From the NCBI GenBank assembly GCA_028554795.2, contig CM068842.1, positions 29,394,077-29,458,076 on the forward strand: 64,000 nt of DNA, read 5' to 3'. The notes below the pieces were generated by a model that was not told the DNA's origin, made no database searches, and saw only the letters and a list, made by a program, of their open reading frames with translations. This DNA is from Sinohyriopsis cumingii. Taxonomy: Eukaryota > Mollusca > Bivalvia > Unionida > Unionidae. The position numbers and the translations under genes are program-made. Of this stretch, positions 1 through 64,000 are shown piece after piece; positions within the stretch are counted from its first letter, which is position 1; each line of letters starts with the position of its first letter.

Positions 1-830
1 AATGAAATCACTTCCTTCATATATTAAAGATACAACTACTTTCATTAAAAAGTTGAAGACTCTTCCACATCTATCTGATAATGTCAGTCCTGATATCATT
101 AGATGTAACATCACTATATACCAACATTCTGCATGCAGATGGTATTGAAGCGTGTAAATATTTTGTTGATAACAATCCTAATAATAGCACACTATCTAAT
201 GAAGATATTTGTAAAATAATAAAACTTGTCTTGGAAAATAATTATTTTCAATTTATTAATACGAATTACATACAGATAATGGGTACGTCAGTGGGTATTA
301 ATATGACTCCTACATACTCTTCACTTTCATGGGTAAATTAGAAAAAGATTTTCTTCAAAATGAAAAGTTTAATCCATCTCTTTGGTTCAGATTTTTAGAT
401 GACATATTTATGATCTGAAGCATTCAACTGAAGAACTGAAAAAATGTATTGATCACCTAAATCATTTTCACGCAACGATTAAATTTACTTATATTGCATC
501 TAGTATGCATGTTTCATTTTTAGATATAAATGTAATACAAAATATTGATAACACAATCTCTACAAATATTCATATCAAGGAAACTAATATCCACCAATAT
601 GTGGAATATTCTTCATGTGATCCCATGTCATGTAAAAACTGTGAAACATATAGCCAGTCCAAAAGATACTGATGCATTATTTCAGATGAATGTCAGTTAC
701 AAAATTTGTTGAATAAATTACAAACATATTTCCAAAATAGAAATTATCCTACACATGGAAAAGTTGAAAAATGGCAGATTTTATAGATATAATGAGTTAT
801 TAAGTTGAAGAAAAACAATAAATAAAGTGT
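1..830 (+). pseudogene. Penelope-like element reverse transcriptase, decayed 3' part
   Basis: Remnant of a retroelement reverse transcriptase, broken by frameshifts and stops. Conceptual translation in shifting frames gives the order typical of Penelope-like elements. LPSYIKDTTTFIKKLK is followed by ISLDVTSLYTNI (81-341 frame), which carries the first catalytic Asp. Next come IMGTSVG.NMTPTYSSL, FRFLDDIFMI (the YxDD-type catalytic box, here FLDD, near 390-410), IKFTYIASSMHVSFLDINV, YSSCDPMSCKN, and LNKLQTYFQNRNYP near 705-750. The element enters from the left edge. No GIY-YIG endonuclease is visible after the RT, so the copy is truncated or the endonuclease has decayed. Assignment is from motif order; a LINE is less likely because the LDVTSLYTNIPH-type block is characteristic of PLEs. 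Confidence 0.8.
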
Positions 831-839
831 TAATAACCA

Positions 840-1000
840 TGTGGCGACATCTCGGCATTACTATATATGATTCTTGGGGTGACTTCTCCAGGTGAAGTGG
901 GGCGACTTTTCCGACCACCATGGGGCGACTTCTCTTGACACCTGGGATGAGTTCTCCTAGGGCGAGTTCTCCATGGGTCGAGTTCTTCGCTATCCCAATC
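840..1000. repeat. GGCGACTTCTCC-type short imperfect repeats
   Basis: Six to eight imperfect copies of a short motif related to GGGGCGACTTCTCC occur here (for example GTGGCGACATCTC, GGGGTGACTTCTCC, GGGGCGACTTTTCC, GGGGCGACTTCTC, GGGCGAGTTCTCC). They lie directly after the retroelement relic. Irregular spacing suggests an old minisatellite or a MITE end. Function unknown. Confidence 0.5.
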
Positions 1001-1659
1001 CCTACACCTTAAGCTCCGCCCACCTGGGCTTGTACAGTTGGTACCGTTATACCCCCTTCTCTCTCTCTCTCTCTTTCAAAATCAATCAATCATTTAATCT
1101 GTTTCATATGGCAACGATGTCGTAGCATTGACATGCTCATCGATGAAGGAGATAGGTTTACTGATATTGGTACTAATGTTTGACAGACTGGGTAAAACGT
1201 ATGTCCAGATACCATATGACTACTTACCTTTAAATACTGAATTGAGCGTTCTTTGTTGAAGTTCATAGAGTAGACCAACAAATAGAACTCTGCTTTTTTC
1301 TTTCTTTCTGACTCCTGAAATGTCAATAAAAGTACGATCTACTTCTAGATTTGGGAGCAAAGAACAAATGGGCTCTTATCGTTACTTACAATTGGACTGT
1401 CAGTCATACATGTCGTTATAAAATATTATTTGTTATTATTATTATTATTTTAAGCAATATGTATGACTGATAGTTAAATTCTAAGCAACGATACAAGCAT
1501 TGTGGCAATGAATAGCCGTTGGTTTTTTTTTTTCGACACCTAGGCCAAATCATCTTGGTATGAGTTGTCATGAATTCATATTCTAACTTAGCTTCAAATT
1601 TTGCTGTTCACATCTAGTAATTCCAGGTACAACACTTGTATACTTTTTCATTTGATTAC

Positions 1660-1771
1660 ATAATTGGCCTTGAAAAATGGGCTATGTTCTGTTATTATTA
1701 TTAATATTACTATTATTATTATTATTATTATTGTTATATAATTGGCCTTGAAAAATGGGCTATGTTCTGTT
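1660..1771. repeat. 34-bp exact direct repeat flanking an ATT microsatellite
   Basis: The 34 bases at 1660-1693 recur without change at 1738-1771, separated by an imperfect (ATT)n tract. This looks like a slippage or replication-restart duplication seeded by the microsatellite. Confidence 0.85.
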
Positions 1772-1967
1772 GATCAGATTAATACATGTGAAGTTTAGAA
1801 TGCAATCAAATATTTCACAATGAATATTGGTTACCATAAATCCAATTCTGGCAGATATAATGAGAACATTACAAATGTTTTGATAGTTAAGAAAAGCTAG
1901 AACACACAGACATTATACTGCTTTTCTCACACCCACCTCATAAACATCATGTTCTCTCACCCTGTCT

Positions 1968-2002
<35 letters not shown>

Positions 2003-2730
2003 AAACATATCAACACTACTGATTCATGTGGGGATTTACTGATTTATGGGTCATTTCCTACATTTGCTCTATAAGCAGTAAATCTTGCTTGTGTTTCAAT
2101 TTGACATTTATAGTTTGTCCTGTATTATGTATAATATCTCTGTAGCTCAATGAATTTTCAGGTTAGCATCGTTAAATAAATGGAGCTACAAGTAACTAAT
2201 TTGTTTCATGCAAAAAATATTTTAACAATGCCCCAATTAACATAGGGAGTAAAACATTTAATATATGCTTAAAACATGGTGGTCTGTTTACACCAAATTT
2301 TTTATACCACCATGACACGTGGAAGAGTCAGTTTGTTTATGAAGGAGTGACCAGCTTTCCTATTTGGCTATATTTGGCCATAATTTAGTTGCCTCCATTT
2401 TATTTTATTTTTGCAGTATTAAAATTGGACTCTTCCAGAACTCAGGATGAACATTGCACATTACATGAACACAGACCAGTCTTTTTCACCATCTATTGAA
2501 TGAATGGTGTTGTACTATATGTCATAATGAATTATGTTTGAATCATTTGTACACAAAATGAATTTGCTAACTTTATCTAAATTTCGAGACTTTCTTGGTA
2601 ATACTCAGCGAGATGCGGATATCATTCATGATGCTTTGTGGAACAAACTATAACTATTTAATAAAGCTTATTGTGAATATACATTTATAATGCTTGGGAA
2701 GAACCTTATGACCTTATCTTGAAGGTCATT

Positions 2731-2849
2731 GGATATCATGATGTTATTTAGAATTTTCTGGTGGAGTTGCCCCTCCCACCTCCCAGTCTCTTGGATATCA
2801 TGATGTCATTCAGAATTTTCTGGTGGAGTTGCACCTCCCAGTCTCCCTG
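2731..2849. repeat. 62-bp tandem duplication
   Basis: GGATATCATGATG...CCTCCCAGTCTC occurs at 2731-2792 and again at 2793-2849 with a few substitutions and a small deletion. Short chance reading frames across it are not considered genes. Confidence 0.8.
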
Positions 2850-3117
2850 TGTTGGAGGAAACTTGGTGGTTAATTTTAACATGAAAAAAAATTCATTCAT
2901 CTCAGTTTACACATCTCTTTTTCTCTTCATGCTTGTATTATGTAGATAGAGATGAGATATAGATCGACACTATGCTCCTCGGTGTATAAAAAACAGAAAT
3001 ACTAAATACAGTCCTAAATACTTGAATGAACTGATAAGAACCTAAATGCAGATGTAGAACAACACTATAATTTAGTTAAATTTATTGACATTTGTTTCTG
3101 TTTATTTTGTATTACAG

Positions 3118-3199
3118 CAGAGCCAGTTGTTGGGAGGAACTTGGCACATCTTCCGGAGGATGCTGTGTTCATCCATTGCAATGTGGGAGATAGACCATT
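3118..3199 (+). CDS. TXNDC17: TXNDC17 internal exon (82 nt)
   Basis: The acceptor is TATTACAG at 3117 and the donor is CATT|GTAAGA. It enters in phase 1 and leaves in phase 2, and encodes AEPVVGRNLAHLPEDAVFIH then CNVGDRP. An alternative acceptor three bases later (CAGCAG) would delete one residue and keep frame. Confidence 0.92.
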
Positions 3200-6100
3200 G
3201 TAAGATCATTGGAAATGTGTATTCAGTCTGCATTAGAAAACATTTCTCCTCCCCCAACCCCATGTAACCTCGCAGCTCTCTGTCTATCCTGCAACAAATG
3301 TTTGCTCATACAGCATACACACTGAAGTTGTTGTTGTTGTTCTAGGGTTTAACGCCATTTTTCAGCACAAGATAGGCTATACATGGCGGCCAGTATAACT
3401 GGTGGAGGAAGAAACCTGGAAAACCCAGGGAAGAACCACTGACCCATGAGAAGCTACTGTTAGGCTTTCCCACATTCCCATGCTAGCCTTGGACTTGAAC
3501 CCACACAGACAGAGGTGAGATGGCAGTGATCCGGAACGGTGAGCGCTTTAGACCACTCGGCCACTCGGGGGCCCCTTACACACTGAAGTAAAAATCTTTT
3601 AAATATTCTTGCCATTTAAAAGTGACACTGTTTCATTTCTGCTGACTTCCTTTGACAAGCACTTCAGCACATTTTAATGGCATCTCACTTTGTGCCTTGA
3701 AGACTTTTCACCTCTCTCTTTGCTGCACAGTATAAGTGCTGTTTAGAAAACATCATTAAAATAATTTCTTCCTTCCCCACAAAGTGGAACAAAATTAGCT
3801 GTCTTGTGCCTCACACCTCAATAGTATGCCCAATCACACAAGCTTTATCTAGCTGTGTTTATATGCTTTTGGCAGCCTTTACAGCATTTAATAGGTTGCA
3901 ACTTGAAAAGACAACCATATATATTCCTACAACATTTTTCATCAAATACTTTATTGTTCTATGCTTTATAGAGTATAGGTCATAATTGGAAGAAGCAAAG
4001 TGATTTATGGAATATATTTTGCCCGTTTTCCCATTAGTACATGTATTAAGAAACATATTCACATTTGTTCTTCATTTAAATTATTACAGTACTGCACAGA
4101 CCACAACATATCAAAGTAATACTACATTAATAATGAAAGCATAGTAATATTAAATAATATAGCTGGAATAGATGTTTCAGATTCAACATTCTCATAACTC
4201 TGTATATAGATTTATTCTCACATTAGGTCACAATAAATGAGAGAGATGGAGAGAGAATAGCTAATGTCAGTTACATATTCTACCCAAATTTTCATAAACA
4301 GTATCACAATTTGTAGAGTGTTGGGCTGTTGATCTAATGTCACTCATTTGATAGGTGCTCAGACCAGACCAGGTCGGCTGCTTTGGTGTGTCAGTAGGAA
4401 ATGAACTTAGCTTCCATTTCCTGATTATGATATAGTCATTTTTTAACTTAAATTGCTGTTAAAACCAAACCAATCCAAGTCATACGGTGCTTGAATATGA
4501 CACTAGCTTACTCGCAAAATATATGTTAAATTGTGGAAAATGCGGTTGTGAGATTTGACACATCCTTTTTGTGAGTGCCCCATTTTCCATTGTTATCCAG
4601 CAAATCATTTATAACACTCCTTTAAGTACCATATACTCTCACTTAAAAGACCATTACAACTTTAAGCTGCATAGACCAAGATCCGCCAATGCATAATGAA
4701 TCAGCAGATCTGGGTCTGTGTAGTTTTCTAGAAGTAATCAGTAGAAGAAAGAAGACTGACCCTGACCTGCAGATGCATTATGTTATGGCAGATCAGTATC
4801 TTTGTTGTTTACAGTTTACATTGACTTATAAGTGAGTATATACAGTACATAAATTGAGCAAAAAATGCATACCTAATAATGAACCTTTCTTTGGCTTTGA
4901 TTCATTTGCCATTAGACAAAACTTTCGAGCTTGTAGTGTAATATTGATAACACAGTAGACTAGGGAACAGTCATTTTATTTTTGCAAGGCTATGGAGGAA
5001 ATCTCTTCTGCATCCAACCATTTTATTCGCAAGTATTTATTTATTTTTTTATATCATCTTCATTTTAGATGAATCAGATATTATGTAAATGTAGATGATG
5101 TCGAGAAATTTTAAATATTTGTAAATATAACGGTTGAATGAAAGAAAGATATCATCCATCCCATTTAAAAACTAATGTTTTTGTGTCTCCTCTGATGACT
5201 TGAGGGGCCCCGAGTGGTCTAAAGTGCTATCCTTTATGGATCACTGCCATCTCACCTCTGCTTGCGCTGGTTCGAGTCTCAGATTCAGCCAATGTGGGTA
5301 TGTGAGAAAGCTTGCCAGTAGCATCTCGTGGGTTGGTGGTTCTTTCCAGGGTTTTCCCGGGTTCTTCCTCCACCATTAACACTGGCTGCCATGTATAGTT
5401 ATCGTGTGCTGAAAAATGGTGTTAAACCCCACATCAACAACAACAACAACTGCTGACTTGCATTGCTAGTATTTATTGCAGGATGTCCAGTCACAGGTAT
5501 TTTGTCACAATTAACTTATATATAAACACCCACATTTATCTTTCTTTCTTTGTGTCCCACTTGCCAAACAAAGGGACCTGAGATTGAAACTCACAGTGGC
5601 ATTCCAAATGTTTTTTACTTTTTTTTAATTTTTATGCTCAAATTTTCTTTTAAGCTCATTCATCTCAGTTTTTTTTAAATTTTTTAAACTTCTTTTATTC
5701 CATTCAAGGATGGGCAATTTAGCTAGTGATCTAGATTATCCCTAAAATTAAAATGGTTGTCTCTAACATGTTCTTGTTAGTCTGATGAGGCTATCTGTCT
5801 AGGAACCATGAATGGTTAAAAAATATGAACATGGACTTGTGTGATCTTGATTAGCTGGATGGTACATCATTATAAGATTCATGCATCAAAATAAAGATTG
5901 AGCATGTAAATTTTAGTGCGCATCAGTTTGGTTTTCCAAAGATTCAGCATCTGTGATTAACACTTGCAGTAAAAAGATCCAAAAATCTAAATCTGTTCAA
6001 GTAATCTTGTAGGTTATATCTACTAGCACTATTTGACTTAGAGAAATTATTGCAGAGAATTTTGCAGTGTTTCTTTTAAAGCCTTTGTAAAAAGCAATCT

Positions 6101-9100
6101 GTATTACAATATATATGTATATTCATTTCAGGGCTTCAGGCAGTTTTGTGCTAACAGGGTGGGTGGTCAGGACAGATGGGGTGGTTTTCCCAGGGCAATA
6201 TAGATCATTGGGCATCAAAACCACAGGCACCAGTGGTCTTGGAGCACCAAAACCCCTTTGGGTCATTATTGTCATCTTTGGTACCTTTTACCATTAGTAT
6301 GCCATATCTTTCAAGACAACCTATTCAGTGTTGAGGACATTCTTCTGGTGTGTTGTTATATTTGGATGTAATTAATCTGGTTGCTTACTTTTGGATTTTT
6401 TCATGTTCATTCTGTAATACTGTGACAGGATCAACATTTTTACAAGCACATTCTAAAAATTCTAATCCTTGGCAAGAAAATTTTGTGACATTTTATGGGC
6501 AAGATGATAAGTTAGGTCTTTATAGTTCTAAAGTACAATTTGCCCTGGTGTATAGTTCTTGAGTGTGAAGGTTCCATTTCAGATCACTAGTAATTTATAA
6601 CTCTTAATATTTTCTTTGGAGATGATGTTTTAAAGAAGTTCCTTCTCTGAAATATAACAAAATAACTTTATGGGATTTTGTTTTATCATTCTCATTTTAT
6701 TTCATTTTTTGGGAATGGAATCATTATCTCATTTTCATGCCCATTAAAATGCAAGAAAAAAAAAATAACAGCAAACATATCACATGTACATACACTAAAC
6801 TTATTTATTAAACATTAAATTGAAAATTATAACTGGTTGTGATAGAAAAGTATTAAAGTTCCTTCTTCCTCTAAAATTACTAGCTTACAGTAAAGAATAA
6901 GAATATTTAATGATGAAGAAAATAAATATTTCTAGTAGGGTTTTGCAAGTTGATATTTTCCCCAAATGTGTAAAAAGAATGTACTGAAAACAATTAGATT
7001 CAAGTTCTGTCATTCAAGGGAAGACATTGGTAAATGAACCTGTTATTTGAAAACTACACAAGATGTCACATCAACTTTGCTTATTTAACAAAGTAAGATT
7101 GAAACATTCAGAATCATACCTTAGGGTAAGCTTATGAAGGAGTAGTGGAACAAAACTTATTTGATACAAACTTGGAATACCTAGTTTCACAATTTAGTTA
7201 TTTCTCATGTTGAAAATGTTAATTCTCCATTTTGGTAAGATCCACATCAACACAGTCACTTAAAGACAGTAAGGTGAAAGTAGGTAATTGTGACCTATTT
7301 ATCATGTTTATTGACTGCAAGACTGTACATGAATCCGTGTTTGAAAAGTAGAGGAGAATGCAACAAGTTCATGTCCTTACTGGAGCATAACAAATAGTTT
7401 ACTGTGACCACCTTGAACCAGCAATAAGTATTTATATCTGAATTAATTGCAAGTAACATGTTTGCTGTCTGTGCATTATTTCAGAAAATATGTGAAAATG
7501 CATTAACACTACTGGGGAAGAGTTACTGATGTCTCACCTATACTTAGCAGGAAGACTGTAAAAGTATGTCAAATGTGGTGTCTTTGCATGCATAAATTAT
7601 GGTTGAAATTTGTCTTAGAAAGCTTTAACATTGCCAATAGCTTTGGAATAGCCATTTACTCAGCATGGTTTTGCAGGCTTGGTATAAAAGAGGGGAAAAA
7701 AAATATTGTTGAAAAGTCAGCACAAATAAAAGTCAGAAATATTGGTTACAACCTTAGAAGCAAGTTGAAAGAAAACTGGCAATAACTATATTAGGAAAAT
7801 GATTAGAATTTTCTGAGAATTCATTTTGAATTCAATTGGTGATAAGGCCATGTTGAGTTTAAGGTATGGTCCTTCGTGTGTTGTATTTTGTCACCTTTTT
7901 CTCAAAAGCTACTTGACATAATTCAGTCAGTTGCATCCTGGTGTTAGTCTCTGTCAATTGTGTACAGATAAAACCAGCCCACTTTCCAATATGGCCACCT
8001 TTACTAAAAATAAAAAATCTTTAAATGACATTTTCTCGAAAGACACTAAAAAAATTTGACCAAATTAAATTGAGGGCATCCTGGCACAAAAGGGCTATCA
8101 AATTTGTACAAATGGCGCCTATTTGCCATCAAATATTGCTGCCAATACATGTACTAAAATCAGTGAAATATTTAAAAATTACTATTCAAAATCTATCAAC
8201 AGAATTCAAACAAATTTGACAAAAACATTCTGGCATGAAGGGCATTCACATTTATACAAATGAAGGTCACTGTCACTAATAGTAGCGAGAACTTGAAATG
8301 ACTTCTTCGAAACTTTTTGACAGAATTTGGCTACATCTGACAGAGAGCTTCTTGGCATGAAAGGCGTTTTAAACCAAAGGTGTACAAATGATTCTCAAAT
8401 ATGACTTCAGTTACTGAAAATAGAAATGCCTTTATATTAACTTATTCTCAAATACAGCTGATCAGAATTTGTCAAAATTTAACAGAAAATATCCTGTCAT
8501 CAAGGGCATTCATATTTATATCAATGATGCTGATATACCATCAAATAATGATTCTGTTATTAAAAATGAAATTTATACAAAAACAACAACAAAACCCTAA
8601 AACATTACCCTAAAAAATCCAGAACAGAATTTGACCAAATTTGTAAGAAACCACTATGGCATCATGGGCTTTGAAGTTGATACAAATGATACCAATCCTA
8701 GGTCTGGGTATAGGCAGTTCAGTTCCAGTACGATGCATTTGATATGCTACTTCTGATTTGTGATTTGTATTGCCAATACAGTTACAGTACTAATGAGGCA
8801 TGTGTATTTCCAATACTTTTATAATACTAATCAGGCATGTCCGCCTGTAAATTGTTCCCGTGTTTGCCACTTAAGCCATATTATACTGAAATGATTCATT
8901 ATCAAGGATATGGGAATACACTGGATGCATCATTGTTTGTGTGGACTGATGCAAAACAAACACTAAGGCATGATGTTTTACGTAGACAGTTTTGTTTACC
9001 TACTGTTTGATTGAATGTGAAAAACATGTTTTATTGATTTATTTCCTATACTGAACATGATTTCTATGGTAAATAGATTATTTATTGGAATTATAAAATT

Positions 9101-12100
9101 TCTTATTGAACTTTGTCATATGTGCATGCAGTATTGATAAGCTCCAGTTTATCTGTATTCAGTTCTAGCCAGTCCACCATTAAATATGGTCAGGTTACTA
9201 AACAGAGAAAAATATTTAAACAGCTTTATATAAAAAATTACAAAAAAAAATTTGACTAGCTTTGAGAGAAAACTCTATTAGAGGCCTTAAATTATTGGAG
9301 AAATGAAGCTGATAATGCCATTAAATGTGGATGAAAAATGCCCCAGAATAGAGAATCCTTGAAAAAGTTGCAGTTAACAGTATTGGAAGAAATTTCTACA
9401 TAAAGTATTCTTTTGATAATTGATTTCAAGGCCAACTGTTCTTGTATTCTACTATTAGGTTGTTGTCGGCCTGGAGAGCAGTTTCAGGCCCACTGAGATA
9501 TCTTTATAAATTTTTGCAAATTTTTTGTTTTTGTTGTTATTTAAATTTGTGGACTTGGAAAAGGGTTCAATTAATTTGCATTTGTAGTAACCATGAACTT
9601 CCTGAAAATAGGAATACCAGGAGTAGTGTGATAATGGGGATTTAAGACTGCTTTACCTGTTTTCAGTTCCCAGGCCTGAAACCCCTTCTGACTTTTTCTT
9701 CACCGAGGATTTTTGCACACGTTTTTCTGTGTTTTTAGCCCATGTGGATGTTGTTATGGGTTGGGAGCTGCAGCTCTATGTGCTTACTTACAGATCAGTA
9801 TACACTGGCAACTGTTTACTCTAATGTTACTGACTGTAAATCAGTTAACTGTTTTGGGTTGTTAGTGTCCCAGTTCCACATCATACTCCAGGACCTGTAT
9901 GCATCTTGAATATCTTTGGGTTTTAAAATCCTTTTCCCTGTCCTTGAATATTCTTGAATAATGACCAGATGTTGAGTGTGTTCTTGAATATATTTGAATG
10001 TTATGAAAATTAAAGCAAAATAATCTATTTGAACCAGCATTTTGTTTGTGCATTTATATTTTTTTATTGTTCATATTTTGAAAAATGTTGGAGTTGAAAG
10101 TTTTAAGTGAACAGCGAGTGAATGTCTCTTCTGCTAATTGCATATCAATGGTATCCCTTTTAAAACATTCTGGAAAATAAACTCTGGCAGTACAGTTTCT
10201 TTACTTCATAAAGGGTATATCAAGTGTTGTTGTCGTTGTTATTGTGGGGTTTAACACCATTTTTCAGCACACGATAGACTATGCATGGCAGCCAGTATTA
10301 ATGGTGGAGGAAGAACCCAGGAAAAGCCTGAGAAGAACCACCGACCCACGAGAAGCAAGCTTTCTCACATACCCACATTGGCTGAATCCTAGACTTGAAC
10401 CCACACGGACAGAGGTGAGATGGCAGTGATCCAAACAGAGAGTGCTTTAGACCACTTGGCCACTCGGGGACCCCTATATCAAGTGTTAATCAGCTGTTTT
10501 TAAAGGGTGAGCAAGTAAAGAAAGTGACTTATCAGTCATGATTCATCACTATAAATGGGGTTCTTACTGCTTTCACAAAACATGGCTTGAAAGGAAGGAA
10601 TATAAAATAGAGATTGACATCAGAAAAGTGACAAAAGCACTAACAAGCCAGGGATCGTCCTGGGCTTCGCCAATGTCGCAAATTGCGATTTGTTTTTACT
10701 ACTGGCAACAAAAATATCCCATCTGGCAATTTTTTTGGCAACAGACTTTCTGGTTATTTAATTTGTACATACAATCATGGATTTGGACTGGATAAATTAA
10801 AAGGGAGAATGAAGGAAGCCACAAACTTGACTAAGCAATGCATTGGAATCGATCTGTTACACAAACGATCCTTTGTTCGTATTGACAACCCCATCTTTAC
10901 AGTGCATTGTTACATCATAATCTGCTTATGCTGACATCTGGGCTGAGTACTGTATGCTGTGTTACAGTCAATCATGCTACCGAACTATACCTGCAACTGA
11001 CCGACTTCTGAAGACGCGAATAGAACAGATACAATTAATTGAATGGCTAATCCTTCTGTTGTTTTTTTGTTTTTTTTTACCTATACCAATACAATAGTTT
11101 TGTTGAACCTTCATAGAAAACTGATAACCTTTGAAGTACCGACTACTGCGTATAAATACAAAGCAAATGGAAAAAATCTCAATCACAATTATATCTGTTG
11201 CCAGTACAGCATTTTACTCATTGATCTTTTCCTTTTGCCATCAATCCGTGTTACGGCTGCAGAGACTTAAACTCCGCAACAAGAAATAGCAAAAAAAAAC
11301 AGTTTTGCATAATTAATAATAATTATTTATTTCTCAAAATACAGTAGTGAAAAAATCCCTAAATTGGGTGTGAATTTATGCTTATATATACGGTCCAATA
11401 TTGCCAGGTGTTGACTCATGTAAGTTTCATTCGTGGGAATGGAGATCCTATTTTGCTTGTCGAGAAAATTTATACAGCATTCAGTGATCATTCTTGGGAT
11501 TTAGGAAGCAATTCACTACAAGCTTTGTGAAGCTAGCCATAAGGGGGGGGGGGCTGCTGAGAGACTACTGGTGTCACCTGTCAGCACTGTAGACTGTGAA
11601 CGTGGATTCAGTAAGATGAACCTCATAAAAACTGACATCAGAAATAAACTCTGCATCTCATCTCGAGAGAATTTAATGAGAATCAGCATGTACAGATGTG
11701 AAAAATTAGACTTTGAAACTGCATCCAACAAGTGGGCAGCCCTAAAATCGCGACGGATCTTCATGTAACACTTTGTAACATTTTGTTAATGTTTGTTGTA
11801 ATTAGAGTATTAACTAACCCATCTTTTGTAATTTTCATTGCCTGTTACATTAATAGACTAAATTAACACTTGAAAAAATGTACACTACTTGTTCTGGCGA
11901 AAATTGGCGACAAAATATTGAGGTTGGCGATTTTTTTGGCGACAGCTTTTTAAAAACCAGGACCATCCCTGCAAGCATACAGATTTCCATCTAAGAAGTT
12001 TTTTCCCAACTTTTTTCTTTTCTTTTTTACTCTTAAGACTATGAGTTTTTTGTTTGTTTTTTGTTGTTATTTTCTGTGGTGCTAGTGTTATACACCATAT

Positions 12101-15100
12101 CAGTTTGGATTGAAGTACTTATAAAATAGTTTATATGACTTATACTTCCATTGAAGTAATGGCAAATATATAGCTGCCTTTCAGGTACAGTTACTTTGTC
12201 TGATTCTTTTTCTTTTCCAGTTTTAGAGGCAGTTTAGCTTATATCATTATTCTCTGTTACTCCTTGAGAATCTGGGTTCTGTCCTTGAAATATACTTGAA
12301 TTGTCCTTAATTGTTTTATACATAAACCTGTATGAACCCTGTACTAAAAAACAATAATTGTTTTATCTTTGATGGCCACCAAGTTTAGTTAACTGGTTTT
12401 ACTGAGACTACTTTGTATTGCAGTGAGAAGTTATAATTAAATTATTTTGCCTGAGCTACCTGCAACACCAGCTATAGGGGAGAAAAAATTGTTTGGGGAA
12501 TGAAAACTTTGACAACCAGCCAACGAGCCACCAAGAACCATACAGTGCAGTTGCATCCTGCTTTCTTTTTCCAACCCATGACACCTCAGCTACAGCTTGC
12601 ATCTGTTTCACCCATGGTGTGTCTTCTGGTGCACATACCACACAACATAGCTTTTTTCTTCATTGGTTTGCTAGAATAAAAAGACTTTTACCAGATCGCT
12701 CAATTGTCTGCCTGGTGGTTGTACCATGAACAGTCCATCAGTGGGATCCAAATCAATTCCAAGACATTATCAGTTACTTCTCAGGCTGTCTTTAACTTCC
12801 ATACCTTTTCTAGAGAGACACTTTGATCCTAGTGCTACTGCATACCTGGACATCTGGATACATAAACATGCTCATGCATACAAGAGTATGTGGTAGCCAA
12901 TGATGTTAGTTTTATCCAGTATTGTTCTGATGACTTCATTCCATCTCTTTGCATTCATTAACCACATTGGGCAAATGTACGAGCAATCATTATGAAACCA
13001 ACACTCTTGAGAAACTTGTTCCCAAGTGCTGTATGCTTTTTGGTTGGTTTGGTGTTTGATTTTGCAGATGGTCTTGGCAATTTCTCCTTTGCTCATGCGA
13101 GAAATAGATTACATAATCTTTGTCATGATATAGAGTGAGGTCAGTTCTGATGCGTATCAGCATGTTTTGGTGTTTTGTTAGTACCACTTGTATTGCATCA
13201 ATGACCAGTTTTCACCAGATGTACTCAGCAGTTTTCTATGCACCCAGACGATGTCACTTTGGCCATGATATCCAAACTCATAGGTATCATTGATAAATAT
13301 GTTTCCTTCATTGGTGTGGTCATCCCTTCGATTATGGCTGGATAGTTGACTTAGGTCCCTATGTATTCTTGTGTAATATATAGACTGCAATGCTATTTTC
13401 CACTTGGATACAGATACAGACAAACATTGCTTGAATGTTGGCATTTGTTTTGTACTATGTTGTCTATATATATAGTAGGACAACATTTTTCCACTTGAAA
13501 AAGAAATATTTGCACAACAGTTTTTGATGTAAGCACTGTTTCTCCTTATAGAGATCTTTTTTGTTACCATCATTGTTTGTGATTTTGAGCTTGTGTGTTT
13601 GGGATGAGTTGTGGTCGACATTTGTTCTGCATGTTGGCAAAATGGATGCACTCTGTTACAGGAAGTATTGTGCATTGGAATAAAAGAGGGTTGCAACTGC
13701 GTTATCATGTTATATTTGGTAGGTTGTCTGTTTGTCAGTCTTTATATTGTATTCACAATTCTTTCATCCCAGTAACCATTGTTACAGAGTTTTTGTTTTC
13801 CATGACATAAACCTTTCTATCAGTTTGCATCCCAGTGCTTTTGAACTTCACATATATATCCAGAAACTTTAGTTTCTAATTGAATTCTAGCTTTCTTCAT
13901 TCTCTTGACTGTATTGGTTTTCTCTTCTTTCCTTTTTCACCAGCTTAGGTATTAGAGAAGACTCAGATTAATCCATAGGATAGTAAGCAATTTTACAGCC
14001 AATATATATACAATACTTTTTGTAGATGGTGATGCATTGTGTTACACCAGGTTCTACTAAACTGAATATTAGGTCTTTCCTCAAGAAACGTTTCCTCAAG
14101 TAGTTATTATTCCAAATTACCCCTAATGTTCCACTGTCAAATAATACACCAAATAATCCTTAATTTTCCATTGCCAAATATCGTACCAAATTACCCCTAA
14201 TTTTCCATTGCCAAATATCACACCAAATTACCCCTAATTTTCCATTGTCAAATATCACACCAAATTACCCCTAATTTTCCATTGCCAAATATCGTACCAA
14301 ATTATCCCTAATTTTCCATTGCCAAATATAACACTAAATTACCCCGAATTTTCCATTGCCAAATATCACACCAACTTAAAACATCCTTTTATGTTGGTAT
14401 ACATAAATGGTAAATGACTGTTCGTACTCATCCTAATATATGTCAGCTGTGGTCTCTGTTTCTTCATTGTTCAGCATATCATGGGGATCATCACATAGGG
14501 CCAGCTATCTTTCTTCAGCATCATTGTGATTTTTCCATATTTCTGTTCAGGGTTGATGGGTGTGGATGCTAGCTTTATATTAATGGCAAAGGTATTTATC
14601 TAATCGTTACGATCTTTGTTGTCTTTGCTGGTTATTTCCATGCCTGGGAACCAAAAACTGGTAAGATGGTCTCGAATCCCCTTTGTCATACTACTCCATA
14701 AATAATATTGTATGTACTGTTGTCTTTGAGAGAGAGAAAATTAAAATATATTGAGAGGACTAAAGACCACTGTTCCTTAGTAAGGACATGTTGCAGAATG
14801 GCAAGGATTGCCAGTTGGATAAGGATATGATGTGCTTGGATACGATTCATTCATTGATAACAAGATTTCGCAGTCAGTTTCTAAACTGATACTGGTTTGA
14901 TACAATAACTGTACATATTAAAATTTTCACAAGCATGACATTTTCCTGAAACTAAGTTGCAAAAATATTATTTATGTAGAAGTTTAGAATTCAGTTTAGA
15001 GTACAATGCACTGTATGTATGGTAGTGCTCTACTGTTTTGTATTTTGCATAGGGTTAGAATTTTAAAGAAAAAGAATTTCCCCGGCTTTCCTCACTGGTT

Positions 15101-18100
15101 ATACCTGCTATTTAAAAAAGATCTTGTATATCCTAGGTATAATTCAAAGACCCTTTAATTCCCTTTATTTTGGTGTATGATTGAGGGGTGTAATATGGGT
15201 TATAGAGTATACAGCTTGGCCTTACTCCAGATGTGCACCTTTCAAAAAAGTACTAGCTCCACTTGGCCATTGTCACTTCCTGAACTTCAGAGGTAAATTG
15301 TATAAAAAAAGAGCCAATAACATTTTTAAACTTTTATATATTTGGTAATTCATTCATTACACTTTCAGAAGCTGGTATTGTCTAGTCTGGCAAAATTAAT
15401 TTTCCCTATTTTAATAGCTGCTACGGATAGTGTACTTTAGACTAATTCGGGTTGATTATTTGAGCACAAGGGAGCAGTCATTTTAGTTAGCATTGTGCTT
15501 ATATCGTGTACAATTTCCAAAAGTACAGTATCCAAAGAAATGTCAGCCACATTACATTAATGTAGCATAGAGGTATGTCAACATTCTCTCCAATGTGCAT
15601 GTTTTAAATGCAAACAACTTCACCTTACATAAGCCACTCTCACAAAAGTGCATAATAACTGGTGAGTGCCCCCTATATAGTTCATAATTAATTAATAGTT
15701 ATATAGTTAATTAATTTGTAGCCTGGAGTACCCAGTTTGTTTTGGTTGTCATCATCACTAGGAAGTGGAAAGTCCAACCAGGGCATGGAGAAAAAAACTG
15801 ATGAGATGCTTTGATGATTTTCTCAGTAGCTTAGCATAATGTCATTTTTACATCGTGAACATTATAACATTATATTCAGAATGTAATTGATACAAATATT
15901 GGCAGTGCTTACAGTATTTTCCCATGACTTATTTTGCAAATTCAAGACTAAAATAATTATCAAATATTCTTTAGTGCAATTGTGCTGGATATACTAGATT
16001 TGCAGATGCCTAATGATGCTAAAATACTATCATTTGCTGACTACTCTTTGTATTTTTGATGTGATGTAACGAGGATCGATTGTTTTGCCATTTTGTTATA
16101 GAGAGCTATGGCAAGGAGAAAAAAAATCCTTTTGCCAAGGGATACAACAGTTTACAACTTGGAGAATTTGAACCCATACCCTTTTGTTTATGAGCCTTGG
16201 AAACCCTAATATCTGATAAGTCCTGATTTAATGAGGAAAGTAAGAACTACAGCGTGACTGGAGGAAAAATTCTCCAAGATGAACATAAACATTTTTATTA
16301 TATTTCTGCATTTGTGTGCAAGCTTCAAAAGCGAAGTGAGCTATTGTTATGATGCTGTGTCCATCATCCATCCATCCATCTATCAACACTTGCTTACGAA
16401 GTATAAAGACACCAGAGGATTCATTTCAGATCAGATTTTGACTAAGTTTATATCTTCAAGATATCAGATTATAAGTAAAAGCCATATATATGAATAAGTT
16501 GATCTTGTATTTGATTGGTTTAACTTGTGAACACTCTAGAGACAGTAAGAACAATAACTGGACAGATTTTATATGGATCAAATTATAAATCGAAAGGAGC
16601 TTCGATTGAAATTATAGATCTATGATCAGATTTAGTGCAAACAAATTATAACATCAGGATACTTTGATGCTTTCAGTTATGAGCAACATTCACTTATGGT
16701 AGTGAGGTGATCTTTAATCTGATTGGCTAAGTTTGTGAACACTATGGAGACCATATTTCTTGTAGGATTTAAGAGACACTGTTTGTACCAGTAAGCCTGT
16801 ATCATCAAGATAGCAGATGAGTTTGATAATGAGTGATATCTACACACATCAGTGAGATGGTCTTACATCTGACTGTATCATCAAGATAGCAGATGAGTTT
16901 GATAATGAGTGATATCTACACATATCAGTGAGATGGTCTTACATTTGATGGTATCATCAAGATAGCAGATGAGTTTGATAATGAGTGATATCTACACACA
17001 TCAGTGAGATGGAATTACATCTGACTGTATCATCAAGATAGCAGATGAGTTTGATAATGAGTGATATCTACACATATCAGTGAGATAGTCTTACATCTGA
17101 CTGAGCTCATGTTCACACCATAGGCAATATTTCTGAAAAATGTTTTTATCATATTTTTTAAAAATCATATATATCAACAAGATCTGAGATGATTTTGTTT
17201 GTGGGCAACATCCACGCATATTAATGAGGTGATATTGGATCACCACTCTAGAAGCCTTATTTCTAATTAGTAATGGATTTGGTATAGTTATTTATTTTTA
17301 TCAGATTTGGTAATTTTGCATCAGACTGAGCTTTGAGGTTCTATTTCTAAACAGATTTTTATTCAGTTTTATGTATTATTGTTTAGTATACTTGTTAAGT
17401 GTCAATAAATTTAGTTCTAACCATTTCATATTGAAACCACATATACATATAATTTAGTGGATGCAAATATTTGCCAGCATTTTGTTGTTGTTGTTGTTTG
17501 TTTTTGTTTGGTTGTGTTTTTAATTAGAAAGCAAGGGAAGTAACTCATAATATGACTATTTAGAATCACAGGTTTTGGGTTATGCAGATTTCTTCACCTT
17601 GTAGGGAAAATTAGAATACAGAATGCACAATTTACGATAGAGAAAGATATAAAAATTACAAAATTGTACACCTTTCAAACTAAAATGAATGATTTATAGT
17701 CACACTAAGGAACATATAAAAATATATATGACTAGTAAAACTCTTAGGTGATATTTTGATAAATTGTATATATTATATTTACATTAGTTTGTAAAATACC
17801 AGTCATTTAATACAATATTGTGGTTGGAGATTTTGTTATAAAGGCAAAAAGCTATGTGAATATTTACTAATAATGCAGTATAACCTCTATGCTTAACAAA
17901 TAAAGGTGTTTGATTCACACCAGTAAAGGTATTTACATGTAAGTACGACATTACTTCGTCAGACCGCTCTGGTGGCCTAGTGGTTAGAGTGTCTGCCTCA
18001 GATGTGGGAGGTTGTGGGTTTGATCCCTGGCCAAGTCATACCAAAGACTTACAAAAATGGTACGTTTTTTATTGTAACTGCCTTGCTCAGAGCTCAGTAT

Positions 18101-21100
18101 TAAGAGGTTAATGTTAGGACTGGTTGGCCTGGTGTCAGGATAATGTGACTGGGTGGGACATCATGTTACATGTCTGTGACATGATGCCCCAGTGCTAGAC
18201 ATCACTATAAACTGCCACATTGCAGACATCATAGTGACATGACTGAAGAATTGTTAAAGCTACGTTAAAAATCTAAATCACACACACACTCATACACACA
18301 TTACTTCATCTGTTTTGTGCAAAAACAAGTTATTTTAAGAATATATTTATTTGAAACATGTCTGAGTTTATAAATCTCTTTACAAAGAATGATTGCTTAA
18401 AACTTTACAGTTATAATTCTTGAAAATTTTGAAGTTTTATATGTTGGTTAGACAGTTTGAAATTTGTTATCATTGCCATGTTAAAATGTCAGACCTATTG
18501 TTGTTTGTATGTTGTCACATATATTGTGCACTGTTTTCAGTCATTACACATATTCATTGCCCTTATTCATAATTATTTTAAATGCCTGTTTTGTATTATA
18601 ACTCTTAATATAATAAAAAATATAACCAAATATGAATTTTTTTTGAAACAATTTCCGGTTTAGGTACAAAGAGCAAACAAAAAACCCCATGACTTCAAAA
18701 CATTTCTGAGAAATTTGTTAGTCGGTACTAGCTGATGAATTGTGTTAATCAAACATGCAACCATTTTATCACAAGTCCAGTGCCTTAATCACTGAACCAC
18801 AGTAGCTTCCTTGGCTTGGATTCCAAATGGGTTTTGGATTGTGATTCAAAGGGCTATATTGGGTAATGACAGACCCCAGACTCCATGCAGTCAGCACACA
18901 TAACCTATCCTTGTACTGCCAAATAAATGAATGCACTTTATAGGTGGGGGATATAAACAGTGTTTGAGATATGCACCAGGGTCATTTCCCCAGTGTTAAG
19001 GGAGAGATACAGTGGTCAATTCTGGTTGTACGAATGACTTGACCTTTTTATATAGAGAAAGTGATTGTATGGTCTAGGAAAATGACACCAACATTTCAAC
19101 ATTTTCTTTCATTCCCCCTACAGTTTCAATACCATCCAGGTGAGCAATATCATGCCCACTTGATCTTCTTGCTTATTCATGATATTTGCCTTAAGTGGAG
19201 ATGTTTAGGAGTAAGTCTTTAAGTGACCCAAGATTTTTTTATAGGTCACATGACCTTCAGAGTAAGGGAGCTTATGGTATGGCCTTCATCTGTTATCCAT
19301 TCATGATCTGTCTGTCTGTCGGCAGTTGTTACCACTTGGAAGGCCATATTCAGATCTGATTCTGACCAGACTTGGAATATGAGTTATGTCGGTATGTTGG
19401 ACAGTTAAGTTCAATAATGAGTAACATCAGTGCATATTAATGAGTTGATCCTGCATCTGATTGGCTGTGCTTGTTACCATTCTAGGCACTGTATGTCGGA
19501 CCCTACGCTGATAAACCTTCTTAATATGGCTAATATCATGATCATGTTGGAAGAGTTTTAACATGTCATGAATGAATTAATTATCTGATCTGATTTGCAA
19601 AGTACTAAAATATAGGCTGTTTTTTGTGATTTTCATCAAACTTGGTTAATAGGCTTAAGTAACCAATTTTAGTCTGACTGTGAACGAAATCCCATGAATA
19701 TTTAAATGATTTTGCATCTGATTGCTGAAGTTGTAAACACTCATGTGATTTTATTCCTGATAAGATTTTGATTTCGCTCAGATTGGTTAAATAGTCATGT
19801 ATCACTTAGATGTTGGATGTGTTCGATCGTAAGCAGTATCTCTGCATCTTTATGATGTAAACTTGTACCTGATTTTCACGGAAATTGCCATGTATTTTTG
19901 TTGTAATTTTAGTATGATTACCATTCTGCATACAGCATTTCCCAGTGTGTATATTTCTTTCCTGGTGAATGATTGTAACAGTGATGTTTACTTATCCGAG
20001 ACAAATAACTTAGTGTCATGTGTGCAAAGCGTCTGCAGTAGGAATTCATTTACTAATTGTTTCCCATTTTTTGTTTGATATCATATAAGATTATTTATAG
20101 TGCCAATTTCTTGATATATTTACACTGCATACAGGCCTTATCAGGAATTTGTCATCTTTACAATAAATGATCTATCAGCTTTAGAGGTACATAATGACAG
20201 TATTTAGGCATTATCCTTCTCTTTTTATCATTTGTCTTTGATACAATAATTGGACATCATTGTTCTCTTCCTATCATTTGTATTTAATAGAACAGTTGAT
20301 CATCATTGTTCTCTTTCTATCATTTGTGTTTAATATAATAATTGGACATCATTGTTCTCTTCCTATCATTTGTATTTAATAGAACAGTTGATCATCATTG
20401 TTCTCTTTCTATCATTTGTGTTTAATATAATAATTGGACATCATTGTTCTCTTCCTATCATTTGTATTTAATAGAACAGTTGATCATCATTGTTCTCTTT
20501 CTATCATTTGTGTTTAATATAATAGTTGAACATCATTGTTCTCTTTCTATCATTTGTGTTTAATAGAATAGTTGGACATCATTGTTCTCTTTCTGTCATT
20601 TGTGTTTCATATAATAGTGAGACATTATGCTTCTCTTTTTATCATTTGTGTTTAATAGAATAGCTTACCATCATTGTTCTCTTTCTATCATTTGTATTTA
20701 ATAGAATAGTTAGATATCAGTGTTCTCTTTATATTATTTGTGTTTAATAGAATAGTGAGACATTATCCTTCTATTTTTATCATTTGTATTTGATGGAATA
20801 GTTATATATCATTGTTCTCTTTTTATCATTTGTGTTTAATATAATAGTTGGACATCATTGTTTTCTTTCTATCTTTTGTGTTTGATGGAGTAGTTAGACA
20901 TCATTGTTCCCTTTCTATCATTTGTTTTTAATAGAATAGTTGGACATCATTGTTCTCTTTCTATCATTTGTGTTTGATGGAATAGTTGGACATCATTGTT
21001 CTCTTTCTATCATTTGTGTTTGATGGAATAGTTAGACATCATTGTTCACTTTCTATCATTTGTGCTTAATAGAATAGTTGGATATCATTGTTCTCTTTCT

Positions 21101-23275
21101 GTCACCTGTGTTTGAGAGAATAGTTGGACATCATTGTTCTTTCTATCATTTGTGTTTGATGGAATAGTTGGATATCATTGTACTCTTTCTGTCACCTGTG
21201 TTTGAGAGAATAATTTGGCATTATTCTTCTCTTTTGATAATCTGCTTTGCACATTTTAAGTTTCCATTCCAGACAGAATTAATGTAACACAAGGCTATGA
21301 GATTTAATTTAGCTTTTTTCATGCTAGTCTTATTTTTATTTGTGTGTTGACAGGTTGGATTGAATTATGTGTATATATAAAGTAAACAATGGGAGGCACT
21401 GTAGATTTTATTAATCTCATTTGATTTTTCAGTTTTGGATTGGAGATAGATTAATAAACTCATGTAATAAAAGATTATTCATTTTTTTAGATAGATACTT
21501 AATAGAACAGTTTTCACAGTTAACCAGGTCTTTTCATGTGTTTTCTTACATAACATGTATATTGGTGTTCTGACAAAAATATGTTGGATTTTATGGCTCA
21601 TCAATTATATCATTCAGTAGTGTAGTTTTATTTTACCAATTAATTATGTCTCACCTCTGCCCTTGTGGGTACGAGTCTCGGGCTCAGTCAACATGAGTAT
21701 TGCCAGTAGCTTTCTGTAGGTCAGTGGTTCTTACCAGGGTTTTCTGGGTTTTTCCTGCACCGGTTACACTGGTGGCCATGCTTATCTTGTGCTAAAAAAT
21801 GGCATTAAGCCCACACCAACAACATTAGTTTAGTTTAAGCTGAGTTTTGTTGATGTTGGTGGAACCATTGGTGTTGACACAAATATTTAAAGAGTTAAGA
21901 GTTCTAGTTCCCACATGTGTCAGAAGTCAGGTTCCCTGGAGTGGGTCCATCAGTGTGCAGAAAATGAATGTGATATATGGAATCATTTTTTGTATACACC
22001 CTAATAATGTGAAATAGTGTGGCATCCATATCCATTACTGAATAGTGTATCTTCATAATTTCATGTTACATGAATGACATGGTATTTTAACTTAATATCC
22101 ATTGTTGGACAATATATTCTTATATATTCATGTCTTTTAAACATGTCAGCTTCATATCCATTGTTGGATGTTATATTTATGTTTGTGAACATTGCAGTTT
22201 CATTCATTCATGTATTTTAAGAGAGTATCAGAGCTTCATTGTGTCTCATCACAAAACACAATATAATTGAATGAACAGAATAAATTATCTGTTGTGTTAA
22301 CAGTATATTACAATTCTTGTTATATTCACAAGCAAATGTTCATAGTTAACTAGGCAACATGTGAAAGAGAATTCAAAATACTATATTTTAAATTTAACAT
22401 GTCTTTGAAAAACTAAATTCTTATGCATGTGTAGACCATTTGCACAAAGAATTTGTTTAATCTAAATCATAGAATATATTTGTTTTGCCAGGGTGGCAGT
22501 TTCTCGAGAGGGTGGGGTCTCTAAAATGTGCAGTCCCCAAATAGCTTGACTGAATTCATTACTGTATACATATACATTTGTAAATGAATATATTGTTTCA
22601 TATCTGTTGGTCTGTCACTAATCTAAATCTCACTTTATCTATCCTGTGATACTGTTTGACTGAGCTAAGTTACTCTGGAGACCCTATATGACAGTTGTGA
22701 AATATGTGAAATCTGTGCAAACTAATGACCTAATCTTGCTTCCAATTGGCTGACCTTATGACCTCTCAAGAGCCAATATTACTTCCTGTATACATTGCCC
22801 AGTTATAATACATCAGGAGAACATCCATTACCTCGCAAATCCAGCCTTTCCAAGTGAAAAAAGAAATAAACCATGTTTCATTTATAGTTTTAGTAATAAA
22901 AATGCTTAAACATTGTTACTGAGATGGCAAGTCAGATGAGAGCAGCCTCCAGGACTGTTTGGGACTGGTACATTGTCTCAGTTAGACAAGGGTCTTTTAG
23001 AGTAAGAATTTATCTCTTGACAAGTGCATTTTTTATAAACAATCAAACACGCAGATTTAGAGGTAAAAAAATTCACTCATTGTTCATACAAATGCTTATC
23101 CCTTGGCCTGCGATGGATAGAGTGAAACTTACAAAGGATTACATTCAGTACATCATGTGCAACTTAAACGGATTGCCGGATATCATAACTGTGATTACGG
23201 CAGTAATATTGATTACATGGACTGGTTACCCATTGTCTGTTTCGTATGTAAATGTGCTTCCAAGTGTGTGTGTAA

Positions 23276-23310
<35 letters not shown>

Positions 23311-26300
23311 TTAGATTTTTAATGTAGCTTTAACAATTTTTCAGTCAATTCGCTACAATGTCTGCAGTGTGACAGTTTATAGTGATGTCTATCACTGGGG
23401 CATCATGCCACAGACATGTAGCATGATGTCCCACCCAGTCACATTATCCTGACACCAGGCCGACCAGTCCTAACACTAACCTCTTAATGCTGAGTGTCAA
23501 GCAAGGCAGCTGAATGTACCATTTTTGTAAGTCTTTGGTATGACTCGGCCGGGGTTCGATCCTGTGACCTCCCGCATCCGAGGCAGATGCTCTAACCACT
23601 AGGCCACCAGAGCAGTAGCTTCCAAGTGTGATTCGGAAAGCCAGTCAAAATGTGGAAGATCATGTAGTGGGTTTGACCACTCGAACATGTCATGTCTTTT
23701 TCAGATTATCTTAGTCCCCTATTTTAACAACTGTCCTATTTACGAAGTTGATATTTAAAGCATCCAATGTCAGATGCATTATGTGTTTCATACCAGATAG
23801 AATGTTCTTCATATAACCAAATTACAAATGATTATCTATTCATGAAGAAATGTCAAATTGGAAGGTCACAAACAAGGATATGTACATGGTCACAAGTTGT
23901 ACAGTGAAAATTGATTGAAAATTTAATAATTGAAGACATACGCATGAAAAATAATTCATATGTGAAACGAGTTTATTACTATTGTTTGAAAATAAAAACA
24001 GTAGTCCATTTCAACAGTTGCTTGCATCTCATGGGATTCTTGTAACTCAGCTTGGACTGTAGGCTAATACTAGCATCAAAATGAAAATAATGGATGACAA
24101 AACTGTGTTGTTGCTGATCATTTAAACTTTCATTACACTGATATTTTTGTTTGTGTGGAACCTTCTGAACTAATGTTTCCATTTATAATTCAGAGATGGT
24201 GTCCTGGAGTAGTTTCAAAGTTGGACAAGTAAGAAATTGCTTAGGACAAGTCACTTTTTCTTATTTACTTGTCTTGAGCAAGAGGTTGGAAAAATATTTG
24301 AACAGCCCATGTTTCCCCTTGGGATAGAACGGCTGACACCCAATCTCATTATTCTTCAGTTACTGCTTCCATTGTATCAGTCTGCATGCTGTTGCAATTA
24401 TAGAAAAAGTCATACAGGTCACGTATGCACATATACTCATCATAAATTAAATATAAACTGTTGTTATGAAATTTAATACTAATTTTGTTTAACAAAAGTC
24501 TGTTCAATCCTGATTATTGAATGGTCTGCACCTTAACTATCATCAAGAAACTTCCAGATGGAAATTATCGATTGCTATAGACTTTTACAGTGGTGGCCAG
24601 GTTCTAAATTGGGTCAAGCAAAGAGCAATTTAAGTCTAATTGTCACATTATAGGGTAGAACAAATTTGTTTATCAACATGAATAGCTTTCATTGTGACAT
24701 CACAGTTCATGACATTCAGTCCGGATTGTTCTGGATCACAGCTTTAGGTTGATCTCCAGAAATGTCCACGTACTGTAATATAGCTTCTTCCACTATGTAC
24801 TTTTTGGGGCATGTAAACAATGACCTTCCAAAGGAATATGGATGTATAAGGATCCAAATAAAGTGAATAATAGCCAGCTAAATATATGTAGATCAGATTC
24901 TAAAAAGTGACACCTATTACTGAAATAGTTGGTGTTGAATGCCTACATGACATGTGTGACTTTTACTAAAGAGCCCTTCCAGATGCCTTCCATTTTGTTC
25001 CTTCTTCTACCTGTTTGAGTGATCTTGGGAATTTCTTATCATAAGGGATGTATACTCCATATATTTTCTTACTTAATTTTACTCTGTTTTCATTGCAAAT
25101 ATATAGTTAGCAAGTCACTCATCTCCTTCTTCATACAGTAAGCTAACTGGCACCATCTTAGTTCTTGTCTTAGATGCTCAGTAGTAAACACATCTCAGTA
25201 CTTTACCTTGTCACATCATATTTCAAATGAATGATGCTTTATTCCAGGTAATTAACTCATTTCAGTAATTGTCTCAGGTATTTATTGCATACATTAGCAA
25301 TTTGGGGCTGGATTACCCATTAGGCTCAGTAAGGACATGCTTAGGCACCATTCCAACAGGGGCACCAAAAAAACTCTAATTGTTGATGATAACATTGATG
25401 AATTATTTATATGGCCATTTCAGTCTGCATGTACCAGTATTTTGATTTGAAATGCTGGCAATACTGGTATTTTTCCATCTTTATAGCTTTTAATATTGTT
25501 TATTTCGAGTGTCACATTTTGTAAGGGGGGGGGACCATAATATTTTCAGTGCTTAGGGCCCTGGAAGGCCTTAATCCAGCACTGCATCCACTTCACTGTA
25601 AGCAAAGTGTGATGCTCGACTGATATATCCCAATGTTTTTTTTCTCTTCAATTACACTATCAGATAGCATTAGGCATTGTTTGATGTGAGGCATGCAAAA
25701 GGTTAATCTGTCAAGAGATAATCACCACACCTATATCACCTGTATATTGTGTTGATCAGAACATACCTCTGAAATCTGTACTGTATAGTCAGATGTCAGA
25801 TGGGAAATTATTTCAGCCAGTTATGTGTTCAATGCTAGCAAGAGAGTCAGAAAACAGCGTGTTCAAATGATGAATGCTATCAGCCATTTATGTGTCCCAG
25901 GCTGGCAAGAAAGTCAGAAAACATTGTTCAAATGAAGAATGCTATCAGCCAGTTATGTGTCCCAGACTGGCAAGAGAGTCAGAAAACAATGTTCAAATGA
26001 AGAATGCTATCAGCCAGTTATGTGTCCCAGGCTGGCAAGAAAGTCAGAAAACATTTTTCAAATCAAGAATGCTGTCAGCCAGTTATGTGTCCCAGGCTGG
26101 CAAGAGAGTCAGAAACAATGTTTAAATGAGTGCTATCAGCCAGTTGTTTCCCAGGCTGGCAAGAGAGTCAGAAACAATGTTTAAATGAGTGCTATCAGCC
26201 AGTTGTTTCCCAGGCTGGCAAGAGAGTCAGAAAACATTGTTCAAATGATGAAAGCTCTCAGCCAGTTATGTGTCCCAGGCTGGCAAGAGAGTCAGAAAAC

Positions 26301-29300
26301 AGTGTTCAAATGATGAAAGCTCTCAGCCAGTTATGTGTCCAAGGCTGGCAAGAGAGTCAGAAAACAATGTTTAAATGATGAATGCTATCGGCCAGTTATG
26401 TGTCCCAGGCTGGCAAGAGAGTCAGAAAACAGTGTTCAAATGATGAATGCTCTCAGCCAGTTATGTGTCCCAGGCTGGCAAGAGAGTCAGAAAACAGTGT
26501 TTAAATGATGAATGCTATCAGCCGTTTATGTGTCCCAGGCTGGCAAGAGAGTCAGAAAACATTGTTCAAATGATGAATGCTATCAGCTAGTTATGTGTCC
26601 CAGGCTGGCAAGAGAGTCAGAAAACAGTGTTTAAAGTACGAATGCTATCAGCCAGTTATGTGTCCCAGGCTGGCAAGAGAGTCAGGAAACAATGTTTAAA
26701 TGATGAATGCTATCAGCCATTTATGTGTCCCAGGCTGGCAAGAGAGTCAGAAAATAATGTTTAAATGATGAATGCTATCAGCCAGTTATGTGTCCCAGGC
26801 TGGCAAGAGAGTCAGAAAACAGTGTTCAAATGATGAAAGCTGTCAGCCAGTTATGTGTCCAAGGCTGGCAAGAGAGTCAGAAAACAGTGTTCAAATGATG
26901 AATGGTATCAGCCAGTTATGTGTCCCAGGCTGGCAAGAGAGTCAGAAAACATTGTTCAAATGATGAAAGCTCTCAGCCAGTTATGTGTCCCAGGCTGGCA
27001 AGAGAGTCAGAAAACATTGTTCAAATGATGAAAGCTCTCAGCCAGTTATGTGTCCAAGGCTGGCAAGAGAGTCAGAAAACAATGTTTAAATGATGAATGC
27101 TATCAGCCAGTTATGTGTCCCAGGCTGGCAAGAGAGTCAGAAAACATTGTTCAAATGATGAATGCTATCAGCCAGTTATGTGTCCCAGTCTGGCAAGAGA
27201 GTCAGAAAACAGTGTTCAAATGATGAATGCTCTCAGCCAGTTATGTGTCCCAGGCTGGCAAGAGAGTCAGAAAACAGTGTTTAAATGATGAATGCTATCA
27301 GCCATTTATGTGTCCCAGGCTGGCAAGAGAGTCAGAAAACAGTGTTCAAATGATGAATGCTATCAGCTAGTTATGTGTCCCAGGCTGGCAAGAGAGTCAG
27401 AAAACAGTGTTTAAATGATGACTGCTATCAGCCATTTATGTGTCCCAGGCTGGCAAGAGAGTCAGAAAACAATGTTCAAATGATGAATGCTATCAGCCAG
27501 TTATGTGTCCCAGTCTGGCAAGAGAGTCAGAAAACAATGTTCAAATGATGAATGCTATCAGCCAGTTATGTGTCCCAGTCTGGCAAGAGAGTCAGAAAAC
27601 AATGTTCAAATGATGAATGCTATCAGCCAGTTATGTGTCCCAGTCTGGCAAGAGAGTCAGAAAACAATGTTCAAATGATGAATGCTATCAGCCAGTTATG
27701 TGTCCCAGGCTGGCAAGAGAGTCAGAAAACATTGTTCAAATGATGAATGCTATCAGCCAGTTATGTGTCCCAGTCTGGCAAGAGAGTCAGAAAACAGTGT
27801 TCAAATGATGAATGCTCTCAGCCAGTTATGTGTCCCAGGCTGGCAAGAGAGTCAGAAAACAGTGTTCAAATGATGAATGCTATCAGCTAGTTATGTGTCC
27901 CAGGCTGGCAAGAGAGTCAGAAAACAGTGTTTAAATGATGACTGCTATCAGCCATTTATGTGTCCCAGGCTGGCAAGAGAGTCAGAAAACAATGTTCAAA
28001 TGATGAATGCTATCAGCCATTTATGTGTCCCAGTCTGGCAAGAGAGTCAGAAAACAATGTTCAAATGATGAATGCTATCAGCCAGTTATGTGTCCCAGGC
28101 TGGCAAGAGAGTCAGAAAACATTGTTCAAATGATGAATGCTATCAGCCGGTTATGTGTCCCAGTCTGGCAAGAGAGTCAGAAAACAGTGTTCAAATGATG
28201 AATGCTCTCAGCCAGTTATGTGTCCCAGGCTGGCAAGAGAGTCAGAAAACAGTGTTTAAATGATGAATGCTATCAGCCATTTATGTGTCCCAGGCTGGCA
28301 AGAGAGTCAGAAAACAATGTTCAAATGATGAATGCTATCAGCTAGTTATGTGTCCCAGGCTGGCAAGAGAGTCAGAAAACAGTGTTTAAATGATGACTGC
28401 TATCAGCCATTTATGTGTCCCAGGCTGGCAAGAGAGTTAGAAAACATTGTTCAAATGATGAATGATATCAGCCATTTATGTGTCCCAGGCTGGCAAGAGA
28501 GTCAGAAAACATTGTTCAAATGATGAATGATATCAGCCAGTTGTGTGTCCCAGTCTGGCAAGAGAGTCAGAAAACAGTGTTCAAATGATGAATGATATGG
28601 GCCTTTTTGTCAGCACCACTTCATTAGTGAACTTATTAATGTTGCAGTTACTGGTGGCTGAGAAGTTACTGATGAAGAAAAAGGCCTGGCATTCTGTGCC
28701 ACTGTCCACCCCCCCCCCAGCTTTGGTGTGATAGTTACCCACTTTGCCACAATCTCTTCCAGTCATTCCAGCACTGAAAAGACTACCATGTCATTACCAG
28801 TACAGTACAGTGGCCAATGTGCACTATAACTGGACTCTGCACATACACCATGATACTGGTTATGGTGATTAATAATAATAATAACGATAATAATGAGGAC
28901 TTTGTATAACGCCTAATCTTTAGAAGCTCTAAGCGCTTTACAACATTAGACAACATCTGTAACATAAAAATACATATTAAATATGATTACAATAAAACAA
29001 ACACCATGAAATTAGAAAACATGAAACATGCTGAAAATATTTAAGGTAGGAAACATTATTAGGCTTTTAAGTTTGTTCTTGCAGTCAAAATAGGTGAGTT
29101 TTAAGAGCACTCTTGAATGAGATCACAGCATCTTTGTGTCTAAGTTCAGTGGGCAATTCATTTTGATTGAATTCAGTTTGATTAATCCCATGATAGCTTG
29201 TGGTGGACTGCAGGATATGACTTCAGCTGGCCACATGCCTTGTCCACTGCAGTCATGACGTCAATTGATTTACTCCTGGTGTCACCACTTCTGAGAGCAG

Positions 29301-32300
29301 TTATTAACTTTCCAACATTCTGTGTCCTGGAATATGGACAGCATTTGACACCCAGTCACATCAAATCCGGCCCTGGCTTTGCCAAGGACACGTAGTGCTG
29401 TTGACATGGTGCTCAAGTCTCCTTTGATGTCTAGTACTGGATATATGAAGACAGTTTCAACTATCACTGGATATTCCTTCACTGTTCCCACCTCTTTTGC
29501 AACCTCAGTGCAGGTACCTTGTTCTCATTTTGCTTCAGTGATGTCCAGGTGAGATTTTGTTTGCAGTTAAATTGTCTTCCTGCTACTGGCTCCAGAGTGC
29601 CATCTTCCAGAAATGTCATCATGCGGCCATCAATAGAAATGATGCATCCAATCCCATTTTAATGAAAAAAGACCAGCCTTCTTTGAAACACTTGCCAGAC
29701 TGGTCAAATTGCTGACATTATACACTGCTTTGAAAGGTAACCCAAGCATAAACAGGCATTTCTTCTAAAAATGTTGATTGCTATCTACCTTCATTGTCTG
29801 CTTTCAACATTGAAGCCCCAGCCATTGGTAGAGATGTTGTAAGCCAGGGAATGTTGTTGTTGTTGTTGTGGGTTTAATGCCACATTTCAGCATATGATAC
29901 ATAGCAGCCAGTATATATGGAGAAGGAAGAACCCAGGAAAACCTTAGTAAAAACCCAAGAAAACCTCAGGAAGAACCACCTGCCCACACCCCTATGAAAA
30001 TGTCGTGCACAATTCTTGAATTATCCATGAATTGTTCTAGAACACTTTTCATAAACCATTCATAAAATGCACATGAACATTTCATGAGCAGTTCTTGAAC
30101 ATTAAATGGCCAAATTTTCAACAACATCAGAGTCTGAGGAAGCTACCACAGCAAACTTTCTCACATAACAACTTTGGCCCAACCCATGACTCAAACCCAC
30201 ACTGACATAGGTGAGATGCTGCTATCTGTAAAGGCATGTGCATTAAGATGCTCAGCACCCTGGGCCCTCCAAGCCAGTGCTTGTAAAAGCTGTCTTCATA
30301 CACATGGAATGAAAAGTAGCTATTGGTTCAATGCTCTTCTTGGCAATCTTTCACCACGCTGAGCATAGCATAGATCATCATTGTGACAGGCAATATGTCC
30401 GCTGACCGACATTTATGGGAGTCAGTCTTGTGCATGGATTATGAACTGAATAAGGCTGCTTAACAATTAGTTTCAGGTTCTGAGCTGTTTCTGCTAATAT
30501 CCGCTGCTCAAAGACCACCATATGGCACACCACAGATCTTAGTCATTTTATTCCAGTCTTGCTAAAAGGCCCATCAGTCTGAACACCTTGAGGGAATGGA
30601 GAGTCCATTCCCAGTGGTGTGAACAGAGAAATATATTTCCTTGAAAAGCCTTCATACTGTACCACAAATAGCTAAATTCTTCCATTGGTTATTCAAGAAA
30701 AAGACATTAGCCCTGACTACAATCAATGGTTACCATTCCATGATTTCCGACATTATTTTGCCATAATGGAAAGTTGGTTGTAGGCCATAACAAAGACCTC
30801 TGTGAACAAGTTGCAGATTTTCATCTGTCTGGAATGAAGGTCATGCCTCTCTGTTTGAACTTGATCTTGCTGTGGAACTTTATATGGTTGAATGAGTTAC
30901 CCTTTCACCCCTGCATAAGACATACTTCCAAGTCACCCTAGTGTAAGCAGGCTTAATCAGAGGAATTCATTCCTTACTGGTTGTCCGAAATTGTCTGCAG
31001 TCCTGTCTAGAGGGTTTGGTTTTCCTCATGATGACCCTTAGATTCTTGGCTCAGAACAGCTAGGCCGCTGCTCATGAGAAACGAGTCACTCATTTTGAAA
31101 ATGCTGCAATCTTTGGACCTATGTTCAAATATTATCTACGGAGTCATTGAACTGGAACTTGAAACATGCTGTGCTGATCAGAAGAGGGAGATTTTGCTTG
31201 TTTTTAAAAAGGAAGGAATAATATTTCCACATTTTTTTTCATTCTTGATCCAGTAAGTTATCAGCTCAGTCTAAAAGGAATTAATGCCAGACTTTCATGT
31301 GGCTGATGTGGTTAGAGTAGTCACAACTAGCATAATAGCTGAGTAACCTATTCCATAACTGACATTATTCAAGTCATGGGATGGAGGTCTGATTTGACAT
31401 TTTTTCTTACTTCTGTGTCTGAGAGATCTTTCACTGCAAGGCTCAGTTTGTCCCTTTGGATCTATATCAGCAACACAACAGACTATCATTACTCTAATAA
31501 CACTGATTCTGCAAAAAGAGAAAATGTTTTCCTTAAGAATGTATCTCGTTATTGATTGGTCTTAACTATTGCCCATATCTGACATGCAAATCAAAGCTAC
31601 TTCACATTGATAGGAAACCAGATCCTGGGACAGTTTTTCCTTTTAATTCTCCTAAGGTATTATAATCAAGTAATGTATTTGAAGAAGAAACACATTTTTT
31701 GAGTATCTTTCTTTGATAATACTTACCCAGTAATAATAATAAGAATAATAAAGGCACTTCCTCCCAACCTCTCCCATCTATCATATCCCTGGGAGAGTGC
31801 ATTTCTGTTCCAACAGTAACAGATGAATGATTGGATTTGGCACAGAGCCCTTCATCCAGGTTGAGGCCACTTTCATCAGACTTCCATTTAATAAAGCAGA
31901 GGATATGTTAGCACTTTTATTGATAAAAGAAGCAAAAAGGATGTTAATATTTTTCACTTTAGGGCTGAATTTATGAGGAAATGGATTTTCTCTTTACATA
32001 TTATGATCAGGTAAGAATTGCTGAAGAAACATTTTGCTTAGGAAATTGGTTTTGCATTTAATTTTATATCATCAAGATCCTAGATGAGTTTGATTATGAG
32101 TGACATCAATGGATACTAGTCAAAATTATGCATCTGTCTTTGAATGAATTGTTATCAACTATAATGAAACAGTTCAAATCATCATAATATAAATGTTATG
32201 AAATAGTGTACACATGCGTAGTGAAATGGTAAACTGTTATCTAAGACAGGTGAGTTGTATCAGACCCACATAGGTCTCTTGGTGTAGGGATGTATCTATT

Positions 32301-35300
32301 GTTTGCTTAAATCCTGGAAAGTCCGTTATATTTAGTCAAGTTTTTCATGATATGACTATTATTTATATTGCAGTTGGAAGGACCAAAAGAACCCATTCCG
32401 GACAGATCTTTCTCTGAAGGTGAAAGCTGTACCAACTCTCATGTGTGTTGGAAAGGTTGGTAGCATGTTTTCACTTCTACCTTATATTTTGCTTACAGGT
32501 CAAGTTCATCTGCCACATCATGGATTCTGTCATTGCATAATTTGCTGGCAGATTGTTTGCTGGCTAACAATCTAGATTGCTAGAGATTGAGTTATGTGTA
32601 CTGGACTTTGTATTAATTAGATCCTTGTAATCACTTATTGTCGTCTGCCTTTTCAAAAAGGCAGGAGCATAGTATCCATCTTTTTGTGTTTTTCCATCTG
32701 TCCATAGGTCAATCTGTCCATTGGTCCGTCTGTCAATTGGTCCATCTGTCCATTGGTCCATCAGTTTCATTTTTAATCAATAAATTTAAGGGCAATCATG
32801 ATTATGTAATGAAACTTCGTATACTTATACATCATCATTAGAGCATGTATCACATACCACTGGGGAGGGTGGCCAAGTGGTCTAAAGAGCTCTCCATTAT
32901 GGATCACTGCCATCTCACCTCTGTCTGCGTGGATTCGAGTCTAGGATTCAGCCAGTGGGTATGTGAGAAAGCTTGCCAGTAGCTTCTAGTGGGTTGGTGG
33001 TTCTTTCCGGTGTTTTCCCGAGTTCTTCCTCCACCATTAATACTGGCCGCCATGCATAGCCTTTCATGTGCTGAAAAATGGCATTAAACCCCACAACAAC
33101 AACAACATACTACTGGGGCCTATCTTTGAGGTCAAAGTCACAGCTTATTATTGGAATTTTTCTATCACACTTTCCTTTCTGCTCTGTAATTTCAGAGTCA
33201 TTTGAGATTAATGGACAAAACCTTGTAAACTCTTACATCATCACTAGTATGCATGTCTTGTGAAACAATATGTTTTCCATCTTTAACACTGAGGTCATAG
33301 CTCAGTATTTTAATTATCCATTACTTTAAAATGGTTTGTAATTTTAGAGCCATTTGAGATTAATAGATGAAACTTTGCTTATTCAGACAACTTATGTCAT
33401 GTGCCTTCATATGGTTCACATCTTCAGGGTCAAAGTCATGGCTCAATATTTTTAGTTTCCATTACACATTCCTTTCACCTCTGTAATTTTAGAGCCATAT
33501 AAGGATTGACCATTATTTTATTTACATTCATTGAAATGTGAATTGAAATAATGCTGTGTGATTTGCAGATTATACCCATGTTTGCACAGCATTTTCAGTT
33601 CAAACTTCATCAAACATAAAAAGAATAAACAGGTCAATCATTATAATTAAAATTTACATAAGAAAAAGTAAGGAAAATTCTTATAAAAGTGTCCTAAATA
33701 GACGTTTCTCACCTTATTATCAGTGATTAAACCATCACATGAGCAGTCTCCATTGTACACTATTGTCCAAATACTCAAGAGACTGGACTCTATTGTCCAA
33801 AATACTCAAGAGACTGGATTCTGTTATCCAAAAAAATACTCAAGAGACTGGACTCTCTTGTCCAAAAAATACTCAAGAGACTGGACTCTCTTGTCCAAAA
33901 TGCTCAAGAGACTGGACTCTGTTGTTCAAAATAATCAAGAGATTGGATTCTGTTGTCCAAAATAATCAAGAAACTGGATACTGTTGTCCAAATACTCAAG
34001 AGACTGGACTTTATTGCCCAAAAATACTTAAGACATTGGACTCTATTGTCTTAAGTACTAAAGTGACTGGACATTGTTGTCCAAATACTCGTGAGACTGG
34101 ACTTTATTGCCCAAATACTCAATAGACTGGACTCTATTGTCCAAAATACTCAAGAGACTGGACTTTCTTGTCCAAAATGCTTAAGAGACTGGACTTGGTT
34201 GTTCAAAATAAGCAAGAGACTGGACTCTATTGTCCACAATACTCAAGAGTCTGGACACTGTTTTCCAAATACTCAAGAGACTGGACTTTATTGCCCAAAT
34301 ACTCAAGACACTGGACTCTGTTGTCTAAAATACTCAAGAGACTGGACACTGTTGTCCAAATACTCGAGAGACTAGACTTTATTGCCCAAATACTCAATAG
34401 ACTGAACATTATTGTCAAAATACTCCAGAGACTGGACTCTACTGTCAAAATACTCAAAGTGAAATCCATGGTGCAGAAATGTACATTTAAACTGCAGCAT
34501 TAAGATTGATTTATTTAATTACTTTTAGCCTTATTTCCCATTGTCAGGATTTGGGATTAATGCCTACTTGACCTAGCTAGTGAATAACATTCACTTTTAA
34601 AGAAATCAGGTTTGATTCTTTAGCTTTTGCAGTATGGTCAATAGTGGACTTGAAATGACAAATATAACTACTAAAAATCAAAAACTTTTTTCGAGAAGGA
34701 AGAGAGGAGCCATTGTTTATGGACTTCATCAATTCACAAAGTTATAGAAACACTCAAAATGAAATTAATTTGGGCTGTTAAAATTGCCTCCAAACTTTAA
34801 ACACACATTCATCCCATGGTCTGGCTGGTCTGAAATGAAAACTGTGTTACTCTGATATCTGATATGGTCACCACTATTTAAATTATTGTTATCGGTTCTC
34901 CTCCAGAATGGATTCTTCTATCAACATGAGCATTTAAAAAAGACATGATGTCTTCTTGGTTCTGAATGACAATTGTGCCAGTTTGATGACCAATATGGTC
35001 ACCATGGCAGCCATTATGAAAATCTTTTCCATTGCTACTTCTCCATATTGAATGATGATCTCAACATGGATTATCAGCAAAAGACATCTTATGATGCCTG
35101 GTTGGTCCTATAGGAAAACAGATCCAATCTGATGTCCAATATTGCTGCCACAGTGGAAATATTGAAATCTTCTTATCACTACTCCTCCAGAATAGATGCT
35201 GATGTCAATATTGGGGTTTCACCAAAAGACATCTTATGATGTCTGGTTGGTCCTGTAGGAAAACAGTGCCAATCGGATGTCCAATATTGTTGCCACAGTG

Positions 35301-38300
35301 GAAATATTGAAATCTTGTTATCGCTACTCCTCCAGAATAGATGCTGATATCAATATTGGGGTTTCACCAAAAGACTTCTCATGATGTACTGTTCGTTCTA
35401 AATGGTGTCGATCCAGTGCCCAATATGGACATAACTGCAGTGAATTTATAAATCTTGCTATTTGATACTCCTCCTGAATAGATGGCCATATCAACATTAT
35501 CTTTTCATTGAAAGACTTCTTATGATGTCTAGTTGGTGCTGAATAAAAATGGTGCTGATGAAATGTCCAGTATGGCCACCACAGTAGCCATCTTGAAAAT
35601 CTTTATCACTACTGAGTAGATGGTTGCATCAGCATGGGGTTTTTACTACGGTAAATGACTTTTTATGATGTCTAGCTGGTCCTAAATCAAAATGAAGCCA
35701 ACTTGACATACAATATGGTCGACATGGCAACCATCTTAAAAATCTTGTTATCACAACTTGAACAGAAAATCATATTGACGTGGGGTTTTCACCAGAAGAC
35801 TTCTTATGATGTCCAGTTTGTCATAAATGAAAATGGTGCAGATCTGACATCTAGGACACTGCTACAGCAGCCATCTTGAAAATTTTGGTATTGCTGCTCT
35901 TCAATGGTATGTCACATCTTAAAAATATTGTTATCTCTGATCTCCAAAGTGATGATCATTATGACATGAGTTTTCACCAGATAGACTTATAATGGTGACC
36001 ACTTTGTCCAAAATGGAAATTTTGTCATGCTGACCTCCAATATGTGTACCACAGCAGCCATCTTGAAAGTATTGCTATTGCTGAAGAATATCAGAAATGG
36101 TTGTGTTATGACTCTATGGTCTTAAACTAAGTAACAGAAAGAAGAAGCACCAAAAAGTTTAGTAAGATTAAAAAATCAATTTTTTCTCTTGAAGACAAGA
36201 GTGAAAATTTGAAGACACAGTATTGTGAATTATATCCCAAATAATCCTGTATGTTCTATCACAAGTACAAAAGTATAGAATGTTTTGAATGAATTTCAGT
36301 AAACTTGAATACCCAGATATACCAATAGTCTTGAATCAAGAATGTCTTATGACTAAATTCACAATAAACCCTAAGTAGTGTTTTAGTCCAAGAAGTCAAA
36401 AAACTATATAGTTACACTGAATAATTTTAAAAATTGATTCCTTTCAAAATATATCTGAACACAACAGTAAATGATTCCACAGACTGAACTTAAAAACAAA
36501 AATGCATAAATGTTTACTAAAACTGCGTTATATACAAACTGTCAACTGACCTATGACACAATAGAATGTTCTGGAAAACTAATGGTTTCTGATGGAAGTA
36601 TTTCACTAATTTGTTTAAAGAAATGTAATGCCATGAACTTAAATTCAAATAAACATCTTTTAATAAAAATGGCAAAGTCAGGTAGGCCAAACTCTATCTT
36701 CAATCATGGACAAAGGTCAAGTACACAATATAAATTAAATATGCATAACAGTTTCAACACTTGACAGATAAAAGGAAGAAATGGTCTTATCTTAAATTCC
36801 AGGAAATTCTTTTCACTTAGTTGAGTGTAAGTTGCTTTGAGTGATTCTTGTAAAAATTAGAATTACAACTGAAGAGAATGGTAGGTTAACACATTAACCC
36901 CTGGTGATGAGTTTACATGGCAGGAGGTAGTAGCCTACTGCCAAGCTCTGTAGCATCATGGTCATGTATGATACACTGAAGTGGGTGGTATTATAGAAAG
37001 GTAGACATGTAGCTCTACAATGATACCGAATAATCTGGAAGTTCTAGTTGCACTACAAAATACAGAGGGAAAACCTCATTTTTTGGACACGATTTTTTTC
37101 CACCCAAAATTTGCCTGTGGTCGGAATATGATTTTGTGTTAGGATTTTAGACATTTTGGTCTCAGATCTAAGGCAGACCAGTATGAACTGCAAACAGACA
37201 GATGAACCTGTGCAAAAAGTACGGACATCTGGAATAAAGAGTCTCGATAGGAAAATAATGGGTCCATTAAGCCAGAAAAAAAGAACTCCAACTTTTACCC
37301 ATCTGCACATGCGTGAGGCAAATAGCCATGAAAAACAATGTTTCTAACACAACTAGGCATTATGTTATTGGAAAATCGCCTGGAAGATGATTTATTAGGA
37401 TTTATTCAGAAATAGCTTTCAAAATGTGTTTCCTACTCGAATTTCAGACAAAAAGGACAAAAACCTCCAGGGGTTAGTGTGTTAATTCATGTTGTCATAT
37501 AGGCAACAGTTTCATTCAAAACATGGAAATATCAATATAGGCCTAGATTCAAAGCTTCTTTAAGCAAGTAGGGAGAGTCTCAGGGAGAATAGTTCTGTAC
37601 TAATTGAGTAACCTTCTACAAATAAAGCATTATTTTTATTAATTTCAATAGTTATTTTTATTTCGATGTTCGAATGTTGGTGATTCCTTTGAATAAGTGA
37701 ACTGTGTAAATCATGAAAAAATAAATTCCTTCTAGGAAACCTAGAAAAGGTGTGAGAACCTCGTTTGTAATGAAGAATCCATTATGTGAACCTGTTCAAA
37801 GTATATAATCTGAATTCTACAGTAGTCTTTTGTTTTACCACACATCATTTGGTGTCATTAAGGCATTATAGTGAGGAGTACTTTCATTTTAAGGTATTCC
37901 ATCCATATGCATTTATATCCTGTTTCCCATTATGCATGTTCATTGTACAGTGGAACCCCGCTATAACGCAATGATCGGGGTCCATAAAATAGGATCGCGT
38001 TAAAAGCGGGGTCGCGTTAATGCGGGGTTTTACAATATTTAACTTTTTTTCCGAGAACATATACGTGTATACATGTACAATGATCAAAAGTCGGCTTATC
38101 ATCAGATGAATATTAACTGGAATGCATTAATTAAGATATATTCAAAATAATCGATGGCTAATATATTTATAGGTTATTACTGTGCATTAAAAACATTTAC
38201 TAATTTTTATTTGTTTGAACGATATTACAGATTGACCGATAATACCAGACTATCGCTATATCATGAAAAGTGTATCAACACCGTATGCTACCGTGCCGTC

Positions 38301-41300
38301 GTGGCATGCAGTTCATCCATAATTGGATTAATTTCATTGAAAATCGTACAGATTTAAAATATTCAATAATTTTGTAATAGTCTGAATTCGTCGTGTAAAA
38401 TATAGGATGAACAAAATATTGAAACCATTTACTTGCCGTCTGATATCGTACGGTCATTGCATGCAGCTATTCCCGGGTCTACATACGGTGTCTGTACAAA
38501 TTTCATACCGCTAAAATTTTATCATATGCGACAACTGCAAGAATAATTAACAATCAACGCATGATTTCAGCGTGCAAATAACTTTTATTTCAGATTTTGT
38601 GAACATCAAAAGAAACATGTGAAAACTGCTAAATTAATCGTTGCGCAAAGTGCAAAGTCAGTGTGGTTCCAAATTTAAATTTCATCATTTCTTGAAAAAT
38701 ATATCCAATGACGTTTGCTTCTTTGCCGCGAACTGTTGGGTTCTAGCAAAGTCAAGAATGTTTCTTAATTGAAGGACTTTGACGCTGTCAACATCTTGTG
38801 TTTCCAGCCACCTTAAACTTGCTTCTAAATGTACTACTGCTTCAGACACTTTTGGTGGGGGAGTTGGGGTGCCATCGTCATCGTTATCATTATCGTCACT
38901 GGTTTCAGGTTCTGATTGTGCAGCTTCATTCTTCCTGCTGACATTTGTAACAATTTCATCATCTGATATGTGTTCATATATAGGGCAGATGTCATCTACT
39001 GAATACCAGTTAAGGATATCATGATGACTGTGCTCGTATTTTTTGAGTGCTTCTTCTGCTAAACATACGTCGTCTTCAGTGAATCCTGTAAATTCAAGCT
39101 CATCGTCACTATCATTTTGTGTCGAGGGCGTAAAAGCTGGCCCAAGACCCTTTATCCAGCATCGTTCAATGCAGCGTGCAGTGATAGCATCCCAGGCTTT
39201 ACCTCCAAGGTGACATACTTCTTTTAAGTTGAGTAATGCCAATGATGTGTCGACGGATGCGTTATTATCTGCTACCATTCCCTTTATCATTTCACGGCGA
39301 TAATTTTGTTTAAATACGGAAATTATGCCTTGGTCAAGTGGCTGGATTTCTGACGTAGTGTTTTTCGGGAGGTACGAAACTTTGATCTTGCCATCACTGC
39401 TGACAAGATTTTCCGCTGGGGGGTGGGCAGGGCAATTATCCAGCAGGAGGAGAGCTTTTTCCTCCAGCTTGAGTTTTCGTAAATGAGCCCGAACATCTGG
39501 AACGAATGTTTTGTGAAACCAGTCGTCAAATATGGAGTTATTCATCCAAGCATTCTTGCTGTTATTGTACTGAAATGGAAGTGCCTTCATATTTACATGA
39601 TGAAAACATCTGGGAGCTTTCGATTTTCCAATCATCAGAGGTCTGACTTTGTGGCTGCCAGACTTGTTAACACAAAATAAGAGAGTCACTCTGTCCTTCC
39701 TCTTCTTGAAACCTTCTCGTTTGTGACTGTCAGTCTTGGTTGCAAGAGTGCGATCGGGTAACATTTTATAACATAAACCAGTCTCATCACAGTTGTAAAC
39801 TTGGTCGGCTGTGTAGCAACCGTCCTCCAGCAACTTTTTAAGCCCAATCGGGTAGGAATTGGCAGCCTCTTTGTCAGCGGAGCGGATTTCCCCAGACACA
39901 AGAACTTGGCTGATAGCGTGCCTTTTCTTGAATCTGTCTAGCCAGCCATTACTCGCCTTAAATTTGGAATCATCTCCATTGATACGGCGATCAAATTTCT
40001 CTGCTTGGGCTTTCAGAATTGGGCCAGAAATTGGAACACCTTCTGAGCGAGCTTGTACAAACCATTGGTACAAAGCTGAACATTGTCATTAGCTAACTTA
40101 ACCCTTTTACGCTGTAAACCAGTTTCCTCTTCAAGAATGTTGGGTAGACTACGGAGCTTTCCTTCATCTGTTTTCCACCCTCGCAAAGTGGACTCGCTGA
40201 TTCCTAGATCTCTGGCAAGCTGAGTTTGTTGTTTGCCCTTCTTTAGTTGATCTAGGGCATACAGTTTCTCTTTAGCAGAAAACGACTTGCATTTTTGAAC
40301 TTGCTTTTCCATAACAGTAAAATATTTTTTTATATAAGCAAACAACGTACACAGATAAAGCTCGATAACTAAGTAATGAAGGCCTGCAATGGTTACGAAT
40401 CACTTTTTATATAAAACAAAATTAAGCTGAATGGATGTACAATTTCATACCCTTTTAATTTACAGCTAATAAAGTGGATATTATTTACTTTCAACTGTTT
40501 GTTGTTTGATCACACCGCCAAGCACAGCATACATGTTGGCGGCTTTCGTCCTTTGATGTTTATTAAATTGTGCGACTCTTGTATCAACCACAGCTTTGTC
40601 TGCTGCTTGGCTGTGATTGCAGTTAAATAAGAAGCCCATGTCGGCTATTGTTTGAGCAACGACTGTATATAGAATTCATGGAAGACAATCACAAAGACGA
40701 TTTACTGGCTTTACTCATGGATCCGTAATAAGTAACACTTCTGATAATGTTTACTTTGGCTTAACAATTCAAAAACCTAATGAAACCAGTTTTCTCTTCT
40801 AGAGTAGAATACGGAGCTTCACCACAACCTGTTCAAATTGATAAATTTCAGAAGCCAAGCGTTGTACACACTATTTCTCGTACGTTATATATATCGTATT
40901 ATTTTAGAATTCATACACGATCACTTCTCCAAAATCACTTAAAGAACCTGGATAAATTGTTAAGTTCCGATCGTTTATTATTAAAAGTCATACGCAAATT
41001 CTTCCACCAAATCATAATAAACGTTTTACACACTATTTCTCGTACGTTAAACAAATATTTTCACGGTCCGATAAAAATACATGTAAATGAATTTCAAATT
41101 TCAGGAACCATGCCACGATCATATTATTTTAAAAGTCACAACTAATCTCATGCCCAAAATGAAGTTAATTTCTTGTTTTGTTTTTTTTACTTTCCTCCAA
41201 ATTTTTTTTCTCCATGTGTGAATGAATATACGAAATTTCGGGAGCCATGCTACGACCGCGTTATATCCGAATTCGCGTTATGGTGGGGCGCGTTATAGCG

Positions 41301-41465
41301 AGGTTCCACTGTATATGAAAATTCATATAATCAGCATGCAAGGAATTAAATTTTTCATTCAATGTTTTAAAAAAAATGTTTTATTTTCTTTTACAGCCCC
41401 AGAAGCTTGTTGAAGAACAATTAATGGAGGATGACCTAATACAGATGATGTTCTCCGATGACTAG
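3118..41465 (+). CDS. TXNDC17: TXNDC17 (TRP14), thioredoxin domain-containing protein 17, 3' three exons
   Basis: Cytosolic thioredoxin-fold disulfide reductase; in mammals it is a thioredoxin-reductase substrate that reduces small disulfides and modulates redox signalling. Join 3118-3199, 32374-32455, 41397-41465 gives 77 residues plus stop. Exon 1 reads AEPVVGRNLAHLPEDAVFIH..., exon 2 WKDQKNPFRTDLSLKVKAVP..., exon 3 PQKLVEEQLMEDDLIQMMFS.... These align without gaps worth noting to human TXNDC17 from residue 49 to the C-terminus as I recall it (AEPVV, YWKD, KVTAVPTL, PQKLVE, MLFSED). AVPTL is the cis-proline loop of the thioredoxin fold. All junctions use GT-AG and keep frame (phases 1, 2 and 0). 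The start codon and the WCPDC active site lie upstream of the window. Introns of 29,174 and 8,941 bp are filled with repeats. No frameshift or stop is seen, so the gene looks functional. Confidence 0.93.
3329..3576 (-). mobile_element. tRNA-derived SINE, family A, copy 1
   Basis: Full-length copy read on the - strand: a tRNA-like head with B box, then a conserved body (TGTGAGAAAGC...TTCTTCCTCCACC...TGAAAAATGGCGTTAAACCC) and a (CAA)n tail, seen here as TTGTTGTTG at the left end. It is flanked by a perfect 13-bp target-site duplication, TACACACTGAAGT, at 3316-3328 and 3577-3589, which proves insertion by retrotransposition. Confidence 0.9.
3590..5203. other. Intronic AT-rich sequence, possible old SINE at 4303-4470
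   Basis: Mostly featureless. Around 4303-4470 there is a tRNA-like stretch (GTAGAGTGTTGGGCTGTTGA... followed by AGACCAGGTCGGCTG and TTTGGTGTGTCAGTAGGAAA) that resembles a decayed tRNA-derived SINE head and body. No target-site duplication could be seen. Nothing coding was recognised. Confidence 0.35.
5204..5450 (+). mobile_element. tRNA-derived SINE, family A, copy 2
   Basis: Begins GGGGCCCCGAGTGG and ends in (CAA)n. The A-box region has lost some bases (GAGTGGTCTAAAGTGC); the B box reads GGTTCGAGTCTC. Flanks CTGATGACTTG (5192-5202) and CTGCTGACTTG (5450-5460) match at 10 of 11 positions, consistent with an aged target-site duplication. Confidence 0.88.
5461..7990. other. Intronic AT-rich sequence, nothing recognised
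   Basis: Low-complexity T-rich tracts and short chance reading frames only. No transposon ends, tandem arrays or protein similarity were recognised. Confidence 0.5.
7990..8720. repeat. Degenerate tandem repeat, about 120-160 bp per unit
   Basis: A phrase close to 'ACAGAATTTGACCAAATTTG ... CTGGCATGAAGGGCATTCA ... TACAAATGATG' recurs near 8090, 8240, 8360, 8503 and 8668. Copies are strongly diverged and spacing is irregular. Short frames inside are chance products. Confidence 0.55.
8721..10215. other. Intronic sequence, nothing recognised
   Basis: No coding exon, terminal repeat or array was identified. A short purine/pyrimidine-biased stretch near 9640-9800 has no visible structure. Confidence 0.45.
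10229..10474 (-). mobile_element. tRNA-derived SINE, family A, copy 3
   Basis: Same structure as the copy at 3329, on the - strand. It is flanked by a perfect 13-bp duplication TATATCAAGTGTT at 10216-10228 and 10475-10487. The reading frame across it (MGFNTIFQHTIDYAW...) is a SINE by-product, not a gene. Confidence 0.92.
10649..11971 (+). mobile_element. hAT-superfamily DNA transposon, internally deleted
   Basis: Terminal inverted repeats are CAGGGATCGTCCTGG at 10649-10663 and its reverse complement with one mismatch (CCAGGACCATCCCTG) at 11957-11971. The 5 bases CAAGC flank both ends directly (10644-10648 and 11972-11976). The element keeps only the 3' part of a transposase gene (about 11550-11768), ending 200 bp before the right terminus. 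Subterminal direct repeats GGCAATTTTTTTGGCAACAG (about 10724-10743) and GGCGATTTTTTTGGCGACAG (about 11926-11945) may be transposase-binding sites. hAT is inferred from the dimerisation domain and the CAGGG ends; 8-bp duplications are usual for hAT, so the 5-bp repeat is either an unusual subgroup or coincidence. Confidence 0.85.
11550..11768 (+). pseudogene. hAT transposase C-terminal dimerisation domain relic
   Basis: The open stretch SPVSTVDCERGFSKMNLIKT followed by DIRNKLCISSRENLMRISMY matches the hAT C-terminal dimerisation motif (S.v..v.cERgFS.m..iKt..R..l....l..Lm.i). It ends at a TAA at 11766-11768. The upstream catalytic RNase H-like region is missing or destroyed, and a poly-G tract near 11540-11551 interrupts the continuation. 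The complete context inside terminal inverted repeats argues for a dead transposon gene rather than a domesticated host gene. Confidence 0.85.
11977..12460. other. Intronic sequence, nothing recognised
   Basis: T-rich intronic DNA without recognisable coding or repeat structure. Confidence 0.4.
12460..13810 (-). other. Unassigned region with unusually long minus-strand frames
   Basis: The minus strand has a 176-codon open frame at 13178-13708 and adjoining shorter frames at 12872-13187, which is long for DNA this AT-rich. The translation (CNRVHPFCQHAEQMSTTTHP..., YEFGYHGQSDIVWVHRKLLS...) contains no motif I recognise. It may be the decayed coding region of a mobile element; it has no clear start context, splice pattern or terminal repeats. 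I assign no function. Confidence 0.25.
14112..14370. repeat. 37-bp minisatellite, 7 copies
   Basis: Unit CCAAATTACCCCTAATTTTC plus CATTGCCAAATATCACA; unit starts at 14112, 14149, 14186, 14223, 14260, 14297 and 14334. Copies differ by a few substitutions (CGTA/CACA near the end, GTC/GCC in the middle). Confidence 0.93.
14371..15019. other. Intronic sequence, nothing recognised
   Basis: No coding or repeat structure was recognised. Confidence 0.4.
15020..15750 (+). repeat. Dispersed repeat, about 0.75 kb, copy 1
   Basis: Shares a collinear series of blocks with the reverse complement of about 53190-54040. Examples are AATTCCCTTTATTT, ACAGCTTGGCCT...GTGCACCTTTCAAAA, GTCTAATCTGGCAA / GTCTAGTCTGGCAA, CAGCCACATTA...TAGAGGYATG, and CATAATAACTG. 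Identity is moderate with small indels. No reading frame or terminal repeats are visible. It is a dispersed, non-coding repeat of unknown class. Confidence 0.7.
15751..16329. other. Intronic sequence, nothing recognised
   Basis: No coding or repeat structure was recognised. Confidence 0.4.
16330..17300 (+). repeat. Dispersed/locally amplified 'TTTGATAATGAGTRAYATC' repeat cluster
   Basis: Recurring blocks include ATCAAGATAKCAGATGAGTT, TGATAATGAGTGATATC, TTAATGAGGTGATCTTGCAT and TGATTGGCTRAGTTTGTGAA. They occur at about 16380-16560, 16640-16770, 16799-17102 (tandem) and 17170-17290, and again at 19300-19800 and 32060-32160. Copies are diverged. No protein-coding capacity. Confidence 0.65.
16799..17102 (+). 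repeat. 76-bp tandem repeat, 4 copies
   Basis: Units start at 16799, 16875, 16951 and 17027, each beginning GTATCATCAAGATAGCAGAT and ending near CTTACATCTGACT. They are nearly identical, so this is a recent amplification within the older dispersed repeat. Confidence 0.95.
17301..17947. other. Intronic sequence, nothing recognised
   Basis: Contains a TTG run at 17481-17500 and otherwise unstructured AT-rich DNA. Confidence 0.4.
17961..18297 (+). mobile_element. tRNA-derived SINE, family B, copy 1
   Basis: The head has an A box (TGGCCTAGTGGT, 17973-17984) and B box (GGGTTTGATCC, 18016-18026) at class I tRNA spacing. A body (GTCATACCAAAGACTTACAA ... GGACTGGTTGGCCTGGTGTC ... GCTACGTTAAAAATCTAAAT) and a (CA)n tail follow. 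Near-perfect flanks ACATTACTTCGTC (17948-17960) and ACATTACTTCATC (18298-18310) are the target-site duplication (12 of 13). Confidence 0.92.
18311..19290. other. Intronic sequence, nothing recognised
   Basis: No array, transposon end or coding similarity was recognised. Confidence 0.4.
19290..19830 (+). repeat. Diverged copies of the 16.3-17.3 kb dispersed repeat
   Basis: Blocks TCAATAATGAGTAACATCAG, GCATATTAATGAGTTGATCC and TGCATCTGATTGGCTG (19410-19470), and a weaker unit at about 19600-19800, correspond to the cluster at 16330-17300. Confidence 0.6.
19831..20190. other. Intronic sequence, nothing recognised
   Basis: Unstructured AT-rich sequence. Confidence 0.4.
20195..21235. repeat. 46-bp minisatellite, about 22 copies
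   Basis: Unit ATCATTGTTCTCTTTCTATC + ATTTGTGTTTAATATAATAG + TTGGAC. Near 20240-20530 two variants alternate (CTTCC...AGAACAGTTGATC and CTTTC...ATAATAATTGGAC), forming a 92-bp higher-order dimer present three times. Later copies are more varied. Confidence 0.93.
21648..21825 (+). mobile_element. tRNA-derived SINE, family A, copy 4, 5'-truncated
   Basis: Starts inside the tRNA-like head (TCTCACCTCTGCCCTTGTGG...) and continues through the body to GGCATTAAGCCCACACCAAC. More diverged than other copies, so probably older. No target-site duplication seen. Confidence 0.8.
21826..23255. other. Intronic sequence, weak repeat similarity only
   Basis: Around 22620-22790 there is weak similarity to the 16.3-17.3 kb repeat (GAGCTAAGTTACTCTGGAGA..., CTTCCAATTGGCTGACC). 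A 132-codon frame at 22924-23322 runs into the (GT)n tail of the next SINE and has no recognisable domain; it is not called as a gene. Confidence 0.4.
23269..23617 (-). mobile_element. tRNA-derived SINE, family B, copy 2
   Basis: Minus-strand copy of the element at 17961, with the same head, GTCATACCAAAGACTTACAA block, GGTGTCAGGATAATGTGACT block and (CA)n tail (GT run at the left). Flanked by a perfect 13-bp duplication GCTTCCAAGTGTG at 23256-23268 and 23618-23630. Confidence 0.93.
23631..25300. other. Intronic sequence, nothing recognised
   Basis: No coding exon or repeat array was recognised. Confidence 0.4.
25304..25588. mobile_element. Probable hAT-type MITE
   Basis: The ends carry inverted GGCTGGATTA (left, from about 25306) and TTAATCCAGCACTG (right, ending about 25588), with GGCTCAGTAAGGACATGCTT on the left and GTGCTTAGGGCCCTGG on the right. 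This matches the appearance of non-autonomous hAT elements whose ends read CAGNGCTGGATTA. No clear 8-bp duplication is visible and the left terminus is decayed. Confidence 0.5.
25805..28612. repeat. 65-bp satellite array, about 43 copies
   Basis: Unit about ATGATGAATGCTATCAGCCA + GTTATGTGTCCCAGGCTGGC + AAGAGAGTCAGAAAACAGTG + TTCAA, period 65 bp. Two units near 26101-26219 are shortened to 59 bp. Marker variants (GCTAG at 27363, 27883 and 28338; ACTGC at 27421, 27941 and 28396) recur at 520 and 455 bp, that is 8 and 7 units, showing multi-unit duplication. Because 65 is not a multiple of 3, many overlapping 63-codon frames span three units. These are a geometric by-product and not genes. Confidence 0.97.
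28613..28866. other. Intronic flank of the satellite, nothing recognised
   Basis: Contains a C run (28711-28719) and no other structure. Confidence 0.4.
28867..28990. repeat. Dispersed 'AAGCGCTTTACAA' repeat with AAT microsatellite
   Basis: An (AAT)n tract (28869-28892) is followed by ACTTTGTATAACGCCTAATC and CTAAGCGCTTTACAACATTA. This kind of block is commonly repeated in invertebrate and fish genomes as a transposon-derived segment. Single copy in this window, so the call rests on recognition. Confidence 0.4.
28991..29853. other. Intronic sequence, possible decayed minus-strand coding relic
   Basis: Complexity is higher than in neighbouring intron and there is a 69-codon minus-strand frame at 29282-29491, but no motif I can name. 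Sequence of the same character continues after the SINE at 29854-30275, suggesting one old element interrupted by it. No function assigned. Confidence 0.25.
29854..30275 (-). mobile_element. tRNA-derived SINE, family A, copy 5, interrupted
   Basis: Minus-strand copy running from the TTG tail (29854) through the body to about 29985. It then resumes at about 30125 (GAAGCTACCACAGCAAACTT...) to the head remnant GGGCCCTCC near 30270. The intervening ~140 bp (rich in TTCATGAA/CATTCATAAA-like inverted motifs) is foreign. Strongly diverged, hence an old copy. Confidence 0.75.
30276..32373. other. Intronic sequence preceding the TXNDC17 penultimate exon
   Basis: No array or transposon terminus was recognised. 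At 32060-32160 it holds one copy of the dispersed repeat seen at 16.3-17.3 kb (ATCATCAAGATCCTAGATGA..., GATTATGAGTGACATC). The last bases (TTTATATTGCAG) are the acceptor of the next exon. Confidence 0.4.
32374..32455 (+). CDS. TXNDC17: TXNDC17 penultimate exon (82 nt)
   Basis: The acceptor is TTGCAG and the donor is GGAAAG|GTTGGT, which is weaker than consensus. It completes a Phe codon with the previous exon, then encodes WKDQKNPFRTDLSLKVKAVP and TLMCVGK. It contains the WKD and cis-Pro AVPTL signatures of the family, ends in phase 0, and has the same length as the preceding exon. Confidence 0.93.
32644..32770. repeat. Hairpin plus 16-bp 'GTCCATTGGTCCRTCT' repeats
   Basis: An inverted repeat CTGCCTTTTCAAAAAGGCAG (32644-32663) could form a 9-bp stem. 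It is followed by 3-5 imperfect copies of a 16-bp unit (CCATTGGTCCGTCTGT, CAATTGGTCCATCTGT). Open frames on both strands are chance products of the repeat. Confidence 0.65.
32862..33104 (+). mobile_element. tRNA-derived SINE, family A, copy 6
   Basis: Full-length copy from GGGGAGGGTGGCCAAGTGGT to (CAA)n. Flanks ACATACCACTGGGG (32852-32865) and ACATACTACTGGGG (33105-33118) match at 13 of 14 positions; the target duplication overlaps the G-rich start of the element. It inserted into the approximately 150-bp repeat array described next. Confidence 0.92.
33119..33515. repeat. About 140-160-bp tandem repeat, 3 diverged copies
   Basis: GAGGTCAAAGTCACAGCTTA ... CTGTAATTTCAGAGTCATTT GAGATTAATGGACAAAAC recurs at 33128, 33291 and 33428. 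Sequence to the left of the SINE (32765-32850, GATTATGTAATGAAACTTCG...) looks like part of a further unit. Confidence 0.75.
33516..33754. other. Intronic spacer, nothing recognised
   Basis: AT-rich spacer between two arrays. Confidence 0.4.
33755..34455. repeat. 31-34-bp minisatellite, about 21 copies
   Basis: Unit about TACTCAAGAGACTGGACTCT + RTTGTCCAAAA, with variable A-run length so that the period drifts between 31 and 34 bp. Frames such as YSRDWTLLSK repeats arise from the array and shift phase with each indel; no gene is called. Confidence 0.93.
34456..34790. other. Intronic spacer, nothing recognised
   Basis: No recognisable structure. Confidence 0.4.
34800..36090. repeat. About 143-bp tandem repeat, 8-9 diverged copies
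   Basis: Landmark CACCAAAAGACWTCTTATGA falls at 35086, 35231, 35376, 35517, 35660, 35801 and about 35987, giving periods of 145, 145, 141, 143, 141 and one longer. Each unit also carries CCAATATGGCCACCACAGCA, CATCTTGAAAATCTTGTTAT and ACTCCTCCAGAATAGATG. Divergence indicates an old array. Confidence 0.88.
36091..36885. other. Intronic sequence, nothing recognised
   Basis: No coding exon or repeat was identified; the 84-codon frame at 36510-36764 has no recognisable motif. Confidence 0.4.
36890..37481. mobile_element. Non-autonomous piggyBac-type element (592 bp)
   Basis: Flanked on both sides by TTAA (36886-36889 and 37482-37485), the invariant target site of piggyBac elements. The ends are inverted repeats CACATTAACCCCTGG and CACACTAACCCCTGG (14 of 15 identical, the second on the - strand). 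No transposase motif is seen inside; frames of 63 and 85 codons there are unrecognised. Classification follows from TTAA plus inverted ends. Confidence 0.75.
37482..37945. other. Intronic spacer between two transposons
   Basis: Nothing recognised apart from T-rich tracts. Confidence 0.4.
37948..41311 (-). mobile_element. Tigger (pogo superfamily) DNA transposon, nearly intact
   Basis: A 3,364-bp element with a TA target duplication (37946-37947 and 41312-41313). The ends are inverted: CAGTGGAACCCCGCTATAAC on the left, CAGTGGAACCTCGCTATAAC read inward from the right. CGCGTTA/TAACGCG motifs are repeated in both subterminal regions (37960-38030, 41255-41300) and are plausible transposase-binding sites. 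On the right, AATTTC(G/A)GGA(A/G)CCATGC is duplicated (about 41093 and 41232), as is CACACTATTTCTCGTACGTT (about 40869 and 41032). The transposase gene lies on the - strand. The element sits antisense in the last TXNDC17 intron, its right end 85 bp from the final exon. Confidence 0.96.
38685..40345 (-). pseudogene. Tigger/pogo transposase with one frameshift
   Basis: Cut-and-paste transposase. The first segment (start codon 40343-40345) encodes an N-terminal helix-turn-helix (FSAKEKLYALDQLKKGKQQT, then LARDLGISESTLRGWK). A one-base indel at about 40070-40090 moves the frame, and the remaining 462 codons (38685-40073) continue. The CENP-B-type HTH follows (LYQWFVQARSEG, ISGPILKAQAEKF, ASNGWLDRFKKRH), then the DDE catalytic domain. 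Counting from the second segment's first Met, the acidic triad is D96 (YNCDETGL), D212 (LLLDNCPAHP) and D247 (SEIQPLDQGI); 34 residues lie between the last two, as in pogo elements. The C-terminus is acidic (SDDNDNDDDGTPTPPPK) and ends TSLDIFFKK. Apart from the single frameshift no stop is seen, so the copy is young. About 555 residues combined fits the family. Confidence 0.95.
41397..41465 (+). CDS. TXNDC17: TXNDC17 last coding exon (69 nt with stop)
   Basis: The acceptor is TTCTTTTACAG at 41396. It encodes PQKLVEEQLMEDDLIQMMFS then DD and TAG (41463-41465), matching the family C-terminus PQKLVE...MLFSED. The 3' UTR follows; I see no AATAAA in the next 2 kb (AATATA at about 41616 is a weak candidate). 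Confidence 0.94.
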   Translation, partial: PQKLVEEQLMEDDLIQMMFSDD

Positions 41466-41971
41466 TCAATGTTATATGTGGATATTTTCAATGAAATATG
41501 TCTCATCTTCATTGTACTTAAAAAAATTCTTGGTGCTGAACTACATTTTTCATTGAATTTTTAGTTATTCTTTCATTACTAAGATATTCAGACACAGGGA
41601 TAGTTACGAAATTTAAATATAAACGGATGAATTAGCTTTTTTAGTCATATGAAAAAAAGCTCCCGTTCAAGAATATTTATATTTCCTTGTTAGATATGGT
41701 TCCCTTAAATTACAGTAACTTTATTCTGTTGATTCATATGGAGCTAGCATCGGCTGTACTTTTTGGGTATGAAATTAATAATCACATGTTGACTAGTACA
41801 TTTCATGGAGATGAGAAATCTTGAAGACAACAACTGATCACAGTTCTGTCTAAATGACATGTCTGTCAAAAACTAAAAGAGGAATCTGTACATATGGACT
41901 GTTGCTGTTGAACTGTACCATATTGGGATGAACTGCATACTTCATAAAACAGTTCTGACTTAAGTGAGCTG
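41466..41971 (+). other. TXNDC17: Probable TXNDC17 3' UTR and downstream flank
   Basis: AT-rich and free of recognised repeats until the minisatellite cluster. The polyadenylation site cannot be fixed from sequence. Confidence 0.5.
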
Positions 41972-42280
41972 TAATGTATGCAGGTTGTCCCTGTAATTTA
42001 TGCAAGTTATTCCTATAATGTATGCAGGTTATTCCTGTAATGTATGCAAGTTGTCCCTGTAAAGTATGCAAGTTGCCCCTGTAATGTATGCAAGTTGACT
42101 CTGTAATGTATGCAGGTTGTCCCTGTAATTTTTGCAAGTTATTCCTATAATGTATGTAAGTTATTCCTGTAATGTATGCAAGTTGTCCCAGTAATGTATG
42201 CAAGTTGTCCCAGTAATGTATGCTAGTTGTCCCTGTAAAGTATGCAAGTTGCCCCTGTAATGCATGCAAGTTGTGCTTGT
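41972..42280. repeat. 22-bp minisatellite, about 14 copies
   Basis: Unit AATGTATGCAAGTTGTCCCT + GT. Variants include TTATTCCTAT and AAAGTATGC. The minus-strand frame of 145 codons across it (YITGITCIHYRNNLHKLQ...) is repeat-derived. Confidence 0.93.
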
Positions 42281-42337
42281 GAATCATGATGCATTGTATT
42301 TTCTTTAAGCAAGATTTTGATTTAGACCATGATGAAC

Positions 42338-42450
42338 ATGCACTTTGACACTGTACAAATGCACTTTGACACTGTACAAATGCACTTTGACACTATTCAA
42401 ATGCACATTGACACTGTACAAATGCACTTTGACACTGTACAGATGCACTT
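42338..42450. repeat. 21-bp minisatellite, 5-6 copies
   Basis: Unit ATGCACTTTGACACTGTACA + A. 21 is a multiple of 3, so it gives an open MHFDTVQ repeat frame, but there is no evidence of expression. Confidence 0.93.
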
Positions 42451-42519
42451 ACATGCAAACATTAAGAAAGCTGTTTTACCCCAGCATATATTAATGCAAG
42501 AGTCAATAAGAGCATATTA

Positions 42520-43465
42520 GAAGAGAATGATGCAATCAACATGGTCATCACCAGCTTATTAGAAGAAATGCTACAGTCAAATACCAGTAGATTAGAGGGG
42601 AATGCTACAGTCAGTACTAATATATTAGAGGGGAATGCTACAGTCAATACCAGTATATTAGAGGGGAATGCTACAGTCAATACCAGTATATTAGAAGGAA
42701 TGGTACAGTCAATACCAGTATATTAGAGGGGAATGTAAAAGTCAATACCAGTATGTTAGAAGGAATGCTACAGTCAGTACCAGTAGAATAGAGTGGTTGC
42801 TACAGTCAAGACCAGTATATTAGAGGGGTTGCTACAGTCAAGACCAGTATATTAGAGGGGTTGCTACAGTCAGTACCAGTATGTTAGAAGGAATGCTACA
42901 GTCAATACCAGTATATTAGAGGGAATGCTACAGTCAGTACCAGTAGAATAGAGTGGTTGCTACAGTCAAGACCAGTATATTAGAGGGGTTGCTACAGTCA
43001 AGACCAGTATGTTAGAAGGAATGCTACAGTCAGTACCAGTATAGTAGAGGGGAATCATGAAGTAAGTGCCAGTAGATTAGAAGGGATGCTACAGTCAATA
43101 CCAGTAAATTAACGGTGAATGTTGCATTCAATACCAGTAGATTAGAGGGGAATGCTACAGTCAGTACCATTATATTAGAATAAATGCTACAGTCAATACC
43201 AGTATATTAGAGGGATAGCTACAGTCAAGAGCAGTATATTAGAGGGGAATGCTACAGTCAATGCAAGTATATTAAAGGGGAATGCTGCAGTCAATACCAG
43301 TAGATTAGAGGGGGAATGCTACAGTCAAATACCAGTATATTAGAAGGAATGCTACAGTCAATACTAGTATATTAGAGGGGATGCATCAGTCAATACTAGT
43401 ATATTAGAGGGGAATGCTGCAGTCAATACCAGTAGAATAGAAGGGATTCCACAGTCAATACCAGT
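42520..43465. repeat. 33-bp minisatellite, about 28 copies
   Basis: Unit TATTAGAGGGGAATGCTACA + GTCAATACCAGTA. Copies vary (GGTTGC, AGGAATGC, CAAGACC). A period divisible by 3 leaves repeat frames open on both strands; no start context, splice sites or domain support a gene. Confidence 0.93.
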
Positions 43466-43600
43466 ACTGTATTTTCCAGCCTATAAGTTGATACTTTTGA
43501 CTTGAAAGTGAGGTCTTTGTCTTATTCTTCAAATCGACTTATATATGGATTATGTCATATCAGTTGCATCGACTTATATATGGATTACGGTACCTGGTAT
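43466..43600. repeat. Possible pogo-like terminus with 20-bp direct repeats
   Basis: The stretch CAGTACTGTATTTTCCAGCC...TATAAGTTGA resembles transposon ends of the 'cagta...tataagtcga' type, and ATCGACTTATATATGGATTA occurs twice (43533-43552 and 43569-43588). It could be the left end of the element whose transposase relic lies at 44684, but no matching right end was found. Confidence 0.35.
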
Positions 43601-44683
43601 GCTATAAAAATTTCGCTATAACTGGCATAATTGAAAACAGGTCACATAGATGTACCAATTCTTGTTCAATTACTATATCAATAATTTGTTATAAACTAAT
43701 ATGTAATTTTGTCATTAGTTTGCATTCTGCATGTATTTTCTTAGTTCTCCAACATGAAATAAAAGAAAACAATTACTAGTTAAAAAAATCACCGGGCCGC
43801 ATAGCACACTTATGCTCTGTACTCTATAGTGTACTGTACTAATTCAGAGCATATTTTTGTTCCTAAAAAAGATAAGAAATGTTTTTGTTTTATTCATCCT
43901 TTTTAACCATACCTCATTCTTCCTGATCATGTTTTAGCAACTGGCCCATTGTTATTTGATTTTCCAGTATACTGTTGGACACATGTGAGCAATTACTGGT
44001 ATAGCTTTTTCATTGATATAATTGATCCTAAGAATGGATGTAATCCATATTGACTGGAGCGTTCTCTGATTATTTATAAAATACCATAGATTATGCTTTC
44101 TACTGAACCCCTAAATCATATGTTTATAATTGTATTTGACAATGTTTCTCAAATAAATATGGTTTAAACTAAACTAAAATCAGATATATAGATGAACTAC
44201 TCGTAGATCATCAATGATTCATTTTTAGTTTTGCTTTTAAGTTTAAAGCAAATTGTAATGTCAACACATCACCTATATTCATTCTTAACCAGCTGTCGTT
44301 TCGGTGTCTCTCTTTGATTATACCAGTAATTGATAAATTGGTCTTTGGTTTCCAACAACAATCAAAGCCAGTTGCTGCAATTGTTTAAACGCTGATATTG
44401 GCCTTGGCTACCGATGCTAGTTACCGTATTGCCGGTACCCCATTGTTCTCTATCATTAATCTGCATCAGTTGCACTACCCATTTTTAATATCAAGCGGAT
44501 TAAGAACCACAGGAAATGATGCCCACTCACTTCTCTGGATGCAAATAATGAATTTAGCTGTGGGCATTGTTTTCATTGCTATTGTACTGGCACATTTTAA
44601 TGAATTAGGTATATTTTGTCAATCTTTTCAGTCCTAATCATTCATATAAATATACCCGTACAAATGATACAACTTACCTCACA
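43601..44683. other. Intergenic AT-rich sequence, nothing recognised
   Basis: Unstructured; an AATAAA at 43757-43762 and another near 44153 have no gene clearly attached. Confidence 0.4.
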
Positions 44684-45183
44684 ATGCCTCCCGTCAAATC
44701 ATGCAAGTGTTACACAGTGGCATTTAAGCTGGAAGTTGTAAAGTTTGCAAAAGAGAAGGGTCAGAATATTTCTGCTCACAGGAAATATGATCTAAGTGAA
44801 AGATGTGTCTGGGATTGGTGTAAAGCTAAGGTTGCATTATGTGCTACAAAAAAATACAAAGAAAGCAAATCATGGCTGCCAAGCAAGATGGATTAATATT
44901 GAGGATAAATTAGAAGAATATGTCTTGAACAAAATGCCATCTTTCATGGAGTGAAATCTGTTGAACTCTGACTCAAGGCAGAGGAAATCGCAACTGAATT
45001 AGGAATTGAAAGTTTCAGTGGAAGTACGTCATGGTGTTTTAGGTTAATGTAAAGAACGGGCCTTAATATAAGACAACATACTACTATGGCACAGAAACTA
45101 CCAATAGACTTTCTGGATAAATTGAACAATTTCTGTGAGTATGTCCAAGACAAGATTAAGACTGACAATTTGGAAATGACTAA
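44684..45183 (+). pseudogene. Pogo-family transposase N-terminal relic
   Basis: Opens MPPVKSCKCYTVAFKLEVVK then FAKEKGQNISAHRKYDLSER and CVWDWCKAK, a pogo/POGK-type N-terminal DNA-binding domain. It continues with frameshifts and stops as INIEDKLEEYVLNK, LKAEEIATELGIESFSGSTS, WCFRL, TGLNIRQHTTMAQKLPIDFL and DKLNNFCEYV, the CENP-B-type second HTH region of the same family. No DDE catalytic region follows, so the copy is truncated. It differs clearly from the Tigger at 37948-41311, which lacks the KLEVVKFAKE signature. Confidence 0.85.
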
Positions 45184-46560
45184 AGTGATTCTTTTTTCTA
45201 TTCTAGTATCATATTTAGTTCAGGTGTTTGATTTGTTAATGGTAATATAATGATAAGTATATTGCTGTTGAATCTCAGTTAATATAATAACGATAAATAT
45301 GCAAATGATAATTATCATGTTTATTAATACTGATGATTACTAATTATGATAAAACGATCCTGATATCAATAAACTGATTGACAATGGAGGTCAAGCATTT
45401 TATTTTTGGCAGTGAGAGAAAGGATTGCAATTTCAAGGTTGTGTATGTTTAAGGTTATGAAAGAGAACTGGAGAAAAGAAGGCACCCTTCAAATGAAATT
45501 ATTGTTTTAAGTTTCTTAACAATATTGACAAGATGCTGGAAACCCATTTAAGAATAAGTTTTGCCCATATTGCAAATTCCTATAATATGGTTAACAGTTG
45601 TAATTACAGTGCATGTAGTATGTGACTTATTTGCAATAGTAGTGACCTGTATTGTAAGTGAAGTAACCTTATACTGATGCATGCTTTAACAAGGCTGTGT
45701 CATATTAGTGCATAAGACTCCAAGATAAGGTAAATAATTATGTCACAATTTAATTATTTCTTTTTACATTTATTTTCCGATTGCCAAGCTTTTACATCAT
45801 CTCATACAGCCCCAGTTCACATGGTTTTCTGAATTTGTTTGGTTATCCTTACAAATTTGTTTTAAAAAATACACGATTCATTTGCCTCCTCATAGGGATT
45901 TAAGAAACAGAAAATGAAGAAACACCTTAACGAATTTATGTAGAGATAAACACAACATGCACAAATATAAATATCCTTAAATAAGGATATTTGAAAGCAG
46001 TATAATAAACCCATCCAAAAACTTGTATTTGTTAATGATATATGACTTGAAAATGCAGGGGGAAAATAACAAACCCTTTTGTAATTAGTTAAGAAATAAA
46101 GAATTTTTTTTAAAAATCGTGCAAACTTATAAACTGTTTAAACTAATGCACCGATTCATCTTTAATTAGTATTTGAACACAATAACTAATAAATTAAAAG
46201 GCTCATAGGCATTTCTATAAAGACGTGGATTGTTGTACAAATAAAAATGTAAGTATTTATAAATACAAAGATACAATTTTGTGCAATAAACTTGATGAAG
46301 ATAAACTCTTCCAAATAAGCATTAAAAATAGTGAATTTTGATGTTGAAATCTACAATTTACATCAGTAAATTTACACATATTAAAGTAAATAGTATAGAC
46401 AAAACAAATGATCAACAACTCCATAATTTAAATACATTGACATGACTGGTTTTCAGAAAATCAGAAATCATTATTTGGCAGAATTTGAAGATGAAATTGA
46501 CTGGAGTTTTATATCTTTGGGCCACTGACTTTATTATAGAGACAATTTTTCTTGACTTGT
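45184..46560. other. Intergenic, very AT-rich, nothing recognised
   Basis: No coding similarity, array or transposon end was recognised. Confidence 0.45.
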
Positions 46561-46756
46561 ATATGTTGTTGTTGTTGTTGTTGTAGGGTTTAACGCCATT
46601 TTTCAGCACACGATAGGCTATACATGGCGGCCAGTATTAATGGTGGAGGAAGAACCCGGGAAAACCCCGGAAAGAACCACCGACCCACGAGAAGCTAATG
46701 TCAAGCTTTTCTCACATACTCACATTGGCTGAAGCCGAGACTCGAACCCACGCAGA
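46561..46756 (-). mobile_element. tRNA-derived SINE, family A, copy 7, head missing
   Basis: Minus-strand copy from the TTG tail through the body to AGACTCGAACCCACGCAGA (the B-box region), where it stops. The A-box half of the head is absent, a 5' truncation. Body sequence is close to copies 1 and 8. Confidence 0.88.
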
Positions 46757-47162
46757 ACTTGTATATGTATGACTACCGGTAAACATTTATTGCGAATGAC
46801 ATGTTTAAAGAAATACCCGGGCCTCTCCTAGTTCTTGTTCAAACAAAATATTTCTTTTAGAGAATTAAAAAATTGATATATCCCCGTTCCCCCCCCCCCC
46901 CCGTCCCCCCTTTTCGACCCTGAATGCAACCTCCACAGCTACATGTGGCCCAAATTTTCCATCAAACAACTTGTGGGAGAGCGGCCCCATTATTAAGTCA
47001 TACGAAGCGATTGAAAAGATGAGAAGAAAAATGGTTTTGTTTCTGATTTCAGGTTGGTAGTTCTGTATTTATTTACATGTACTTTAAGGTTACATGATTG
47101 TAAAAAAAAAAAAAGGCACCAGTCTAAAATATCAGCCAGAAGAAATTAGGTCACTGAAATGT

Positions 47163-47241
<79 letters not shown>

Positions 47242-49334
47242 CGTCTCATACCTAGTGCATAGTTTTCAATAACCTTTGCAAAGATTGTTCTATGTACATC
47301 TCCCTACTATCACCAATTAAAAAGGCAATACAAATAATGATATAAAAAATAACAAGATCCTACCAGAATTTTTACCCTTTCTTTCTGAAGTGACTAAAGT
47401 AAACGATAGTGATCTTGATGAAAATGCCAGCAGCAGTAAAATATGTGAGATATGACTAATTGCCATTACTACTACAGCTAAGATCTTATTGCCACTTTCG
47501 TTCGCTTCATCTATACAACTACTGCTACTATTATTACATAACAACAGCAACAACAAAACCTACTTTCTGGACTACTCCCATTACCCCCGCCCCTTTCTCT
47601 TCCAACTACTACTAGTACAAGTCCACCACTACTTATTCCTCTTCTGCTACGTAAATTTTGTCGTCACATTCTTTGGAGATATGAACTACTCGAGACTCGT
47701 GCCTCTCTTTTTTGATAGTTTTATGTAAAAAGGACAATAAAACTGACAAACATGGTGACGATATGGTCCGTCACATCGTTAGTTTTGGGTTTGGACACTA
47801 GACTTACATGCGACTATCTGATTTGGGGAAACATCCCTTGTATTTTTTTTGGACTGGGATGAAGTTGCCTTTATCAACTTTGCGATGTATTTGTTAACTG
47901 TCGGAAACGTTGATTTTCTAAGAGCAGTGTTAATACTCTTTTGTTGCTAGTTCAGCTGGACGTAAGGTCATGAGAATTTGTGGTATGGCTGACCTGTCGT
48001 CAGTCTTATTTTTTCCGCTTTTCCAAGTGTAGGTGCCGCTATTCGATTTAGCAAGAATCCCCGCCCCCCCCCCCCAAAAAAAAAACCGCTAAAGATAATT
48101 TAACCAAATTTAATGGAAATAATTTTGGTATAGTGGGATTTTAAAGTTGTGAAATATATGCCGATCCACTATCAAATATCACAGTTGCTACTAACAAGAG
48201 ATGAACCTAAACAAAGTCTGAAAAATAGCGTAGTATATTTTGAGTAAATTTTTTAATTATGTCGATAAGCCATCAGCTATAACGGTTATTAAAAAAAACG
48301 TAAAGAAAAACCGTTACTCTCAACAGAACTGAACCAAATGTAACAAAGTATTCTGATAATGTAAAACAATAAAAACAATATGTTTATTGGTTATAAAGAC
48401 ATTATGTAGGAAAATTAGTTTGTTTGAATAAAGGATGAACAGTGTCATTTTGATAAATTATATTTTGATTCGCGTCACGTCACGTTTTATTTTTCACCAA
48501 ACTGTTATATAAGTGAGTTTTCGCTTTTTAAAAATAAAGTTAATACTTTAAGTTTCGGGTTTGAACATAATCGGCGTATTTGTTGATTTATACGGTATTT
48601 TGATTCAACATCGACATAAATTATCATCAGCGAGTTGTGCCTCTATGTTGATTTTCGCCAGCTTTGCCTGACCTCAATAAATTCATTGAATTTACACACT
48701 AGACTAGTCTTTTTTCGTGATCGTTCTTTCCGTTGTAAGGTTGCTTTATTATTTATGAATATTGTTCCAAACGAAGTAACAAGTTAACACCCATTGTCTC
48801 AAAGTCCTACACGTGGCCACAATGTCTAGTTACCACCGAGGTCATTACATTGTTTTTATTTTTTATTTTCCCTTGAGAACTTTTTATTGTTACAATGGTT
48901 GAGATACCTATAAGGTGCTAAGAATATTAAAGGTTGCCTATGTTATCATACACGTGAAACTACAATTAAAAAAATATACGTTGAAAAATTGTCTTTGTTT
49001 TATTTGTACGTTTTTCGCAACCGGATTATAGATAGAGAAATTCTCATGTAGAGAAATCTGACGCATACACTATTATACATGATCCTTAATACATTATACT
49101 TAAATAGAATATATATCTGCACCATTCTTTCAAAATGTTGTGAAGCTAGTTTCATGTACTTTGTCCGTTCACAGGTAAATATATATTCCAAAAATCGCTT
49201 CACCTGTATGATTCCTTATTATTATACGATAGATCCCATAATTGCACCTATTAATACATGTATATACGTATGTAAGTATTTATTTATGTATATATCTGTA
49301 TGAACATGCAATTCCGTCTACATAATTGTAATAT

Positions 49335-49338
<4 letters not shown>
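46757..49338. other. Intergenic, homopolymers and microsatellites
   Basis: Contains C runs (46889-46902, 48061-48075), A runs and a long (AT)n tract (47167-47239). Frames at 47317-47728 are low-complexity. Nothing coding was recognised. Confidence 0.45.
47167..47239. repeat. (AT)n microsatellite, about 36 units
   Basis: An uninterrupted AT dinucleotide run of 73 bp, self-complementary and able to form cruciforms. Confidence 0.97.

Positions 49339-49397
<59 letters not shown>
49339..49397. repeat. (AT)n microsatellite, about 29 units
   Basis: Uninterrupted AT run of about 59 bp. Confidence 0.97.
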
Positions 49398-49400
<3 letters not shown>

Positions 49401-51026
49401 TTAACATAATCAATAAACGGTTAATATTAATGATTTTCGTAAGTTCAATTTCATCAATTCTCTCACCCCTCTTTTCTCTCTTAGTTGAGGATCATTACAT
49501 CGATGTGTATCATAGTGACTCGATTAATTGTTTAATTGATTAGTCGATTTACGGCTGCTTGATCAATCGATTAAAACTTAGAATCGGTTGTGTCTATATT
49601 TGCTTCTCAGTACACCTTTCATGTGTGAGAAAGAAAGAAAAACAATTAATACACATACAGCACCCACATCAGTCTCGACGTATTGTGTGTCCCTCCTTTT
49701 CGAAATAATCTTTTAATCCAACTTCTTTATAGGACTGGCAAATGCTAAGATAAAAAGGTTTCCCCCACCTAGTAAATGGAGGCGAATGAAGAATGAAGAT
49801 TCAATTCTATGTATGAATGTGCACATAAGCATTACAATATAATCTTCGTTTAAGCTTTCATCGCCAATTCTGAATCCGATTTGGGCATTACATTTATTCC
49901 CTGATTTAACAGTAATCTCTTCAAACGCGGATCACAACAGTATGCATCGCGAAAATCCGGTGCACGTTATCCAAATGCAATGATTGTTTTTATTTTGTAA
50001 CTGACGAAATGACTGCCAAAATACCAAAGCATTTATAACGATACCAGTTAAGTAGCCGTGTTATTTCTAGAAAATTGGAGCTTTCTCGTTCAAATTCTTG
50101 CAACATGTCCAGAAAATTATTTTCGGTTGATATATATGACCAGAGATAGTATATCCTTCTTTGTATCGACTGGCCCTATTGAAAAATGATACCTCCCCCA
50201 TCCCTCCCCCCCACCCCAAAAAAAAAAAAATCAAAAAAAAAATAAAATCGGTGTCGATAGGGTTCAGGTTAGAAGAAGAGCTATGTTACCTATGAAAGTG
50301 TGATCTTTCCCCAACCCGTTATCACCCTCTCCGGTACCTAATATGATATAGTTGCAGTATCATTCTGCGTACCATTTGCTGTTATCTGCAGTATGCATTT
50401 ATTCTGCGGACAGAATATTATAATCTTTACAGATCTTTGACAACCTTAAGGGGCTTACTACAAAAATGTTCAAAAAATTAACTTTGCTTTCATATTCTCT
50501 GTGTGATTCTAAATGTCGACATTTTTTTGAATTTAAAGTATTTTTCTATCTAATAAGGTTGAAAATCACATTTACAATCTGCCAACTTTCGACGCACATA
50601 GTGGTTTTCTTCGTCTAAAAATAGATCTTGGCTACGCTAATACGATCACGTGACAAAATCAGATGCGCAGTGTACGGCGTGGGGAATGGCTGTTGATGTT
50701 TTCATATTAATTTTATGTGATAATAAAAGACAATGTACTGCTGTCACGGATAGGATGAACAGCTTTGTTTCGTAGAAATGTGCTCTCCTTTCTAAATAGC
50801 AGTTTTAATACGCAATGTTAGAGCTTGGATAAAGCAAGTAGTTTGTTGTGTAATGGGATTATGGGGTTCATCTCTCTCTCTCATAAAATAATATAAGGAT
50901 AAGCCCCACATCTGTTTATTTATATGGTGCACCAACATATTTATCCCAAATTCACACACAATGCAAGTATAATGTTAATAAGTGAAGCTTCAGGTTTTTT
51001 TTTTAAAATCATAAATCAGTCACACT
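49398..51026. other. Intergenic, nothing recognised
   Basis: No gene or transposon structure identified. A run of A after C-rich sequence lies at about 50200-50245. Confidence 0.4.
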
Positions 51027-51381
51027 GATGGATCCACATACGTAGATGGATCAACATACATAGACGGACAAAGTAAATCCCACATACCGCCAGTAAAACA
51101 GATGGATCCATATACATAGATGGATCAACATACATAGACGGACAAAGTAAATCCCACATAACGCCAGTAAAACAGATGGATCCACATACCTAGATGGATC
51201 AACTGACATAGACGGACAAAGTAAATCCCACATACCGCAAGTAAAACAGATGGATCCATATACATAATAGATGGATCAACCGATATAGACGGACAAAGTA
51301 AATCCCACATATCAGCTGTAAAACAGATGCATCCACATATATAGATGGATCCACATACATACATGAACAAAGTAAATCCCA
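51027..51381. repeat. 74-bp minisatellite, about 4.8 copies
   Basis: Units start GATGGATCCACATAC at 51027, 51101, 51175, 51249 and 51325, each with GACGGACAAAGTAAATCCCA and GCCAGTAAAACA. Each unit contains the internal near-duplicate GATGGATCMACATACATAGA. Minus-strand frames (FYWRYVGFTLSVYV repeats) are array products. Confidence 0.94.
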
Positions 51382-53189
51382 CGTACTTTGCAGAGAGTAT
51401 TTTGTTCTCTATACATACAAAATGTAAAAAATCTCTTCTTTTCTTTTTAAAGTATTACTTAAATTGCCATTATAGATATTTAAAATATTAAGACAAGTTT
51501 CTACTCAGGAAGCAAACCCACAGGGACCATCCCTGGGCAAGATCATAGAGTATAACCCAAATGCTCTAGCTGAAACATTTGTTCCATCTACCCTTTCAAA
51601 CATGATGTTCCATTTTCTGCCAATTTTTCATTGAATATACGTTTTCTGTTCAATTATCGTGACTGTAGAAGGAATGATTGTATGATACATACAAATAGTG
51701 AATGGGAAAAGGTTCAAACCATGCACATTGTCGTAGGTTATTATTATTATTGTTTTTGTTATTTCCTCCACTTTTATTTTGTATGACACTACCTGTAGAT
51801 TATTTCACGTGATGTCCTTGGACTACTAGGCATTTCAAGTTTACAAATATTGGCAACAGAAAGTCGATTTCTTCCCTTCAAATGATAATTTTAAGATGCT
51901 GAATTATAACCGTTTTTGGTTATGTAGATAGCAGGCAGAGCAGTCACGCACTCAGTCAAGGGTCAGAAGGATGAAATTATATAACTACACCTCCACTCTC
52001 CACGTTAATTTACAGAAACGTTAACTTTATTTATTGTATTTAATGCATATTCATTCTTCCTTCATTAATGTAAAATATCTTTGTGATTTAAATTAGCTGC
52101 AAGCATCCACTGAAAATTATGTTACCATTATTCCTGTCCGCTATTTAAAGTCCTCAAAACTGATTTTGCCGTTTTTTAAATCATGAAGTTTGACTTGGAT
52201 TATCTATTCGGATCCAAATGTTTGACATGTGCTGTATGAGGCAGAAAGCTGTGTTTTCACAAGGACAACACTCATTTTCAGTATCTTGTATTGTTATATA
52301 TAGTTATTCATATTATACAGTAGCACTCCCTGAGTTCTTTGATCGTCTGTTTGCAGAGTTTGCTAAACATTAACATAATTAATTTGATTTTACTTTAATT
52401 GTGGATTTTAAAATATGCCGTCATAACCCACCAAAAATGTTATGTTTCCGACTGATGCTAAACGTTTCATTCTGATTCTCTTTTACACTTTTTAAATTTC
52501 TTCATCTCTTGCTTAGGCACCATCCCTGGGGAGGTGGGGGGTGGGGTAGATGTTATGGTCGTGTTTCCATACTTTGGTGCGAAGTTGGCTGTTCGCATGT
52601 TTGGGGGTGAAACTAACTTTATTTTCAGTTTTTTTTTTTTTTTTTTTGTTGAAGGTTTTGCTTGTTAGTTGGTACATTGTTTTGTTTTTGAAAACAAACT
52701 TTTGTTTAGCTTTGTAGTTTTTGTACTATTTATGGTCACCCATTTCAAAATATGCCCATGATAGCAGTTTCATTATACAAGGATACTATCTGAGTGCAAG
52801 AGAGTAATTTGATATTACAAGCTTATTGAACATATACTGATCATTGAAGCTACCATGAGATGGGAATCATCATACACTGTGTTAGTGTAACAGTCTTATC
52901 CTGACCAAGGAAAGGACTCAAAATTAAATCAGAATAATTATGTGCATATCCGCTTATAAATTCATACTTATGAATTTGCCATTTGGACTGAAAAATATTT
53001 TACAGTATTTTTACAGTCAAAATTGTTCTTAGTATATATGGTATCGAAGCGGAAAGGGGTGCCTGCTATTATTATTATTATTATTATTATTGTTATTTTA
53101 GGGTAATCTGCTAGATGTTTTTTCTTTCTATTCTCTTCTTCATTTTGGGAGGGGCTGAGTTAGAAAAAAATGGCATTTGGTGAGAGTTC
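51382..53189. other. Intergenic, nothing recognised
   Basis: Includes a T run at 52629-52648. No coding similarity seen. Confidence 0.4.
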
Positions 53190-54040
53190 ATGTAGTACCA
53201 ACCTTTTTGGGTACCCACACTGAGATCTGGCTGAAACCCAACTTTATTAATTACGTCATCCTTGTTATTAACCAGTCAGAAGTCGATATTGATTTACCGG
53301 ATGATGTGATTTAGGTTCTGCTCTACAGTTATTATGTACTTCAGAGAGAAGGACCGATATAAGATGAAGTTATTTGCAGTAGCAACCTACTCTGCGGAGA
53401 GAATACTGTCATGCCTCTACGTTACCGTCATATAATGTGGCTGAAATTGCTTTGCACATGGTAATTACGGACACGCACAATCTATAGCAGACAGATGATA
53501 AAAATGGCCTCTCCATCTGCTCGAAAATGAGCCCGAACTAGTACCAAATTACACTAAATTGTGCAGTTATTAAAATTGGGGATTTTTTGTTGTTGCCAGA
53601 TTAGACGATGCCAGCTTTGGAAAATGCAATGAATGAATTATGAAATATAAATAAATCAAAAAAGTATCGGCTCAATTTGTTTCCAATTTACCGCTGAAAT
53701 CCAGGAAGATAAAATGACCAAGTAGAACAGGTTTAACGTAGCAAAATGGGGGGGGGGGGGGCCTCGGGGGGTGGAGTTGGTGGGTGGGTGGGTGGAGCAT
53801 TTCACTACGGGAATAATTTTGCCACGTTACACCGGCAGTCTTTTGAAAGGTGCACGTCTAATGATAGGCCAAGCTGTATTCGTTATGATAAAATTTATAC
53901 CCACCAATAATGCATCTAAATAAAGGGAATTAAATACCAAAGATATACAATATGTTGTTATATTTAAAACAATCAGGATAACCAGTTCTATATATCGCGG
54001 AAATTACATTTCCTTAAGTAAAAACCCAACGTAAAATACG
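53190..54040 (-). repeat. Dispersed repeat, about 0.75 kb, copy 2
   Basis: Reverse complement is collinear with 15020-15750 over several blocks (see that entry). This copy carries an extra G-rich insertion at 53746-53795 (poly-G and GGGTGGGTGGGTGG) between two conserved blocks. No coding capacity. Confidence 0.7.
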
Positions 54041-56516
54041 GAACCGAAGAGAGGAACCTTACTTGATTTATATACCTATACTAACTTCAGCGGTAAAACG
54101 TTTATGAAACTTGATTGCTTTTCTTATTTGAGTAGTAAAAGGTGTGTAAAACAATACAGAGCTGATTTCCTAGATCTTCTTTGCTAATTTTAAACTATTC
54201 TGGACATTATTGTTAAAGCTGAGATTTTCATATCCGATTTAGAGTTCAACATTTTCACCGAACGGATATTGACTTTAGATATGCATGTCAAATTTATGAA
54301 TTAAGTCAAATGGGGCACTTGAAATTGTTTTCAGCAATTTTCCGTCCTCATAAACAAACTCTGTCTGTCTCTTTCATACACACACACACACACACGCACA
54401 CACATCAGACCGTCAATGACCAAGTCACTGTGCATTTCTAAGGTTTAGAAGTCAATCGTATTTGTCATTGTTTTCATTTATTACAGATGCCAGAATATAT
54501 AATATTTGGAGGCAATATGTGTTATGGTAGTTATAACAACATAGATGATCACATGCATGTCTTTTGTTTATCCTAATTAATTCCTGGTTAGATTTTTCCC
54601 TTTGCATGCCTGTCTGTTCTTCTTTATTATCTTGCACCTTGTTTTCTTTCTTTTAATGCTTAGCTGGCTCATTTACCAACTGATGTCTCCCCTTTCATTT
54701 ATTCATTCATTTCGTATTTCTTTCCATGCATCTAATCCTCCACTTATATATCTCTCTTCTTTCTTTCATTGATTTCTTCTTTTCGTGTTGTTTTGCTTAA
54801 TTTGAATTTAAATTGAGCTTAACGCAAAATATGGTAATAATTTTAAAGATATGTAACCAAAAGTACATTACATGTATGGGTCAAACAAGTAGAATACTGT
54901 CGGTCTAATAACTGACCGATAAATGGAGATCGCTATTCAATAATAGCAACAAAATCTGGGTTAAGCCAGAAATTTAACTCGAACCCATAAGTGAACTAAA
55001 CATTGTTGTTTTCTGTGGCAGATTAGTGAGAGGAATTCAGCAACCAATGTTTAAATTCTCCCTCTCTCTGTCTCCCCCCCCCCCTCCCCTCAAATGAATT
55101 CTGCTCAATAGCAAACGAGTTCTAGTGTGTGATTTTTGTTTTAATCATCATCATTTCAAGTTAATCATACACAAACTGAATTTGAATATATATGTTTGTG
55201 GAGTCTGCTCTTGTATTTAATGTGATTTCCTTCCAATAGTTGTCAACTGGCATATACAGTTATTTATTTGCTTATTGGATGAAGGTTGTTGCTTTTCTTG
55301 TGTAAAATCTCTGTGGTCTTTCAGTATGTGTGTTATTCGTTGTGACTTCCTTTTTCCACAGGGGTTGGCGGTGAAACGCAGTATAAGTTTCAGCTGGGTG
55401 GTGCATCCAAGGGTCTCCAAAATATGTCCCAAGAGATAATACACATGTGTATACGCTTACGTTCATACAAAGCAGAGAGTAATGGAGGTTACTTTTTTCT
55501 GAACCAGAACATTTGTAAACAATATTCTCAAATACCAGCTCATTGTTATACAAATTTTATCAATGTATAATTAACAGAAGGTTCATAAGTTTATCAGACC
55601 TATGATCAATATCGTCGTATATTTCATATCGAAATAAATTAATTAAAAATCTGTTAAAAATCCCTTAATGTTCCCGGCTGTGCCAAACATAAGAGAGAGA
55701 GAGAGATAACTTGCGAGACACGTTTTGCTTGCGGTCCATCTGTGTGATTTGCTTGTATTCTTCTCGAGTCATAGTTAATTACTCTAGATAGATGGATATA
55801 ATGATTTCTGGACATAAGGATAGGTGGATATATGTATGAATGGAAATAATAATAATAATAATAATAATAATAAAGCCATTATTTTCAGATGGTGACAATT
55901 AGTTACAAGTGATAATTAATCTACATTGAGGCCCTCTATTATATAAATATAAAATACAAGCTAATATTAATACATTCAAACACACGCACGCGCACACACA
56001 CGCACATACACATGCACACACAAGCAAATACACAGCATATAAACAACTATTCACATAAATGCTACATTGCTGCAGAAGTGAAAATGAAACATAGGAGATG
56101 GGTGGTGTAACTTGCACTTTAATAAACACACCATTATTTTAACAAGTACACCATTTGAAATTTTTTATTTAATTTATTTTTTATGATTAAATCTAATGAA
56201 AATTGAAATCAATTTTTGAATAGCTCTTTTTTGGCTTGGGTACTTTGAAATTTTGCCCTTTCAATGATCTTACATTTGGGGTACCAGTAGATTCTCTTTC
56301 CTGGAAAATGGTATTTAGGGAAGTGTGGGCAGATTTTGTAAACACCTTGTACATAGTCTGGGCCTTTCTCGAACATTTTCTTTCATGTAATGGCAATACT
56401 CTGAACATAAGCATTTTCTTTTTTGTTTGGATCCAAAATTATATTACATGCCTTTTTTTTTGGATTCGTGTCATTTTTCTCATTATTGTAGCTTATGTGT
56501 TTCCCCAAATTGTTTT
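54041..56516. other. Intergenic, microsatellites only
   Basis: Contains (CA)n at 54378-54402, (AAT)n at 55848-55872 and a CACACG-rich stretch at 55980-56030. A 102-codon frame at 56236-56544 and a 73-codon minus frame at 56193-56414 overlap each other; neither shows a known motif. Confidence 0.4.
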
Positions 56517-56762
56517 GGGGGCCCCGAGTGGCAGAGTGGTCTAAAGCGCTCTCCGTTACGGATCACTGCCATCTCACCTCTGTCTGCGTAGGTTCGAGTC
56601 TCGGATTCGGCCAATGTGGGTATGTGAGAAAGCTTGCCAGTAGCTTCTCGAGGGTCGGTGGTTCTTTCCGGGGATTTCCCGGGTTCTTCCTCCACCATTA
56701 ATACTGGCTGTATATCCTATCGTATGCTGAAAAATGGCGTTAAACCCTACAACAACAACAAT
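56517..56762 (+). mobile_element. tRNA-derived SINE, family A, copy 8 (best preserved)
   Basis: Begins GGGGGCCCCGAGTGGCAGAG; A box TGGCAGAGTGG at 56529-56539; B box GGTTCGAGTCTC at 56591-56602. The 62-bp spacing suggests a class II tRNA (Leu or Ser) ancestor with a long variable arm. The body continues AGAAAGCTTGCCAGTAGCTT ... GGTTCTTCCTCCACCATTAA ... CTGAAAAATGGCGTTAAACC and ends in (CAA)n. Target duplication not obvious. Confidence 0.9.
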
Positions 56763-57250
56763 AACAGCCAACTTCTTTTACATTAGTCAAGATGCGGTTG
56801 AATGCAACGTTTGTAAAAAGTAACTTTGTAATGTAATGTAATGAAGGCCTTAATTTTTGTTAGGAGCCATCTATTTGTGTTTTGTCTTCGAAATATAATT
56901 AATATGATGAGACCACTGCAAGTTATTCCAAGAAATTATATCTAAACACGTTATTGTCACATTAGCGTTATCATAGATAAAATAAACAGCATTTCAATTT
57001 GCAATATTGCTTTTTTCTGTTGTGTAATTCTCAGTAAGAAATGTTCAACAAAATCCATCATATGTTTCATTATTTGTTTATTTAGGAGTTCCTTATTTGT
57101 GTTACCTGATATGTAAAATTCTTTCTCTTCATTTATATCTTTCCCTATTCGAAATTCAAAATCTTCATTAAAGTCAGCATTTTAGGATGGACGTCTATAT
57201 ATGAAAATCACTGGACAGAGTCTGGCTTTCTCCGGGGTGATCTGAATCTA
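56763..57250. other. Intergenic, nothing recognised
   Basis: Unstructured AT-rich sequence. Confidence 0.4.
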
Positions 57251-57800
57251 ATATAAAGATCTATGAATATAAGGATAGACGGACATAAAGATCTATGAAT
57301 ATAAGGATAGACGGACATAAAGATCTATGAATATAATAAGGAGAGATTGATATAAAGATCTATGAATATAAGGATAGACGGATATAAAGATCTATGAATA
57401 CAAGGATAGACGGATATAAAGATCTATGAATACAAGGACAGATTGATATAAAGATCTATGAATATAAGGATAGATTGATATAAAGGTCTATGAATATAAG
57501 GATAGACGGATATAAAGATCTATGAATATAAGGACAGATTGATATAAAGATCTATGAATATAAGGATAGACGGATATAAAGATCTATGAATATAAGGACA
57601 GATTGGTATAAAGATCTATGAATATAAGGACAGATTGGTATAAAAATCTATGAATATAAGGACAGATTGGTATAAAGATCTATGAATATAAGGATACACG
57701 GACATAAAGATCTATGAATATAAGGACAGATTGATATAAAGATCTATGAATATAAGGACAGATTGATATAAAGATCTATGAATATAAGGACAGATGGATA
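57251..57800. repeat. 32-bp minisatellite, about 17 copies
   Basis: Unit ATAAAGATCTATGAATATAA + GGATAGACGGAT, with ACAGATTG and ACGGAC variants and one copy with an extra TAA. Lies about 1.5 kb upstream of the Gly/Met-rich gene. Confidence 0.95.
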
Positions 57801-59287
57801 TATGGAATAGTATAATACTTATATATATACATCTATTCATTCAGCCCAAACCTGACTTAATTACTTACATCATTATGTACAACTGGAAAGAGAAAAAAAT
57901 GTATCTTCATGAACCGTTATTTAAATTGAAATTGCTTACAAGATGACTGAATAGTATAGTAATAACATGTCTAATTTATGTTTGTTATGTTACACAGCCT
58001 TGGTGCAGGATCGGTGGAGCTAGTGTCTGAAGAAGGGGTAATTTTTAAACAGAAAAAAATGTACATTTAATCGAACTGGAATCGACTTAAGATTTTATTA
58101 ACATAAAGCGGAAGGAATATTGCTATGAAACTTATCTATCGATTTATCAAATATATACATCAGAACTTTCGGAAGAAGATCACATTGGTAACGAAAATGT
58201 CAAAGGCGTGAGCGGGGAAAGCAGTAAAATTAAATATAAAAATCATTAATTTCCCGTTTGTTAATGATTTCAAATACATGTATTTTTCAGAAGAACGGGA
58301 TAGACCAGGTATGCATTTTTAGGCACTCATATTTGGTCAATGTATCGAAAATAAAGCATCGCTTTTATATAGTTCAATCTAACTGTATCCAAGCCAACAA
58401 AACAAGTTACTAATATCGGAGAAAAATGCCAGCGTAGGTTAAGCATTGTGGATATTTAATTGGTCAAAAAAGTTGTTTCATATAGATTAGTAGCCATCTC
58501 ATTAGAAATTAAAACTAAAACACTTTCCTTTCACTTACCTAGCACCGTTGCAAACAAATGAAAGTAACGATAACACAAAATTACCCCCAACCCCCCACAA
58601 TTGTATTAATAGAGTGAGCTAAAATGCAAACCTATAGGCGAAAAACACAAACAATAAATACTCTCCAGCAATATAAAAGTTTCTGTCCAGAAGGTTGCTA
58701 ACATTATATGCATTTTGTCAAAGTGAAAAATTATCACAAAGGGATATACATATTTATATATCTAAATAGGAAATGTAAGATAATTCAGGAACCTAGTAAA
58801 TAGTACACATAACTGTCTCGGCATTGTTCTTCTTAACTTTTACTAGGATTTGCCTTTCATCTGCTATAAAAGTGTTTATTTGCAACTGTTTTCAAATATG
58901 TCACAGTATGTTCTTGATTAAAGCGAAGCTATAGGCAACTTCCTTTCATCAAACATAAAACATTTCCAACCTGACCTGGAATAACTGAACTGAAAAGGCA
59001 CACATTATTTTAAGAAGCAAGATTAACAAAATTGAGAGCATTTCCATGTCCAGTTGTACAACACATAGTCTGGTTAAACATTAAGTCCTTTGTGTAAAGC
59101 GCTCAGAAACAACGTACATTGAGCAGACGACAATGCAGAACGTGTTCGACAAAATTATAAACACGTTATGCCACCTTTGATGTTGTCCATGACGGTTCAG
59201 AAGGGGACACATACGGTCGTGACATAGCCAGACCGATGTTTTACCCTTTGACATTATCTTTTTACATCTACTTCCGTTGAGGTTCAC
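57801..59287 (+). other. Upstream flank of the Gly/Met-rich gene
   Basis: No exon or repeat was recognised. It presumably contains the proximal regulatory region of the gene starting near 59318, but apart from the TATA box no element can be named. Confidence 0.4.
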
Positions 59288-59295
59288 TATATAAT
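59288..59295 (+). promoter_or_regulatory. TATA box of the Gly/Met-rich gene
   Basis: TATATAAT lies about 30 bp upstream of a TTCAGG initiator-like sequence (59317-59322), where exon 1 is predicted to start. A strong TATA box fits a tissue-specific, highly expressed gene. Confidence 0.65.
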
Positions 59296-59319
59296 GCCGA
59301 GTTAGTTCAAGAAATATTC

Positions 59320-59366
59320 AGGCCAGCCATTCAGACGGACCTCACTGCATCTCCACGTCTTTCAAG
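59320..59366 (+). other. Non-coding exon 1 (5' UTR) of the Gly/Met-rich gene
   Basis: Bounded by the predicted transcription start and a strong donor CTTTCAAG|GTGAGC at 59366. It carries no ATG. The intron is 488 bp (59367-59854) and ends CTTTTGCACAG. The 5' end is an estimate. Confidence 0.65.
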
Positions 59367-59854
59367 GTGAGCATACCAAAACATTCCAGTAACAGAAAAT
59401 ATACTAATATGTACAAAATGACCATATCATTATTAATTGTAATATTCTTCTTCTTTTTCTTCTTCTCAAAGTAACTTCTAAATCGTCAGCACCAGTTAGA
59501 TAATATGTCATTTTAAGTGAGTTTATAAGTCACTCCAGTCTTTTATGTTATCACGTTATCTGTGTATATATGCCATTTTTTTTGCTCGCGATATTACATT
59601 TACATTTTTCGATACCAATAAATATGTAATATCTAAACAATTATTTCATTACAATTAGTACCTACTTACAAGCAAACCGTTTGTAGACAGATTTAGAAGG
59701 TTTCATTACATACCTAACACCTTATTTATTTTATTTATCTGTCTTCGAAATGCATGAAATGTTGGTAGTTTGTTACCTTCTTTCTTTTTATCCAAAGAGT
59801 GTGCCTGAACTTTCAATTGAAAAACTGCATTATATTTTTTATTCTTTTGCACAG

Positions 59855-59928
59855 AAATACCGACACAATGAATCCGTTATTTTCTACCCTATGTCTCGCC
59901 TTTGTGGCAAGTACCTGGGCATACGGAG
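59855..59928 (+). CDS. Exon 2: signal peptide of the Gly/Met-rich protein
   Basis: Starts after TTTTGCACAG with 13 nt of 5' UTR; ATG at 59868-59870 in the context CACAATGA. Encodes MNPLFSTLCLAFVASTWAYG plus one base, then donor GGAG|GTGAGA. Cleavage is predicted after Ala18. Confidence 0.87.
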
Positions 59929-60839
59929 GTGAGAGATTCTTCATTCACGACTCTTATTTAGGATACATATTCGTAGTTTTATTTTCTTTTTAATTTTTTT
60001 CTTCTTTTAATGTTCATTTTTTATAATCGGGTTTCTTTTCTTTTCCACTCCTCCCATAAAACGTATTTACAAGTGTTATTTATATTGTTATCGATACGAA
60101 TCCTCACAAACAAGGTTTGTGTGAATGTTTGTTTTAATATAGCCAAGGACAAGCCGTCACTTTGACAGTTTTGTGTTAGATATTTGCGGTGAAACCTTCA
60201 ACAGCTTGTTCAATTTAGCTGTCACATTTCTCTTCGTAAGTCCAACGAAGATGTTATTAATAGAAACTAATGCATTAAGTGCTAAACGTAAGTGCATTTA
60301 TGTAACTTTGTAAATCGTAATGTACTTTGTATAAAAAAACAATAAATTAAAACTGAGAAAGGTTGTATTATGCTAACTATCGCCGGGTGTTTGTGGCCCC
60401 CTTTTTACACAGTTAATTTATGGACGTCATGTATTCAATACACCATTCAGAAGTTGATATTTTTTCGTTCGAAAGGTGCTTTAATCAGTATTCATTAACT
60501 GCTATAACGTTAGTGGCAAATATAATCTTGCAACAGAGCTGCATTTTTTGCTTTATGGAAACATTTATCTTTCAACATTTTTCCGAAATTTCCCTAGTTC
60601 TTTTTAAAATTATTCGAAAATGTCTAAGATTTATGATTCTAACACACAAATCAGTACAATTTCCCAGTAAACATCATGTTTTCACCTACTGCCAAAGGGC
60701 TATTACCTCTGTGACAAATATATGTTTACCATTTCTTCTTTGTTAACATCATTTTCAACACCGTCATTTTCATCAACATGGTTCCATTGATTTTGTGTCA
60801 TTGTTCTTTTTTTCCTTCATCTTCACAATCTTTATTTTG

Positions 60840-60875
<36 letters not shown>

Positions 60876-63185
60876 GGCAAAGGCATGGGCCGAAGCATGC
60901 CAACCATGATGAACGGTGGAGGTATGATGGGCGGTGGTATGCCAATAACGGGTGGTATGGGCGGCGGTATGCCCATGATGATGGGAGGTGGTACGCCGAT
61001 GATAATGGAAGGTGGCATGCCGGGTATGATGGGCGGCAAAACCGGAATGGCCACGATGGGAGGAATGGGCGGCGGCATGCCAATGATGGGAGGAATGGGC
61101 GGCGGCATGCCAATGATGGGAGGAATGGGTGGAATGCCTATGATGGGAGAAATGGGTGGAATGCCAATGATGGGAGGAATGGGCGGAATGCCAATGGGAG
61201 GAATGGGCGGAATGCCAATGGGAGGAATGGGCGGTATGCCAATGATGGGAGGAATGGGCGGTATGCCAATGATGGGAGGTATGGGCGGAGGAAAGAAGTA
61301 CGGTAAAAGTAAGTAAACTTTGACAAATGTTTGCCTTGATGTAGTGTATCTTTAATGTCTATTGTTTTTCGTAGGTCTAATATAATTGATGAAAATATTC
61401 GTATCCTAAGTTCTAACCTTGAAGCTATGTTCCTGCTCTTTTTCTACATGTTAAAGACTTCAGTTTTTATTCTAGATTTACATAATAGCATTGTCATACA
61501 TTCTTGGTTATGCGATTAATATATCAAAAAAAAAACAAACAAACAAAAACAAAAAAAAAAAAACAAAAAAAACAAATAAAGGAGATAAAAATCTTCCTAC
61601 GAAAATCGACCTATCACATTCCTCAGTTGATTATGGAAACTTATTTTCTCTAGTGTAGATGCAATACTTGAAAAACTATTTAGAGACGACTTGAATTTTA
61701 AAGATTATATTGGTTCTCTTGACGCCCTTGAATACATGTTAAAAGCAAGAATTGTATAATAATCTGAGTGGAAAATTGCTTAATGTAATTATAAATATCT
61801 ATAGTAAAATTAAGTCATATGTGTGCATGACTATTGATTTTTCCGATTTATTTCTTTGTCAGTGTTAAATAAGTAAAGATGAAAATCTTTCACTCAGCAG
61901 TTTATTGCTGTTCTTTTTTGCAGGAGCTAAACGATACGCAAAGAGAGGTACGTAGAAAAGAACTCTTTAGATTGAAACTATAACTTTAGTGCTGTATTTT
62001 TCATATATACATTCAACTGAACACTTCAGAAGAAAGAGGGCAGCGTAATTTCTATTTAGGAATAAGAAAGGAAAAATGAAAGAGACATACCTACCTACAT
62101 AGATACATACATACATACATACATACCGGCAGGCAGGCAAGCAAACAAGCTGATAGAAAAACTGGCAAATATTAATTTCTTTTGAGCTTTTGTTATGCTA
62201 ATATAGTGTTACAATGTATTTCAATCTTTTAGAAAAAGTCGTTAAGTGTTTATTATAATCAACGAATAATCATAACATAGGAGGAATGGGCAGTGGTATG
62301 CCAATGCCAATGATGATGGCTGGTGGAGGAATGGGCGGAATGCCAATGATGATGGGAGGTGAGATGATGCCCATGATGTCAGCGATGAGAGGAGGAATGG
62401 GCGGAATGGGCGAAATGGGTGGCATGATGATGAAGGGAGGAATGGGAGGCATGATGATGCCAATGATGGGCGGTGGTATGACAGAAATGCCAATGATGGG
62501 AGGAGGTATGCCAATGATGGGAGGAGGTATGCCAATGATGGGAGGTGGTATGCCAATGATGGGAGGTGAAATGCCAATGATGATGGGTGCAGCGGGTGAA
62601 ATGCCCCCAATGGGCGGAGCTGGTGGAATGCCCGCAATGGGCGGAGCTGGTGGAATGCCAGTGATGGGTGGAACAGGCGGTGGCAAAGGTAAATATAAAT
62701 AAATCAATAAATAAATAAATAAAAGTTAAAAGATTTGCTAGTTTTGAAAGTTTGTCAGTATAGTAAAGTTATATAAGACAGAATACCCTTTCCCATGTTT
62801 TGCCGATGTGCTAATACTTTGTGTATACAGAAAATTAAACGTTAAATTTAATCTCCAGTTAATTACTTTAGATCAAAAGATTTGTTTAGTAGGGACGGTA
62901 CAAATGCTGATGTAAAGTCATCTCACAACCTCTTTCCAATTTCACCTATCCTGAGAAGAAAGTATTTGGTAAATTCTCTAAATCACATTCGATGTCTCGA
63001 CCTAATTGAACTGATCATATTGTAAGATCGTCATTTCTTTTTAAGTCAGTTATAAATATAACATGATCACGTTATCTAACATGACAGTAACACGATTTCT
63101 ATGAATTCTATCATGGAAATGTGAAGCGTATGTCTCTTGTGTTTTCATGCAAAACCTTCTATTTTATTTTTCAGGAAAGTATTAA
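59868..63185 (+). CDS. Secreted Gly/Met-rich repeat protein, 311 aa, five coding exons
   Basis: Join 59868-59928, 60877-61308, 61924-61947, 62281-62688, 63175-63185 (936 nt including TAA). All four coding introns are GT-AG and phase 1, so the frame is continuous. Residues 1-18 (MNPLFSTLCLAFVASTWA) form a classic signal peptide. The mature chain is built of GGMGGMPMM-type repeats, about 40% Gly and 35% Met, with Pro, occasional Lys/Arg and no Cys. Two long repeat exons (144 and 136 codons) flank a basic mini-exon (RAKRYAKR), and each repeat block ends GGGK.. with a Tyr (GGGKKYGK; GGGKGKY at the C-terminus). No known domain is recognised. By composition it could be an extracellular structural or biomineral-matrix protein; that is inference. 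Exons are GC-rich against AT-rich introns. The start codon is the first ATG in exon 2 and the one that gives the signal peptide. Confidence 0.88.
60839..60875. repeat. (ATT)n microsatellite at a splice acceptor
   Basis: About 12 ATT units run directly into the TATAG acceptor of exon 3 and replace the usual polypyrimidine tract. Confidence 0.92.
60877..61308 (+). CDS. Exon 3: first Gly/Met repeat block (432 nt)
   Basis: The acceptor is ATTATTATAG, at the end of an (ATT)n microsatellite; the donor is AAAA|GTAAGT. Encodes GKGMGRSMPTMM... followed by about a dozen repeats such as GGMGGGMPMM, GGMGGMPMM and GGMGGMPM, ending GGMGGGKKYGK. By count about 62 Gly and 50 Met in 144 residues. At DNA level it is a 24/27/30-bp coding minisatellite. 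Proline-rich frames on the opposite strand are shadows. Confidence 0.9.
61924..61947 (+). CDS. Exon 4: 24-nt basic mini-exon
   Basis: The acceptor is TTCTTTTTTGCAG, a good polypyrimidine tract; the donor is AGAGAG|GTACGT. With the split codons it encodes RAKRYAKR. It is phase 1 on both sides, so it can be skipped without changing frame. Two KR pairs could be proprotein-convertase sites. Confidence 0.75.
62093..62150. repeat. CATA/GGCA microsatellite in intron 4
   Basis: (CATA)n followed by GGCAGGCAGGCAAGCAAACA in the 333-bp intron between exons 4 and 5. Confidence 0.9.
62281..62688 (+). CDS. Exon 5: second Gly/Met repeat block (408 nt)
   Basis: The acceptor CATAACATAG has a poor polypyrimidine tract; the donor is CAAAG|GTAAAT. 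Encodes GGMGSGMPMPMMMAGGGMGG..., then GGGMPMM repeats, then a distinct GGAGGMPAM/V tail ending GGTGGGKGK(Y). About 52 Gly and 51 Met in 139 residues including the last exon. Related to exon 3 in composition, repeat type and ending, which suggests exon duplication. Confidence 0.9.
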
Positions 63186-63430
63186 AATCAAGAATACCTC
63201 CAGAACAAGAAATGAACTTATAATTGCCAATATAACTATTTAAATTGTTGAAATGTATATTTTGTACAATTTCGCAGTACTATACAATATAAAAATGGTC
63301 GTTATGACGTCACACCTCGCATGCCAATCGGTAACAAGATCAATGAAGCAGGTCCAAGGTGCAATTCTTAATTTTCGATAATGTAAGATTTGTGTATTTG
63401 GAAGTACAAATAAATGTTACCACAAAGTTC
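63175..63430 (+). CDS. Exon 6: last codons and 3' UTR
   Basis: Acceptor TTTTATTTTTCAG; codes GKY and TAA (63183-63185). About 245 nt of 3' UTR follow to the polyadenylation region. Confidence 0.85.
63409..63414 (+). promoter_or_regulatory. Polyadenylation signal AATAAA of the Gly/Met-rich gene
   Basis: Canonical AATAAA 224 bp after the stop codon; cleavage would be expected near 63425-63435. Confidence 0.8.
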
Positions 63431-63640
63431 TGAATGGTTTATCATTTTTATGTGAACACTGATTCAAGACAGATATTATAAAATCAGAAAAAAAACATTT
63501 TGCAAAGTTTTTCCTCATACACACATAAACACACACCTGATGATAAAAGGTATACTCCCCTTGTCACACACACACATACACACAAGCGTACTTGTGTAAA
63601 CAAACACTTTTATAATCATATGGTACTAGAATGTATTAGG
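63430..63640. other. Downstream flank with CACACA tracts
   Basis: Contains two short (CA)n-rich stretches (63519-63537, 63566-63582). Nothing else recognised. Confidence 0.5.
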
Positions 63641-63644
63641 GACT

Positions 63645-63850
63645 CATTTTGTAGCTCATTGGATGGTATGCTTTACTAACAACCTATGACTTTGGGTTAA
63701 ACTAGTGTCCAGACTGAACAGGGTGGTCAGTTTTGATATGTTTCTGAGCAAGGCACTTTACCACAGTGCCTCTGCGTGAACTAGTCTTTCATGTGCTGAT
63801 AAACATTTTCACTTGACTTATTATGTTTTAAACGTTAATATATAATCAAA
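63645..63850 (+). mobile_element. tRNA-derived SINE, family C
   Basis: tRNA-like head with A box TAGCTCATTGGAT (from 63652) and decayed B box GGGTTAAACTAG (about 63694). A body block TTTCTGAGCAAGGCACTTTA (63741-63760) follows, of the type found in V/CORE-like SINE bodies (gagcaaggcactt). Single copy here, so the class rests on motif recognition; ends uncertain. Confidence 0.6.
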
Positions 63851-64000
63851 GCCTAAACTGGAGGGTCCAACAGACATCACTTGCAAACTGTACCACTTCA
63901 ATTTTAAATTACAGAACTCAAAAGGTTGAACATGAAAGGTGTTTGTATTTCAAAAAAGCAAAGCATGCAGCAAACATTCGTCTTAGATTTCATTATACAA

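Follow-up and report, generated by a model that had tools for sequence, protein, structure and literature searches.

A large tandem array of methionine- and glycine-rich protein genes in Sinohyriopsis cumingii, a candidate source of an abductin-like elastomer

Results

A gene for a Met- and Gly-rich protein

The window is the whole stretch of 64,000 nucleotides analysed here, from contig CM068842.1 of the unionid bivalve Sinohyriopsis cumingii. At 59,288-63,430 of the window, on the + strand, a six-exon model encodes a product of 311 amino acids, with the features given below (the window gene is copy 1 of the array described in the next section).

59288-59294, +: TATA box (TATATAA); the other copies with exon 1 have TATAAAA or TATATAA in the corresponding position
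about 59310-59366, +: exon 1, non-coding, 5' end approximate; 93.0% identical to copies 2 and 7, compared with 73-75% for intron 1
59855-59928, +: exon 2, with the ATG at 59868 and the signal peptide MNPLFSTLCLAFVASTWA, including its hydrophobic core
60877-61308, +: exon 3, first Gly/Met block, with KKYGK at its end; 90.8% identical to copy 7, all indels being in-frame
61924-61947, +: exon 4 (24 nt), encoding the central basic patch, in which RAKR lies
62281-62688, +: exon 5, second Gly/Met block, whose GGGKGKY end is encoded jointly with exon 6; 91.8% identical to copy 7
63175-63430, +: exon 6, 3' end approximate, with the stop codon TAA at 63183-63185, the 3' untranslated region and AATAAA at 63409-63414; 89-90% identical to copies 2 and 7

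Each of the four introns that separate coding exons is in phase 1 and has GT/AG ends. Since the TATA box, splice sites, stop codon, AATAAA signal and 311-residue frame could all be located, the locus does hold the complete gene announced by an earlier sequence-only reading of this DNA. The secreted nature of the product, proposed at the same time, agrees with a signal-like N terminus that was called from sequence and hydropathy, without a trained predictor. Scans of the whole window for Rfam families (gathering threshold) and tRNAs gave no hits.

The full product contains 115 Gly (37.0%) and 102 Met (32.8%) residues. Without the first 20 residues, it consists of 39.2% Gly, 34.7% Met and 9.3% Pro, and it is this putative mature part that matches the initial estimate of about 35% Met and 40% Gly. 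MGGGMPMMG and GGGMPMMGG are the commonest 9-mers, and the acidic residues amount to seven Glu, Asp being absent. His and Cys are missing from the mature window protein, as is Phe after residue 20; the supposed absence of Cys therefore holds beyond residue 20, one Cys being located inside the signal peptide. Tyr occurs at positions 19, 162, 169 and 311, and Lys/Arg is restricted to positions 22, 26, 75, 160-172, 209, 224, 308 and 310. Most Tyr and Lys residues are thus gathered at the N terminus (YGGKG), in the central basic patch with its RxKR motif and at the C terminus (KGKY).

Searches of the product against Pfam, NCBIfam and the PDB returned no match at E values up to 1, as expected from the reported lack of a known domain. 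Separately from these product searches, the haemocyanin model PF14830 gave no match, but since its controls gave none either, this result carries no weight. Single-sequence structure prediction for exon 5 alone resulted in a mean pLDDT of 57.8 and no confident fold; the model contains one 26-residue helix of low confidence, and a prediction of this kind is weak evidence in either direction.

A large tandem array begins with the window gene

Downstream of the window gene, its DNA is repeated in the same genome, introns included. Using the exon-4 pattern as a probe for copy counting, we found 169 exact matches in forward and none in reverse orientation in the 2.90 Gb assembly, whereas the reversed-pattern control yielded none in either. 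Among the 100 exon-4 matches listed, 20 lie on the window contig, 76 fill a 781-kb contig and 4 are on a 790-kb contig. The frame is intact in 10 of the first 13 copies, the other three being broken; on the contigs C62 and C350, 98 of the 102 exon-3 matches listed are free of stops, and the units of these contigs share 99.1-99.5% identity with one another. C62 and C350 may represent the second haplotype, in which case the true copy number would be half, and the 169 matches therefore do not fix the haploid number. The array presents many near-identical, intact copies in the same orientation, as a dosage array does. Neither membership in an array nor the conserved Tyr, Lys and RxKR clusters had been part of the sequence-only account.

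Selection maintains the Met/Gly frame

Compared with two other copies, the window gene is 88-93% identical in its exons and 70-85% in its introns, and all 11 indels in coding sequence have lengths divisible by three. Values of dN/dS for the Met/Gly frame range from 0.33 to 0.51 in all 10 pairs (p < 0.05 in 9 of them), in contrast to 0.75-1.15 in the other two forward frames. Hence, purifying selection acts on the Met/Gly frame and not on the other two forward frames. The Tyr, Lys and RxKR clusters at the N terminus, centre and C terminus are conserved: in copies 2, 7, 12 and the C62 type, 10, 10, 10 and 9 of the 10 Lys residues and 3, 4, 4 and 4 of the 4 Tyr residues of copy 1 are retained, respectively. 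Together, the recurrence of the unit with its introns, the 169 to 0 orientation pattern, the 10 intact frames among 13 copies and the frame-specific selection identify a gene beyond chance.

Comparison with known proteins

The literature statements below draw on parts of the cited papers. Abductin is a Gly/Met-rich rubber whose Tyr residues can be cross-linked (PMC13052691). Like abductin, the window protein is a Gly/Met-rich low-complexity chain from a bivalve that appears to be secreted, carries its Tyr outside the repeats and would be expected to adopt a flexible or polyproline-II conformation, which Gly/Met repeats favour (PMC12571646). However, the abductin repeat GGFGGMGGGX contains Phe, whereas the repeats here are of the GGMGGMPMM type without Phe; abductin has very little proline, compared with the 9.3% noted above; and its Ala-rich N-terminal domain harbours two Cys and two of its three Tyr residues, in contrast to a chain lacking Cys after residue 20. 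The window protein furthermore comprises two blocks linked by RxKR, and its share of Met is about twice that in the abductin repeat. Its proline content of 9% and the lack of both Phe and the Cys-bearing domain mean that it is not itself an abductin. An abductin consensus query, for which a positive control was absent, found no match in this genome.

Among other bivalve proteins, LMP and other insoluble ligament proteins of Pinctada fucata are likewise Met-rich and devoid of acidic-rich regions (PMC7591529); compared by description only, the present product is far simpler in composition and its genes form an array. NU-5 and MRNP34, the latter known through the citing paper, share secretion and a Met-rich region with it, but NU-5, again as described in that paper, has a mass of about 180 kDa and contains regions rich in Glu and in Ser (PMC7591529). 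The signal-like N terminus and the composition agree with what LMP, NU-5 and MRNP34 have in common, secretion together with a Met-rich region. GMP_LOTGI, a shell matrix protein of Lottia, is also secreted and rich in Gly and Met, yet much less extreme (20% Gly, 18% Met, 12% Ala and 10% Leu; PMC4094399). The GGM tails at the C termini of GroEL/Hsp60 use the same Gly-Gly-Met unit and tend towards polyproline II, but they are short, intracellular and serve a different role, so that we regard this as a mere resemblance (PMC12571646).

Among the open PMC papers listed by our searches, none describes such a protein for S. cumingii in its title or abstract opening. The available text of the genome paper (PMC10969987) contains neither 'methionine' nor 'tandem', and that of a mantle transcriptome paper (PMC3544910) neither 'methionine' nor 'glycine'.

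Discussion

A role in shell, byssus or another extracellular matrix had been suggested from the sequence. A matrix role is in line with a secreted-looking Met/Gly protein in a unionid bivalve that makes shell, nacre and a hinge ligament; adult unionids are not known to have a byssus. By analogy with abductin, we favour, with moderate confidence, a flexible, cross-linked extracellular protein that is secreted in bulk by the mantle and functions as an elastomer, most probably in the hinge ligament. In this model, the mantle epithelium would express and secrete the protein in large amounts, with the copy number of the array supplying gene dosage. Cleavage at RxKR may yield two chains, one of about 150 residues and one of about 143, and oxidative cross-linking of the Tyr/Lys clusters could create an insoluble network, in which the largely unstructured Gly/Met blocks would act as flexible or polyproline-II chains; the RxKR and KGKY motifs could, however, have other purposes. 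The 169 exon-4 matches in a single orientation fit a product that is required in bulk, but because interior copies have possibly been homogenised by exchange, copy number alone does not prove selection for dosage. The insoluble proteins of the Pinctada ligament are Met-rich and lack acidic regions (PMC7591529), although composition does not single out the ligament, since nacre and prisms contain Met-rich proteins as well.

The main rival, a possibility to which we give distinctly less credence, is an insoluble organic scaffold of the nacre or prism layers similar to NU-5 or MRNP34. In Pinctada, Met-rich proteins dominate the insoluble fractions of both layers and knockdown of NU-5 disturbs the nacre tablets (PMC7591529), and in Lottia, a protein rich in Gly (20%) and Met (18%) makes up 9.14% of the identified shell matrix (PMC4094399). 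NU-5-type proteins, however, possess Glu- or Asp-rich regions, as opposed to seven Glu and no Asp here, and 'methionine' and 'Met-rich' are missing from the available text on unionid nacre proteomics (PMC6542584), even if trypsin would display such a protein poorly. Secretion, repetitiveness and high copy number would equally suit a structural product of another organ, such as a glochidial thread or shell, the byssus of juveniles, an egg coat or a secretion of the brood chamber, and silk-like proteins are present in many extracellular structures (PMC4944945); as nothing in the present evidence points to these tissues, we consider this origin unlikely.

Readings outside structural proteins fare worse. 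Met-rich metal motifs are known from copper proteins, and with 102 Met per chain the product might bind Cu or Ag or serve as an antioxidant thioether polymer, amplified for detoxification; a redox or metal-binding polymer had also been put forward in the sequence-only account, an idea drawn from composition. Yet the mature window protein has neither His nor Cys, and the conserved Tyr/Lys clusters would be left without a role, making this explanation very improbable. We attach still less weight to a satellite-like repeat with open frames by accident: the near-identity of the C62/C350 units and the openness of the repeat exons in other frames would suit it, but purifying selection is specific for one frame, the TATA box, splice sites and signal peptide are conserved, indels are in-frame, and nearly all exon-3 matches listed on C62 and C350 lack stops.

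Returning to the abductin-like elastomer, a further step would be to see in the array, with its up to about 170 genes, the dedicated supplier of the hinge elastomer of unionids, whose stiffness would be set by methionine chemistry because one third of the residues are Met. Sulfoxide formation, or cross-links of the Met-Lys or Tyr-Tyr kind where Lys and Tyr form conserved clusters, might produce such a redox-tuned rubber, an extension that we regard as doubtful.

The scaffolds of bivalve ligaments and shells consist of strongly insoluble proteins that are difficult to identify. Four of the five tryptic peptides predicted to cover the repeat blocks are 37-85 residues long and the fifth has 15; together with the proneness of Met to oxidation, this length could cause routine proteomics to miss the protein even if it were abundant. 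The array therefore offers a concrete candidate as well as a possible reason for its having stayed unseen. The GGMGGMPMM-type repeat provides a lead for the design of Met/Gly elastomers. Comparable dosage arrays are those of histones and fish antifreeze proteins, and for an animal, an array of this size devoted to a structural protein would be an unusual dosage amplification.

The window gene and its product

The sequence-only reading of a complete gene for a secreted Met/Gly protein is borne out: TATA box, non-coding exon, signal-peptide exon, repeat exons, stop and AATAAA are all present.

Features of the window gene, as read from the sequence
59288, + strand: TATA box, TATATAA
End at 59366, + strand: non-coding exon 1
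59868, + strand: ATG of exon 2, with predicted signal peptide
+ strand: exons 3 and 5, repeat-bearing, with exon 4 (24 nt) between them
63183 and 63409, + strand: stop codon and AATAAA of exon 6

Translation of this gene (copy 1) yields 311 residues, including 115 Gly, 102 Met, seven Glu, no Asp and a single Cys, which is located within the signal peptide; the most frequent tripeptides are GGM (35), MGG (34) and MPM (19). Tyr occurs at positions 19, 162, 169 and 311, and Lys at 22, 75, 160, 161, 164, 167, 171, 224, 308 and 310. Except for Lys75 and Lys224, these residues are confined to the N terminus, the exon 3/4 patch KKYGKRAKRYAKR and the C terminus, with repeat blocks in between, an alternation that amounts to a block-polymer layout. 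The motif RAKR, which is RTKR in the array unit on contig C62 (C62 type), fits the furin-type consensus R-X-K/R-R as a putative site, and a cut there would release chains of ~150 and ~143 residues. Single-sequence structure prediction of exon 5 alone (mean pLDDT 57.8, pTM 0.19) returned one low-confidence helix and no confident fold.

A tandem array on three contigs

Copy 1 DNA including introns has at least 77 matches in the genome (2.90 Gb, 1138 contigs; 40 of 536 candidates scored), located on C19, the window's contig, and on C62 and C350, the longer stretches mostly with 73-77% identity. Counted from the window start, 264 kb of C19 hold 14 copies, numbered downstream; one search behind this count covered the + strand only, and the exon 4 pattern had no reverse matches. 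Two more complete copies lie in the next 20 kb, along with the first exon of one more. The repeat period is 14.2-14.5 kb in copies 5-12, and the spacing 9.6-9.7 kb or 13.0 kb from the 15th copy onward. The ATG-to-stop frame is intact in 10 of the first 13 copies (1, 2, 4-10 and 12). Exons 1 and 2 of copy 3 were not seen and its exon 5 gave no clean model, exon 3 is frame-shifted in copies 11 and 13, and exon 3 and exon 4 anchors were sought in the 14th copy and not found. Copy 4 has a GC donor 3' of exon 4, and the mature parts of copies 2 and 10 contain one Cys each.

Between copies 4 and 5 (C19 ~29.506-29.523 Mb, beyond the window), the array spacing is broken by a cluster of long ORFs on the + strand. 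This cluster matches an integrase core with chromodomain, an A32/FtsK-type ATPase and, weakly, a type-B DNA polymerase, and looks like a Maverick/Polinton-like element.

The exact pattern CAGGNNNNAAACGATACGCNNMGANAGG, comprising exon 4 and its acceptor, occurs 169 times in forward and 0 times in reverse orientation, an assembly count rather than a haploid number because C62 and C350 may be either an extension of the C19 array or a second haplotype; the reversed pattern, used as a control on the whole assembly, gave 0 forward and 0 reverse matches. Among the 100 of 169 matches listed, 20 lie on C19 (29.456-29.728 Mb), 76 on C62 (2,391 to 777,027 of 781,501 bp) and four on C350. In a protein search for exon 3, with 127 of 595 candidates scored, 57 of the matches listed fell on C350 (60-676 kb of 790,537 bp). 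C62 held another 45, and the usual spacing was 9.6 kb; 98 of these 102 are stop-free, and the other four, all on C62, hold a stop. One C62 unit is whole, with exon 1, signal peptide and all exons; past residue 18, its 308-aa product is 36.6% Gly and 33.8% Met. Three C62/C350 units share 99.1-99.5% identity with one another and 97.6-98.2% with the 15th copy.

Copy 1, at the array edge, differs from copies 2, 7, 12 and the C62 type by a dS of 0.19-0.25. A divergent edge copy beside near-identical interior C62/C350 units is the pattern that unequal exchange would produce by homogenising the array middle.

Conservation of the protein

Identity to copy 1 (%)
Copy 7, exons 1-6: 93.0, 89.0, 90.8, 91.7, 91.8, 89.9
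Copy 7, introns 1-5: 74.8, 69.6, 72.0, 75.0, 82.9
Copy 2, exons 1-6: 93.0, 87.7, 89.5, 91.7, 89.4, 89.0
Copy 2, introns 1-5: 73.1, 70.0, 74.1, 77.2, 85.2
(Intron 2: at most its final kilobase entered the comparison.)

All 11 indels in coding exons 3 and 5, with the two comparisons pooled, have lengths divisible by three, which is partly explained by the repeat units themselves being multiples of three; among intron indels, 38 of 45 and 37 of 48 in the two comparisons are not so divisible. Exon 6 is mostly UTR and differs between copies 1 and 7 by a single 7-nt indel.

Nei-Gojobori dN/dS was 0.33-0.51 in all ten pairs of copies 1, 2, 7, 12 and the C62 type, with Fisher p < 0.05 in nine (copy 7 versus 12, p = 0.16). 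When the same alignments were read in the remaining two forward frames, three pairs gave 0.75-1.15, significant in none. With a different alignment, the range over 11 pairs was 0.06-0.67; copy 2 versus 7 had p = 0.22. The pairs are non-independent, and gene conversion probably acts among the copies.

Copy 1 residues retained (order: copy 2, copy 7, copy 12, C62 type)
Met: 80/89, 84/89, 80/85, 90/97
Gly: 82/99, 88/99, 86/96, 96/110
Lys: 10/10, 10/10, 10/10, 9/10
Tyr: 3/4, 4/4, 4/4, 4/4
Thr (poorly retained): 4/8, 2/8, 2/8, 4/8

Judged from these alignments, the conserved entity among the copies is the protein.

Genomic background

The S. cumingii assembly of 2.90 Gb is described with 19 linkage groups (PMC10969987, excerpt), and the usual Unionidae karyotype as 2n = 38 (PMC4525026, excerpt). 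Contig C807 carries COX1 twice, with 15,961 bp between copies, the reported F-type mtDNA length of the species (PMC7510820), and seems to be a head-to-tail mtDNA dimer. A second, lower-scoring COX1 type on C1106 would be in keeping with a male-type mtDNA under doubly uniparental inheritance.

Other window features
20217-21234: tandem array, 46 bp unit
25813-28598: minisatellite, 65-bp unit, 43 copies
38688-40399, - strand: ORFs for a transposase of Pogo/Tigger type (matches to DDE_1, HTH_Tnp_Tc5 and CENP-B_N)
42550-43466: tandem array, 32/65 bp unit
57251-57802: tandem array, 32 bp unit

Proposed role

The unionid hinge contains aragonite fibres within a resilient matrix, and bivalve ligaments are, reportedly after Kikuchi and Tamiya, rich in Met and Met sulfoxide. 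In Pinctada, Met-rich proteins are described from the insoluble material of the ligament as well as of nacre and prisms; the ligament proteins have no acidic regions, and cross-linking that depends on Met is proposed there (PMC7591529, excerpt). A shell-layer scaffold is a rival to the ligament as the site of the window protein; with seven Glu and no Asp, the latter is nearer to the ligament type. Because of this low acidic content, together with the ligament chemistry and hinge structure given above, we would rank the hinge ligament first and a shell scaffold second.

The window protein may work similarly to abductin, the Gly- and Met-rich scallop hinge protein that is cross-linked through Tyr and elastic like rubber (PMC13052691, excerpt), whose Gly/Met repeats, like those of the GroEL tail, are reported to adopt polyproline II (PMC12571646, excerpt). 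The window protein nevertheless misses three abductin-defining features: the Phe-bearing GGFGGMGGGX consensus, low Pro and the Cys-bearing N-terminal domain.

Searches of the open literature yielded no description of such a protein in S. cumingii; in the available text of the genome paper, which stresses fibrillins, the word methionine occurs 0 times (PMC10969987). Met/Gly matrix polymers of molluscs are already known, and we rate the Met content, the two-block design and the copy number as what is notable here. Together, composition, predicted secretion, copy number and the retained clusters of cross-linkable residues suggest that the protein would serve as bulk extracellular material.
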